Positions 1 to 64,000 of a stretch of DNA of 64,000 nucleotides are shown one piece after another; position 1 is the first letter of the stretch; every line of letters begins with the position of its first letter. The translations under genes were made by a program, and so were the position numbers. The notes beneath the pieces were generated by a model. It was not told the origin of the DNA and did not search any database. It saw only the letters and a list, made by a program, of their open reading frames with translations. The DNA comes from Bryoerythrophyllum caledonicum (Eukaryota; Streptophyta; Bryopsida; Pottiales; Pottiaceae). Location of the stretch: the NCBI GenBank assembly GCA_963971425.1, contig OZ020514.1, positions 20,185,406 through 20,249,405 on the forward strand, in the 5' to 3' direction.

Positions 1-15
1 GATCAAAGAGCGTTT

Positions 16-31
16 GCGGTGAGCGGTGAGC
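16..31 (+). repeat. GCGGTGA heptamer repeat (two units)
   Basis: Two tandem GCGGTGA units lie at the left edge. The same heptamer recurs four times at 41829-41856, and as an inverted, slightly degenerate version at 61848-61867. The neighbouring 32-690 is AT-rich; its 540-690 part may continue the minus-strand relic that starts near 1170, and I see nothing clear in the rest. Confidence 0.6.
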
Positions 32-539
32 AAAAAAGAAAGATCTACAAGCAGCACAATTTTTTTCAGAATGATCTAAATTTGAATAATAAAAAATAGA
101 CTTTCTAACTCAGACTATTTAATTTTGGAAAAAAAATATGGACCTATTTTCGTGGAACATTTTATTCATTCCCCTAATGACGAATATAAATGATTTTTGA
201 ATCATTGGAATTCCAAAGATATACTATAAAATTTAGAAAAATAGGGTCCCATTATCATGGAACATATTACAAACTCCTCCTTTTGCAGATGTAAATGATA
301 ACCCTTTTCGTCCCCGAATTACTCCGTCGGATGATAAATTGAGGCGGAATTGTGGAAGTCTTCACAAATGAAACGGGAGACATACACACAACGTCATATT
401 CGTGAAGTGGCATAGACATCGAATCTATAGATATATGATTCAAAAAAAATATGCAAACATGATACGAGGCAAAGACAAAAGACAACAATTCCGGCCAGTT
501 GTATAACGATCAATATTAAAGCAATTTCTCAGGTTCTTG

Positions 540-1170
540 TTTATCTATAAAGTTTCAAGCAAACTTCTACAACATAATTGCTCTAACGACTGGTATGAGT
601 TTCTTGAAGTTAAGTGTTGCAGCATGGACAAACAAGTCCTTTAGCTTGTCGAGCTTGCACATGATCTCATGGACGAAGTATAAATGCTTGCAATTAATCC
701 AAGGCTCGCCGAATTGGTTGACCTTTGCCTCCATTGAAACAATGTCTAGACATGTTCAAGCCGGAATTGAGTTCAACGTAACTTGAATGCTCTGAGGCGT
801 GGATAGTAGAAGATTCAACTTCAAGACCTACAATGCAATCAATTTGGTGAACGTTAACATTGCGCGCATCCAAATCATTGCCTTCATCGTAGGGGCGGAC
901 CCCCATTTGATGAAGTTGGGCAGCAATTGGCCCGCTGGAATGTCGCTCCTCCACTTTAGTGAACTGGAACAAGGGATGCTCGTCAACATCTTCTAGAATT
1001 GGGTATGCAACGAGGCCAACACCATCAGCATTGGTTGATACAAAGTGTTGGCGGGAAGACACTTGTCGCTTTTGTGGAAGCTAGAAACCAACGCGCTTGA
1101 GAGCAATGATCTTCGACCGCTTGAGATTGATGTCTCTCGTAACTTATCAGATTTGTGAAATGTTATTTGG
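540..1170 (-). pseudogene. Unrecognised minus-strand gene relic
   Basis: The longest open stretch is 694-1062 (about 120 residues). The same sense continues on both sides: upstream with a basic segment containing VTRDINLKRSKIIAL, downstream with CKLDKLKDLFVHAATLNFKK. Composition is protein-like and unlike the AT-rich flanks. I do not recognise the family. There is no clear start or end, and stops and frame changes interrupt it, so it is a fragment of a decayed gene or transposon ORF. The stretch 1171-1620 to its right holds nothing I can name. Confidence 0.4.
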
Positions 1171-1628
1171 GCAAGTAGAAACCTACTTTTTGCGGGAGCC
1201 TAATACACAACGCTGAACATTGTTAGGGCAAAAATAGAACCCTGTCTTTAAATTCAACCAATGTGATAATTCATTCACTTTCCGGTGCATGTGGGATATA
1301 TTGTGGCATTTTTCCTTTTGGATGATCTTCCTTGTGCATTGCTTCCTTGAGAGGCCCTAAAGAGCTCAACGTGCTACACTAAAGCAATGTTTAGGTACTT
1401 GGATGATATGCCAATCGGTAACATCAAGGTTGAATTACTCTACCCCGAAAGATGAGTAAGTCGATTGTGCCCGACAATAACGTTGTCCATAAGTTTGGGA
1501 CTTGGAGAATTCTATGCGCCGATAGTTAGACCGACATCCACATTTAGATTTGCACCCTCACCAACCTCTTGGACAACTTCACGAGTCCTTTAGGCCTTAC
1601 TCGACTTGGTCTCTACTTGGTGTCACAG

Positions 1629-1977
1629 GATGTAGCGTCGAGGGCCTCTCTGTATCATAGTTTTAGCGTAGATTAGTTTGTTACTAATCTACGTGTATTT
1701 AGGGACAAACGGCGGCGGCCGCATTCATTCGAGGATGATTTTCATCCACTTATGATTGTAAGCATGTGCGTATAGCGCCGCACATGCCCTTGACTTTACG
1801 TCTTTGTCAAGTCAAGCTTTGTGAGTGAGTTAGTGAGTGTTTAGTGAGTTCTTTGCTTGTAAGTGATGGTTTGTCATTAGTAAAGGCTCCGCATTCACTA
1901 CTTAGTTGCATTCATTAATTCTCCCCTTATAGAGTGCGTGCCGCTTGACTTCTTGTGGAAAACACATGAATCTTTCA
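1629..1977 (+). repeat. Left LTR-like direct repeat of the Ty3/gypsy element
   Basis: This stretch matches 10495-10836 over almost all its length, including the words CGGCGGCGGCCGCATTCATC-like, GTGCGTATAGCGCCGCAC and TTTGTCAAGTCAAGCTTTGTG. It lacks the first ~110 bases that the right-hand copy has (10385-10494). The inner end near TCTTTCA at 1971-1977 is taken as the LTR end. Confidence 0.75.
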
Positions 1978-3330
1978 CTTGACAAAGACCTCCTATTTCT
2001 TCTTCAATCTCCACCATTTTCTCATTTGAAGAGTTTATAGAAAATAGAAAGAATGGAGGAAAAATGGGTTTCAAAATATATTTGTTCCGGCGTTGTTCCA
2101 GCGTCCGTCCGTCCGGTAGTGTGCGTCCGTCCGGCTGTCTGTCCGATAGAAGCTGTTGTCCGTCCGGTAGAGAATATTCTAGAGTATTTGGGTATAATCG
2201 GGAATATTCTTATATTTAAGGGGCATATTCTTTGGAATATTCTAGGCATCCGTCCGGTAAGGGTGTTGTCCGTCCTATCCGACTGTCCGTTCGTCCGTTG
2301 TCTTTGGGCCCCTGTCCATCTATATAGACAACCCTGAGCAAATGTCATCAAAGATCACGGGCAAAAGGAAGGGCGCATTTGCGACATGGGCTCCTAAATC
2401 CACAAGTACAAAAAATTGTGCTGCGAAACCCTATAGCGTCAGTTTGAGTGCTGAAATTTCAAAGAGTCTCTGGAATGTAACCTCAAAAATTCCAACTTTT
2501 GCAATTTTTGTGTTTTGTAAATTCTGATCGAGGATTTGGGTTTGCAAAAGAATTCTAAGACTAGTGCTGTTGAAACTAGTTAGTTTAAAAAAAAAATTGG
2601 CGAGTTTTCGGGACATCCGAAAACAATCACATGTTTTTGTGATCTTTAAGAAAAAAAAAAGTAAGTGCTAAACTTTGGGAGTAGATTGCAAGGGCATTTT
2701 AACTTGGATGTGAGTTAAAATTTGCGCCTATAATTCGGAAATTTGCCATTTTAGTCCAATTTTAGTGTTGGATTACCTTGTTGACGCGTTAAATCACCCA
2801 TTGTGGCAATTGCATTGGGGCGGTTTGTTTTTCTAATCGCTGCGGTCAATGTCCCTCTATTTTTTTAGTTCTAAACATTGGGAAGAACACTTGCAAATTT
2901 TTTCTCTTTGTATTGCAGGTTTGCGAATTAGGCCATCAATTGCATGCGTGTGTAGTGGCTCTGACTCCTTGTCCATTCTGCATTTATATTGTTGGGTGAG
3001 AGGATCCGGTTTTGATTTCTGGATTCTTGTGCGGTACCTCCCCGTGTTGCAGGCTTGTTGCCGGAGTTTTCCGATGGCCCCATTTCCTATTATACTAGAT
3101 TGTGATAGGGTACCTTAGGGGTGAAGTCGGGTTCATGGCCGGCAAGACCATTTTATGTGAGAGGATGTGCTTGGACCTGTGTTAGTCAAAGGTGATGACC
3201 GATAAAGCACATAGCTTTTTATGTGGAGTGTAGGCACGTTCAACAGCATGGAAGACGATCATCGCCACGTTGTACGTGGTTGTTTCTAAAGACAGGTTGA
3301 AGGCATTTCCCTACCCAATTGACAACTCCG
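1978..3330 (+). other. Leader of the Ty3/gypsy element with a GTCCGTCCG-rich tract
   Basis: This lies between the left LTR and the first gag-like coding. At 2097-2300 it has many imperfect GTCCGTCCGGTAG words. No conserved domain is visible. Short open frames in both strands over this tract are by-products of the repeat. Confidence 0.45.
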
Positions 3331-4400
3331 ATTCCAAGCGTGGATGAAGAAGAAGCGCCAGCGGACGGCGTCGTTTAACAATTGGTTTGCGTTCGAGCTC
3401 TTGCCCCAATATTTGGAGCTAGAGGGCTCTTCTGTCATACGGGCGATGACCATGCAGCATGACACTCAGTTACGTCCCATTGAGGAGTACTGACGCAAGC
3501 GTGTGGAGTTGATAACTGCGCTCAAGGAGAGTGCGGTTTCTCAACTCTCGACTTCCACGGAGGAGCCTAAGGTGGAAGAGAGTTTCCTCCGTGAGGACTC
3601 TAGAGCCAAGGACATTGCCAATGTAGACGAACGGTCTAGCATGGGGGTCGTATCACGTTTGGCCGTAGCTACACGTGCAGCATTGATGGCGGTTGGCAAT
3701 TCGACAGCCTTCAATCCTTTGGTGCAATTCATGGCGCACTCGGAGGTGGAGTACGGGGGGTTCAAGCGTGATCAAATGGAACGCATCCAGGATTTTTGCC
3801 GAGTGAAAGACGATATCCCACACACCATGTATGCCCGGTTGGCACGATTGTCAGCGGAGGCCGGTGATGTGTTCACGGAGCGCGAGCTTGTGAAGATCTT
3901 CATCTCCAAGCTGGATAAGCGGATGGTGGAGTTAATTAGTACACATTTTTTTTCCGGTATCACAGGAATGCCACTTTGGCGGAAGCCTTTGCCGAGGCGG
4001 AAGCGCTTGATAGGGCAATGGATGTGAGCAAGGCCACATATTTGGTCACGGCACTGATGGATGCTCCTAAGCCCAAGAAGCTTGCCACCGCAATTAGTAG
4101 CTTGGTGGAAGCAGAACCTAAAAGGTTGTGCATTGTTGGGCTTGTGGGGACACAAGTCACACCAAGAGAGACCCAAATTGCTCCAAGAAGAAAAGGGCAG
4201 GCATGGTGAAGGTCAAGCCCAAGACCGAGGCGGCCAAGACTGCAGAGAAGGCTCGGGGGAAGGAGAAGAAGGTTGTGCCATGCTGTCATTGTGGCAAGAC
4301 TAACAATAGTGATGAAAATTGTTTTGACCTTCATCCGGAGAAGCGCCCAAGGACATCGGCTGCTAAATCAGAGGTTGTAAAGAAACTTTAGGCCAAGATG
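3330..4400 (+). pseudogene. gag region of the Ty3/gypsy element
   Basis: A hydrophilic helical capsid-like region (about 3500-4030) is followed by two zinc-knuckle-like cysteine clusters near 4131-4170 and 4285-4330, in a lysine-rich setting. That is the usual capsid then nucleocapsid order. The region is decayed. The boundary with the following linker (4400-5150, proline- and serine-rich) is unclear. Confidence 0.6.
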
Positions 4401-5149
4401 GCGGAGGTGAGGAAGTAGATGAATGCGATGGCATCTTTGAAGCAAGTGGCGGACACATAACCACGGTGGAGTCAGGCCTCATCTTCAGCCCTAGATCGCT
4501 ATTTGTATGGCGCTTCATGGGAGGTGGTGCCAGCAGTTGCCACTCGTGTTCAGACCATCGCACAGGCGATGGCTCCTTCTCCCTCTGTGCTTGGTGGATA
4601 TGGCCATCCATGCCACACGGGATTGCCTCACCAGATAAATCAGTCCCGGTTCCCTCTTTCATTCAGCATTGTGGATGCGGCAACTTCTACTGCGGCTCCG
4701 ACTCCGACCCCGGTCCCACCAGTTTTTTCTGGTCGTGGAGATGTCGTATACACCTTGGCGTACAAGGTGTTGTAGTTGCCGATATTTGCTGGTGTGGACT
4801 TTCTGACACCGAATTTTCAACGATCCGGTTTATTTCACATGGCGGGTAGTATATTGGAGGGCAAGGTGCCCATGCCATTGTTGGACGTGTTGCAGGCAGT
4901 AACCGCTCCATCCACCGAGGAGGATTTGGTGGCAATGCGGGCCAAGTTGGCGGCGGAGGCTATTTCCGCGTTTGAGGCCAATGCCACTTCTACACTTATC
5001 GATCAGTCCTCCGAGGATCAGTCCTTAATCTCTGAAGTGGCTTATTTGTCTAATATAGCGACCGGATCGGCACGGAAGCGACGCAGTGTGCGTCGAGGGA
5101 TAATACGTTTGATAAACGATGACGGAGTCATGGTGGTTGATTGTACGGA

Positions 5150-5330
5150 TGTCAACCCCACCCGAGCTACCCCCCTACGTATTATGTTGGACTCCGGAGC
5201 TCAGCCACTGATGATTGGCAAGCAGCTATCCCTTGGTACAAAGGACCTCAAGCCATGCCATTTACGATTATTACATTGGTTGGGGGCACAAAGAAGGCCA
5301 TGGGCTACACCTGACATCCGTTGTAGTTGA
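5150..5330 (+). pseudogene. Aspartic protease segment of the Ty3/gypsy element
   Basis: The pattern LRIMLDSGAQPLMIG matches the D-[ST]-G-A active-site loop of retropepsins, in its expected place after gag. Beyond it, up to about 5860, the sequence is a decayed linker with no domain I can name. Confidence 0.65.
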
Positions 5331-5859
5331 TGTACAACATGGGATCTGGTCCTTTATTCTCTCAGGTATCTCTCCAATGCGCAGTGACTGGCGCCACCAA
5401 CTAGGACATTTTGGTGGATCAACAGGCACTGTATCCCCTTGGTTTTGGAGTGGATAACGGGATGGAGGATGCTTGGATTAGGCCTAGGTGGTTTGTCGGT
5501 GATGGCTGAATAGAGCTCATTCTGGTTGTCTTCGTAGCTAGCGCGGTGACTTCTACGGCGGATGCTATGCTTGGGTGTAGTGCCTTGGCATCCGATTTGC
5601 CATTGGTTCTTTACTTTTGGAGGAGACATATGATTTTATGTCGGAGGGTGGGAAATCACATGAGTTCATATCAGTGGAGATCCCTGCACGTCATTGCAAG
5701 GATCCCCTTCCTCCATGGGGAACTCAGCTGGAGCTCGTACGCCGCAATTGGGAGATTGTAGAGGCTATTGATGCTCCGTGCCTTTGAGTAGACTCTTCTA
5801 CTCTGTTGTTGGTTTGCACTATTCAGTGGCAACCATTGGATGAATGTATAACCCTTGTG

Positions 5860-6830
5860 TAGTTATTTGTAGGTATCGGTACGGGGCTCGCGGTTGTGTT
5901 AGAGGCCGGGCTCAAGGTTCGACAGTATATCCACGTGGATAGTGGCTTTGAAGCCAACTGTGCCGCTCACCATCAAAATTAGCGTCTTTTGGCGTTGTAT
6001 CCAGAGCAACTACCACCTTCTGCGATTTGAGGGTGTTTTGGCAAGTTGCCACGTGATGTGACGTTGATCAATGAAGATGATCTTTGCCGGTTAGGTCACG
6101 TGGACTTGGTGATTCCCGGATGGCCTTGCCAAGGCCATTCACGGACGGGTAGTGGACGTGGCTTGGATGACCCATGGTGAGGTCTCTTTGCGGATTTGCT
6201 CAAGCTCATCCAGTGGTGTATTACCCACCAATCAATGCCACCCGGGTGCATTTTTGAGAATGTTCCCCCATTGGGAGATACACGGACAAAGGCGTGTGAG
6301 GATGGGACGTACATCCATCACCTTCTTGGTCCCCTCACGTTTGTTGATGTCGCGGCGTTGGGCTCTTACGTCTATCGGCCACGTTGGATTTGGACAAAAA
6401 TGGCATCATCGACGACGCTTATTTCTACACTTGCTCAAGTGCAAGAGCCCGTGCGCTGTGAGGTCAATGACATCTTGAACGACCACCGTGTCTCCACGGA
6501 GGTTAGCAAGGATGATGAGCCACCATTGGCCGTGGTCAACCGCGTTGGTTTCACTTGGGGGGAATTTCCTACCTTGTTGTGTTATCCCGACTCTTTTGCC
6601 TTTAGGACACGCGGTCCGAGCATGGTTTGGGATTCATCTTCCCAAATTTACGAGGAGCCTTGTGCCAACAAGAGGGAGTAGGTGGTGGGCTTTTTGACAT
6701 GCACCACCGCCGCACCGGATCTCTCTGAGGGCCAGCATCGTTATTCATTGGGTCAAGTCATTGACCTCGACACCCTCGTTTGGGTTTGTGGCCTTTGTTT
6801 CGCCGTTCAACGCCGTTTGAGTGACCATCC
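5860..6830 (+). pseudogene. DNA (cytosine-5) methyltransferase domain inside the retrotransposon
   Basis: Several C5-methyltransferase motifs appear in the canonical order. Motif I (AdoMet binding) is like LFVGIGTGLAVVLEAGLKV near 5866-5922. Motif IV with the catalytic Pro-Cys is GWPCQGHSRTGSGRGLDDP near 6118-6175. Motif VI is FENVPPLGDTR near 6253-6290. Further on come the conserved PLTFVDVAALGSY with RPRWIW, then FPTLLCYPDSFAFRTRGP near 6565-6620 (motif VIII region), and a closing TTAAPDLSEGQ with LGQVIDLD near 6705-6770 (motifs IX-X). In living relatives the enzyme moves a methyl group from S-adenosylmethionine to carbon 5 of cytosine. It lies between protease and reverse transcriptase, so it was part of the element's polyprotein. 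The single-chain motif order I-IV-VI-X resembles DNMT3 or bacterial enzymes, not the rearranged DRM order. The copy is a broken fossil. Confidence 0.88.
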
Positions 6831-6859
6831 ACGTTTGCTAGGGGTAGACTCTAATGGTC

Positions 6860-7280
6860 AAGGGGCGGCGGTGCCACATCTCATTGAGATTGAGGAAGCA
6901 AGTTGTTTTTTCATTTGAAGAGGCATGCAACTGAGGAGCTTTGTGTTAAGCGTGTCTTTGCATCTTTGGACGAGGACTTTGGTCGAGAGGATATCCGAAA
7001 CATCTTTTCCGAGTTTTATCATCCCGACACAGGATTTCCTGTAGATCCCGTGTGTGAGGAGTCTGGAGGCATTAATGCCCTCTCTTCTATCAAGTAGCAA
7101 TCACCGACGTGCTCGTACGCGCTGAGTCTTCTATAGTAGAGAAAGAGACAACGGAGTTTGATGATTGGCCTATGGATTTAAGGCCACATCTTATAAGTGC
7201 CAAGGCACAAAGAATCCGAGCATTTATACTTACGTATCGTAGTTGTTTTGCCTTTAGTCTCCATGATTTGTACGGCTACA
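6860..7280 (+). other. Linker between methyltransferase and reverse transcriptase
   Basis: Coding-like but decayed sequence. It includes an acidic stretch near 7050-7170 and the lead-in to the reverse transcriptase (LKDDHPIFRRPYKLG near 7300). No separate domain is recognised. Confidence 0.4.
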
Positions 7281-7289
7281 TAGGCAAAC

Positions 7290-8010
7290 CGATTCACATT
7301 CAATTGAAAGACGACCACCCGATCTTCCGACGACCGTATAAGCTCGGTCTCTCTGAGAAAGTTGGGTTCAGACTCGTTGTCAGGAGTTGTTGGCTGCCAG
7401 CTTGATTGCGCTTTCTAATGGCGAGTACGCTTGTGCCACTTGCGGTCCGGTTACCACTAGTTACCATTGATGATGGACGACTGGATGAAGACCGCGTTCT
7501 TGGGAGTTGATCTGGATGGGAGAGATCAGCTCTACCATTGGAAGTTTCTTCCATTTGGCCTCAAAAATGCACCCGCTGACTTTTAGAGGTTATGGACCGG
7601 GTGTTGACCAATTTACCGTTTTTCCGATGCGACATTGATGATGTTATCATTTTTAGCAGCAGCCTACAGGTGCATGTAAGGCATCTTCAAGCAGTGTTTG
7701 AGAGGCTACGGCAGTGGGGATTGCGCTTGCACCATGGCAAATGCATATTCTTCCATGACCGGTTGCCATACTTGGGATATATGATTGTTCCAGGAGGTCT
7801 TGGCGTCCAGCAGGCAAAGGTTGACGCACTGCAAAAGATCTCGGTCACAATCGACATGTCATGGCTAAGAGCTTCTCTTGGCCTGGCAAATTACTATTGC
7901 CGGTTTATCAAGAACTTTAGCTTGATTCCCAAGCCGATGACTATTCTCACGGGGAAGGATCAGCCATGGACTTGGGGATGGGAGCAGCAACAAACATATG
8001 CTACTTTGAA
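7290..8010 (+). pseudogene. Reverse transcriptase of the Ty3/gypsy element
   Basis: Hallmarks of a Ty3-type reverse transcriptase are visible: the entry segment HPIFRRPYKL, the catalytic-loop region with DIDDVIIFSSS near 7630-7665 (the position of the Y/F-x-D-D box), then HLQAVFERLRQWGLRLH, KCIFF and PYLGYMIVPGG. In a working element it copies genomic RNA into DNA. The connection to RNase H is direct, as usual for the family. It is decayed. Confidence 0.85.
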
Positions 8011-8029
8011 GCTCAAGCTTAGTTCAGCG

Positions 8030-8430
8030 CCTATACTGCGGCGTCCTGATGCTACACGGCCTTTCCACGTGCACACACATTGGAGTGCGGTAGGATTGGG
8101 AGCCGTGTTGACTTAAAAGGATGATGAGGGACGGGAGTACCTTGTGGCGTTTGCTAAGAGCAACAACAACGTGGAGTCCAACTATTTGTCCTATGAGGGA
8201 GAAGCTTTGGCCGCGGTTTGAGCCATAGCTCATTTTAGGCCCTACTTGTACGGGCAACGTTTTAGGTTGGTGACCAAACATCAACCTTTGAAGTGGCTCA
8301 TGGAGTCTGACAAGCATACTGGCAAGCTTGCCAGGTGGGCTTTGTTGCTTCAAGAGTATGATTTTGAGGTTGTACATCGCGCTCGCATCACGAACTTCGA
8401 TGCGGATGGTCTATCTCGCAATCCAAGTCC
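8030..8430 (+). pseudogene. RNase H segment of the Ty3/gypsy element
   Basis: The run RPFHVHTHWSAVGLGAVLT, a YLSYEGEALAAV-like helix, FRLVTKHQPLKWL and ARWALLLQEYDFEVVH then NFDADGLSRNP is the typical Ty3 RNase H series ending in the ADxLSR box. It follows the reverse transcriptase directly. Confidence 0.85.
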
Positions 8431-8599
8431 TTCGGAGGAGGATTTGATTGGTGTCAGGTGGCATGGAAACTGTGACACAAAGTCAGTCACGGGGTGGCAT
8501 GCAGTGGCTTACCTCACGTTGATGTCTAGCTCCGCATTGACATTGCCTGATTTGGCAACGGATGAGGAACCAATAGGGTCTAAGTTATTAGTGATGTGT

Positions 8600-9450
8600 G
8601 GGAAGACGGTCCAGTCTTGCACAAGCTAGAACATGGAACACTTCTCTCGGCTCTTTCTCCTAAGGAGCGTGATAGAGTTGGGCATCAAATAGCAAGGTTC
8701 TGTTGGGAGAACGGCCTTCTATTTTGGTTGTGGCCAGATGGGACTAGGCGCATAGTTCCAAGGCCAGATCAAAGGGCTTCGTAGGTACGGCAAGTATGCA
8801 AAGATTTAGGGCATTTTGGTATGCGATAGACTCATTAGTTGTTGCGCAGCTTGTATTGGTGGATCGGCATATATCAGCAGGTCGCCACCTACGTTTCTTG
8901 ATGTAAAGTATGTGATCGGCTAAGATCCAGCTCTAACACCTTATCACCCTAGTTGCAGCCATTGCCCATTATGGGGCTAGAATATCGGTGGTCTTTGGAC
9001 TTTGTTGATCCACTTGTTGTTATTCCACGCGGAGCCAAGTATGTCTTGGTGATGGTGGAGCATTTCAGCAAGTGGATTGAGCTCGTGGCTCTCGCGTAGT
9101 ACTCTTCAGAGTTGGCGGCCATGGCATTCCTCGACCGGATGTTGGCTCGTTTTGGAGCTCAAGCTGAGGTTTTGGCTTACCAAAGACGTGAGTTCCTTGG
9201 AGCTTTCAAAGCTTTGTGTACCAAGGCTTTGATTGACCATCGTACCACTTCTCGAGATCACCCGGAAGTGGATGGTTTGGCGGAGCGTGTGGTTCAGACC
9301 GTGAAGTGGGGCCTACAGAAGTATGGATTACTTCAGGGTAGCCATCGTCATTAGGATCTCATGGTACCATGGATCGCTATGGGATACCAGTTTAGTCGGC
9401 AGGCTGCACTAGCTGCTTTCAGTCCGAATCAGTTGTTGTATGGACGGGAG
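8600..9450 (+). pseudogene. Integrase of the Ty3/gypsy element
   Basis: An HHCC-type zinc-binding region near 8800-8925 is followed by a DDE core: the YRWSLDFVDPLVV strand with its aspartate near 8990-9020, MVEHFSKWIEL near 9050-9085, and a final segment SRDHPEVDGLAERVVQTVK near 9257-9310 that carries the catalytic glutamate region. It is decayed. The C-terminal tail leads into the extra domain described next. Confidence 0.82.
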
Positions 9451-9480
9451 CCAGTTTTACTAAGTTCCGTTGAGTAAAAG

Positions 9481-10040
9481 TTGGCTTTGGTTGTGGATTT
9501 GGATGATCTAGAGGTGTGGGCCCAGTGTTTACGAGATCGAGCGGAGTTCTTCAAGCGGGCCATGCCAATGGTCATGGAGGACTTATCCATTGCTCAACAC
9601 CGTGACACCTTACAGTACGCTCGTATTCGTAGTGGTGCATACCGACTTGAGCTACGACGTTTTCCTGTTGGAATATATGTTTATCTACAGCGTGACGTGC
9701 CTATGATGTTGGACGTCAAGGCCGGGCGCACCATTCTTCGCATCAAGGATGTATTGCCTAGTAACATCTTGTTGTTGGAACGCAAAGATGGCGGGGAGTG
9801 TCGGGAGAACTCCAAGAACTGTGCACCCTGCCATTTGTCCATTGATAGCTTCGTGCATCCTGAGTTGGCCGTTGTGCCACATGGTCTTCCGTGTTTTGTG
9901 TGTGGTGAGAAGAAGGGTGCGGCTACCCATTGCTTTGTGACCATTGCCACCATGGCTGGGATATGGCTTGCATGACGCCGCTTCTTTCTACTCTACCATT
10001 CGGAGATTGGACTTGTCCTCGTTGTCGGAGGTCTTCGAGC
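9481..10040 (+). pseudogene. Integrase C-terminal tail ending in a PHD-finger-like domain
   Basis: A basic beta-rich tail (RRFPVGIYVYLQRD, then MLDVKAGRTILRIKDVLP) resembles the GPY/F-type module of Ty3 integrases. After it lie Cys-rich segments: CFVCGEKKGAATHC near 9895-9940, CDHCHHGWDMAC near 9933-9970 and GDWTCPRC near 10000-10030. Together these spell the C4HC3 series of a PHD finger (two CxxC pairs, His-x2-Cys, a conserved Trp before the last CPRC). In other proteins PHD fingers bind histone H3 tails, so this may have steered integration to chromatin, as chromodomains do in chromoviruses. The fossil is broken. Confidence 0.72.
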
Positions 10041-10384
10041 CACGTTTCATCCAATGAAACGGCTTCAATTCCTCTTGGACTTATCACTGTATGGTGCGTT
10101 GCTTTCCAGTTGGAGTTCCTGGTTTCAATTCAGGGATAAGCAACGTGGAGATTGACCAAGGAATTAGCAACAAAATTGCCTAAGGCAATTAAAGATGGGG
10201 CTCACATTGCACCTGGCCTACCCTCTCTTTGTTACTTCTCCATATGCTTATTGATTCGGCGACAAGCAACATCTTCGACTGGATGCGTATAGTTGTTGCA
10301 GCGACATCATCGTGGCGATTAGTCTTGTTAGTGCTGTATGGTCCTAGCTGGATAGAGGGTCTCTTTATCCGCTAGGGGGGCACT

Positions 10385-10941
10385 TGAGGGTGTATTACGT
10401 ATACTTGTTTTAGTGTATGTTTTTCATTTATTTGATGTTGATTGGGACTCTCGATCTGTTGTGGTTATTGATCTTTCTTTACACGACAGCTATTACGCAA
10501 CGTGGCGTCGAGGGCCCCTCTATATCGTAGTTTAGCATAGATTTAGTTTGTTACTAATCTACGTGTGTTTAGGGACGAACGGCGGCGGCCGCATTCATCC
10601 ATGGATGGTTTTCATCCACTTAGGGTTGTATACATGTGCGTATAGCGCCGCACACGTCCTTGACTTGACGTCTTTGTCAAGTCAAGCTTTGTGAGTGAGT
10701 TAGTGAGTTCTTTGCTTGTAAAAGATGGTTTGTCATTAGTAAAGGCTCCGCATTCATTACTTAGTTGCACTCGTTGATTCTCCCCTTGTGGAGTGCGTGC
10801 CCCTTGACTTCCTGTGGAAAATACATGAATCTTTCCTTGAGGGTGTATTACGTATATTTGTTTTAGTATATGTTTTTTGTTTATTTGATGTTGGTTAGGA
10901 CTCTCCATGTGTTGTGGTTATCGATCTTTCTTTACACGACA
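10385..10941 (+). repeat. Right LTR plus the beginning of a further LTR copy
   Basis: 10385-10836 is the right LTR, opening with TGAGGGTGTATTACGTATAC. At 10837-10941 its first ~105 bases occur again (TTGAGGGTGTATTACGTATA through TTTACACGACA), so a second partial LTR follows head to tail. That layout suggests LTR-LTR recombination or a tandem insertion. Confidence 0.65.
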
Positions 10942-12540
10942 TTGGAGATGAAAGACATTGATTATATTCGGGGAGAAGAGGGGGGATTCATCTTTCATCA
11001 TGGGGGTACTTAGTCAATCTTTTGTCATGTGCATTACATTCTAATTAGATTGATAGGAGATGTGATTAATTGCAGATTCTTGAAGAAATTGTCACTTCAA
11101 TTCATGTTCACATAGTTGAGGGAGAGAAGAAAAGAAGGAAATGTGGATCTTCATTTCTCAAGTAGTAAGCACATGACGAAGGCAAGGATAGGAAGACGCA
11201 AGGCCTAGAGGATGGCTTAGAAGATATCCCTTATGCCCTATCATTAGAGATTGGTGAAAATGAGAATTTGCCAACTATTGGAGAAGATGGTGCAACGCCA
11301 TTCGTACGTAAGGAAGACGACATCAACGATGTTCAATGTCCTAAACTCCAACGACGTTCAAAAGGGGTGTCATTAACGACATCTCTTTGGTGTTGAATAA
11401 AGATTCTATTTCTATGAACCTTGAAATGGAGCTTGTGATGCACTTTCCAAAATGGTGTAGATCAACAAGAATTGAGCTTGAAAGAGTACATCATGCACGG
11501 ATGAAGTATGTCAACACAAACCTCATTTAGACATAACTCTCTCATCCAATATCCATTTCTAATATGCCACACTATTTTTGAAATCGAATCAAATTCACAA
11601 GAGTGTGCTCAAGAGGGCCGCCGAAACCGGCACCCCATTGGAAGTGCCTACAAGAAACTCCAAGGCACATTGAAAAGCGGAGCCATTAACGGCACCCCCT
11701 TGGTAGTAAATGATAAGTCTATTTTATTTAAACCTTGCTACAAAGCTTGTGACATACTTTCTAAAAAGGTGTGGCACGTAAAAAATTGAGCTTTAAGGAG
11801 TGTATTGTGTGCGGATAAAGTATGTCAACACAAAATTGCATTCATGCATAACTCTCTCATCTAAGCTTTATTGCAAATGTGCCACACCATATTAGAAATG
11901 GCATTAAATTTTCAAGAGTATGCTTTAGGGGGCGGCCGGCATTGGTACTCTTTTAGGAGTGCCTACTAGAAACTTCATGGCACTTGCCCTTGGATTGAAG
12001 GTTTTTAAAGTATGATCTTTCATTTGGTTGTCTTTTCAATATCTAACAACTCGAAGTTGCTATGAGTAGTACTCTTATTATTTTTGTTGTTTGCCAACTG
12101 GGATTGTTGGTGCTAGCATAGGGGCTGCGAGTGTTGGCATGGGGGCTGCCCATGCCGGCATAATGGTTACAGTATATGTACAAACTGTTAAAGCAAGGCC
12201 TATCAAGCCTCTAGTCTCTTGTAATCTAAATCTAAATGTGACAGCAAAGGAAGTTCACATTTACGGATGGAAGTAGAGTTCATCAAGTGTTAAATTGTTC
12301 ATCAACAAATACGCTTTGAAAGTTGGGTTATTGATTTTGTGAGGCAAGATATCATTGCCTTACGAATGCTCAAGAAACATGCTCATATGCGTCTTTGGAC
12401 AAGTATGCCATCCATTTGAAAGCATGGACTATATTGAACTTAACTACAATCAGAACCCTTCGAATGGCTTTGGGTAGAGAAGTGATTCTAGTGGTTGGTT
12501 GCTAACGGAGCCAATGAGGCCTGCTGATGCCGGCTCCTCT
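10942..12540. other. Gene-free stretch with a diverged ~314-bp tandem duplication
   Basis: Two copies of one unit start near 11417 and 11757. The shared word AAGTATGTCAACACAAA begins at 11504 and again at 11818 (period 314). Other shared words are ATAACTCTCTCATC, GTGCCTACNAGAAACT and a GGCCGGCA-like block. A short G-rich tract near 12090-12170 repeats TTGGCATGGGGGCTGCCCATGCC-like words. No gene is recognised. Confidence 0.5.
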
Positions 12541-14460
12541 TTAGCAAGTTACAATCCTCACTCGATTTTACGGAATCATCCAAAAGAATATCAATGAGTG
12601 GACTACACAATTCCTTCTATTGAATGTTGTGATTTCTAGTTTCATTGCGATAGACATGACATCAAAGTTGAGCAAAGAGATTTAGGATGCGATCCTTGAG
12701 AACAACTCGTAAGGTGAGTGTTTTTATTGTCAATGGTCAATTGTTATTTAGAAGTTGACATTTTATCGATAAAAGCATTAAACTAGGATTTAGATTTTAG
12801 GAGCCCGGTACCTGACTTTTTAATTTTTTTTGGTTTTATAAAGGGAGATATGGTCAATCTGATGACGCCATGGCTGCCACAAGTGCAAGTAGTACATATT
12901 AGAAGTGGCTTTTTAAATCACTCAATATTCGTTCTATCATTTTTAAATCTGATTTTTTTCAAACTCAAGAGCTTTTATTTGTGCAAAAAAAGAGGCTAGA
13001 TTGATGTCTTTGATGAAGATGACGTTCCAATCTTTCATGTTGCAAAGTGCAATTGTTTAAGTAAGTAAGTTCATTCTTTCTATGATTTTTCCTTCTTTAT
13101 ACTGATATCATTTTAATTTTATCTTTACTTGTATTACCTAGTCTTTGGCAAATTAATGGCCTCTGCCATGTCTCCTCCATAGTCATTTACACTTTTGACA
13201 CATGCCGAGACTATTGCACACGCCTTTGCTACAACACATTTTTCATTATCGGTTCACAGGCGCCGTGGTTTCAACCCTGGCGTTATTTAGTCTGTATATA
13301 TAAACAATAGAAGGTAGAGAAAGTTTCACTTAGATTTTTGTTGTAGTTTTTGTTGTAGTTCATGGCCGCAGCTATTCATGTTGTGAACGGGGGATCCGCC
13401 TTCCACAAACAACCAAGAGTTATAGAACACAAAGCCAAAGCCACGCTCACAAATGTATGAGCCTAAGTGTCGACAATGCAACCAAGGCCCTAACTTACAA
13501 GTTCCAATACAAGAATGCCATGGCTTGGCCACATTGACAATCTTCTTGAAGTCCCGTTTGCAAATGGCCATTGATAAGCCCAAGTTTCCTATCCTATAGA
13601 GTGAAGCAATACAAATAAGTATGAAATAAATTGGAAGTAGTGACCTTAATCCACTCTAACTGTTAGAGTTGTTAGTCACACTACAAAGAAAGCAAAAGTA
13701 AGTAGTTAAAGTTTTTGTAAAATTGTTAGAATACCTCTAAAATTTGTATTATGTCAATGTCCAATGCAATGCATGGACATAGTACCCATTAGAGGAACTA
13801 AATCAATTTTCACACAATTGTATTGGTGATGAGGTGCTTAGGAACCAAATCAATTTTCAGTATCCTAGGTCTCACACAATCAATTCTTACAAAAAATTGT
13901 CTCACTTCCTAAACCTCCATGGAAGTGCTCCACCTCTCACATAACAATACTTTCACCAAGAACTTCCAAAAGAGTCACTCACATTTTTTAAAACTCTAAT
14001 CACTAAATTAAAAATCACTAATCTAGAAATTGGAAATTTACAAACTAAGCATGGGAAAGGGTTTAGCAGTTTACGTGATGAGTACTAATGATGCAATACA
14101 CTACAACACCAGTTGCGTTACGATGCTTCACTGCTACAGGCTGTTAGGCGGGCGTTGGCTTGTGGACGGCTACGATCTCTGTTGGCTGGCCTAGGAAATT
14201 GGAGCGGGCGGAGGAGGCTCGGGCTCGGGCTAGCAAAAACAAGCTGAGAGGAGGACGACATCAAACTAGGGGGGGTTTAAGGTTGGGCTGGGAGGAGGAG
14301 AACAATTGGGCTAGGTAGAGGAAAGGTTTAAGATGAAGACCCAACAATAAATTGGCCTCCATTCATTGGGAGGCTTCTAACAAGGGAGTGAATTTGGGAT
14401 TTTTTAAATGATATAGACAAGTGGTATGAGAAGAGGAATCAACATGGGGTTGCTGTAAGA
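12541..14460. other. AT-rich stretch without recognisable genes
   Basis: I see no coding relic that I can defend. ACCAAATCAATTTTCA occurs twice near 13800-13860. A G-rich patch with GGAGGAGGCTCGGGCTCGGGCTAG lies near 14205-14235. Short open frames here are chance. Confidence 0.4.
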
Positions 14461-14464
14461 AAAG

Positions 14465-15230
14465 TTTTACAACTGTTAACTTTGACACCCTCTCAAGGAT
14501 TAAAAGAATATTTTTGTAGATAGAACTTTAGCATGAGACCATCCCTTTACTAATTAGATGTACAAAAAAATTCAAGTTGAACAGATCTACACAAGTAAAA
14601 CTAACTCAAAATCTAGCAACATGTGTAATTGTGAGAAACATCTCACTGCTGCCAACTTTGATACTCTTTCAAAGATTCAATTTTTATTTTTTCCCATGAT
14701 ATTTTGGACATAAGACCATCTCTATGTTGATATATGTGTGCTTAGTTTCAATTCCGAAAGATCCTCAAAAAAAAAAAACAAATCTAAATCTACCAACATG
14801 TGTAGTTGTAAGAAACAATATGGGGAATCATTTCACTATTGCCAACTTTGGCACCCTCCCTAGGTCGGAAAATTTGTTAATTGACCATGAAATTTTTGGC
14901 ACAAAATAATCTTTATGTTGACAACATGTGTGCCAAAATTCAAGGCGAGAAGATGAATACAAAAAACCATCTTCAAAATCTACCAAAACATATAGCTTTG
15001 AGAAACAATTTTGAATATTTATTTTTGTATTCATCATGTGGCTTTGGAATTTGGCACACTTGTTTCAAACATAGATATAATCTTGTGCCAAAATTTTCAC
15101 CGTAATTAAAAGAGAATTAGCCCTAAAGAGGGTGTCAAAGGTGGCAGCTGTGGAGTGTGGAAACGTACAAAAGCAGAAAGTACGTATACTTGTGTGAGGA
15201 TAAGGTAGAGGCACCAAATTCCGATCGGCC
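14465..15230. repeat. Fold-back repeat cluster A (~180-bp units, inverted copy at right)
   Basis: The box GCCAACTTTGACACCCT recurs in direct orientation near 14475, 14651 and 14841, each with the same following text (CAAGATTC-like, CATGAAATTTTTGGCAC, a CAACATGTGTG-type word, ACCAACATGTGTAGTTGTGAGAAAC). At 15131-15147 it appears inverted (GGGTGTCAAAGGTGGCAGC), followed by GTGTGGAAACGTACAAAAGC and GGTAGAGGCACCAAATTCCGATC. The last words return in reverse at 15724-15746, so clusters A and B are halves of a larger inverted structure. Confidence 0.7.
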
Positions 15231-15750
15231 ACCCAATTTCGATCTCTAGAGTATGCATGGCATGGTCCATAAAAACGACAAATACATGAAATGATGCATG
15301 AAGTGACCCAAAACCGACAACTCAAAATCTGAAAACACCAGTCATTATTGGCATTGGGTCATGAAGTGTGCAATTTTGGGTTGCTCCACTTCAATTGAGC
15401 TCTTATTGGTGGCATTGCCTCGAAAGTCGAACAAGGCCGATCGGCATTCGATATCCTCCATGAGTTGATTATCCATGGCATGTCTTCTCTCTTTTACTCA
15501 CTCTCATATGTTGACATTGGGCAAAGGAGGGCATTAAATCTCATCTACTCTATAGTTTGATTATGGGCTCTAGTGGTTTTTGGACTTTTAAATTCTAAAT
15601 TAATTCCAAATTTTTGTGATTAAATCAGAAAAATATTTGTTGAGTTTCATTCCTAATTCCACATCTTTCTACATAAATGTTTTGGACATACAATGTTATT
15701 TGAGTCCCCGACTGGCTTAAGTGATCGGAATTGGGTGCCTCTACCTTACT

Positions 15751-17074
15751 GTACTGTACAATACCCACCAATAAGTATACGTTCATTTTGCATATGTATG
15801 TTTCCACACTACACTGCTGCCAACTTTGACACCCTTTTAAAGGCTAAAAAATTGTCATTTTACCATGAAATTTTTGGCACAAGATCATTTCTATGTTGAC
15901 AACATGTGTGCCAAGTTTCAAGTCTAGAAGATGAATTCAAAAAAAGATATTCAAAATTTGTCAACATGTGTAGCTATGACAAAAGTTTCATAGCTGCCAA
16001 ATTTGACACCCTTCCAAGTATTGAAAGAACTTTTTTTTCCCATGGAATTTTTATTATGAGACCACCTCTGTGTTGATTACATGTGCAAAAAAATCCAAGT
16101 CCAAAAGATCCACACAAAAAAAATTCTAAATCAACCAACATTTGTAGTTGTGAGAAATATTTCACTCCTCGCCAACTTTGACACACTTCCAAGGATTGAA
16201 TTTTTTGTTTTTTCCCATAAAATTTTTGGCATGAAATTATCTCCATGTTGATTACATGAGTGCCAAATTTAAAGGCTAAAATATACACATAATAGACGAT
16301 TTTTGAGATCTACCAACATGTGTAGTTGCGAAAAACATTTCACTGCTGCCAACTTTGACACGCTCCCAAGGATTCAATTTTAGTTTTTTCCCCATGAATT
16401 ATTGGATATAAAACCATCGTTGTGTTGATTATACGTGTGCTTAATTTAAAGTCCAAAAGATACACAAAAGAAAAGAAAAAATCTAAATCTACCAACATGT
16501 GTAGTTGTGAGAAACAATCAGGGAAACCATTTCACTATTGCCAACTTCGGCACCCTCCGTATGTATGAAAAACTATTCATTGACCATGAAATTTTTAGCA
16601 CAAGATCACTCCTATGTTGATATAATGTGCGCCAAATTTTAAGGCCAGAAGATGAATACAAAAATCCACCTTCAAAATCTACCAACATATGTAACTTCAA
16701 AAAACAATATTGAGTATCTTTTTTTATATTCATCATGTGGTCTTGAAATTTGGCACATGTGTTTTAAAGATAGAGATGATCGTGTGCCATAAATTCCACT
16801 GTAAATAAAATAAAAATCAACCCTAGGGAGGGTGTCAAAGTTGGCAGCTGTGAATGGCTCACAACTACACATGTTGGTAGATTTTGAATATCTTTTTTCT
16901 TATTCATCTTCTGACCTTGAAATTTTTCACACATGTTGTGAACATAGAAATGATCTTGTGCCAAAAATTTCATGGTAAAATGACATTTTTTCAGCCCTCA
17001 GGAGGGTGTCAAAGTTGGCAGCAGTGGAGTGTGGAAACGTTCATGAACGTATACTTATTGGTGGGTACTGTACA
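15751..17074. mobile_element. Fold-back element B with subrepeated arms (~176-bp unit)
   Basis: Left and right ends are inverted copies: TGTACAATACCCACCAATAAG at 15755-15775 against its reverse complement ending near 17074 (TTATTGGTGGGTACTGTACA). The left arm has five direct units with the GCCAACTTTGACACCC box at about 15819, 15995, 16171, 16348 and 16540. The right arm has two inverted units at 16829 and 17003. Spacing is 174-192 bases. No coding sequence is seen. Long terminal inverted repeats made of tandem subunits are the mark of fold-back transposons, which in plants are often Mutator-related. I cannot define a target-site duplication. Confidence 0.65.
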
Positions 17075-17130
17075 TGAAATAAAGAGGTCCGTCGATTCGC
17101 TCTGGACGGGACGACAGGGGTTCTACTTAG

Positions 17131-17139
17131 TATAAAATA
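17131..17139 (+). promoter_or_regulatory. Candidate TATA box of the MCU gene
   Basis: TATAAAATA lies 328 bases before the MCU start codon and 57 bases after the end of fold-back element B. A transcription start about 30 bases downstream would give a 5-prime leader of roughly 300 bases. The call rests on sequence and position only. Confidence 0.35.
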
Positions 17140-17466
17140 AATATGCACTTTCCAATGTAACGTGGTAGTATTGCATCTTTCTCCACCTACTCCTACTTCG
17201 CTGACCGATCGGGATCACAAGGTCGACGGTCACGATATCTCCGTTTCAAAAATAAATCGAATCTCGGCCGGCCACACTCCTGGCAAATCCTGACCTCCCA
17301 GACTTCGCGGAACTGAATGTGTATGCGCCGGGTATATCACCTAGACATCAGGGCCGTATTACAGGAGTATTGTCTAGGTATGACGGACGTGGGAATGTGT
17401 TGTGGGGAAGGTGTTTGGAGGGGTTGAATTCTGTGTTCGTATTGGGGTTGCACTTCGAGGGAAGCC

Positions 17467-18827
17467 ATGGCTGCTGCGAGCCGGCGAGTGCTGCACGGCC
17501 TGCGCCTGGCGAGGGCGAGCGTCGCGCTGCTGCAGCGGAATGTCGGGTTTGGATTTGCAGCGGAGGCGGTAGAGGTAGGAACTTCGTATCATTGTTCTCA
17601 GCCGAGGTCGGAGAGAGAGATTCATGTTCAGCGGTGGAAGGAGGAGGAGGCGGGGGGATGGTCGTCGTGGAGGCACTTGTTGCCGAGAAACGTGCACGGG
17701 ACGGCGTGGAGAAAGGACGAGGACGAGAAGCAGCAAGTAGTGAAGCAGGAGGATTTGCGAGTGAAACAGGATGAGAAGACACTTGCGAATGAGGAGGCGC
17801 GCAATCTCGTGCAGCATGTGCACTTGGCATCGCTCAAAAAGAAACTCAGGGACGATCCACGCGACACGATCGGCTACGAGGAGCTCCTGCAACTGTGCCA
17901 GACCATCGGGATGGCGTCGGACAAGGAGGACGCGTGCAGGATGGCGCACGCATTTAACGAGACCGGGGTTGTGATCACGTTTCGGGAGAAAGTGCATTTA
18001 CATCCCGAGAAGGTCAGTCTAATTCGGTGGTGAATTTGAGAGGTCTTTGTCTTTGAATCCAGCATCATCGGATTTCTCAAAGCGTATCATGTTGAAGAGT
18101 TCTTGTTTTTTGCGGATCTTGCGGAGTGTACTTTGTTTTGCTGGAGTACTCTGTTTATGGCGGAACGAATTGAGTTGGTGGCGTTGCACTTTTGTAGAGA
18201 AAACCGGTGGACGTTGGAAGATGTTTTATTCTATTTTCAAAGCATTTGCTATCCGTGAGGGTTTCTCTTATCGATGGAATAGTGCGATCTTTTGCGTGCT
18301 TCTTGAAGCGAGGGTTTATGCAATGCAAGTCTTGATAGGGTTTGTACATGAAGGAATTGGTGAGTGTGGCACAGATTGCAGAGCTTGTGGCGAACGTTCT
18401 TCCGCTGTCTTTGCTAGGCGAGGACGACCAGAGGAGGATGGAGCTCATGGCGTTGGCGAAGATGAAGGAGGACATTGACAGGAAGGCGCACAAGCAGATG
18501 CGACTCGTGTTGTGGACGGGGCTGATCGGCCTGACGGCTCAGATGATGATCTTCTTCCGGCTCACATTCTGGGAGCTCTCATGGGATGTGATGGAGCCGA
18601 TCGCCTTCTTCGCCACAGGCACTGGTCTCATCTGTGGCTACGCATACTTCATGATCACGTCTCGCGATCCGAGTTACCAGGACTTTATGCACAGAATTTA
18701 CCACTCGCGCCAACGGAAGCTGTTTAAGAAGCAGAATTTTGACATCCAGAGGTACAAAGAGCTGCAAATGCAGTGCGAAACCGGGTGGAAGCCCTTGACC
18801 AAGAAGATACTGGAGGACGCCGATTGA
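17467..18827 (+). CDS. MCU: Mitochondrial calcium uniporter, pore-forming subunit (two exons)
   Basis: The product forms the calcium channel of the inner mitochondrial membrane. Exon 1 is 17467-18012 (182 codons), intron 18013-18374 has a GTCAGT donor and a CACAG acceptor in phase 0, and exon 2 is 18375-18827 (150 codons plus TGA). The 332-residue length fits plant MCU proteins. The N-terminus MAAASRRVLHGLRLARASV is Arg-rich and free of acids, as in mitochondrial presequences. A charged coiled-coil region precedes transmembrane helix 1 (about residues 225-248). The selectivity-filter signature WDVMEP is at 252-257, with the Asp and Glu that bind calcium, then helix 2 (about 258-277) and a basic C-terminal helix with SRQRKLFKKQNFD. 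The ATG is in good context (GAAGCCATGG). GC content is far above that of the surroundings. I see no disabling change. Which MCU paralogue it is cannot be told. Confidence 0.95.
18013..18374 (+). other. MCU: MCU intron
   Basis: The 362-base phase-0 intron splits the coding sequence after HLHPEK and before IAELVANV. The donor is AAG|GTCAGT and the acceptor CACAG|ATT. Reading straight through gives a stop soon after the donor. Joining the exons aligns the protein with plant MCU where HPDK-like text runs on into the helix before the membrane segments. Confidence 0.85.
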
Positions 18828-19777
18828 AGATGAAGCCCGAAAATGGGAAATCTTCAGGTAATGTCCATTCTGGAGACACCGAACTATTCAATTGTTCTCT
18901 GCTTGTAGAATTTTAGAACCGAAAAACAATGTATTCAGAGTTTGTAAACTCGACTTGAGTATGCCGGTGATTCATTGAGGAGGCACAAAGTCTTTGTGTT
19001 GGTTTAGGCGCACACCACATTTATTGCTGTTATATACAGTAACCGATTGCTGAAATTTTACACATCGTCGAGTCACTGCTATGTGACCACGATAACACAT
19101 TCACTGTTTGGCCAATGGCAGTTGGCTTGGATGACATGATGGTTTGGGTTCTGGGTCTAGGGCTCCTGTAAACGTTCTGCAGGCTCCCACTGCCTAGTAG
19201 AACTGTACTAGTGAGTTAGCTCATTGTGGGTAAAGTTATCTTAAACTGATTAATCCAATCTTATGTCTTAGAGCTGCACGTATAAACGTCAAAGTTGGGT
19301 TATGTGAGTCCGTGCTGATACACTTGTCAGTTGAGGGCTTGAGAAGTTGAGATCAGTCATGACAAGACAGTTCTTTTGGATCACTGGGAGGATTGTAAGG
19401 TGTAGGTACCTGATTAGGTTACAGTTTCAAACCTTCCACGTTAAATTTCATTCTAAGTACGAGTTGTCCTCCCGAATTGGCTACCTCAATTTATGGCTTA
19501 GTGATATATTAACTCCTCAAAACCAGAAGTCCTGAGGTGGGCTTCTAGTGATTTTGGCAGCATACACCAATGTCAATTTAGATCATGAATTTTTGAATCT
19601 TATATTGGAGATGTAGGTAAGTAGTAGCTTTGGGGTAAAAACAAAATTTGAAAACTAATGCACAAGATTATAGTTTCAAGGATTTGAATTTCAAATGGAG
19701 GGAGATTGGGTAGGATGGGCATGGTTCTAAAATGTTGAACAATATTGTTGTTGAACCTAAATGGTACTATTTGAGAG
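18828..19777. other. 3-prime flank of MCU
   Basis: The first 200-300 bases probably hold the MCU 3-prime UTR; no clear AATAAA is seen. The rest to the repeat at 19.78 kb shows no gene. Confidence 0.4.
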
Positions 19778-19781
19778 TTAA

Positions 19782-21045
19782 ACCCTTAAGGACCATGTGT
19801 TCCTCGAGGGGACGATTTTATTTTGGGCTAGTTCCTAAAATTCTATTTTTTTTAATTTTTAGGAAACTTATATACTAGATTGTCCCTTATAAGAGCTCCA
19901 TTAAGATACTTTTATTATTTATTTTGAAAGTTAGTACCACTCAAAGCTAGAAATGGGAACTCTGGGCAACTCCAAAATTTTACTAGAAGTCTCTATTGAC
20001 ATTGAGATTTTCCGTACATGTAGAGAATATTACTTTTTTTGAAGATGTCAAAAAAATAATTTTTGTCTTTATTGTTAAAGCACAATTTAGCTCTAGTCAA
20101 ACTTTTTAACACATTTCGAGTAAGTGGGAAGAAACTTTACTTTTTCTACATATAACTTGGAGATCTCTATATTTTTCACCTTTTGTTTTTTCTACAACAA
20201 TATGTGGTGTAAATCTTCCTACAGACCGTCAGGTATTATGGTTTTTTTTTCAAAAATATTTTTTCACCTAATAATTCTATCTATCATTCTCATTTCAGAT
20301 CTAACAATTATTTGTTTATCTTAAAAGTAAAATTGCTCTTTCAAGTAAATGGCTACTTTCTACATAAGAAGTCATTCCAAGTCCATTTTTTTATCCTTAT
20401 TACCTCCATAACCTGTGATTTTTGGTAGGCAATAACCTTATACAAGGTAGATCATAGCTTTACAAAATTCATGCAATGCGTAGTGGTCACTTTTAGTATC
20501 TACTTCTTGAAGTAGTTATTTTCATAGCATTTAGATACAATGGGTATCACCAAAGCATTACATAGTTATTACCTAGGCAAATCTTTTGGAATTTTGGACA
20601 TTCTCAAATGTAATTATGTACAAAAGTGACCACTGCAAAGCGTGTTTTTAGTCAAAGTATGCTAACATTGTACGTGCACGAAAGAGAAAAGCCATACCTT
20701 AGACGTAGTTCTATGTTGTACAAAACTTGTTCACTATGGAGACTATTTAAAAAATTTGAAAAAATAATCTAAGGTTATATCCATGTATTGCTATGGTCAT
20801 ACCTATCTAATATCTAGGCAATATTTATGTGACAACTAGGCGATATCTATTGTATCTAAACTACTATGAAATAAAAAAATAAATCTTCGGCAAGGAATGT
20901 CCAAAATCCGATGAATGCGAATAGTATTGTACTCTTTAAATGCATACATTTTACAATCTATGTGGTCAAAGTTTTCAAAATGTTTAAAGTGTCTTAAAAT
21001 ATATAATTTAAAGATCCTATGGTTGAAAATAGTAAAAACATGTTT
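19782..21045 (+). mobile_element. TTAA-flanked inverted-repeat element, copy B (degraded)
   Basis: The left end is TTAA (19778-19781) then ACCCTTAAGGACCA, two mismatches from the end of the best copy at 42948. The body follows that copy closely to about 20240 (GGGAACTCTGGGCAACTCC, TTCTATTGACATTGA-like, CAACAATATGTGGTG). Family sequence returns at 20990-21045 (AGATCCTATGGTTGAAAAT). Other DNA, including a small element at 20482-20634, lies between. The right terminus is lost. No coding capacity is seen. Confidence 0.6.
20473..20643. mobile_element. Small MITE with 13-bp terminal inverted repeats and a 9-bp target duplication
   Basis: AGTGGTCACTTTT at 20482-20494 is repeated in reverse as AAAAGTGACCACT at 20622-20634. 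Directly outside are GCAATGCGT (20473-20481) and GCAAAGCGT (20635-20643), a 9-bp direct repeat with one mismatch. A 9-bp duplication points to a non-autonomous Mutator-type element. One isolated end-like word (AAGTGACCACTTTT) also occurs near 30294. Confidence 0.6.
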
Positions 21046-21237
21046 CAATCAGCCTTAATATAATATCTCATGCTAGAGATATATTCTATGATTGGTATTT
21101 AATAATATACTACATTCTAAAACCACTTTAAACGACACAACTTCAATTGTGTATCTCTTAGAATTTAATGTAATGCTTAACGAGATTGACATGTGCATGA
21201 TGTATCAAAATGGCCATGTCTCGTCATTGAGTCGAAT

Positions 21238-21330
21238 ACATAGGCCAACTGTAGTATTGGATAGGCAACCTACGTTGGGATAGGCAATCTACGATGGAGC
21301 ATAGGCAATCTGCAGCGGGGGATAGGTGAC
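21238..21330. repeat. Short minisatellite of GGATAGGCAATCTACG-like units
   Basis: About four imperfect units of 21-24 bases with the core ATAGGCAATCTACG. The stretch 21331-21467 next to it shows no gene. Confidence 0.55.
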
Positions 21331-21467
21331 GTGCGGTTGAGCCCCAAATTTTATTATTTAAAAATTTCATCTACTTAAGTTTTTTAATGTTTTTTCTCCC
21401 ATCTACATACAACAAGCTTGCGGCAAATTGTGGCGCTGCTGGTTTTGGAGAGCAACTTTGCCTCCTC

Positions 21468-21660
21468 CTTTGTGCTCTCTTCAAAGTAGACTCATGCCTA
21501 CTCCGACTTGACAATCGCTCTAGTTCATGCTCTTTTTAGAGTAGTCTCGCGACTATTTTGACTCGGGAAGTGATCTACTTCATGCTCCCTTAGTGTTCTT
21601 ATTATTGTGAGAAGAGCTCAAATTGCTTCGACTAGTTTGGCTATTTTGCCTTTGTGCTCT
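21468..21660. repeat. Imperfect ~78-bp tandem repeat
   Basis: GTGCTCTCTTCAAAGTAGACTC...TACTCCGACTTGACAATCGCTCTAG is followed by a second version, CATGCTCTTTTTAGAGTAGTCTCGCGACTATTTTGACTCGGGAAGTGATCTA, then fading traces with the words TTCATGCTC and GTGCTCTTC. Confidence 0.45.
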
Positions 21661-22152
21661 TCGTGTAGTCTTAGTTAATGTAGGTTTGAGTCTACAAAGT
21701 AGGAAGAAAGGCGATGTTTAGATAGACACGAATCATCAAATGAATTTTTGTTCGAGAATTCAGTTTAAATGAAGTAATTCAAATATGGAAAAGTTGAAGT
21801 TACATTGCTAGATTCATAGAGGGATCTTCCAATCAAGATTTTATAGAGGGATATTCCGCTCGACATTACGAGCAAAGGATGTTGAAAGGCAAGTTACAGA
21901 GAGGGCTCCTTTTATCCAAGATGCATCATGTGATCTCCTGATTGAGGAATTCGTGCACAATTCATACAATAGGCATAAAATAAAAAAACATTCAAGTATG
22001 CCTGAAGTATAAGAGTGATAATCATTGAAAATTCTATTCATAGATTAAATTGAATGAACCAATGATTGAAGAAAATGTTATGACCATCCAATGTAGGAAA
22101 ACGACTATGTACTCCACAGTATTCAATTAATGTTTTATGGTTCAAGCAATGT

Positions 22153-22729
22153 TCATCTAAATTTTCGATTCATATGATGTCCACGCAAATAATCCTTCAT
22201 TGAGGCATAAGATTGAAGCAAAAGGATGAACATAAGCAATATTGTTGCAATATTAGGTTTAACATTGGATGCATTGAGTAAGGCCATTTTACCATGCCAT
22301 GGCTTTGAAACGTAGCAAGCTAAGACTCCGTTAAGGACATGTTGCATTGGCTGGTCATCAACCATGATGACATTGTTTGAAATGCAAATTTGCTTTCTCA
22401 TCAAGATCGTTGAGAGTTTGGAGAATTTTTTTTGCAGAAAAGATAATGTCGTGGGCTTGAGAACATGTTCCGTCAATAAACCAAAAGGAATTGTGACTTT
22501 CCATACTCAAGGAGGAGAACTTCAAAAACCTTCTTCAAGTTCAAGAGAACGATGTACAACCATATACCTACATGAAAGGACTTGAACACGGTTTTGAAGA
22601 ATTCTAGGAAGCCAAACCAAACTACATGTTGTTCCAATTGAAGCATTGTGGGACACAATTATCATAGTGCTCGAAACAAAGCAATCCGTTCATTGACCAT
22701 ATGATAATTTTCTTTGACTTCTCGACTTG
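22153..22729 (-). pseudogene. NIF/FCP1-like (HAD-superfamily) phosphatase relic
   Basis: The exon seems to begin at 22729 after a TTCACAG acceptor. KKIIIWSMNGLLCF occupies the position of the HAD motif I of NLI-interacting-factor phosphatases, but the aspartates are replaced. Next comes FLEFFKTVFKSFHVGIW, matching the family's FL..LF..F.VGIWSS segment, then NVIMVDDQPMQHVLNG with the Asp-Asp of the last motif, and LACYVSKPWHG. Family members dephosphorylate serines, for instance in the RNA polymerase II tail. The three segments lie in three frames, so at least two frameshifts separate them. Motif I suggests it lost catalysis or came from an inactive branch. The gene stops near 22153. Confidence 0.5.
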
Positions 22730-23209
22730 CTGTGAATATAACAAAGGAGAGAAGTTAAAATCAATATGGATGAATTTATCAATGCGATACAAAACACAAG
22801 TGAAGATGAAAAACAATGCGTGAAGGTGATAATTATAGTGAAAATTTGAGAACCAAAAAAAAATGGTGGCTACAACATGGAAGAATGTTAAATGTGGTGA
22901 AGGTATATCCTAGAAGGTTTTGTTGAAACAAAATATACTAGTCACCGATGAGAGTGAGTAGTCAATAAAATTTCTGCCGCTTGAAATCCTAGTTTTGAGA
23001 ACATCATCTTAGGATATTTTGAGTTTGTGCACTCGATCTTAATTCACCAGCACCTTGACATCCAAAGAGCGGATGGTCCCAAACAAATTTGGCATTAGAG
23101 CGATTTGAGACAAGCATATTCTATAGCCATGGAACCATGGTGGTCATAAGAAACTTGTCTTGCATTACACCCGCCTACGTTTGAAGATGAATAGTAATCT
23201 AATTCCCAT

Positions 23210-25345
23210 TGAGGAGATTCTTCTTTGAGTTGACGTCAATGAACAATGTCATATCAAGGTTGATGTGCTCAAGAGAAGTCCTTAGTTTTTTGAGGTTCTT
23301 TAATATATACTTATTGTCTACCTTGTCTTCCTCTTGGAAAAAAATAGACTACACAGTATCAGATTGTCATATAACTATAAGATTCTCTTGTTTTATGGTA
23401 GAATCAAGAAGCGCTGCTATTAACCTAATATTGACATTTTTATTAATAGCACAACTTTGTATCACAACAGTAGCCTTAGTGGCCAACCACTTGAGAAAAG
23501 TTGTACAATTGAGTCTAGGTGTAGATTTGTGCCCCTTCTTAGTCTTATGAACAAAAAACTCAATCAAATAGAGGACAACAATGTAGCTCGGTTTTCTTAT
23601 CTTTGACAATCGAGGGGCTATAGGCAGAACAAATCTTTGTTGCTTTCCTCCAAAAAAGCAACCTTGCAACCATGAGTAGGGGGCTAAGACATTCAAGGAT
23701 CCTTCGGTCAGGTAAAATATACTATACAAAGAGATGACAGAGCTAGAAGTACATCTAACAAGAAACATATCTTCTCTAGAAGACCTGGATCCGGTATGAG
23801 TTGTGGATGATGCACCCTTTTTATCAACATTAGCTTCAACAGGCCTCAACACGACCCCAAATTCTTGACTGAAGTCTAGATAATCTTCACTGGCAATAGC
23901 TTCAGTAAACCTTAAAACGTGTCTAGGCTCATCTACTTCAGCTTTTCATTGGCCTCATGAAATATGCTTGAATGATAGTCTTGGTCCGCTGTGTCCCCTA
24001 GAGAAGTTTTCACCTCTTGATGAAGTTAGGAAGAAACGCGATGCTCCGATCCGAGGAAAGAAGCAATTATGGTAGTAGTTAGAGTGTCCTTTTTTTGTAA
24101 GTGTGGTACAAGGTTAAGCATAGTCTCCATAGCGTGGCTGGAGGAAAGTTGAGAAGATGGTTCTACCTCCAATGGCGTAGGACCGGACATGGAGGGCAGA
24201 ACATTGTCCGATGGAGTTGGAGTTGGAAGAGGTATCTTCTTGAATGTTATTCTAGTTCTAGGTGCCTTAAAAGATACGTAAGAATAAAGTACTTTTGGCT
24301 ATCAAAGGCGGAGAAATAGACATTACTGATTTGTGCCCCCTCCGTCTCATGATCTTGTTGCAAGGTCTCAACTAGAGCCACTAAGATATTGTACTCCACA
24401 TCTTTATCAATCCTAGTAATTTTTTCATTTTGTAGTATTACAATGATTGATCCCTTTGACTGCCATAGAGTCATCACTTACTCTTAAGTGAGTGCATTTA
24501 CACTGCAAGATCCCTTGATCTACCTTTGTCTCATCTTGAATTTTTTTTTGAACCAGGTTGTCAACGCCCTAAATAATCCATATGTGCTTCTAGATTGTAG
24601 ATCTTTTGGGCCTATGGATTATTTAGAGCAATGTAGATCTTATGGGCATCTTGGAAGACAATGCACACATACGGCAATCATTGTCAGCCTCAAATGCTTG
24701 CAGTAGGAGGAATATCAAATATAACAACAAAGGATATCCAAACAAATTACTAAGCTATTTACATAGTTTTGTAGATTACCAAGCTATTAACATAGTTATT
24801 TATATTGCCTAATAATAAATATGTGCAATGATAGAGCTTCAAGATAGCCCCTACATCATACATGGGTTTCTTGAAAGTATTGTTCTATTTTGCCTTCTAT
24901 TTGTGTCCCAGGAATTTGACTCGGTGCCACATCCTCTTGGAGCTGGAATTCCCTTTGCCGATCTGGACTCTGCTCCTCATGAAAGATTGGCGTGCCGTCC
25001 ATGTCCATCTTGCAGCTGTTGTTTGTTTCGTTGTTGAACTCTGTCTCCGTCCCCATTTGTCTCGTTGTTATCAAAGTCAATATTGTCCTCTGTGGCTGCA
25101 ACTTAAACGTCTAAGGCTACTGTGGCATTAACATCATGCCTATCGTTAGGCCTCCGCTCCCCTCAACTCATACGGCATGAGCTAAAGCGAGTCTTCTTCT
25201 TGCTCATGTTCACCCTCCCTTTATTCGGTACCTCTGTTGTAGCCAATGGGCGGGTGTCTTATATATCCGTTGCTTTTTTCAGGGCATCTACCTCTTGGTC
25301 CTTTTCAAAGACGATGTCAATGACTTGTGCGACTTTTGTCTGAAA
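23210..25345 (-). pseudogene. Decayed minus-strand coding DNA upstream of the NIF-like relic
   Basis: Protein-like stretches occur at 23240-23852 (with LKNLKKLRTSLEHINLDMT and an ALLDSTIKQENL segment), at 24247-24477 (NEKITRIDKDVEYNILVALV, likely coiled coil) and at 24850-25345 (acidic, Gln-rich). They could be upstream exons of the NIF-like gene, since strand and order agree. I recognise no domain. Stops and frame changes are frequent. Confidence 0.3.
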
Positions 25346-25831
25346 TCAAACTTCAGATGACAAAAAAATAAAAAGAATATCAAAAACAAAAAAATGGCAA
25401 TAAGATAGCTTTTTCGCAACATAAGGAAGTGGAGTAGAGATCAAAGTATCCTGCGATTAATTTGCTAGACCAATCCACGAAATCGAAGGACCCCACCGAT
25501 GTTGACAATTACATTGTTTAGTGCCCCAAGTGTGCCAATCAACTTGACAATTGCGTCGATCTTGAATTTTTCCCAATTTTTCTAAGCCCACTATGAAGAT
25601 GCATCCTTGAAATTTGATGCCAAGATGAAAGTTTGAAAGGACATGTCATTCCTAAAGATTGATCAAAAGGATGTTGTTGGATTTGTATCAATCTCGTTAT
25701 TGTTGACAAAGTTGAAGTACAAGAATGACTTGCACATGTGTGCCCATAATCTATGAAGATTACATAGAGTAGAAAATTGGTAGCACAAACAAATTAAATA
25801 CACGAGATATTACAAACAATGGTTTGTATGA

Positions 25832-26178
25832 GTTATTAACGGATATTTAACAAAATATGGACAAATGAAAGTCCAGAAATAGTGGTCGGCTGCCAGCCGA
25901 GAGCTGCCAAAGCGTCTTATCAATAATCTTCTAAAGTGCCTAACTCACTCATTTTCTATCCAAATGGAGCATATGAGATGTTTTTTGGCATCTACAGTTT
26001 TTGTAGATGTCAAAAAACACCTCATAAGCTTGATTTGGACAAAATTTGAGTAAGTTATGACCATTTGAAATTTTTATACAAAGAGAAGCATCGGCTGTCA
26101 GCCGATATGAATTCAGAGTCTAATCGGTCCATAAATGGTGATTTTGTCCAGATTTTGTTAAATATCCGTTTATTACCT
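25832..26178. mobile_element. 347-bp hairpin (fold-back MITE)
   Basis: Almost the whole element folds on itself around 26000. The outer arms TTATTAACGGATATTTAACAAAAT (25833-25856) and its reverse complement (about 26154-26177) match with few differences. The middle arms CGGCTGCCAGCCGA and TCGGCTGTCAGCCGA match. The inner arms AACTCACTCATTTTCTATCC...GGCATCTACA and TGTAGATG...GGACAAAATTTGAGTAAGTT meet at a four-base loop. There is no coding. Transcription would give a long double-stranded RNA suited to small-RNA processing. Confidence 0.75.
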
Positions 26179-26659
26179 TTTTCCAATTGATAATAACTTT
26201 TGCCAATACATATAGAACTACTTGAAGTTCCTTTCACCTCTCCCGTTTTCTCCTATTAAATATCTCTTCTAAATCTACTTCAATTATTCACAATGTTGTA
26301 ACAACTACGAGCAAGTCATAATGATTAATAGTTACCGTAGCCAAAGTTAAAGTTCAAAAGTAAGGTGATTAGAAGTTGGAGGTGACTTGAAGCCCTCAAT
26401 GCTCTCGGTGATATATCACATGGAGATAAATAGCTAAGACTGAATCTGATGAATTGGCAAATCCTTCTCCGAGATTTACGTTTGCCAACTCCACCATATC
26501 ATCCCGATATGTGATAAACACACCAAGAATTTAAGCCCTCCTAATTTGCTGGCCATCCTTGTACTCCATTGCAAGTAAAGTTCCCATGACCCATCCAAAA
26601 TACTTTATATCGCTGCACATAGAGTCTCGCAATCAACAAAGCAGTAGACATACACCTTA

Positions 26660-28320
26660 GCACCCTCTTCATTCATTTCATCATACCTTTGGTGTTGACA
26701 ATCTTGTCCATGTCCCCTGATGCTTGATTTATGGAACCCACCCTAATAAATTGGCCAAACAATAGTCCGTATGATGTTGACGCCTCCTCTACTACATTTG
26801 CGACAATCAGCTTTTGTTGGTCAAACAACTTGAGAATTAGGAGAAAGTCTTCCTCTTTGCTAGACGGGTTCAAGTTAGCCCCAGGCTTTGTGAAGAATCG
26901 TTGGCTACCGGCGTCTTTGGAGCACTTCTCAAACCACATTTCGATGATGACATCGACTACCTTGAGTTCTTGGGCAGCCATAGCATACTCTGCCTCTGCA
27001 TATAAGGCTTTGTTATGTGTATTTGATCTGAGAGGCTTTTGCACCATATAGTGGATAAACTCATTCTTGATGAATTTATGCTTCTTCTTGTTGGCACACA
27101 TTTTGGCAAGACCTATAAGAACAACAACCTTGCTCTTGGACTTTGTCAACTTCACCAAAATCTTCTTGTCCATGACCAATTTTGCCATTTTCTTGATATC
27201 ACTATCTGACATTGCATAAAATGGTTGTAGGTCGTTCTACTTCAAGGCTGGAGCTTGGTATTTCTTCTATTTGGTCCTTTGCTTCTTCGAGAGAAAATTG
27301 AGATTCTTTGCATCGTCATACAAGTTGTCATCAATGATCAGGCGTTGAGAGATCCTTTGATCCATCAGAGTGATCGAAAGATCTGTCGATCCTTTACAAT
27401 CCCGGAACAAAACGGATGAAGGAAAGGGGACTTAGATAGAATTTGAGCGTGTTTGCTAAACCATTTGTAGTTGGCTTGGGCTTTTGTGCTTGGATATCAC
27501 TTTTCCACGGAAGTACTAGCTGGATAAGGTAATTGCTCTTCGACCAAAGGCTAGCAAAATCTTGATTGAGGACCTTGGAATAAAAAATGAGGGTCAAGAA
27601 TTTTTCAAGTTACTCCCACACAATGGTGGCAATCAAGTTCATTGCATTTTTTGCGCCTTCCTCACTGAATCTATTCTCGCATATGAGGAATCTATATTCC
27701 ACTACATAATATTGGCCATCGATAATGACGTAGTGCTTCTTGTTGGTGATATCTACCTTTCTTGATTGCTCTAAAAAATACTCAAATTTTTTGTCATAAA
27801 ATTCATACTCATCGCCATCAATTCCCGGTTTGTCTTTATTGGTATCACATACAGATGCTATAAAGAAGGTTAAAGAAATGGCGTTGTTTGATTTTCGTTA
27901 ACGAGCTGGGAAACTTGACTCTTAATGAGTATTTGGTAAACCACCCCGATGTAGCTGTGTGAAGGTGCTTGATGTTGACAATGAAATTCTTCTTTTCATC
28001 CCCACACATCTTTATTGAGCGCTTAGCAAATATGTGGAGGCCCTAGAATTCCTTTTTGTACAGTACAATGCCTTCACTTGTTGAAGGTCCTTTGGCAAAT
28101 ATTTTGCCATCATGGAACTCTACAACATCACGGTCTTCTGTAAAGTGATATCTTTGACCTTTGGATTTGACTTCTTCTATTGTAGCTTGTTCTTTAGCAG
28201 TTCCTCCCCTAAACTTGCACTCACTAATAGCCTCTTGTTCTTCACGGGAGGCGTAGGCCGGCTTTTTTCCTTTTGCTCTTTATTATTAGCGCATTTGCCA
28301 TAGGCCTCAAGCTCCACTCA
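26660..28320 (-). pseudogene. Large unrecognised minus-strand gene relic
   Basis: Coherent translation runs for over 500 residues in a few frames. From the 5-prime side it has GQRYHFTEDRDVVEFHDG, KHLHTATSGWFTKYSLRVKF, a KKHYVIIDGQYYVVEYRFLI segment, then a Lys-rich part and finally 26673-27212, an open run of 179 residues starting MSDSDIKKMAKLVMDKKILV. Several stops are TAG or TAA in places where CAG or CAA would fit. I do not know the family. It may be the 5-prime part of the same large gene as the relics at 22-25 kb. Weak coding-like text continues to about 26400. Confidence 0.45.
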
Positions 28321-28662
28321 ACCATCTATAATCCGATCAACATTGGATTCCCTTTTCAAAATAATAAATCCGTGATTTTTGACCAAAGTGCAAAGTTGGG
28401 GAACCAAAGTCAATCTTGATATGACAAGGCCATAGTCCCTTAAACAATGCACACTTGTTACATACACCTTCATGACAAGGTGAAAATTATATGTCTCCCT
28501 GTGCAGCAACTCCATCATCTCTTGGTTGTTTGTTGCTAACAATATTGGTTCGCCGCCCAACTCATTTGGATTGCTTATCAAAATGCCTAGGGCAATGCAC
28601 ATGGTCTCCTTCACTTCATTTGGCTCCCATGACAAACCCCATTTGTAGATATAGTTCACCAT
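28318..28662 (-). pseudogene. Unrecognised ORF relic (114 codons)
   Basis: An open frame with GILISNPNELGGEPILLATN, NNQEMMELLHRETYNFHLVM and a C-terminal VDRIIDG reads like real protein. It is on the same strand as and just upstream of the 26.7-28.3 kb relic, so it may be an earlier exon of it. No family is recognised. Confidence 0.4.
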
Positions 28663-28839
28663 GAAATAAACAAGAGGTATTCATTATACAATGGATATTG
28701 AATTTCAAAATCCCATTAGAGTGGTGTCTTTGGGATTCACCGTACGCCAGTCCTTGATAATATGCTCGATTAGATTGATATTGTTCTTGCGCAATCAAAT
28801 ATGTTCACATATTATGAGATTTTTGAGATGGACTGCATG

Positions 28840-29035
28840 ATTCATCAATCCTTAAGAGGCATTGCAGGATCCTACGTTCTCTCTTTGGAATTGGCGGATC
28901 CTGCAATCCCTCTTTGAGATTGACGAGTTTGTTGACCCCTAAATGCATTGCAAGATTCTTTAGTTCCAAATTTTTTTTGCAGGATTTGTCAATCCTATAG
29001 AGGATTGCAAGATCCAACTTATTTCTACATCCAAC
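28840..29035. repeat. Inverted and direct GGATCCTGCAATCC words
   Basis: AATCCTTAAGAGGCATTGCAGGATCC near 28849 returns as AATCCTATAGAGGATTGCAAGATCC near 28993, and GCGGATCCTGCAATCC near 28893 is the inverse. The pieces abut the truncated end of repeat copy C and may be the edge of another small element. Confidence 0.35.
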
Positions 29036-29875
29036 CATAGGATCTAAATTAAGACTTATTCATTGACGCCCTCACAAAATTTCATAATTTTTGACCGCAC
29101 AGATTGAATAATTATACTGTTTGACATAGAAAAAACCGTTCTGTTTCTTCCCTGCATTGAGTGAATCAGCAGACTTTGACTTCACTTGGTGTCAAATTTT
29201 TGCACTACACAAGGTCTGAAAACATTACCATCATGTAAACCATGATGTTATTCCAAAACTCACCAATTTTCAAAGGTAGAGAAGGGGTGTATCGTATTCA
29301 AAACGAATGTGCATGGAGTGGAGATTCAAAATTGCCAATTCACGTTATATTTTTTTGTGAACTATACATGTTTTAGAATGATAATCCAAATGATCAATAT
29401 GAAGGTTTAGACCACATCTTGTGGTAGAAAAAAGAAAATGAAAGAAATATGAAGATCTCTAAGTTTTATGTGGAAAAGAAGAAGTTTCTTTGGTACCTTG
29501 CCCAACCAAGTGTGACAATGTGTGAAATTGTTTGATTTAGATTATTATGCTATTTTCCACTTAAGACAAGAGATTTTTTTGACAATATGAAAGGAAATAA
29601 TATTGTTTTCTAGTACTAAAAATCTCACATTCAATAGATTGGCCTGCCAAAAGTTTTTGGAGTTGCCCGACGTGCCCGGTCTCCCCATTTGAAATTCAAA
29701 ACCCTATAATTTTTGTATAGAATGTCGGATTTAAAAAAAAATTGGACTCACACCAAGATTTTAACAGTGTCCATCTACGATAGAAATTTCCAAAAGGAAT
29801 GTTACAAATTGACACCATAGGAACCTGCCCTAACCTTCAAGAGTCCTTTGAGGGGGACTCTTGGGCCTTTAGGGG
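29036..29875 (-). mobile_element. TTAA-flanked inverted-repeat element, copy C
   Basis: Read on the minus strand this copy follows the 42948 copy: the end GCCTTTAGGGG|TTAA at 29867-29879, the ATGTGGTCTAAACCTTC-like block near 29415, the TGACTTCACTTGGTGTCA block near 29176 and CCATAGGATCT near 29036. The far terminus beyond 29036 is missing. No coding capacity. Confidence 0.65.
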
Positions 29876-29879
29876 TTAA

Positions 29880-30439
29880 ATGGAGTGCACTTTTGAATTA
29901 GAGTCTTTAGAGTAGAGTTTTAAAATGACAAGTGCTTTCTCTTGCAATTTTTTTTCCATCTATGAACATATATTTTGAGGGTTTAAGAACTCCCGTAGAC
30001 ACCTTCCAATCAACAGAAATACAATCACTCTCGTAGAGCTCGTCAAACTCCTTCACAAACGATTCTCAAGTTGAGAATTAAATTTAAAATTATAAGTAAA
30101 TGGACAAAAATAAAGGATGCAAATCAAAATCAATATACTTATTGTTACTTGAGCCAAAAATTAGCTCGACTCCGCCATAAATTGAGAGATCCTTCTTTCA
30201 AATCTCCATTAGATAATAAAAAAAGAAGTGCGATGAATAAAGCGAGAATTCCACTAATGCAACCATTTTGCTTTAAGCAAGGCTCTATAGCATAAGTGAC
30301 CACTTTTTGTAACTTTTCAATAGTCCTTTGTAGCTTCTTTAAGTGGCTAAAATGATAATTGATCTAAAGGAAGAAAAAGATTGTCAAAATAATTATAACA
30401 AACAAGGACTTTGAAATGATTAAAATTATTATTTAGAAG
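29880..30439. other. AT-rich spacer
   Basis: Nothing recognisable beyond a lone AAGTGACCACTTTT word near 30294 that resembles the end of the small MITE at 20.5 kb. Confidence 0.4.
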
Positions 30440-31290
30440 TTCACATGAATGAAAAACATTGTACTTCCTCAAGAAACGCATTGCAATTTTTGGGATTGGC
30501 AAGAGTGAGATAATTCACAGAGTCTTTCAAATTGATTGCCTATACCATTTTCTCCATAGTCAAGCTCATAGCTTGCCAAGTTCTCTCAGCTGATTTATCC
30601 TCTTGAGGTGTTTTTTCTTTATACTCAAGAGCTGCTTCGTCGGAGGCTTGTGCTAAATTATTTTGAATCAAGTGAAGAAAGTGTAAAAAGTATTAGCCAA
30701 CAAATTGTTAGACAATGAAATATCTACTAAAAATTGGAAGATGCTAGAGATACTTACTCGGTATAAGAAGGATATAAAGACGTCCTCTGTAAGTGCAAAC
30801 CATATGGCTCTTGATTTCTTCATTTTCATGCATGGTCTATACTCTTTTGCAATTAACAAGTCTTTGAAGTCCTCGAGCTTCAAACCACCGCAATGTTGTA
30901 TGTGGTGAAGCCTAGCAGTAAGATTGGACTTTACATGGTCATTTTGAGTTGACTTAAACATAGACAACTTCAAAACAATATATGAAAAGGGCTTAGGCTA
31001 ATGATAAAATCAATAAAAGAAAATGATAGAATATCTATCAATTTACGTAATGCGTAAAATTTGGTAGTGACAATATCTTGCCCTTGGCATTAATGATAAC
31101 ACTGAATGTCTTCAGAATGCAAAGTGATAATGTGGCGCTACCATGTTGTATATCCATAGTATCCATTCCATATGAAAACAACTTTCTACTGAAAGTTTCA
31201 AATTGTGGAGCTGCCTTTATACAAATGCATTCACAAGACACGCACATGCTATTTAAGACCAAAACAAAATTTGACTTGCCTTAAAACTTC
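30440..31290 (-). pseudogene. Unrecognised gene relic with at least one intron-like break
   Basis: Coherent minus-strand translation includes FSRKLFSYGMDTMDIQHGS at about 31160, LHHIQHCGGLKLEDFKDLLI near 30880, SRAIWFALTEDVFISFLYRV near 30780, and AERTWQAMSLTMEKMV with AINLKDSVNYLTLANP near 30500-30590. The last two are joined by AT-rich DNA that may be an intron. I cannot name the family. Confidence 0.35.
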
Positions 31291-34280
31291 TTTGCAGGTT
31301 CACTAGCAATTGAACCAACAAGCCGAATTGGCAAACCAAAACATTGGAATCTTTGACGTCCATATCATTAGTATCCTCGATAGTGTTCTACATGAAAATA
31401 CACACGTGATGAAATTTTAGAAATTGGTAGAAGTTGTAGTAGATATAAACAAAGGTTGTCATTTAATGATAAACAACAAAAAATGAAATTTTGATAAAAT
31501 AAACATACCTTGGAAGTCTTGTTAACATCAACTATTGTTTATCTGCTCCCATACTTGCATTTGGCAGCCATTGCTAATTCAACCTTCAACACCCAAAAGA
31601 ATGTTACATTGTATCACAAAAGAATCATAAAAGAATGTTTAGTCACAACATAGACGGCTCTAGAAGGGGACAAAACCATCAAGACAAGTGAGTCATCTAT
31701 ATCAAATCAAGTAAAAAAGGATATAAACATACTCTATACATAGGTTTTAGTCACCATAATATCTCACCTCTATAAATTGAATATTCATTGCAGAGGCTTT
31801 GGATCCAAAGGTACTTGTAAATGAATTTGTATCTCGATTTCACATGAGGGACTAGGACGTACTTAGCTATTTCTGGACTATGAGCTTAATTATGGACTAT
31901 GGACTAAAATAAAGACCCAAAGAATTTTTTATGAAAGATGATAAAGCCTAAATTTACTTAATTTAGGGTACTATGCAAGCAATAAATGCAACATTAATGA
32001 CAGAAAAGAAGGAAGTATTACCTAGAACAACTATATTAGAGGTTACACTATACTTCAGTCCATAGCATGCAATTGGATATCTCTGGATGAATGTTGAAAT
32101 AGGCTTGACTACAAGAACCGTGTTTTTGAAGAAAAAATAGTCGGACATGCTATAAATCACAGAAATGCGCATACATAGAATCACATGTGAACTTGAGAAA
32201 CCTCGGAAAAAGATGCTGACATAAAATATTCACAACTAATCTATAGAAATTCGAGTTTACAAAGCACTGGTGGTCACTGGAACATGCAGCTGAAAATCTC
32301 TCGATGAATGCAGATGAAGAGTCCAGTGGTTAGCCATTTAATCATAAAAAGAGTCAATGAAATACGATACAGTACGGTGGCTGTCATTGACGGGCACATG
32401 TAATCTACGGAGAAGTGGTAGAACTATCTCATTCTAATTGCTTTATAGATGCCCGATACTTGTCCAGTCTCATGGAAATGAAGTTTCAAGAAATGGACTA
32501 TAGCCTTCCTAGGATTCTTGAAGGGATCAAAATTAGCAACAATGACACATTGAGGCCACCAATACAGCATTGTTCTTCTACTAATTGAGACCTTTTTGGA
32601 AAAGGTTTATAAATCAATTAAAGCTAGGCCTTGCACTCTTTTTTGTAGCATATGAAAACAAAATCTGTGATAAGATGTCGGAAGGCAGTAAAAGATGGAC
32701 CACCTTGTAGAAGTAACTTTTCCAATTTTTGATGGTTTCCTTTTGATAGTGTGAATAGGTGTTATAAGTTAAGTTACTTCTATTTTGACATGATAATGTG
32801 AATCAAATGGATATTTAAAGTAGTTTTAGTAGTTAGAATATGAAAAGGCATAATTGTATAACTACCTAGGGTTATAAGATAAAGAATGAAGAAGAAAAAA
32901 AACACTACACACTTAGTTTTTTTAGCGATATATCTTATAGTGTTGGTCATCATCTTAACTTGAATCTATTTGATCATATTTACTATCAATTATAGAACTT
33001 AAAGTATCATATAGTAATAGCAATTATATTGTAATATTCAATTGGATTACCGTAAGTATGATATCAAGTCGATGTCGTGATCAATTGGATATGAGTCGTG
33101 ATGTTGGATTGATTAAGTGCCACCTGTGAAATATCAACTTGATCATGAAATGGACTTACTGATTTTGGAATCAAGTAGAAGTCAGAGTCAATCTATTGGA
33201 TGGTAGGTTGAGTTACAAGTTGAAGAGTATGTTGACAAGAGTATGGTACAATCAACTAGATAAGAGAGGTCAAGTTGATGTGTGGCATCCAAGAGAGGTC
33301 TCTGGTTGTCAAAGAATTACAACCATGACTATCCAATGGATCAAAGAGAAGTTGATTGTAGAGACGATGGTCCTATAATAGCTAAGACTTGAACTCCTAT
33401 CAACTAGATATGTGATTGTATGTTGGCAAGGATGAGGTCAACATATAATATTCAGATCATGGATAGAATGTACATAGTTGAGAAGAAATGTGAATGATTG
33501 ATTAAGTTATGTTCTATTGGATGTGTGTTTGGCCAACCATGTCAATTAGATGATTTACATAATGGTCTGATATGTAAAAGCCGTGATCTAGTTGATGGTA
33601 TATATCTTTTGATATAGATCTAATCAATCTTAATTGAATGAAAAATCATCATTAGAGTTGGTAATCACCAAGTGTATGCACTTAGAAAGATCAGGGTTGT
33701 AAATTGACTCATGGGAGTCAATAAGCTGGAATCAATGCATTTGCATACTTAATGGTACTGTCAATTGGATGTTGAGATAAAGTTACAAGAAGTAATGATG
33801 GAGTGAAGATAATCGGGAGAATTGCATGAACTAAATATTGAAATCTTGATTACAATTATGCATCATAAGATGACAAATATAGTAATATAGAATAAAAAAT
33901 TAAGGAACTCGCATTCATTGGTGATTATCAATTTGATTATGGAAAGCAACAAGTGATTACTATGGATAATTTCAAATTGATGTAACTAGAAGTAAACTTA
34001 ATTGCTTTAATTTCCTGAAGAAGAATCCTTGAGTTAAAGTTGGAAAATAATTACAATTATCTTCTTCATATGACCTTAAGCTACATTTAACATTAAATGA
34101 AAAGACCCATTCCCAATAATGAAATTTTAGAGTTGAAATGCTTGGGGTATTTTGATTAATTTGATATTTTTATACTACACACCTCCAATAGTATTTTGGG
34201 ACTATATTGCAACGTTGAAGTAGCACAATAACACTCAAATGATTTGTGCCGTTTCATCAAATGAAGGAAGCTGCAATGAG
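31291..34280. other. Long AT-rich stretch with scattered TCAATTGGAT-type words
   Basis: No gene is visible. Between about 33030 and 33960 variants of TCAAYTRGAT occur repeatedly (33041, 33082, 33253, 33398, 33540, 33770) at irregular distances. This may be an old, scrambled tandem repeat. The small frames present are chance. Confidence 0.35.
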
Positions 34281-34529
34281 CTTTCGTGTCGTAGTACGCG
34301 TTGGCAAGTATTCACATCTTAACACAAAAGATACCCTAAGGTATTCGTTCCCACAGAGAATCCTCGTGAACTACAACGACTAACAACAAGTCTATAACTA
34401 TACAAAACTCTACATACCACAATAATTACATCACAAGACAGAGAAAGGAAGATAAACTACAAGGTTAGGCTTAGTTACACCAGATCTTCATTCCCTGTTA
34501 CCAAAGGGAGGGAGGTATCCTCACTACGG

Positions 34530-34712
34530 TCCTCAGTGGGGTTCCTCACTGCGGTCTTCACTGCGGTCCTCACTGGGGTTCCTCATTGCGGTCCTCACTG
34601 CGGTCCTCACTGGGGTTCCTCATTGCGGTCCTCACTACGGTCCTCACTGCGGTCCTCACTGGGGTTCCTCACTGGGGTTCCTCACTGCGGTCCTCACTGC
34701 GGTCCTCAATGG
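34530..34712. repeat. 12-13-bp minisatellite (GGTCCTCACTGC / GGGTTCCTCATTGC)
   Basis: About fifteen imperfect units alternate between GGTCCTCACTGC and GGGTTCCTCACTGG-like forms. The array lies in the tail of retroelement-like relic 1. The adjacent 34713-35980 is non-coding tail sequence with CTCACCTGTTATTCCCATCCACC twice near 35430 and 35540. Confidence 0.75.
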
Positions 34713-35986
34713 GTTTGGACAGGCATGACTTTACACTATGTACACTATAGACATCCAGGTACTATAGTATCCAGAGAAGGTTTTTCACCATGAACAATGG
34801 TTCATGGACTCAAAGAGATTTTAGTGTTTGCATGGATAACGACAATTCTTCCTCACGGTCTCTCCCGTCACTACTACTCACTAACTTGGGATGGTGGTGG
34901 TTTCACTGGGCTTCCCCCGTAAGGAGGAACAAGGCTTGGGCCTTAAGGACTAACACTACTCGTGGGGCAAGTACTTGGTTTACCTACCTATCCTTTGAGC
35001 TGTTGGTCCTTCCTTTACCTCAAAATCGGCTAAAGGAGTATTATCCAGTGGATATCACAAAGCCATCCCCTTGAGGGACTACTCCTTTTCTTCAGTGAAC
35101 AAAGTCCTCTTCCTATTACTCCGATGGGGAACCGCGCAAAGGGGTTAGTTGGATCTCCTTCCTTCTCTCAAGATAATCCGAGCTATTAGAATAGTTCTGG
35201 ACTTACTGCCCTTTAGGATCAAACCAGTCTACTCCGTCCTTAATACAAACGCTAAGGTAATGTTGCACTTCTATGGATCAACCTATCCGATCAAAGGCTG
35301 ATGCATCCGGGATCTAGAGTACATCCTCACAACCGGTGACATCCTGCCGCCGATAGGTCACACAAGACATATCAAGACTCCTTCCTCACCCGTCACTCCC
35401 CCCTCGTCCTCCCCTAAACACTTGTGATCTCACCTGTTATTCCCATCCACCCGGACTATTCTACTTGATGGAACAAGGAAACAATCACAAGAGTCAGAGT
35501 TAGAGTCACGCCCGGCTAACCATCTACTCGTCTCACCTGTTATTCCCATCCACCTCGACTAATCTACTTGATGGAACAAGGAAACGACGACTTCGACGGT
35601 TAGTACGGACTTGAGGAGTAGACTACTTGAGATGGTACTCATAGTCATATACAATCCGAGCTCTCCAACCATGGATGGTTTTCTCAGAGCGTAGATTTAG
35701 AATTACACTGAAAGCGAATACACACAACAAGCAGTGAAGAGAGGTGCCCCGAGGCTCCTCACTTATACTGCACCAAACACACACAAGCGTCCAAACACAA
35801 ATGATGCCTTCTACTAAACCTGGCAGCATTAACTACCCTTGACGGCGCAGCCACCGTCCCACCAACTCTACGTGCAAAGTCAAAGGCATCTAAATACAAA
35901 TCCCAAGGCAAAACCAAGTCAAATCCACTTTCAACTCGGGGCAAAGTCCGAGAGTGAACAGTAACCTACAAACAAAGAATCTGACC

Positions 35987-37990
35987 CTACTTTCGGGTCA
36001 ACTCCTCAAGTCTTCTCTTCTCTTCCCTCCTCTTTCGCTTCTTCGCGCTCTTGCTCGAAGTCGGGAGAGCCGCGGCCGTCGCAAGCGTCCCAAGAGGGAA
36101 TAACGTATCTGCGGATGAAGAGGGTGCTGAACCGGCCATGGATGACCGAGGCAAGCCCTCTGTCGAAGTCAACGTGGCATCCGGGCCACCCAGAGTGAGT
36201 AGCACGGAAGTAGTGCCCTGGTGGAGCTCAGACCGGGCCGGAGGGACCGGTACCTGGCTCAGAGTCCCAATGAAGACCTCCTGAATGGAGGTGTGTCCCA
36301 ACTTGCTCTCAGTCCGTACGGGAAGGTGCAAGTAAGCTGAACTCTCACTAGTGGTCTTCTCAAAGGGAGACATACCCTGCAAAGGGGCAACGGTTGATGT
36401 GGTGCGACCGGGGTCTCTAAGGGAAAACTGGCGAGGAAGAGCCGTGCGCGGAGGCTCCATCGTGGCACCCGTGCGCTCCTTCCTTACGCTCTGTACCTGT
36501 GTGGTGACATCTGAAGGAGAATGGCAGGCAGGGACTTCCACAAGTGGAGTCCGTGAGGGCAGAACCGGGCTATCCAGATCAATCACACCCTTCCCCTTTG
36601 GAAGGCCTTGGTCACCTGAGTCTTGCCTCTCCGAATCAGCCTCCGAACCAGAATCGTCATCCTTGCCCGCGCCATCAGCTTCCTCCACGATCTTGGGCAG
36701 GATGTGGGTGAGGTTACTCACCAACATCCTCATCTTCGCATAAGCTGTCTCCAGCTTCACCGTCTGCTCCACCATGAAAGCGATTACCCTCTTGCTGGAG
36801 TTATGGCCATCTCTCTCCAACTTGGCATCGAACATCTTGGCCTTCAACACTGCATCCGCTGGAAAGTGCAAGGCCTCCTCCACCTGCTGTTACACTGATG
36901 CTAAGGCATTGGCTTGGAGACATGCCTCCTTTCCCCCCTTCTCTGCCTCCAACGCCCTACTCTTTACCTTGGCCATGTCGAGGTTGAGCCGGTCCACCTT
37001 CTGCTCCATGATGCGAAGGTCACTAGCACCTCCCATCTTCTCCTTGACTGCTGCCACCAATCCATGGCTAGGGGGATTGCCCACCAAGCCACACACCTGC
37101 CCCAACGTCTTCTCCACGTCGTCCACATACCCTCGGAGAGCTTCAACCAACTCGGAGGCCTTGTAAGTCTTACCTCCGAGTAGAGCTGAACCGGTGGCTG
37201 CTGCTCGAATAGCTGCACGGGTCCATGTCGAAGGAGCTCCACCTTGGTGCTGCCTCTGTCGCTTGGGGGGTGGTGGTGCCTCCTCCTCTGACTGAGATGA
37301 GCTGCTCCCTCCTTCCGATCCTGGCTCGTGCTCCGACTCCGTCCCCTCGAACTTCCTCAACATGAGTTGGGTCCCATACACCACATCCTCATTTGAGGTG
37401 GTCTCCTTGAAGTGGTGATAGAGATGGATCAGGAATGGACAGATGGGAGAACGCCTGGTGCTCCCGACACTCTTGGCCAACCTCAGTACTATCTCCTTCA
37501 CGATGATGGCCGAGTTCACCGTCCTCTCCCCCAGGTAGGCTCCATACAACGTGTTAGCCAAAGTGACGATGACCCGGTTGGGTCTCTCAGGGTACAAGAT
37601 GGGTACAAGGAATGAGAAGACTCGTTTGGCACGAGGGTCCACGCAGTCTTGCAACGCGTAGCCGTTTTTGGCGTCCTTGGCCCCGAACCTCCCTTTAGCA
37701 TACTCCTCCTTCTTCAAACTTGTCCACCCCGCGCCCTGGCGTGGAAATTTGTACACCTCCTGCCACCTCCCCATGGTCCACCGTTCGGGGCAAGCGCAGA
37801 TACTATCTCCCTCCGGCTCTGGCAAGGGGTCCTGACGCGGCCCCTGCACCGTGGACTCAATACAAAACCCCCAACACAACTTGAGGAGAGAGAGACATCC
37901 CATGCGGAGAAGGTCGTCCTTGAGCTCGGTGAGCTCAAGAGGATCCTTTGGGACAGGAGGGGAGATATCCCTTACCACGGAAAGAGCCAT
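35987..37990 (-). pseudogene. Coding region of retroelement-like relic 1 (possible Transposase_32-type gag-like protein)
   Basis: The N-terminal ~230 residues (37990-37300) are globular, with GRWQEVYKFP, then RFGAKDAKNGYALQDCVDP, LVPILYPERPNRVIVTLANT and CPFLIHLYHHFKE. A Ser/Glu-rich linker, KRQRQHQGG, a coiled coil (37100-36900), another helical part and a long disordered tail rich in Pro and Ser follow. The globular part matches the protein at 47430-47800. The pattern of a bulky-residue motif, about 20 residues of helix, and PFLIHLY near the end reminds me of the plant-specific PF20167 (putative plant transposon) domain seen in gag regions; this is a guess. The region is broken. Confidence 0.5.
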
Positions 37991-38059
37991 GCTGAAGCTT
38001 AGCCCGGGAGACCCTCACCGTCGTCCTTGTGTGGGTGTTGCTTGTCTTTGCCTTGGCCG

Positions 38060-39460
38060 TGTGGCTTCCGCTCCGGGGTTCCGCACAAGGATCCGCACCG
38101 TGGTTCCGCCCGAGGATCCGCACAAGGATCCGCACCGTGGTTTCCGTCCTTGCTCTTCGTTTGCTGCCGGCTCCTCCCAGCTGCCTTCCGCGCAGAGGTC
38201 TCCTCGCCTCGGTTTTCCACTCCTAGCTTCCGCTCTTAATGAGCTTCTTCACCTCGGTAAGGTCCGCACTCCTCGTCCTTCATCTCAGCTGGGGTCGTGC
38301 TCCTCGTCTTGTCTACTGTCGGCGCACCAAGTCCAGCTTCGAGCTTCCGCAGTGACTGCTGGCTTCAGGGCTTCCGTATAGACGCATCTTAGGTGTTTCC
38401 GCACAGGAGTTTCCGCACAGGAGTTTCCGCACAGCCTTACCTTGGATTTTTCTACATTCCTCGTATACTTTCGGTTCTGCTCTCCTCGTCCTTGCCGCAG
38501 CCACGCACGTTCCGCAATCACCTGTTGAGATCTCCACTCCGGCCTTCCGCACACAGTAGGTATTTTCACACCCCCGCCACTGCGATCTTCCGCTCTGGCC
38601 TTCCGCTCAGGACTGACGAGGGTTTCCGCACAGCTTCTTCCTCACCAAGAGCTTCCGCTCCTTGCTTCGGGTCTCGGCCGGGGGGTTTCCTCACAAACCC
38701 TCCTCGTCTTGCTCAGCTGTCGGCTCCGCGCAGCACGTTCCGCTCTGGGAGGCGCTGCCCTTCCTTGTGATGGGCGTGCCACCGGGTGGCGCTCGCCGGA
38801 GGAGCTCCCTTGGTATGTCCGACACTCCTTCCGCCGACAGGTTGGTTCCGCGCACTGTAGTCACGAAGTCTGTACTTGTTCGCCTGAGCTGGGTTCGTGC
38901 CTCTGCTGGGGAGTTTTCTTCCTCGCTCCTCCGTGCATCGTGGGGATCCGCACTTGCTTACACCGGGTGCTTCCGTACTCGGATATCCTCTCTTAGGTTT
39001 CCTTGCATACTCTGACAAGGTCCGCTCACAGCTTCCCACGCGCACTCCGGCAAGGTCCGCTCACAGCTTTCCACGCATACTCCGGCAAGGTCCGCTCACA
39101 GCTTCCCACGCGCACTCCGGCAAGGTCCGCTCACACTCACCCTCGTCGTCACTGCCAACAGTGGGTTTTAATCACACGACCTTGGGCTTTCCGCACACGG
39201 CCTTGGGCTTTCCGTACCAAGGTTCCGCTCTGGGGTCCGCTCCGGAGGTCCGCTCCGGGGTTCCGCTCCTCATTCAACTTTCAATACCTGTCCGCGCTCT
39301 TGTTCGCCTCCCGTACTGCCCGCCGCTGCTGTGGGTGTGGTCTTACTCGCCGTGTGATCTTCTCCCGTGGGTCCCTCCCACCTTCTCTTTGCAGGTTTCC
39401 GCACCACCTTCCTCGCGGTGGTTTCCGCACCGGGGTTCCGCACCGAGGTTGGTTTGCTGC
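38060..39460. repeat. TTCCGCAC/TTCCGCTC-rich leader of relic 1
   Basis: The pentamer TCCGC occurs dozens of times in this GC-rich stretch, often as GGATCCGCACAAGGATCCGCACCGTGG (near 38090-38140), or as TTTCCGCACAGGAGTTTCCGCAC (near 38396-38425). On the minus strand it lies between the supposed LTR and the coding region. The long open frames on both strands are artefacts of this composition. Confidence 0.6.
39009..39148. repeat. Four units of a 35-bp tandem repeat
   Basis: Units start at 39009, 39044, 39079 and 39114, each ACTCCGGCAAGGTCCGCTCA followed by CAGCTTCCCACGCGC with few changes. The last unit fades after CCGCTCACA. Confidence 0.85.
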
Positions 39461-40360
39461 TTGACTGATCTTTGTGGAGCCTTTTACCCTGAGCTGGGGT
39501 ATTAGTTGCCTCCGATTGAGGTTGATCGGTTGCCTCCAGCTTGGAAATCGAGGGTGAGGCTCTAAGTTAGATTCGGCCCCTAGGGTCTACTTTATCCTTT
39601 TTAAGGATCCTAGAGTAGTCTTTTATTCCCCCAACCCTAATTCTATCTAACGGCTAATTCTGGTGTAACTAATCCGCCAAACTAAACTATTTGGTCCATC
39701 TTAATCATCCCTAACTATCGAACTAAAAAAAATAAAAATTTGTGGTACGACACTGAGCTTCGTGGATTCAAGGACCTTGCTTGAGCAGAGAGGACCTTAA
39801 AGAGATATGACTACGACCTGCATATTGGAACCCACGACCATTGAATTAGGAAATGAACATTGGAAGCAAGGCACAGAATAATGTCGGAGTGCAGAACAAT
39901 AGGAATAAAACATGAGATCTTTGGATGCATTAAAGGATGCTCGATCTCCGATGGGATTACCAAAGATATTTGGAAGCATGAAAGGATGCAAGACAGTGCA
40001 AGCCATGAACCGAAGATCTCCAAAAAAGCATCGCCAAGGGAATCCTTGGAGAGGGAGGTAGCGCGGTCTAAAGCTTTCTGTGGGCAATATTGAATCACAA
40101 ACTCTACGGTCAAAAACACTTGCAAGAACAATTTAATGGAAGAACCTCCACAAATTCTATTACTTACAAAGAAAATTGTTTATAAAACTGAAGCCTGATT
40201 CTTCCATGAATAGTTATGGTTTTGCATTTTCAAACAATATGTCCCTAAGGATTCATACTTTCTAAAAACGTCCTATGGGCTAAACATTTACAAATAATAG
40301 GTTCTAAAGGTTTCACATTTACAAAAGGCTGTTGAAGGCTATGAAAGAAAATAGAATATT

Positions 40361-41790
40361 TTAAGGCAACAAAGTTTTGCTAGATACCATGCTTAGGACG
40401 AACGAGTCAAATTTGTTTACTATTGAATTGTCATGAAGAAGAGGATTATGTCTAACATAGTCTAGAACATCCTCATTTGAGGATAACAGTCCTTCAAGCC
40501 AAGGCTTGATGGTGGAGACAAAGAACGTGTCATCAAATTCTCCATACCAAGTTGACGAATGAATAACGTTGAAGGGATCGTTAATGACGTTCTTGGGTGC
40601 GGTATTGTCTATGAGCAAAACATCCATGGGAAATCTGGGCATTGCCTTTTGTTATAAACAAGTAGGTCCTTCACAAAAATTGGTTTTTGAGGAAGGGCAG
40701 GGAAAATATATAATGATTTATAGCAATCTCTGTGTGTCAGGACAACCACTGCCCCTGCATCCTCGGCAGTTACGTCCTTAGCTTCGAGTACAATATGTAA
40801 ATGGTACTTAAATTTCTTTTCCGCGTTAGGGATGACCTTCACTCTTCCTTCTCTGTTCTTTACAATATCAAGGACCTACACGTTGTGCGTCTGCAAAAAA
40901 AGACACTTCAGTTATGGAGACATGTATGAAATAAATGATTAATTAAAGACACGTAATCCATAGAAAAATGATTGTTTGGGAAGGATGTCCTCCTTACCAA
41001 GCCAAGATTTGTTAAGTGCGATCCCTCATTTACATTTACAACCATCATATCCTCTTTGACATACCCTATGAACTGATAATCAAGGACGAAGATCCTCAGC
41101 TAAGAAACAAGAAGCCTTTGCCAACGCTTATTAGACTCGGTATGTTCAACGGCTAAAATGTAGGTTAATATTTTTTTCGGGTGGCCTTTGAGAAGCTTCT
41201 TGAGCAACTGAGCTGGTGTCTTGTTTGCATCATATTCATACAAATATATACATTATACTATTGTCGACACCCCAATATCTTGGATCGGAAAACCATCGCT
41301 TTGGCTTGGGAAGTAGTAGATCACTTGCGTCATTCATAATCTCTTCGCAGTCTTGGGTTGCATCTGCCAAGTTTCAATAAGCCTATTTACCTCAAAGAAT
41401 CCTTCTTTGTCTTTGATCGAACTGCCGTCCTACATGTCTACTTTGGGATGGTTGAATATTCTATCGCAATCGATAATTTCTAAGACCTTAACACGACCTT
41501 TGGTGTTTCTCACATGATAAAGGAATTTGAAGTATAAGTGGGTCATGTCAACTCCACACCACTCCTGTATGTCGGGCTGAATGAGTACCTCGACAACCTA
41601 GCCCCTATTGTCTGGCAAAATCCGATAGGTGTACTTGGAGTCAAATATTGATGTGTCATTGCTAGGGTGGCTTTTGCAGCTGCATCTGGAATGTGTTGTT
41701 TCCAAATCGGCACTATGACGTCTAGGCTGGCGTCGGTCTCCTTGTAAATTGCCTTAAGCCGGCCGTCGAGCCATGCTTTACCTTTGGCCG
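40361..41790 (-). pseudogene. Unrecognised spliced gene relic
   Basis: The minus strand reads KGKAWLDGRLKAIYKETDAS near 41760, THLYFKFLYHVRNTKGRVK near 41535, then IDCDRIFNHPKVDM, DKEGFFEVNRLIETWQM, LKKLLKGHPKKILTYILAVE near 41150-41210 and LDYQFIGYVKEDMMVV near 41050. An intron with a TTTTTTTGCAG-type acceptor (near 40895) leads into GRVKVIPNAEKKFKYHLHIV and DAGAVVVLTHRDCYKSLYIF. The last part (40642-40361) has IHSSTWYGEFDDTFF. Stops break it, several being TAG where CAG would fit. I cannot name the family. 39756-40360 to its left shows nothing clear. Confidence 0.4.
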
Positions 41791-41857
41791 ATTGATTTTA
41801 GGGGACGAAGCTATTTTGCGTGCCTAGAGCGGTGAGCGGTGAGCGGTGAGCGGTGAG
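41790..41857 (+). repeat. TATTTTGCGTGCC block followed by four GCGGTGA units
   Basis: TATTTTGCGTGCCTAG (41812-41827) runs into four GCGGTGA heptamers (41829-41856). At 61.85-61.90 kb the minus strand has the same TATTTTGCGTGCCCAG followed by GAGCGGTGAGC, there as the C-terminal codons of a protein relic. So the 41.8-kb site is a fragment of the same sequence with the heptamer expanded. Confidence 0.65.
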
Positions 41858-41889
41858 TCTAGAGCAGTGAAGTTGGGGATTTTTTGGGA

Positions 41890-42943
41890 AAACAAAGTAA
41901 TAAAGTTGAAAATAAAGCAAATGGAAAGTGAAAATTCAAGCCAAAGTTGACGGTAGAGGGCCTATAGCCGTGGGTTCAAGAACTTTTGTGATTTTTTTGG
42001 TAATATATTCCATTCTATCTAGGGAGGTTTGTTTGAGAAGAGAACATGTAATGAGTTTGGGGAGGGATGTAGGAACCTTATGGCCGTGGATTGCGAAAAC
42101 ACCCCTCAATAAGTGATGTTGCATTATCAACCCTAGTTTTCCACATCAAGTTTATTTGAAACTAGTTTTTTTGTTGATGTATTCACTATACTTGCGTCCA
42201 ATGAAATGTTATGCCTAATTATATCGCATGACCTTACAAAATAGTATTTACTATTTAACAAAATACTTAAATTTTGCAGAAGACATGGAGAACATGCAGT
42301 ACTTTAGGATACATATAATAATGATTAAAGACACCTTGTTTACATAGTAGAAAATGTGGAATTGAGAGGTTACTGTGCTCATGTAGGAAGAAAATATAGC
42401 AATGATTTGTTACTATTAAACTACAAGTCAAATAATAAGCTATATACACAGTTTTACAATGACATATTATATACAAAGTAATAACTAATTTCCAGAGCAA
42501 AATAAATCGTTTATTAGCTCAAGTGCCAAAAGGAAATGTCCAAAAACGAAAGTCTTGTACGCTATGAAAGAGATAGCAAATATGAGAACCAAATTGCAAT
42601 CTCATCCGAAGACAGGTCTCCATCAGAATTTCAGAGCATAAATCTGTTGTATATGAATGGAGCCAAATAGAGCATAAGACATGCAACTCATAGTATTTTA
42701 GTGTTCTTTAGGAGTAATCATTTGTATTCCTCGGTATTGCATGAGTTTCACAACCATAAATCAGGATATGATTTTACATTCATGTGAACATTATGTAAGC
42801 GTAGATATGATCTTCAAATTTCTCAACGGCTTTCTTCATTTGTTTCTTTCCGATAGAGATTAAAGATAACTCAAAAACTTCTTTAGGACCTCCCAAGTAG
42901 TAAAGGGATTGTTGTACTGACAAAGAAAAGTGAGTAAAGGTAC
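41890..42943. other. AT-rich spacer
   Basis: No gene or repeat that I can support. Confidence 0.4.
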
Positions 42944-43873
42944 TTAACCCCTAAAGGACCAAACGTCCCCCCGGGGTCAAATTAGATTTTGGGCATGTAC
43001 CTACAATTCGAAAAAAATCCTTTTGAATTAAATTTTTAAAGAAGATAGCCTCTGATAAGAGCTTTGTGGAGATATAATTTTTTTAATTTTTGGATTTGTG
43101 GTTTAAAAGTTAGAACCACTTAAAGACAAAAGTGGGGACTCTGGGCACCTCCAAATTTTTTGACAAAAGTTTCTATTGACATTGAAATTTTTCACACGTA
43201 AAAAGAATATTTCCTTCTTTGGAAAATTTCAAAAAAATCTTGTCTTTAGTGTAAAAAGGCATTATATTCCAAGTCAAACATTTTCACACATTGTCTGGCA
43301 ACGGGGGGAAAAAAATTCATCTTTTCTACATAAAACCTAGAGATCTTCATATTTTTCACTTTTTATTTGTTCAACAACAATATGTGGTGAAAACCTTCTT
43401 CTTGCACATTTGGATTATCATTCGAATACATACCTAGTTCAAAAAAATATAAAACGTGAAATGGCAATTTTTGAACCTCCACTCCTTGCACACTTGTGTT
43501 TAATATGCTACACCCCTTTTTTACCTCTAAAAACTATTGTATTGGGAAATAACATCATGCTTAAGACAATGGTAAGAGATTTAGACCTTGTACAATGCAA
43601 AAATTTGATACAAAGTGAAGTCAAAGTCTGCTGATCTACTCAACGCAGGGAAGAAAATGAACCATTGTTTTGACTTTGAACACTAAAATCTATCAATCCG
43701 TGCAGTGGATTGCAACCAAAATTGTACAGCACGTTTATATTGAAGTTTGTTTTAAGATCTTATGGTCGAAAATCCAAAATTCACTTTAAAATGTGATTTG
43801 TATGTCTCTTTTTGGCAGTCACAGTTTTGGACCGGTTTTAGTGCGAAAGTGGTCGTGGTCCTTTAGGGGTTAA
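42944..43873 (+). mobile_element. TTAA-flanked inverted-repeat element, copy A (complete)
   Basis: TTAA at 42944-42947 and again at 43870-43873 flank a 922-bp element. It starts CCCCTAAAGGACCA (42948-42961) and ends with the exact reverse complement TGGTCCTTTAGGGG (43856-43869). No protein-coding content is visible. A TTAA target site with ends beginning CCC is the style of piggyBac, so this may be a non-autonomous piggyBac-like element, which would be unusual in a plant. Because TTAA is a palindrome, a PIF/Harbinger-type TTA duplication with ends ACCCC is a weaker alternative. Confidence 0.75.
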
Positions 43874-44252
43874 GGGAACGCAAGTAAGTATCTAATGGAG
43901 AACCCAAATGAAGGATTTGGTCAAAGGATGGTACATGAGGTGTAGAGGTGGAAGTCAAAAATTTACTGTGTCCTAGAGAGGCTATATAGTATTGTGGATT
44001 TTAGCTTTGATTGTATTCTTGACAGTAACAAATTGGACACTATAGGAAACATTTTGAAAATGCAATGGACAATCAAGTAAATTGTATCCAGTTTTACTTA
44101 GGATCTAGGTTTAGTGGATATGGAAGCTTCAATGTCAATGTACCAAATGCAAAAGCTAGCTCGAAAAGGGGGAACTGACCTTTGACTCAAGTTTCAAGGA
44201 GTGGGGGAAAAGTTCATAGAAAAAACGCTGAAGTTGAAAACTTCTATTGGCC

Positions 44253-46800
44253 TCAACTCTCAGAGGATGAAGTGAGTGTAGGAAACTGAACTTCAACTTC
44301 ATCGTCAATGTATCTACGCACCCCTCTATTGAAACAAAGTGGAACTCGCGAAGAAGAACTTGGAGACGATGCTGCCGCTTGTTCATGTGCTACCTTAGCA
44401 TCCCTTGGAGCCATGGCAAAGTCCTTCTTCGGCGAGAGAACCGCTGCCATCAGTCTAGCAAAGCCACACACAGATGAGTGAAATGATCAACTAGGGATGG
44501 CATTGGAGTAGAATTCAGAGTTTGAAACTTACTTACTCAATCTTTCGTCACTTTGCGGATGGGAAAGTCGGTGTCGACAATCAGTGGCGCCTGCGGAGCT
44601 GAAGGAGAAAGCTGAGGTGTCGGTCGGGCCAAAGAAAAAGGGATGAGCTTCGCATTGAAGACAATAGTATCCTCCAAGGCCACAATGTGGCAACCGGCTG
44701 ACTTGCAAGCTAGAATAGAGTTTCCTGAAGTTGCATGACAGAAATTAGATCTAGTACTTTGTGAAATACAAGACAACAACAAGAGGAAACATACCTATAG
44801 AGGCGAATGCATCGAGAACCATAGACTCCGGCTTGGTGAAAGCCTCAATGATCATCTATAGGACAACCGCATCCTTCTCACGAGCGCCCCTCCATGGGAC
44901 TGCGCGATTCATTGATTGGGACTGGGCAGTTGTGAAATTAAAGAGCACATTTGATTCCGCAACCCCCAAACCGACCTCGGCAAGATCTTCATTTACTGCA
45001 ATTGAGAAGCGGTCCAGGGACAACTTACTGTGAAGGAAGAGTTGAATTCAAAACCTTCTACTCTATGAAGGTAGAATCAAAGAACAGTCGATGTTAGGTG
45101 AGGGTAGAATCAAAGTCGGTTGCAAGTAGAATTGGACAATGAAGGTGAAAGATTGAACATTATACCTTGAGTCCGGGGCTGAGAAGGGAGGAAGATGGGA
45201 GGTCGTTAATTCCCCACCACTCTCGAAATAGCTGAAAACTGTAACCTTCGGAGTATGAGAGGACGTCGCTTCGGATGTTGAAGACGTCAGGGACAAAAAG
45301 AAGCAGCCCACCGTCACTTTGAAGGAAGTACTCAATAAACTCAAATAAACTCTCTGTATTGTGCACACAGTATTCGTTCCAAACTGAAACGTCAGTGAAG
45401 CTCATTGAAATGCCAGGAACCATCATGCCATCCTTCACATCACGTATTATTAGGTTAAACCTGCTATGAGGGCAATGGGTCGAAAGTGAAGCACTCCCAA
45501 ATTCCTTCTTCATCTGAATAATGTAAAAATAAAGGATTACAGTGTTAAAACAAGGGACTTGCAAGTAGGGACTTACAAGCAGAAGAAAAATCGAGAGAGA
45601 ATATACCATAAATGCCCAAGAAATGATTGCCTTGAATCAACAACATTGATAAATGAGAGGACACTGAATCAACACAATTCAAAGAGAAGAAATAGCTGAT
45701 AGAAGGACAGTGCAGAAGAGGAAAAAATGAAGAGATATAGGGGGAGAGTTTTACTTTGAGGACAAAGTTGTTGAGGTTCAGCAGAGAAGGATAAATCTCG
45801 GGCAAGACCTTCAAAATTTTCAGAAGACTAGTGTTTTTGACGAGAACTGACGCTTCCTGGGACAGACAATGATCTTCCAGATGCCACCTTCCCCTTCACC
45901 TTGTGCAACAGTATGGAAATTGGGCTTGATCCGTCCTCAATTGTACTTACTGAATTGACAGGGGCCACTGTTAATAGGAGTTGACTCTAGTATCACCTGA
46001 AGGACGTCAATGTCAACATCCATTTCTGCAGTAGCACTAGAGCTTGCTCCAAGAGACCTCTTCGCACTAGCTTCAGTGATGGCGGCTTCAGCAAGCTTCT
46101 TCATATTCAATTCTACTTCCGCTGCAACAGCCTTCACCGTTAGCGCAGCTTCTGTCTGTGAGTTGGACTTTGCAGTAGCCGCGGCAGCATCCTCTGCCTT
46201 CTTTTTTGAGCGTCATGTCTTCTTCACTATAGCCTCGGTAGACTACGGAGCAAAAACAACCTCTGTGCCCGCCAAATTGGGCTGAATATTATTCCTCAAG
46301 TCAATCTCAAAGGACGGTGGCTTGTCCAACGGGCAGTCAATGTACCATCCACATTGCATCCAGTGGTCCTTCGACCACTCACTTGCGATCTCGTAAGTGA
46401 TCATGCAATTAGCAGCTTGCCTGTTGAGATAGCTAGGAGAAAAGGACGGAGTCTTAGAAACTGCTTTCCGCAGATAGAGAATGAACTTGAAATACTTGTA
46501 AAGAATCTTGGAAACTGCCTCTGACAATCCAACCTGGTCCTCTAGGCTTTGCTTTTTATGAACTCCCTTTCCTTGGAAGTCATGCTGGAAGGCTAAGTCC
46601 CACAACTGAATTTGATTCTACTCCACGTAGATTGCCAAGGATTGAATGACGTATCAATCAAGCAGTTCGTAATCAATTCAGACACCAAGCTCAAACAATG
46701 TGGCATTGAAAAGCTCCTGAACCTCGCTGGCAATCTAAGGACATGGACTTTGTTGGAACCAAGATGACTGTGGGAAGGCGTTCCCACTTACTTCCGAAAC
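44253..46800 (-). pseudogene. Six-exon beta-class DNA (N4-cytosine or N6-adenine) methyltransferase pseudogene
   Basis: Exons, in order of transcription, are about 46800-45997, 45856-45755, 45513-45166, 45023-44795, 44724-44537 and 44454-44253, with GT-AG introns; the last junction is uncertain. Exon 1 carries DHWMQCGWYIDC and an Ala/Lys-rich helix. Exon 3 has FNLIIRDVKDGM at the place of the catalytic D/S-P-P-Y/W motif IV, then DGGLLLFVPDV and FREWWGINDLP. Exon 4 has PWRGAREKD and, after a helix, TKPESMVLDAFASI. Exon 5 completes motif I (the FxGxG AdoMet loop) with GNSILACKSAGCHIVALED. Motif IV before motif I is the permuted beta order. Such enzymes methylate exocyclic amines of adenine or cytosine. 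Exon 1 has about six in-frame stops, all TAG or TGA replacing likely CAG or CGA; exon 4 has another. Motif IV reads DVKD, so catalysis would be lost. The 5-prime end is cut off near relic 2. Confidence 0.75.
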
Positions 46801-47119
46801 TTAAGACCAAATCCGGAAGAAAATAAAGAAAAATTAAAAAAATTAGGTAGTTAATTAGTCATAAGAGCATAAGTAGTTCATAGAACAAAATAAGATTTAA
46901 ATCCTTAAAGGAGTACGGTGACAGCCGGATCCTGAAATGCCATTATGACGCGTAACGTTTTTCCGTACGAAGGCGTCAGATATAAAACGCGACTGGCAGT
47001 CCTGCGCGCCAATCTTTTAGGGTTTCCAACAGTCTCATTTCCCCTTCCGCTCAGCGCAATTTTTTAGGGTTTCACATCCGGCCTTTGTGTAGGACGGTAG
47101 CGCAGAGTTAGCGTAGCAC

Positions 47120-48820
47120 GAGGGACTTGGTGAGGTCAGTGCGTGCAGGATTTCTAGACACCATTGCGAGACGCAAGTTCACGGAGAGGTGGGCACGGAT
47201 GGTGGGCAAGAAGGGTAAAAATCCGGCAGCCAAAGCCCTGCTGCTGTAGAAGGTGACTCCGGAGATTCCGAAGCCGGTCAAGACCTGCCGGGTTTTAGAG
47301 AGCTTTCTTGAGATTATGGGTTGTATAGGTCTTTTAGGGACACCATGGGCCTTCCAGAGCGAAACAATGATGGCGGAGCTCCTGGGAGAGCCACCAAGCC
47401 AGTACGCGCAGAAGATCAGGGCGCATCCAGAGGTCTGGACCACAACACTCTGGAGAGACACTTACGAGCTCCGGGCAGGGACGATCAAGGTGGCGGAGCA
47501 CGACGACGCCATCCTGAAGGGCAAGTTCTGCGCGAAGGCAAACCCTAAAGATGGGTACGTCCTCAGCGACCTCACCGATCCGAATGCCAGGTTAGTTATG
47601 GCATTCTTTAACCCCATTTTTCACCCCGAGAAACCTAAACGGATAGTGGCCAAGTTAGCTACACTGATTCTAGGGTCGATGAGAGGGAAGCTGTCCGTTG
47701 ATTGGGCAGCCATCATGGACGAGCAGATCGACAGGATGGTAAAGAACCTGCCGAAAGCCCGGAAAACCCCATCACCCCTTTTCACCTACCAGGCCCATAT
47801 GTACGCAAAGCAAAAGATGTTAAGTCCGGATGAGCAGGCCAAGTACGATAGCGTGCTCACCATCTAGTCATACGGAGGGATGGAGATAGATGAGGAGCCG
47901 GAAGAGTCGACGGACTCTGAGACGGAGAAGTCGTCATCCCCCCTTATACTCCGAAGATCGAACCGGAAGCGGAGTCGTTCGGTTCAGAAGACTCCAGAAG
48001 CCTCCAGATCCGGCCAGCCTCTGTCAACGATACCGGCTCAGAGCCCACCCGCAGCACCACCAACCGCATTGGAAACGGCCACAGAAGACGAACGATTCGC
48101 GATCGGATCAGAGTCGGGACCTAGGTTTGTCCCAAGCATCAGTGGCGACATACCGGTGGACGTTCACCAGCTCTGCAGACACATTGTCTGGCGGACCAAG
48201 ATCCAGGAAGGAGAGATCCGGGAGAGGCACGCCATGATCATGGCCGTCCTGGAGGCAGTAGGACTGGAGGACACCACTAACCTCATCGCACAGCTCAGAC
48301 AGATGAAGGAGAAGCACAGTTCCGTCACAAGACTCGAGTAGGAGAACGCCACTATAACCAAGTTCAACACCCGGCTCTGGGGTCAGGTCCGGCAGGCGGA
48401 AGCTGCACGGGATGCAGCACAACATGCTCGAGTGGTGGCAGAAGCGAAGGTCCGGGCAGCCTCTCAGACCTTGACAGATATCCGCACAACGTTGGACTTC
48501 CCGATAGATACAGTCAACCGGGCGCTGCTCTACACGGAAAGCTTGGAGAAGAACGAGAAGCTCAAGAGGGGGCAGATCATCCGGTTCCTAGTGGATCACA
48601 GCCGGAAAATGGAGAGTACCTGGACGAAGATGCAGGAGCTAACGAGGGATCTCGTGGCGGCGGCCTCAACAGTACAAGAAGCTCCACCTCCTTTCCCGGC
48701 ACCTCCTGCTCCAGACGCGGCTGGTCCATCCGAAACCACTACAAGACCATCCGGAACCACTGTAGGACCATCCGGATCCCCATCTGGATCGGCAGATGCT
48801 TCCCCGTCCTAACCTCCGGC
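47120..48820 (+). pseudogene. Coding region of retroelement-like relic 2
   Basis: The globular first part (to about 47867) has LWRDTYELRAGT, GKFCAKANPKDGYVLSDLTD, MAFFNPIFHPEKPKRIVAKL, LGSMRGKLSVDWAAIMDEQI and TYQAHMYAKQKML. It matches relic 1 over about 130 residues (GRFGAKDAKNGYALQD, LVPILYPERPNRVIVTLANT). Then come an acidic linker (EIDEEPEESTDSETEKSSS), a basic patch RRSNRKRSRS, a coiled coil and a Pro/Ser/Thr tail. The layout is the same in both relics. It is broken. Confidence 0.5.
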
Positions 48821-49734
48821 CAGCTCTTCACCCAGATCTGCAGCCGGAACGCCGAAGTCCCTCACCGGAGAGTTCAACGATCTCGTGGGAACGCCGGACT
48901 TCAACTCTCCGATGAGTTGGAATGGGGTGGCCTTTCCAAGCACGGAGAGTATACAGAAGTGGGAAGAGATACCAGGGAATCAGGCAGTACCCCTGTTGCA
49001 CCCGGCTATCACACGGTAGACTAAAGAAAACCCTACTTTAAGTTTTGAGTTAGATCCGTGAAAACCGGATATCAGATCCGAAATTTCCGGATCTGGGTTT
49101 GAATTTCGGGTTTCAAGGGATAAGATCCCTTTCACTTTTAGGATAGGATTTTCCGGATTTTTAGCTTCTTAGATCAGATTTTCAGATCAGTTGTAGTGGT
49201 TACTTAATACCTGAGTCTTAGCTGGCTCAGGGTCTTGTTCTTTCTCTTTTCACGAAGGATATTTTCTGTTCGTATATTTTCTCTTCTTGAAGTTATGTTG
49301 ATGGTGTATTGTTTCGTGAATGAAGGATAAGGCCCATTGTGGTTGATGATTTGTGAAGTAGTTCTTGAACCTGAAGTGGTTCACGGATAAGCATCTAGTA
49401 TAACTGGTTGGGACTTGTTGTGGGAGAGCGCTCGGAGCAGCTGAAGGAGAGGTTAGATAGAGTCTGGTAGCTCCTAGGGCACGGAGAATCCGTGTGAACC
49501 TGGATTCTGGTTGCGGCCGGAATTTCCCCTTATGATAGATGGAAAAGCCTGTGGTGTATGTCTAGAAAGAAGTCCAAATGCAGATCTACCCTTCACACCT
49601 CACATAACCACTGATCATCAACCGGAATGTTGTTGTAGTCCGGGCTAGCCTCTGAGTGACCGTATCTGGAAGGCCTTCCGGATAATGTGAGAGAGTGAAT
49701 CCAGAAACAACAAACCAACGACCAGTTAGCAATA

Positions 49735-49862
49735 TAGGGAGAGTGGGTGTCCAGCCACTATAAGTTTCAAGGCAGTGGGTGTCTAGCCACTTTAAATTAT
49801 GAGGCAGTGGGGAATCCGACCACTTACACAAAATAAGATCAGTGGTACCCGGCCACTCGCTT
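49735..49862 (+). repeat. ~40-bp degenerate repeats in the tail of relic 2
   Basis: Units share GGCAGTGGGTGTCTAGCCACT; four copies lie near 49740, 49772, 49803 and 49842 and grow more different along the array. The surrounding 48830-50090 has CCGGAAGG and CCGGATCT words but no coding. Confidence 0.55.
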
Positions 49863-50182
49863 AAAAACTCCGAAAGAAAAACTCCACCTGACCTTCCGGA
49901 AACCGGAAGGATCTGGAGGTTAGTAGGAAGCAACATCCGCCATCCGGAAGGATCTGGATGAATAGATAGGGCGTAGAATAGGAATGCTAACTGGTAGGTG
50001 ATAGGAGGATAGCTGTCAGTTTACTTATCATCTAAGAAAGAAACAATAGGTCTTTGTGGGAACGAATATAGAGCGGTTATTCCGGACACATTTAGCTCCA
50101 ATTAATTGCTATCCGGAGGAATACTTACTCTACAAACTGCAACAATGACGTTGGTTAAAAAAGAATTATACATTCATTAAAT

Positions 50183-52287
50183 TCAGACTTGAGACCACCA
50201 CGTGGCCTTGTGGAGCCATTCGGGGAACGCGTGGTCAGCAAATTTGCTCCTTGGAAACCACACAACATTCCGAAGTGAGGCTAGCATGTTCCAGCGCTCA
50301 AGCCACTTCACCATCACAGTTGGTTCCATTGGAGACGTTGCAAGGTACCACAACTTCTTCTGAGACATTTCCAGATCGTCCTCTTGCTTTTTGTAATGCC
50401 TTCTAACTTGCTCAAGGAACTGTAGGGTATGCTTTGGATCAGCAATTGGAAGCTGCTTCTTCAATTTAGAAGAGGTCTCTCTCTTCACCCTATCCACAAC
50501 TTTTCCTATTTCCTCGTGCAGCTTACCGGTTGTCTTCTCACTTAATATCTCCAGGTACTTTTCTTTGAGTTTCCTTGTAGCATGGGCCACAACATCTCCA
50601 AGCTTTCAAAGCACGTCCACGGCGGGCACTTAGAACTATTAACGAAACAGATGGGAAGTCGACATCAACAACACAGTCTAGAGTACTGTTGTACTCCCAG
50701 TCAAAGGGCCCTACTTGGACTCTCCATCCCTGGCAGCTTTGATGACGACAAGAAATTAAGGAGCGAGCATTGAGGGTGCCGATATCGGCAGCCCAATTTC
50801 TAGTACTAGAATGGTACACTAATAAAAACATATGTGCTGCTCATTAAGTGCTGCCCATCTCATATTGAAACATAAAAACATAAGTGTTGCCCATAAGTGC
50901 TGCCCATGCCATAAAAACATAAGTGCTGCCCATAAGTGCTACCCATCTCATATTGAAAAGAGATCATTGAAGACAATGTATCACTCATGTAGTTATATCA
51001 GATGCTATATAACAAGCTTCACAATGTAGTTAGCTTCACAGTGCTACATTGTAATGAACACTTGTCAATTGCCTACAAAATATATTCTCGTAAAAGGCTC
51101 CACTTCAAGGTTTCACACAGTCCACGAATTGAACAGCTGCATGAGTTTCGTTTTGTACCTGGTAAAGAATTGAAATGAGGCCGTCCATTGTAAGAGTGTA
51201 CCAACCATGGTTCTTGGACAATTGTTTCTTCTCAGCATCATTGAGTTCCTCTTTTGAAACAAGATTCTCGAAGTACCGGAGTGGCTAACCAGCAATTCCC
51301 TGGATGCGGAATAGCTTATGGACTAGGTTCATTTTCACATGGCAATTCTGATTCCTCCTGCAGAATCAGAGAATCATAAGGACTTGAAATTATTTGAATG
51401 AAAATGTTTCCAAATTCTTCCTTTCTTCCATACCAACTCCATTCAGGTCTTGGTTCTAGTAAATTTTTTAATACTAACAATAGTTATTACAGGCCTCTAA
51501 TTTTTTGAATATTTGGCAGAGGACTTGTTCCCTTTGAATTTTATGCATCTAAAATTAATTTTCAAAAGATATCCAAGTTTCAAGGTGCAAACACTTTGCA
51601 CCAAATTTAGTTAGAGATTCACATTTACCACGTACCAAACAAGTGTTGCGGTTTAAGCATAAGACAATTATTATTTGGAGTATTAAATTATTGTTAGTTA
51701 ATATCTAGCCCACTTTTGTGATCACCGAAGTAGGTCAGATTCTTGCCAATTCACCTCATGAAGCGCGGTAAGTAGTGATCCAATTTGCCCTTCAACCTCC
51801 AGGATAATTGACTTGACAACATATTGCCACTCAAGATCGTTGGCATGATCCCTATTGATTATTGGCATCCAAGCAGCTAGGCGGTGGTTGCCATCCCAGT
51901 CAAAGACATCTTAGAGAAGCGCTTCCAAGCCTCTTCTTTTTGTAGCTCTATCTCAAATGCTTTATTTGCTTTCATCCACAACAGACTCTAATTCAAAGAG
52001 CGCTCACTAGTAACATCAAGTGTCCTTCCTTCGTTATCCTGCAAGGCCACGTAAAATACGCCATGGCCATCCATGTAACTAGAACTTACAAAGTGAGCAC
52101 CTAATGCCATTACATCGTTCTTAGGATATGGCCTCACAGCAGCAAGCGAAAGCATGCAACACAAGGGAATATTTAACTTGGACTTGGTCCGTGGCTTCAA
52201 ACAAAGCTTATTCAACACAATATTTGTGTTAACAGACTCCTTTACCACCAAGGCGTCCATCTCCTTGCCGAGTTCTTCTGCAGACAT
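50183..52287 (-). pseudogene. Unrecognised multi-exon gene or gene relic
   Basis: From the 5-prime side: MSAEELGKEMDALVVKESVN (52287) through MALGAHFVSSSYMDGHGVFY; then VFDWDGNHRLAAWMPIINRD and ILEVEGQIGSLLTALHEVNW (51910-51760); then VHKLFRIQGIAG, YFENLVSKEELNDAEKKQLS and NHGWYTLTMDGLISILYQVQ (51330-51130); and last GDVVAHATRKLKEKYLEIL (near 50600) through PEWLHKATWWSQV with its stop at 50183. The pieces read as separate exons. I do not recognise a domain. A few stops break the middle exons. It could be the 5-prime half of the methyltransferase gene at 44.3-46.8 kb, separated by relic 2. Confidence 0.45.
50820..50965. repeat. AAGTGCTGCCCAT tandem-like repeats
   Basis: ATAAGTGCTGCCCAT and close variants occur about six times, with CTCATATTGAAA twice and CCATAAAAACATAAGTG linking the units. 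Confidence 0.6.
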
Positions 52288-52304
52288 GGTTGTCGAGTAT
52301 TGAC

Positions 52305-52445
52305 TTTTGTCTTCCTCATTGTCAACGTCCTCTGCTCAATTTCATCAATTGTCAACGTCCTCCACTCAATTTCATCAATAGAATCATGATCTTCCATGTC
52401 CTTGTCTTCCTCATTGTCAACGTCCTCTGCTCAATTTCATCAATT
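52305..52445. repeat. GTCAACGTCCTCTGCTCAATTTCATCAATT repeat (three units)
   Basis: The unit begins near 52319, 52350 and 52417. The first and third also share the preceding TGTCTTCCTCATT, so a larger duplication is nested on the ~31-base one. Confidence 0.75.
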
Positions 52446-52739
52446 AGGATATCATATATAAAAAACTCATGAAAACAAGACAAAAACAATACTTACTTGG
52501 TACTCCAATATGAGGTTGAGGTGACTCTTCGTGATCCACCATTGTATCAACAAGTCCTACAGTCGCTGAATCGACATCCACCGCTGTGTAAAGTGGGCCT
52601 TGTTAAATCTATCGCATGTAAAGCACAAAAAACCACAATCTACATGTCAAAGAGCAATAGCTGCAGAGTAGGCAATGTCCTCAGCGATTCAAAGAGGAGG
52701 TAGCTCGGCTACGAAAACCCGGATCAATCTATCAGGCCG

Positions 52740-53830
52740 AGCATGCAATCAACCAGGCTCAATCTCCTGGAACAATGCGGATATCGGCGATGCTTGCAGA
52801 ACGCAGAATGCAGAACGTAGAGCGCCGGTGCTTGCAAATGATGCCAATGTCGGCGATCCTTTTGCGTTTGAAGGCACTTGAGACAACACGTCTGGAAATC
52901 AGCGAGTGTCCGGCAACGAGGTCTGGCCCAGAGCGCCGGCTCAACCTCAAAACACCACATCCTCGTCCTCGGAGCTTTCGAAGGCATTCGATACAACACG
53001 TCAAGAAATCGCTCTAGAACTTACTTGAGACAACGAGGTCTGGCTCCGCGTTAGACCAGCAGCTACATTCCAGTCTGCATCTTCAGGAGCCTCCAGTCAA
53101 CATTTTCATGATGTGAAACTATAGCGTTTCAGGAACTACAGTGTATTTACGGTGTCAATGCCGATGTCGATGCCGATGTCGAGAGAGCCGATATCTACCA
53201 GTGTCGAGTGCCGATATCTATCAATGCTGATATCTACCGGTGTCGATGCCGATGTCGGCGATGTCGAGAGTGATGATGATGTCGGCAATGCTCGAGCTTT
53301 GCAAGCCACCCGACGTCTTTGCAGAAAGCCGGAGCAAGATACTCATGCCGATATTGGCGACCCAGGGTACATTTCAGTCAACCGAAGCTCCAGTCCACCT
53401 GGAGCTACATATTAGTCTTCATCTTCAGGTTGCTCCACTCTACGTTTCCACTTCAGTTTCAATTTCACATGATGTGAAACAATAGCGTTTCAAGTGGCTC
53501 CAGTATACGTTATATTATTCACGAGCTCCAGTCTACCTCTCAAACCTAAAGAGGGACTTACGTTGTATTGCCAGCACAACCTTTGAACATTGCATCTAAG
53601 TTTTTGCATCGGCTCGGAGCCACGAGTGATGCCAACGTTGGCATTGCTCGCGCGTTGCATTTCACCCGAAGTCATCGCAAATAGGCAGTGCTTGAGAGTG
53701 ATGCCGATGTCAGCAATGCTCAAGCTTTTCAAGCCACCCGACGTCATAGCTGATAACCGGTGCTTGAGATTGATGTCGATGTAGGCGACCGAGGACACAT
53801 CTCAAGTCTACTTGGATCTACATCTTCAGG
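52740..53830. repeat. GCCGATGTCGGCGATG-type minisatellite region
   Basis: The words GCCGATRTCGGCGATGCT and CCGATATCTACC recur many times, most densely at 53150-53290. Longer blocks (AGCTTTGCAAGCCACCCGACGT; ACATCTTCAGGTGGCTCCAGT; TTTCACATGATGTGAAACTATAGCG) are repeated two to four times through 52740-53920. Open frames on both strands here are produced by the repeats. Confidence 0.65.
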
Positions 53831-53989
53831 TGGCTTCAGTGTACATTTTCACTTCAGCTAAAGTTTCACATGATGTTAAACTGTAGCTAAAGACATGAAA
53901 CTGAAGCGTTTTAGGTGGCTGCAGTCTAAATTTCAGTCTTTTGAAACCAATACGTCTAATTTTGAGCAAAATTTGTAAGTCCCTCTTTA

Positions 53990-54112
53990 GGTCGACTGGA
54001 CCTCAAAACACTTTTGAGCTCAAAAGACCGTAGGTAGTCTGGAGCTAAGTAGACCGTAGGTAGACTGGACCACAAAAGACCGTAGGTAGACTGGAGCTCA
54101 AAACAGTCCATA
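53990..54112. repeat. ~31-bp repeat GACCGTAGGTAGACTGGAGCTCAAAA
   Basis: Three units near 54018, 54050 and 54079, each with AGACCGTAGGTAG followed by CTGGA. Confidence 0.75.
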
Positions 54113-54184
54113 AAGCTTCCGAGACAATACCAAGTTGCTTGCCTCCCCACTCCACATCGTCTTGTTCACGATCACAAACAACGT

Positions 54185-54405
54185 TAGCCTCATGCACCAC
54201 CACGATCACGAACCGCGTCAGGGACTCATGCACCACCACGAACAGCGTCGGGACTCATGCATCAGCAAGAACCGCGGCGGGACTCATGCACCACCACAAA
54301 CAGCATCGGGACTCATGCACCAACAAAAGCTGCATCGGGACTCATACACCACCACGATCACGAACGACGTCAGGCATCGGGACTCATGCACCACCACGGT
54401 GATGC
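54185..54405. repeat. ~33-bp repeat GGGACTCATGCACCACCACGAACAGCGTC
   Basis: About seven imperfect units with the invariant GGGACTCATGCACCA core run from the CATGCACCACCACGATCACGAACCGC unit at 54192 to 54400. Confidence 0.8.
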
Positions 54406-55673
54406 CGATGTCAGCGACAACTCTTATGTGGTCTCAAAAGCAGATACTAATGCTAATGCTAATCAAGTTTAGATTTCCACCAAAAAGGGGATGCGATGAT
54501 ATTTGCGCGCATATTCCAACCTCTGATAATTCGTGGCACCGAGCGCATATTCCAACGTGATTGTAACCCCCTCGGCCGACACCACGCCCGCGTCTTGGAC
54601 AACCTACGACTGCAATCACAACCCCCCGACCTCCTCTACAGAAGACTATATTCTGGAAATACTGTAGGCTGCACAATAAAAAGGCACCAAGTCATGCTCC
54701 CACCAAAAAAACGTCGTTCACCACTGCCGACATTGGCAGTCTATTCTGAGCGCTCAACCATGCTCACAAACCACTCACAAACGACTCACAAACAGGCTCA
54801 CAAGAGACTCTGATGCAAGCAGATCGATTCCAGAAGAGCAGATCTCAAGAAATTCGAGCATGCAAAACGTACCAGACTCTAACGTGCGGATAGAATTGCG
54901 CACAAGTCAAGAAACCTCCACCAACAAACAATTTCAACTCGATATCAAGCTGCCTCTTCACGCGTCACAATTTGGACGCAGATCTAAAAGAACGGCTCTA
55001 AGAAAGGCTCTAAACGACCTAAAATTTTAAAAAAACCTTGAATTAAAAACAACTTTGAATCTAAAACGACTTAAGACGGAGTGCTTGTCGATCATACCCT
55101 AAAGAGAGTCCTAGTAATCTAATGCTAAAATCATGTATCTGAACGACAGAAACGAAACTTGGAATTATACCTTCTTTCCATGTCGCTTGCAGTATAATGA
55201 AGATCTTCGGCTTCACTCCCCCTCCTTGTTGATTGCATCCCTATGTCGCTTGCAGAAAGCATAGTAAGATGTTTAGGTCAGCCTGGTCGGCGACTTACAA
55301 GCCCCACAACCTCAACTAGAGTGCAAGTATTTTGACCGCCAAGACCTTCATCAGTGGACTAAAACCCTAATTCAGTTCTGCACAAAACTACCTCCAATAA
55401 ACATATTACTATCTAAACGCGGCTACTCTCTCACCCTTATCCCTAATGGTCCAAGGTTTGAATCCTACAGCAAGCATCAACGGAAGTTGTACCCAAAGTC
55501 AACAATAACAACTGCCAAAATTACGACTTCCCTCATCGGCCGCCTCAAACTGGAAGACATTGCCTTCTAAAAGGAATCATATCGACACCACAAAATGAGA
55601 GTAAAGACCCAAGTAAAGATGTCTAAATGATTTAAAATGCATAACAAATGATGAAAGGAATCAAGAAGAAACC
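54406..55673. other. Stretch without recognisable genes
   Basis: A plus-strand open frame at 54496-54813 has no protein-like features. A palindromic TGCCGACATTGGCAGT word near 54727 echoes the minisatellite region. I see nothing else. Confidence 0.35.
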
Positions 55674-56000
55674 TCATTCTGTTGATGGCCCTCTACTTTG
55701 AATAGTTGCAGCATGCACTTTCCCTTTTGTATCATTGCTACTACTTTGGCTATCCCTCGGATGTGACATCAAAGTCTGCCCTTGTCCCATTGTGTTCACT
55801 ACAATTCCATCTAGATCGTTGGGAGTTTCTCTAGACATTTCACGAGTTCTGCACTGACCTTCTTCAAACTCAAGCACTATCGCAGTCTCACTCCCAGAAA
55901 CTAGCCTAGAAGTCGACCTCAATCCCCTCATTTGCCTGGACTTCTTCAGTTGCTTAGAGTTTGTGAAGTACGGTGATTGTCTCCTCCGTCTCTTGGGCAT
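55674..56000 (-). CDS. Hypothetical 108-residue protein or 5-prime exon
   Basis: The uninterrupted frame starts with MPKRRRRQSPYF, a basic stretch like a nuclear localisation signal, and goes on with a hydrophilic, probably disordered chain (SSNDTKGKVHAATIQSRGPS). No family is recognised. It has no stop inside, and might be the first exon of the spliced relic at 50.2-52.3 kb on the same strand. It could equally be chance or part of a repeat. 56001-56290 shows nothing more. Confidence 0.3.
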   Translation of the reverse strand: MPKRRRRQSPYFTNSKQLKKSRQMRGLRSTSRLVSGSETAIVLEFEEGQCRTREMSRETPNDLDGIVVNTMGQGQTLMSHPRDSQSSSNDTKGKVHAATIQSRGPSTE

Positions 56001-56289
56001 ATTACAAAAATTGGCCGATAGCTTTTGCCCACTACCTCGGCACTCCTCTACAACAAAATCTCATTTATGGATAGTTTTAGATACCTAGTTGCTTGTTTAT
56101 GAAATTTTGGTTGGCCGCCAATCTTGAATGTTATTAAACATATTAATGTCTAGAGCAGAGGGCATGATGACAAAATCGACGGTTACCTGTAGATTTATCC
56201 CCTACGGTATTGTGACAGTTTTACACCACAAACACTTCATAAATGTCGGATTCTATTGCAATGAACAAAGAAGGATACAAACACTTTGA

Positions 56290-56796
56290 TTTTCAGTACT
56301 GATCGTAGGATCTCAATTAAGATTTATTAAGTAAAATATCAACTAAACTTCATAAACTTTGACCACGCGGATTGAAAAATTACAGTGTTTGAAGTCAAGA
56401 ATATGGTCCATTATCTTCCTTGCGTTTAGTGGATCAGCAAACTCTGACTTCACTTGGTGTCATGTTTTGCACTACAGAAGGTCTTCATCTATTACCATCT
56501 TGTTAAGCATGATGTTATTTCCTTCTGCACCAATTTTTAGAGGTACTGGACAAGTGAAGCATATTGAAAACAATTGTCCAAGAAGTAGAGGTTCGAAATT
56601 GGATAATTTACACTATATTTTTTTGTGAACTTAATATATCTTATATTGATAATCCAAATGGTCTATAGGAAGGTTTCCACCACATATTATTGTGGTGTAA
56701 ATATAAAGTGAAAAATTTATAGACATTTGGTCCTTTAGGGGTTATGACACTTGGTTCTTTAGGGGTTATGACACTTGGTCCTTTAGGGATTATGAA
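56290..56796 (-). mobile_element. TTAA-type inverted-repeat element, copy D (shortened, end triplicated)
   Basis: The copy matches copies A and C on the minus strand, including GATCTCAATTAAGA near 56309, CTCTGACTTCACTTGGTGTCA near 56440 and AGGTTTCCACCACATATTATTG near 56671. Much of the interior is deleted. The outer end TGGTCCTTTAGGGGTTATGACACT is present three times in tandem (24-base period) at 56728-56796. No TTAA follows; the base after GGGG is part of TTAT. Confidence 0.65.
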
Positions 56797-57091
56797 GGGG
56801 CTCATAATCTTGCTTTGACAGGTACTCCATTCGTGATCTTTTTTGTGGGCTCCGCTATTATTGTCACCAAAAACATTTAGCTCGTGGTGGACAGTTTGTA
56901 TTAGATTATTCACTGCTACATTGGTTAGTAAGAAAATAGTAATGCCTATTCAACCACCAATTCCTTTTTAACTTAAATTCTTGTCTTCTTTCGATGGCGT
57001 ATTTCAATGCCATTACTTTTTTTGGTACCTACCTCACTTTGTCCATTACGGCGTGCAAATATGCTAGATAGAAGATGAAAATTATTTAACA

Positions 57092-60000
57092 ATGCCTTCA
57101 GATGCTCAGACATTATTCCCCATTGCCTCCACCATTCCTTGCTTGAGATTTATTTCCTATTCCTTTGCATTTGATTTGCTTCGCATGACGTCCCTTTTGT
57201 ATGCCGAGTTCCAATTTGTTCTGATATACGGGAGTGAATCTGCCGTGCCCATTTTGTTTGTAGTCGGAGAGGATGGCTTCTCCATTGTTACTCGAAGTCG
57301 TTTAGCTGCTCGATTCCACATCTTAGATGGTAGTTTGCATGTTGACAAGGATGTAGTCGATCCGGTCACGAAAGAACTCTCGCACACTGAAGCTCAGATT
57401 TCCTTTTCTTGTGATGGTGGTGACTACTGGAATTTGCAGCCAGGGAATTATAGAGAGTATGGAACCAAAGACCGTCCCTCCAACGTGTTTGCGGACACGT
57501 TAACACCAAGACGGTCTACCACTGGAATGGCTGTCACTCCGCTGTTGCAAAAGGTAAAACTTGAGCTTCTTGATGATCTTGTCTTCATCCTTAGTGACGA
57601 CTTTGACTATGAATGCCTCCCTGCAATCCCTCTTCCTAGTTTTCTCCAGTCTAAGTCCATCTCTAAGAATCTTGAGTCCACCCCATCTCCTTGTATCGGT
57701 TCGACGAGTTCAAAACCCCCACTTTCTCCTGTAGACAGTATTGTCCGATGCCTCCGCCTCCATGGTGCCAGACGGGGTGCAAAGTCAGCTCTCAGCAAGT
57801 TAGATTATAATTCAATATCAATTCGGAAAGTAGATTTTCTTCCCCCCGAATTTGAAGGCGATATCATTTTCAAACTTCTGCCGATGTGAAAGTACCCACC
57901 GTCATCCAAGGCTGGGCAACTTCATCGAATGGATAAGCGAGACGACGGCCACGCGTGGACTCGAATTGTCACATCGCACATCAAATCGGAGTTCCACGTC
58001 ACATTTAGGATGTCCGCCTATTTGGGCCACCTCCACTGCACAAATGATTCATGTGACTACCTGAAGTGTCTGAACCGGACCTCACCAACAAATGAAATTG
58101 AGTGGGAGGGTACTGCCTGAACTCCATTTCATCGAGGTTCTGACCCAGGTCCTCATTCTACCGTCGTTTGCGCTATCTGCCAAGTTCCACCCTCATGCAT
58201 TGAAAGTTGCTTGGCTAAGATCTATTACGTACATGTCGAAAGCCACATGACACATGCATGTGTGCATCTCGGAATACAGAGTCATGCTGTGAAGAAGGGG
58301 AACTATAGACAGTCCTCCGCAAAATTCTGGTCACTAATTGCTGAGCAGGTGGAGAAGACTCCATCTACGACCAACTTCTCAATTGTCCTTGAGGCTAGCA
58401 AGGAGTACCTAGGAGAATTGCTATGATGCCCATAAGGTATTCCTCAAAAGCATTTTGGATTTGAGGAGCTAATCCCCGTCTTGGACAAGTTCAAGCACGT
58501 ATCCTCCCCAAATATTCAAAATGAGGTTACCAATTTTAGATACCTACATCGTTTTGGTGTCATGGATAGCATCACTAAACTTAGAGGGTCGAGTAATTGG
58601 GCATTCATCCAGGAGAACCAATTTCCTGGTCAGGGAACCGACTTTGACAAGGTCTTTATATTCAAGATGGCCGAGGTGGGCCCTGGTAGTGGAGTTGACT
58701 TAGTTAGGCGGATGCAACCTGGAGGTGACTTGGAGGACTCTTGGATGATGTTTGACCATGTGAAACGTGTGAAGTCTTGGACAACAATGGCTTGTCATGT
58801 GTATGACTCCACATATTGCCGAGTTATGACTATTGCTGTATGCGATATGCAATCAGAGGATGTGGCAGCCCAACAAGTGTTCTGGAGGAATTTGAACGAT
58901 GCTTCTGTTAAACACGACATTTACAATCCAAATTTCAAAAGTTTCATGGCCGACATCCCACAAGCCAACAGGAACGCAGTTCGTATCGTATACGGTACTG
59001 GAGACCCATCTGTCCCTATGAACAGCCGTGAGAGAACCTCCCTTTTTCACTGGACATAGTCCCTTGAGAAGCAGACCAAGGCAAATATAAGAGTTGACTT
59101 GGAAGATCAACATCGCCGCCTCTACAAATAGTACAAAAACTCAATCTTGTTGGAGGTGGCAGAAAGTAGGTATTTGGCAATTCGAGTGTGGTGGTTGTCG
59201 TCCAGATCAACATCCGATGAAGCGCTACCAAGACTGGAGTTATGGCTAGCTTTCTGGCATTTCCGTTACCAACAATGGAGAGGCTTCATGTAGCTTGTAA
59301 GTCCTATCATTTTGTGCATTCTAATTGTGCTCAGATATTTCACATCTCTCATTCACATGCATTGTAATACCGACATCGGCACCCCTGCTTGCCATCGCCT
59401 GAATTGTATATGATTTTTTGGTTCATGTGCATTACCAATTTGCAAACTGATGGCACTTACTTTCTTTGGCTCTTGTCATGGACATCCCCATATTATTGTG
59501 CTGAATTTCACCCCAAAGTTACTCCTCAGCCTAGGCCGACATCGGCAGCACTTACAAAGGCCTCTCATTTAATCATCTTTCAATCTTGTACTTCTACTAA
59601 AAGTCCTCTTGTCCTCCACTCATTTCTCAGCCTCACATGTCGAATGAAATATTAACCTAACTATTTATGTGCAGAATCTTTCTAAAGTAGAGCTCGCTGA
59701 GATGCCCTCGTGTAATTTGGCCAAATCCATACATAACAAGTGGCTACAACAGTCTCGAAAAAGAGAGAATGATCTCTACGTTGCAGTTGTCGATGATATG
59801 GTCCGTGCATTCATGCAGGTTCTTGCGTACTACCAATATCTGAAGAGTGAGAAGCCGGGTACTGGGCCTAGAAAAGAAGAACTTTGATTGCGTATTGCTC
59901 AGCGCAGTGCCCAACCTTCAGGAAATTCAAAGGTCCTTCATGCCGCACTAGCCAATATGCCTGGTGCAGATGAATTTTGTACACCCAATCCCCACTTGGA

Positions 60001-61121
60001 AGGTGAAGAAGTTTTTAGGACTTTGAAGAGAAAAGTTGATCTTCCTCTTGGTTCTGAATTTGATTCACATCGCCCTGACAAGATCAGCGTCTTCTGCCTA
60101 AGGGTAAAGGCTCGTCATCTTGATGCAAGAATTGTAGACCTAACAGGTGAAGATCCCAAACCACGTTTCGATCCTCGTCCTGCTGTGGCTGAAGATCTTC
60201 CTCCTAACTCATGGGCCACTTCACCTCGGTTCCAACACGTCAAATATGTTCAAGAGACTATCTGCGATGAGAAGCAATGGCACATAGCAAGGCTTCCCAA
60301 GACATCTGGTAAAGCTTGCTTTGCCCAACAAGCTGTAACAAAGAAGAAATGTGGCTAAGATTGTGCGAGATGGGAGAAGTACGGCTGCTCCAACATACAC
60401 GGGGATGATGGATAGCTACAAAAAAAATAGATTAGAGAGAATGTAGTTCTTCTACTGCAACGACGACATTGAGCGTTGTGTTATAGGCACTAAGCGCAAG
60501 TGGGTGGTTTCTAAACCACCTCTTCCTAACTTTTGGCCAGTGAAGATGGGAACAAACTTGAGCAAAAAGGAGATTCTTGCTCTCGAAAATGCTGGCTTCC
60601 ATATTACGGAGCGCGTGGAGCTGTCCCTACGACGGTTGTTTGTAGATGGCGTCTCTGTGAACCTGGACGATTATCCTAGTCTCCTAAATCCTACAGAACA
60701 CCCTACAAAGAGATTTGGTAAAAACATTCATAGAAACCCGTCTGCCCCTACTACTAAACACCATAACAATTGTGCCTCAGCGCTCTCGGTGGTTGGAAAG
60801 ATTTGTGGTATTCTAATGGTCCCACCTCTAGCTCTAGGTGCCATTGTGACCCTCGAGTCTTCAAGCATTTCCAAGGTTTCCAGATATTCGTTGACGATTG
60901 GCCAGTTTCCAAACTGCGATTGCGAATCCTTTAAGGAGATGTCAGCAAAGTCACTCGGCAAACGCGGTGCTTGGACATATTGTAAGCACCTTTATTACAT
61001 CTTCAATGTAGTGTGTAGATTTGATTCTGAGGTAGATGTCTTCATTCACGCTCCTAGTTTCAACTGGAATGAGATTAAACGAGTTCTACAGATTTTGTTC
61101 CTTAAATACTACGGTGCATAG
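57092..61121 (+). pseudogene. Mutator-like (MULE-type) transposase, nearly full length, decayed
   Basis: One frame holds from 57092 to 59296, then a phase-0 intron (59297-59674, GTAAGT...TGTGCAG) and a second exon to 61121, about 1,200 codons in all. Domains in order: an N-terminal region; a GCM/WRKY-like zinc finger at 57929-58290 (SHIKSEFHVTFR, CTNDSCDYLKC, VVCAICQ, then HLGIQSHAVKKG); a DDE core at 58481-59290 with ACHVYDSTYCRVMTIAVCDM and FMADIPQANRNAVRIVYG; exon 2 with LAEMPSCNLAKSIHNKWLQQ; and a SWIM zinc finger FPNCDC then YCKHLYYIF near 60905-61010. The first two acids of the triad are probably Asp at 58805 and 58952. Eight in-frame stops (57887, 58118, 58424, 58433, 59057, 59129, 59291, 59885) interrupt it, and a frameshift falls near 60340. 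No terminal inverted repeats were found. KDZ-type elements are an alternative family. Confidence 0.75.
59297..59674 (+). other. Intron of the Mutator-like transposase
   Basis: A 378-base phase-0 intron with GTAAGT donor and TTATGTGCAG acceptor. Its inside is stop-rich and T-rich, and the protein reads on smoothly as NLSKVELAEMPSCNLAKS after it. Confidence 0.65.
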
Positions 61122-61840
61122 ATATTACAAATATATTTTGGCTTTGTACTACAGTCTACGGCCTTCTAAATCTATAAACATGAGGTGAGACTTAAAGGAC
61201 CACCTCCACATTCCGTACATGTTGTTGTCCATCACATGCTCTATATTTGAGGGAAAGAAGGAAGAGAAGGTGCCTCTCAATAAAAAATTAGACAAAATTT
61301 GCAATTTGATGAAAGGAATCTAAATTCACACACTACCATTGCTCTTCTTTACTACTCTCTTCAAATTACATAAATTTGTAGAAAACCTACAGTCTTTTAC
61401 AACAAATTTTTATAAACTCTCCCACTCATTGATCCTAAACCTTGGTCTTAAATTCTTCACTTCTCTCTCTTGCCAAGTATTCCTAAACCCTAACCTTCTC
61501 CTACTTTTTGGCAACCTCCTCCCGTCTCCCACTTTTCCTCTACGTGGCTATTCCTGCCTTTACCTTTTGCCTCGAGGAGATTCTATTTTTTCTTCATTGG
61601 AGATACTAGATTCAACGGTTATAGGTCACTTCCTCTAAGAAAAGAAACTCCTTGGTTTCATGTACTACATGTACTGTCAATAGTGTACCTTCCTTACTTG
61701 TATTATCCTAAACCTTCAACACGGTTATAGGTCCATTCATTTATAGAATAAACAAGTTTTCTTCTTAAAAACCGCCTATGCATTTATTATCTTCAGCCCA
61801 TTTTTCATTAATACCTCACTTTTTGCACTCTACGCTCACG
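61122..61840. other. T-rich flank of the transposase relic
   Basis: No gene is supported. The plus-strand frame at 61339-61638 is low in complexity and probably chance. Confidence 0.4.
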
Positions 61841-61849
61841 AACGTAGGC

Positions 61850-62350
61850 TCACGGCTCACCGCTCACACAACTGGGCACGCAAAATAACAATCCTCTGAT
61901 TTTAGGCATTGACCTACTACTTGAGCTTGGCGCGTCCAATCTTCTACTCTTCCACAAATTTTTTCCATTGTTCTTTGGTGTATAAGACAAAGTCCGGAGA
62001 CTTGGAGGGAGGGGATGACCCTTGTATTTCAGCATAAATTCACTCTTCATTGCTCGGTATTTCTTCTCTCGATAGGCAGCATCCCTCAAGAGTCTCGGCC
62101 TAACTCCACTTAGTACATTGGTTTGCCGCTTTGGAAGACTTCACACACACCTTCTTTGCGACCACCAAGTCCGCAAGGTAGTCGAGATCCTCTACGCACA
62201 TTTTGTACGGCGGCTTGAAGTTGTTTTGCATGAGATGTTTATGCTTTAATTTAGTAGGGTCGCTCGTCACCCCATTTGAATCTAGGAAGATTGCAACGGT
62301 GAACATTTTGTCAATGTTGATACACCTCTTGACATAGGCGTTGTCCATTT
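61850..62350 (-). pseudogene. Unrecognised C-terminal gene fragment with coiled coil
   Basis: The minus strand opens at 62348 with MDNAYVKRCINIDKMFTVAI and runs through YKMCVEDLDYLADLVVAKKV to a TAG at 62100. The same frame goes on with PDFVLYTKEQWKKFVEE, KIGRAKLK and NQRIVILRAQLCER. Five or six stops fall exactly where CAG or CAA would complete a Gln-rich coiled coil. The last codons contain GAGCGGTGAGC, the heptamer that is expanded at 41.83 kb. The family is unknown. Confidence 0.45.
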
Positions 62351-63390
62351 CAAAGAAAAGAAGGATCTTGGCATCTTTGGGGTCCGTTCGTCTAAGGTGC
62401 GTGAAAATTTATGGCACTACTTTTTGTTGAAACGCCTACAATCATATATCATACAGTGAGAGAACAAGCAGGAATCTTTGGTTGATTGTTATTATTATTG
62501 TTGAAAAAGAGCGCGTTGATTGAATACTGTTATGGTTGAAGATTGTTGAAGGGAGATTTCACACTAGATTACGACAAAATGGATTATGTCCACAACAAAT
62601 TGGGACAAATTCGAACTCAAATCTACTAGTAGTGTGTAGGATTTAGTAGATTGGGCTAGATCTATCAGAGATCTAGTATATTCAAGCTAGATCTACAAAA
62701 CCCACAACCAAGTTTCCCCACAAATGCTCTTTTAACAACAAGATCTACTCACACCTTCACAACATAATACAAATACTCAATAGAGAGTAGCAAATCTTGC
62801 TTTACTTCCTCAAACTTCCATATACCACTTCCGTACTCACTACAACTCAAGATCCACACAACACCTTCACTTCCTAGCTCTCTAACCACACCTATACACT
62901 CTACGTTGCAACACATGAAGAAAAAAGAAAAGTCCAAGAGGGCGGCTCTCTAACCCCTCAAAACCCTAATCCTCCACGATGGATGAGAGATGTCCGGACG
63001 GATGACATCCATGCCCAAAAAATTTCATCCAAATTCCATACAATTTCATCCACTGTCAGTCCGGACAGTCTTATCCACTGTTCAGATTCATCCACAGTTC
63101 TATTTTTTATCCATACTACTTTAGTAACTTCAAAAATTACTACCTAGACCTTACGATAAGCTCAAATCTCCGATTAATATTATTGCCCTTTTGAACATCT
63201 CTCGGATGTTTAAGTGGTGTACTGGAGAAAAACATAAATCTAGACACATAATATTGGATTAGAAGTCGAAAGTGCAAAGTCACCTCTGGAGTTTTGCTGA
63301 ACAATTCTAGCCACCAAAAGGAAAAACCACCCTGCTGGGAAGATCTTCATTGCATGGCAAACCAGTTCTAGACTCAAAACGAGTCTCTAC
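62351..63390. other. AT-rich stretch without recognisable genes
   Basis: GATCTAGTA/TAGATCT words recur near 62620-62700 and TTCATCCAC words near 63020-63100. There is no coding sequence that I can defend. Confidence 0.35.
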
Positions 63391-63399
63391 TTGCACGTC

Positions 63400-64000
63400 A
63401 TGTTCAGATCCGGATACTGTCGCCTTCTTCTTGATTGATTCGGGTACTGAAACTGTCTTCGAGTCGAGTGCCCTCGACAAATCCACTGTTGGAGGCGGAA
63501 TAGATGTCTAGACCTGCCCTGGAAAAGTCGCCGGTGGAGCCATCGGATGATACTACTGATACTATGGGATTTTGGAGTGGGAGAAAATCTATGGTGCATA
63601 CCCTCAAGTACCAGAACTCATACCATAGTGTCCAGGTTCGCCGCCACACGAATAATGTCCCTAAGCTAAATAAGGATATGGACCACCATAGCCTCTTGCC
63701 CGAGCGTACTGCTCCATAGTTGCCATGTGAGACACTAGCGGTCCTCTACCGCCCTAGAGATCTGGAGGTCCTGAAGAAACTCCTATTTGACCTTGTACGG
63801 GTCCAGAACTAGAACCACCCTAGAAAGGATAAGTCGTATTCCAGAAAGGACTGGTCTGGGGCTGAAAATCCAGAGTTGGGAGAGGAAGGGTCCGGTCCGA
63901 AGGGAAGTTCTCCGTCCGGACACCAGGTGCTTGGGACTCTGGAGTTACGTGTCGTCCAGTCTCAGTGTCGGTGGGAAGTGCAGAAAGGTCTTGAACATTT
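63400..64000 (-). pseudogene. Low-complexity coding relic at the right edge
   Basis: The minus strand reads as a Gly/Pro/Ser/Tyr-rich chain: ALPTDTETGRHVTPESQAPG, LDFQPQTSPFWNTTYPF, GQIGVSSGPPDL, YARARGYGGPYPYLA. Such chains occur at the N-terminus of some retroelement gag proteins and in disordered nuclear proteins. It is truncated by the window and decayed; its identity is open. Confidence 0.3.

Follow-up and report, generated by a model that had tools for sequence, protein, structure and literature searches.

The land plant Bryoerythrophyllum caledonicum harbors a Ty3/gypsy retroelement that carries a C5 DNA methyltransferase between its protease and its reverse transcriptase (RT), and whose integrated copies mostly end in split direct repeats. 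A decayed copy occupies positions 1621-10941 of the 64,000-nt stretch of genomic DNA analysed here (the window), with domains in the order Gag, protease, methyltransferase, RT, RNase H, DDE integrase, and PHD finger. Judging from sequence, the element probably primes its own reverse transcription, integrates from circles cut inside its long terminal repeat (LTR), and methylates the DNA copies that it produces. A retroelement possessing its own DNA-methylating enzyme runs against the common picture of DNA methylation as a host defence, and this one is abundant, apparently conserved by selection, and recently inserted in a land plant. Circles have long been regarded as a retroviral dead end; the end structure of this element is a testable case of a retroviral-type integrase that would have circles as its normal substrate.

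Domain order and reading frames

In the window copy, Pfam cut-offs are exceeded only in the methyltransferase, RT, and RNase H regions, and the Gag, protease, integrase, and PHD pieces were named through relatives and motifs. One such relative lies on L001, a contig of 9285 bases catalogued as part of a cyanobacterial genome, whose ends overlap by 127 bases and whose frames are open: a first open reading frame (ORF1) of 1346 aa encodes Gag, protease, and methyltransferase, and a second (ORF2) spans 1047 aa, stop to stop. A further relative, P0003, bears a bacterial name, and we take both to be misfiled plant DNA. All features of the window copy lie on the plus strand. The decayed Gag part of ORF1 (3224-4130) aligns to ORF1 of L001 and gives no match to a Gag or any other Pfam family; it is followed by two zinc-knuckle-like stretches (CWACGDTSHTKRDPNC and CCHCGKTN; 4134-4304), and zf-CCHC exceeds its cut-off in the relative P0049. 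With Gag recognised by position and zinc knuckles only, the Ty3/gypsy set of Gag, protease, RT, RNase H, and DDE integrase is present. The retropepsin active-site box LDSGAQP lies at 5187-5228 in a protease piece that has no Pfam match; Asp_protease_2 is above the cut-off in the relatives P0050 and P0051 and below it in five others. The methyltransferase domain (5842-6804) precedes a decayed RT and RNase H region at 7109-8629, which matches RVT_1, RT_RNaseH_2, and RT_RNaseH, contains the RT motif CDIDDVI at 7628-7648, and lacks approximately 164 bases of L001 at position 7438. The decayed DDE integrase core at 9001-9400, with GLAERVVQTV at 9274-9303, has no Pfam match in the window, and rve and H2C2 are present in the relative P0054.

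The methyltransferase forms the last part of ORF1, which closes with a UAG codon before RT. In L001, ORF2 encodes RT, RNase H, DDE integrase, and PHD finger in the same frame as ORF1, directly behind a UAG followed by CARYYA, and the window possesses the same UAG CAA UCA at 7095-7103. This context matches CARYYA, the tobamovirus readthrough motif. Taken together with the adjoining sequence, the motif has 157 exact places in the host genome, and its reversed control has none. UAG-CARYYA was found in seven of eight loci checked, including the window, while L013, which aligns poorly in this region, had no match; all four copies of a second subfamily read UAG CAA CCA and continue into RT without a change of frame. 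A frameshift before RT, suspected from the reading frames of the window, was rejected in view of the single frame and UAG of L001. The preliminary description of this DNA had placed the enzyme between protease and RT within one Ty3/gypsy polyprotein. Its position is upheld, but continuity with RT is not, because the enzyme ends the Gag-protease ORF and an in-frame UAG precedes RT. That description mentioned neither the decay nor the boundary between ORF1 and RT, the UAG, or the ends of the element.

We infer that the methyltransferase is a partner of Gag and protease, made with or without readthrough. The same domain order is found in 13 long ORF1s: that of L001 and those of 12 database entries, 1252-1451 aa in length, in which the methyltransferase is in frame after the protease region. 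All seven of the 12 that were scanned match both PF00145 and an aspartyl protease, the latter above the cut-off in two. By regular expression, all six methyltransferase motifs, PCQG and ENV included, are present in 12 of the 13, and P0044 lacks one. Methyltransferase and RT share one ORF in five of 29 pol hits (P0062, P0063, P0069, P0070, and P0072); the other 24 either start after the methyltransferase position or are without the domain, two cases that are indistinguishable in these records.

The PHD finger of the window (9892-10026; PF00628) lies C-terminally in the integrase and is divided between two frames; its second part matches at E 4e-4, below the cut-off, compared with E 1.4e-11 for the finger of P0054. 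A PHD finger is present in 17 of the 29 pol relatives, C-terminal to the integrase in those scanned. In chromoviruses, chromodomains occupy this place. The best sequence matches of the finger include those of CHD4, PHF12, PHF21A, KAT6A, KDM5, and ATXR5, several of which read unmodified H3K4; by analogy, such reading would suit a role in the choice of insertion site.

The methyltransferase and its copies

The preliminary description had reported C5 methyltransferase motifs in canonical order at 5860-6830, an interval that fits the domain at 5842-6804, and the motifs are real. Six motifs share one frame: FVGIGTGL (5866-5889), GWPCQG (within 6094-6141), FENV (within 6250-6279), YRPRW (6373-6399), RE.VVGF (6670-6693), and LGQVIDL (within 6745-6783). 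Scanned with stops written as X, the domain matches PF00145 at E 3.7e-9, its score of 36.9 bits exceeding the cut-off of 22. It is 82% identical to that of L001, with no indel between them, and it contains five in-frame stops; the window copy is therefore dead.

By profile, the putative enzyme is DNMT3-like. When a profile of 39 sequences was compared with solved structures, DNMT3A ranked at the top (E 6.7e-19), followed by 4onj, a tobacco DRM (E 5.6e-10), and by HaeIII (E 1e-8); with an earlier profile, chains named DNMT1 reached only E 1.5. The motif order is unrearranged and the nearest solved relatives are DNMT3A/B. These ranks and the motif order rule out a DRM-type enzyme, in agreement with the earlier assignment. 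The element family and DNMT3A have AHR.R..W.N in common and differ in PCQ versus PCN. For a reading of bacterial capture, the identities over part of the domain are not decisive, at 23-32% in the ten best phage rows listed and 26-34% in the ten best from plasmids, and the methyltransferase tree is long-branched. In this tree of 25 rows, the 20 retroelement enzymes form one clade (support 99/99), with the window next to L001 (98/93), and DNMT3A joins three phage enzymes (80/63) on long branches, there being no plant DNMT3 among the rows.

The host genome was searched over 437,360,962 bases in 894 contigs. The methyltransferase stretch yielded 806 loose first-look candidates, of which 40 were scored; all 40 give almost complete matches, made up of the window itself and 39 others that are 88-89% identical. 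Other copies carry the enzyme in the same position. It is thus neither confined to a single locus, being present in the 40 genome places and the 12 database ORFs, nor a nested host gene missing from other copies. PF00145 exceeds its cut-off in 123 of 123 scored places from 1054 genome candidates. Twenty of the 123 lie in open frames of at least 1300 residues, one with a stop in the match, and long open copies are therefore present in the host genome. One of the scored places, L034, differs from the element enzyme and is a full-length bacterial-type Dcm (E 2.4e-62) beside what by eye is a transposase-like ORF; its location inside a chromosome-sized contig (C14) reflects either scaffolded contamination or transfer.

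A protein search gave 38 methyltransferase homologs and then 13 longer ones, including the 12 database ORFs. Among the 29 pol hits listed, the nearest named relatives are from the liverworts Calypogeia and Marchantia. A search of viral contigs found no relatives, and a search of genome contigs found none with P0003 and one with P0054. The second subfamily (L056-L067) is another methyltransferase-bearing lineage, near the group of P0013, P0014, and P0024, to which it is 80-83% identical. Methyltransferase-bearing ORFs are scattered in the RT tree, with 5 changes where shuffling gives 5.2 on average. Rows starting after the methyltransferase position could not be scored for the domain in this tree, and two animal rows were left out because of their length.

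Comparison of the methyltransferase of seven younger copies with L001 gave dN/dS ratios of 0.07-0.09 in all seven, a set in which L007 and L009 are a duplicated pair and two members have one stop each. These ratios indicate that the methyltransferase is under purifying selection. Five of the seven pass all six motif tests and two fail. Among the seven copies themselves the ratio of means is 0.47 at a dS of 0.034, as expected if decay follows insertion. Between the window and L001, dN/dS is 0.21 (0.15-0.31) for the methyltransferase, 0.145 for RT-RNase H, 0.225 for the integrase, and 0.42-0.44 for the tail and for the stretch from zinc knuckle to protease. Mean pairwise identity among the 13 long ORF1s is 0.74 for the methyltransferase, 0.755 for the protease, and 0.58 for Gag, the methyltransferase thus equalling the protease in conservation. 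Because the six motifs persist in 12 of 13 ORFs and dN/dS is 0.07-0.09, catalysis by the enzyme is probably used. In the window, C-to-T changes number 132/682 at CG, 113/621 at CHG, and 201/2012 at CHH sites; changes in the reverse direction are lower in the same order (58/559, 35/413, and 136/2080). The raised C-to-T values at CG and CHG could be explained by host methylation alone.

Terminal repeats, target sites, and primer site

The integrated element of the window lies between two copies of the target site duplication TTGG, at 1617-1620, directly 5' of TGTCAC, and at 10942-10945, directly after ...GACA. At the left end is repeat A1 (1621-1976), beginning with TGTC; its boundaries were fixed with the aid of L001 and of further copies. 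On the right, a polypurine tract, AGGGGGGCA (10374-10382), adjoins the 5' side of repeat B1 (10383-10488), which is followed by a GC spacer of two bases, repeat A2 (10491-10835), and repeat B2 (10836-10941), ending in GACA. B1 and B2 agree at 97 of 106 bases, and A1 and A2 at 309 of 344 aligned bases with 13 gap positions (90%). A similar tract with small changes is present in 9/9 copies possessing a right end. A1/A2 identity is 96-100% in all 16 other copies giving a value, from both subfamilies, and 99.5-100% in the second subfamily.

The ends of 20 further copies were read from the top of the methyltransferase match list, giving 16 left ends, 18 right ends, and 14 copies with both; two right and four left ends are missing from the stretches read. 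Integrated copies mostly have the structure A1-body-B1-GC-A2-B2 between TGTC and GACA ends. The 18 right ends comprise 15 of the form B-A-B (two of which share a flank and represent one event), two of B alone, with exact duplications, and one of B-A (C9a). Four-bp target duplications flank 19 of 19 copies with both ends read (the window, these 14, and four of the second subfamily); they are exact in 14/14, the TTTT of C9b being weak. The second subfamily, with other repeat sequences, has the same end order and duplications in four of four copies, with boundaries drawn by eye. A whole LTR does not stand at both ends of an integrated copy, the left carrying A alone and the right B-A-B or B. A reading with plain LTRs at 1632-1982 and 10502-10840 was dropped in view of the TGTC and GACA ends of L001 and the other copies; of the earlier designation as an LTR retrotransposon, Ty3/gypsy membership is retained and plain LTRs are replaced by the order A1-body-B1-A2-B2. 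At 40.28-40.34 Mb of contig C2, two copies with the same right flank lie in opposite orientation near the contig end, either an inverted duplication or an assembly artefact.

The join between B and A, GACA-GC-TGTC (GACAGCTGTC), is a perfect palindrome in L001 and in the second-subfamily copies and is decayed in the window. Among 14 A2-B2 joins printed, 11 connect the end of an LTR with the start of an LTR (TTC|CTTGAGG), two that belong to a single duplicated pair are one base off, and that of C12 ends in ATTCAGA. Probing the host genome for exact matches gave 104 joins of type A-B and 70 of type B-A, and the reversed controls gave none. Three contigs contain 24 exact B-A joins, of which 14 are followed by an exact A-B join 330-400 bases on and the other 10 lack an exact one.

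Directly adjoining A1 is the primer binding site ACTTGACAAAGAC (1977-1989), the perfect 13-nt complement of GTCTTTGTCAAGT at 1800-1812 within A1, where the RNA 5' end is predicted. Among 2000 single-base shuffles of A1, none attains 12 paired bases, and among 205 body 40-mers none attains 10. The same pair occurs in L001 with a compensated outer base, the exact pair is found in 11 of 15 host-genome copies read and fails in four, and the second subfamily has a different 13-mer pair in 4/4 copies. By this complementarity the element is probably self-primed, the primer site pairing with the predicted RNA 5' end in A1.

Proposed replication cycle and related elements

We propose that occasional readthrough of UAG would yield Gag-Pol, the methyltransferase being thereby made in Gag amounts. 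The RNA would begin near 1800, fold back, and prime itself, and reverse transcription would generate normal LTRs of the order B-GC-A, 453 bp in length. Joining of LTR ends would give one- or two-LTR circles. The integrase may open these within the LTR, at the GACA-GC-TGTC palindrome, before inserting them, so that a two-LTR circle would produce A-body-B-A-B and a one-LTR circle A-body-B. The right ends B-A-B and B, both observed, would fit these two kinds of circle. In the particle or the nucleus, the methyltransferase would encounter the freshly made double-stranded DNA, and methylation before or at integration would let the copy enter chromatin already marked, with the PHD finger perhaps aiding the choice of insertion site. 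We suggest more tentatively that circle integration at the LTR palindrome is the regular route of this lineage, that its own DNMT methylates the circle, and that copies arrive methylated, in plants already equipped with silencing methyltransferases of their own.

The split repeats might instead arise during reverse transcription, through template switching or strand transfer that yields a linear A-body-B-A-B molecule, with no circle integrated. DIRS elements with A-coding-B-A-B repeats are known (PMC5890265), and the circle model derives from integrated products. We nevertheless regard a linear origin as doubtful: the two right ends that stop at B1 with exact duplications are those expected of one-LTR circles cut at one site, the 11 of 14 joins from LTR end to LTR start are those expected of two-LTR circles cut at that site, and the two ends form a palindrome where B meets A. 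The enzyme itself could be kept for another job, methylating neighboring or competing DNA or RNA, or binding nucleic acid non-catalytically. In the consulted parts of that article, its authors call the role of DNMTs in known retrotransposons unclear and report that the Klebsormidium nitens domain gave no methylation in yeast, a result they consider inconclusive (PMC5890265). Here, however, the retention of motifs and the low dN/dS argue for catalysis, and a place in Gag-protease would put the enzyme inside the particle, making such another job unlikely in our judgement. Chance insertion or nesting of a host methyltransferase gene in one element copy can be set aside almost entirely, given the 40 of 40 scored places, the window among them, the 12 long fused ORFs, the Marchantia proteins with methyltransferase and RT in one ORF, and the single clade of 20 rows. 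None of the copies read lacks the methyltransferase at this place, copies having been found through that domain or the pol ORF.

The model of self-priming, circle integration, and self-methylation joins features of several known elements. The closest known is KnitGypsy-Dnmt3 of the alga K. nitens, compared here by description from part of its report, which has Gypsy domains, an unrearranged Dnmt3-type methyltransferase, DIRS-like repeats, and Ka/Ks below 0.2 (de Mendoza et al. 2018, PMC5890265). Its host is a different plant, and its DNMT lies in the Pol polyprotein ORF, whereas the present enzyme ends the Gag-protease ORF before UAG. The word PHD is absent from the main text of that article, and the parts consulted hold no mention of target site duplication for KnitGypsy-Dnmt3, self-priming, or readthrough (PMC5890265). 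The K. nitens match P0081 is partial and contains pieces of RT, RNase H, and integrase. SymbioDIRS-Dnmt3 of Symbiodinium, as described in the same parts, also has A-coding-B-A-B repeats, with a DNMT3-type domain in the ORF carrying RT, but it possesses a tyrosine recombinase (PMC5890265), where the present element has a DDE integrase and 4-bp target duplications. The present element thus shares the split direct repeats of DIRS elements (15 of 18 right ends and 4/4 in the second subfamily) and differs from them, as they have a tyrosine recombinase and no target duplication, in its target duplications and in the rve and H2C2 domains of its relatives' ORF2. Tf1 of fission yeast is self-primed, its primer site pairing with the RNA 5' end, and has plain LTRs and no methyltransferase. 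The likeness lies in the primer-site complement inside A1, where the RNA 5' end of the present element is a prediction.

Occurrence in a land plant, suggested by the preliminary description, holds, and Marchantia polymorpha records already contain the kind. Mp_2g26090 (P0063) and MARPO_0091s0058 (P0069) encode an LDSGAQ protease-like box, methyltransferase, and RT, in that order, and are respectively 42 and 46% (methyltransferase) and 68 and 59% (RT) identical to L001. Neither has a Pfam protease match, the LDSGAQ box being read from the letters. They differ from the present element in having methyltransferase and RT in one ORF; both are recorded as hypothetical proteins, and P0069 is marked partial. 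In the parts consulted, a 2025 paper mentions DNMT3 in streptophyte retrotransposons (PMC12344493) and a 2019 article states that land plants, for example tracheophytes, lack transposons with DNA methylases (PMC6338049). A literature search by title and start of abstract, with most subscription papers outside its scope, recognised no report of a DNMT retrotransposon in a land plant, and the words methyltransferase and DNMT are absent from the moss and liverwort papers checked.

Elsewhere in the window, two long ORFs at 36893-38014 (minus strand) and 47250-47864 (plus strand) are 31% identical to each other, have no Pfam match, and perhaps represent another repeat family. A mitochondrial calcium uniporter (MCU) domain lies at 18339-18824 (PF04678, E 1.6e-47), and the ORF upstream of it, from 17428, may hold its first part.
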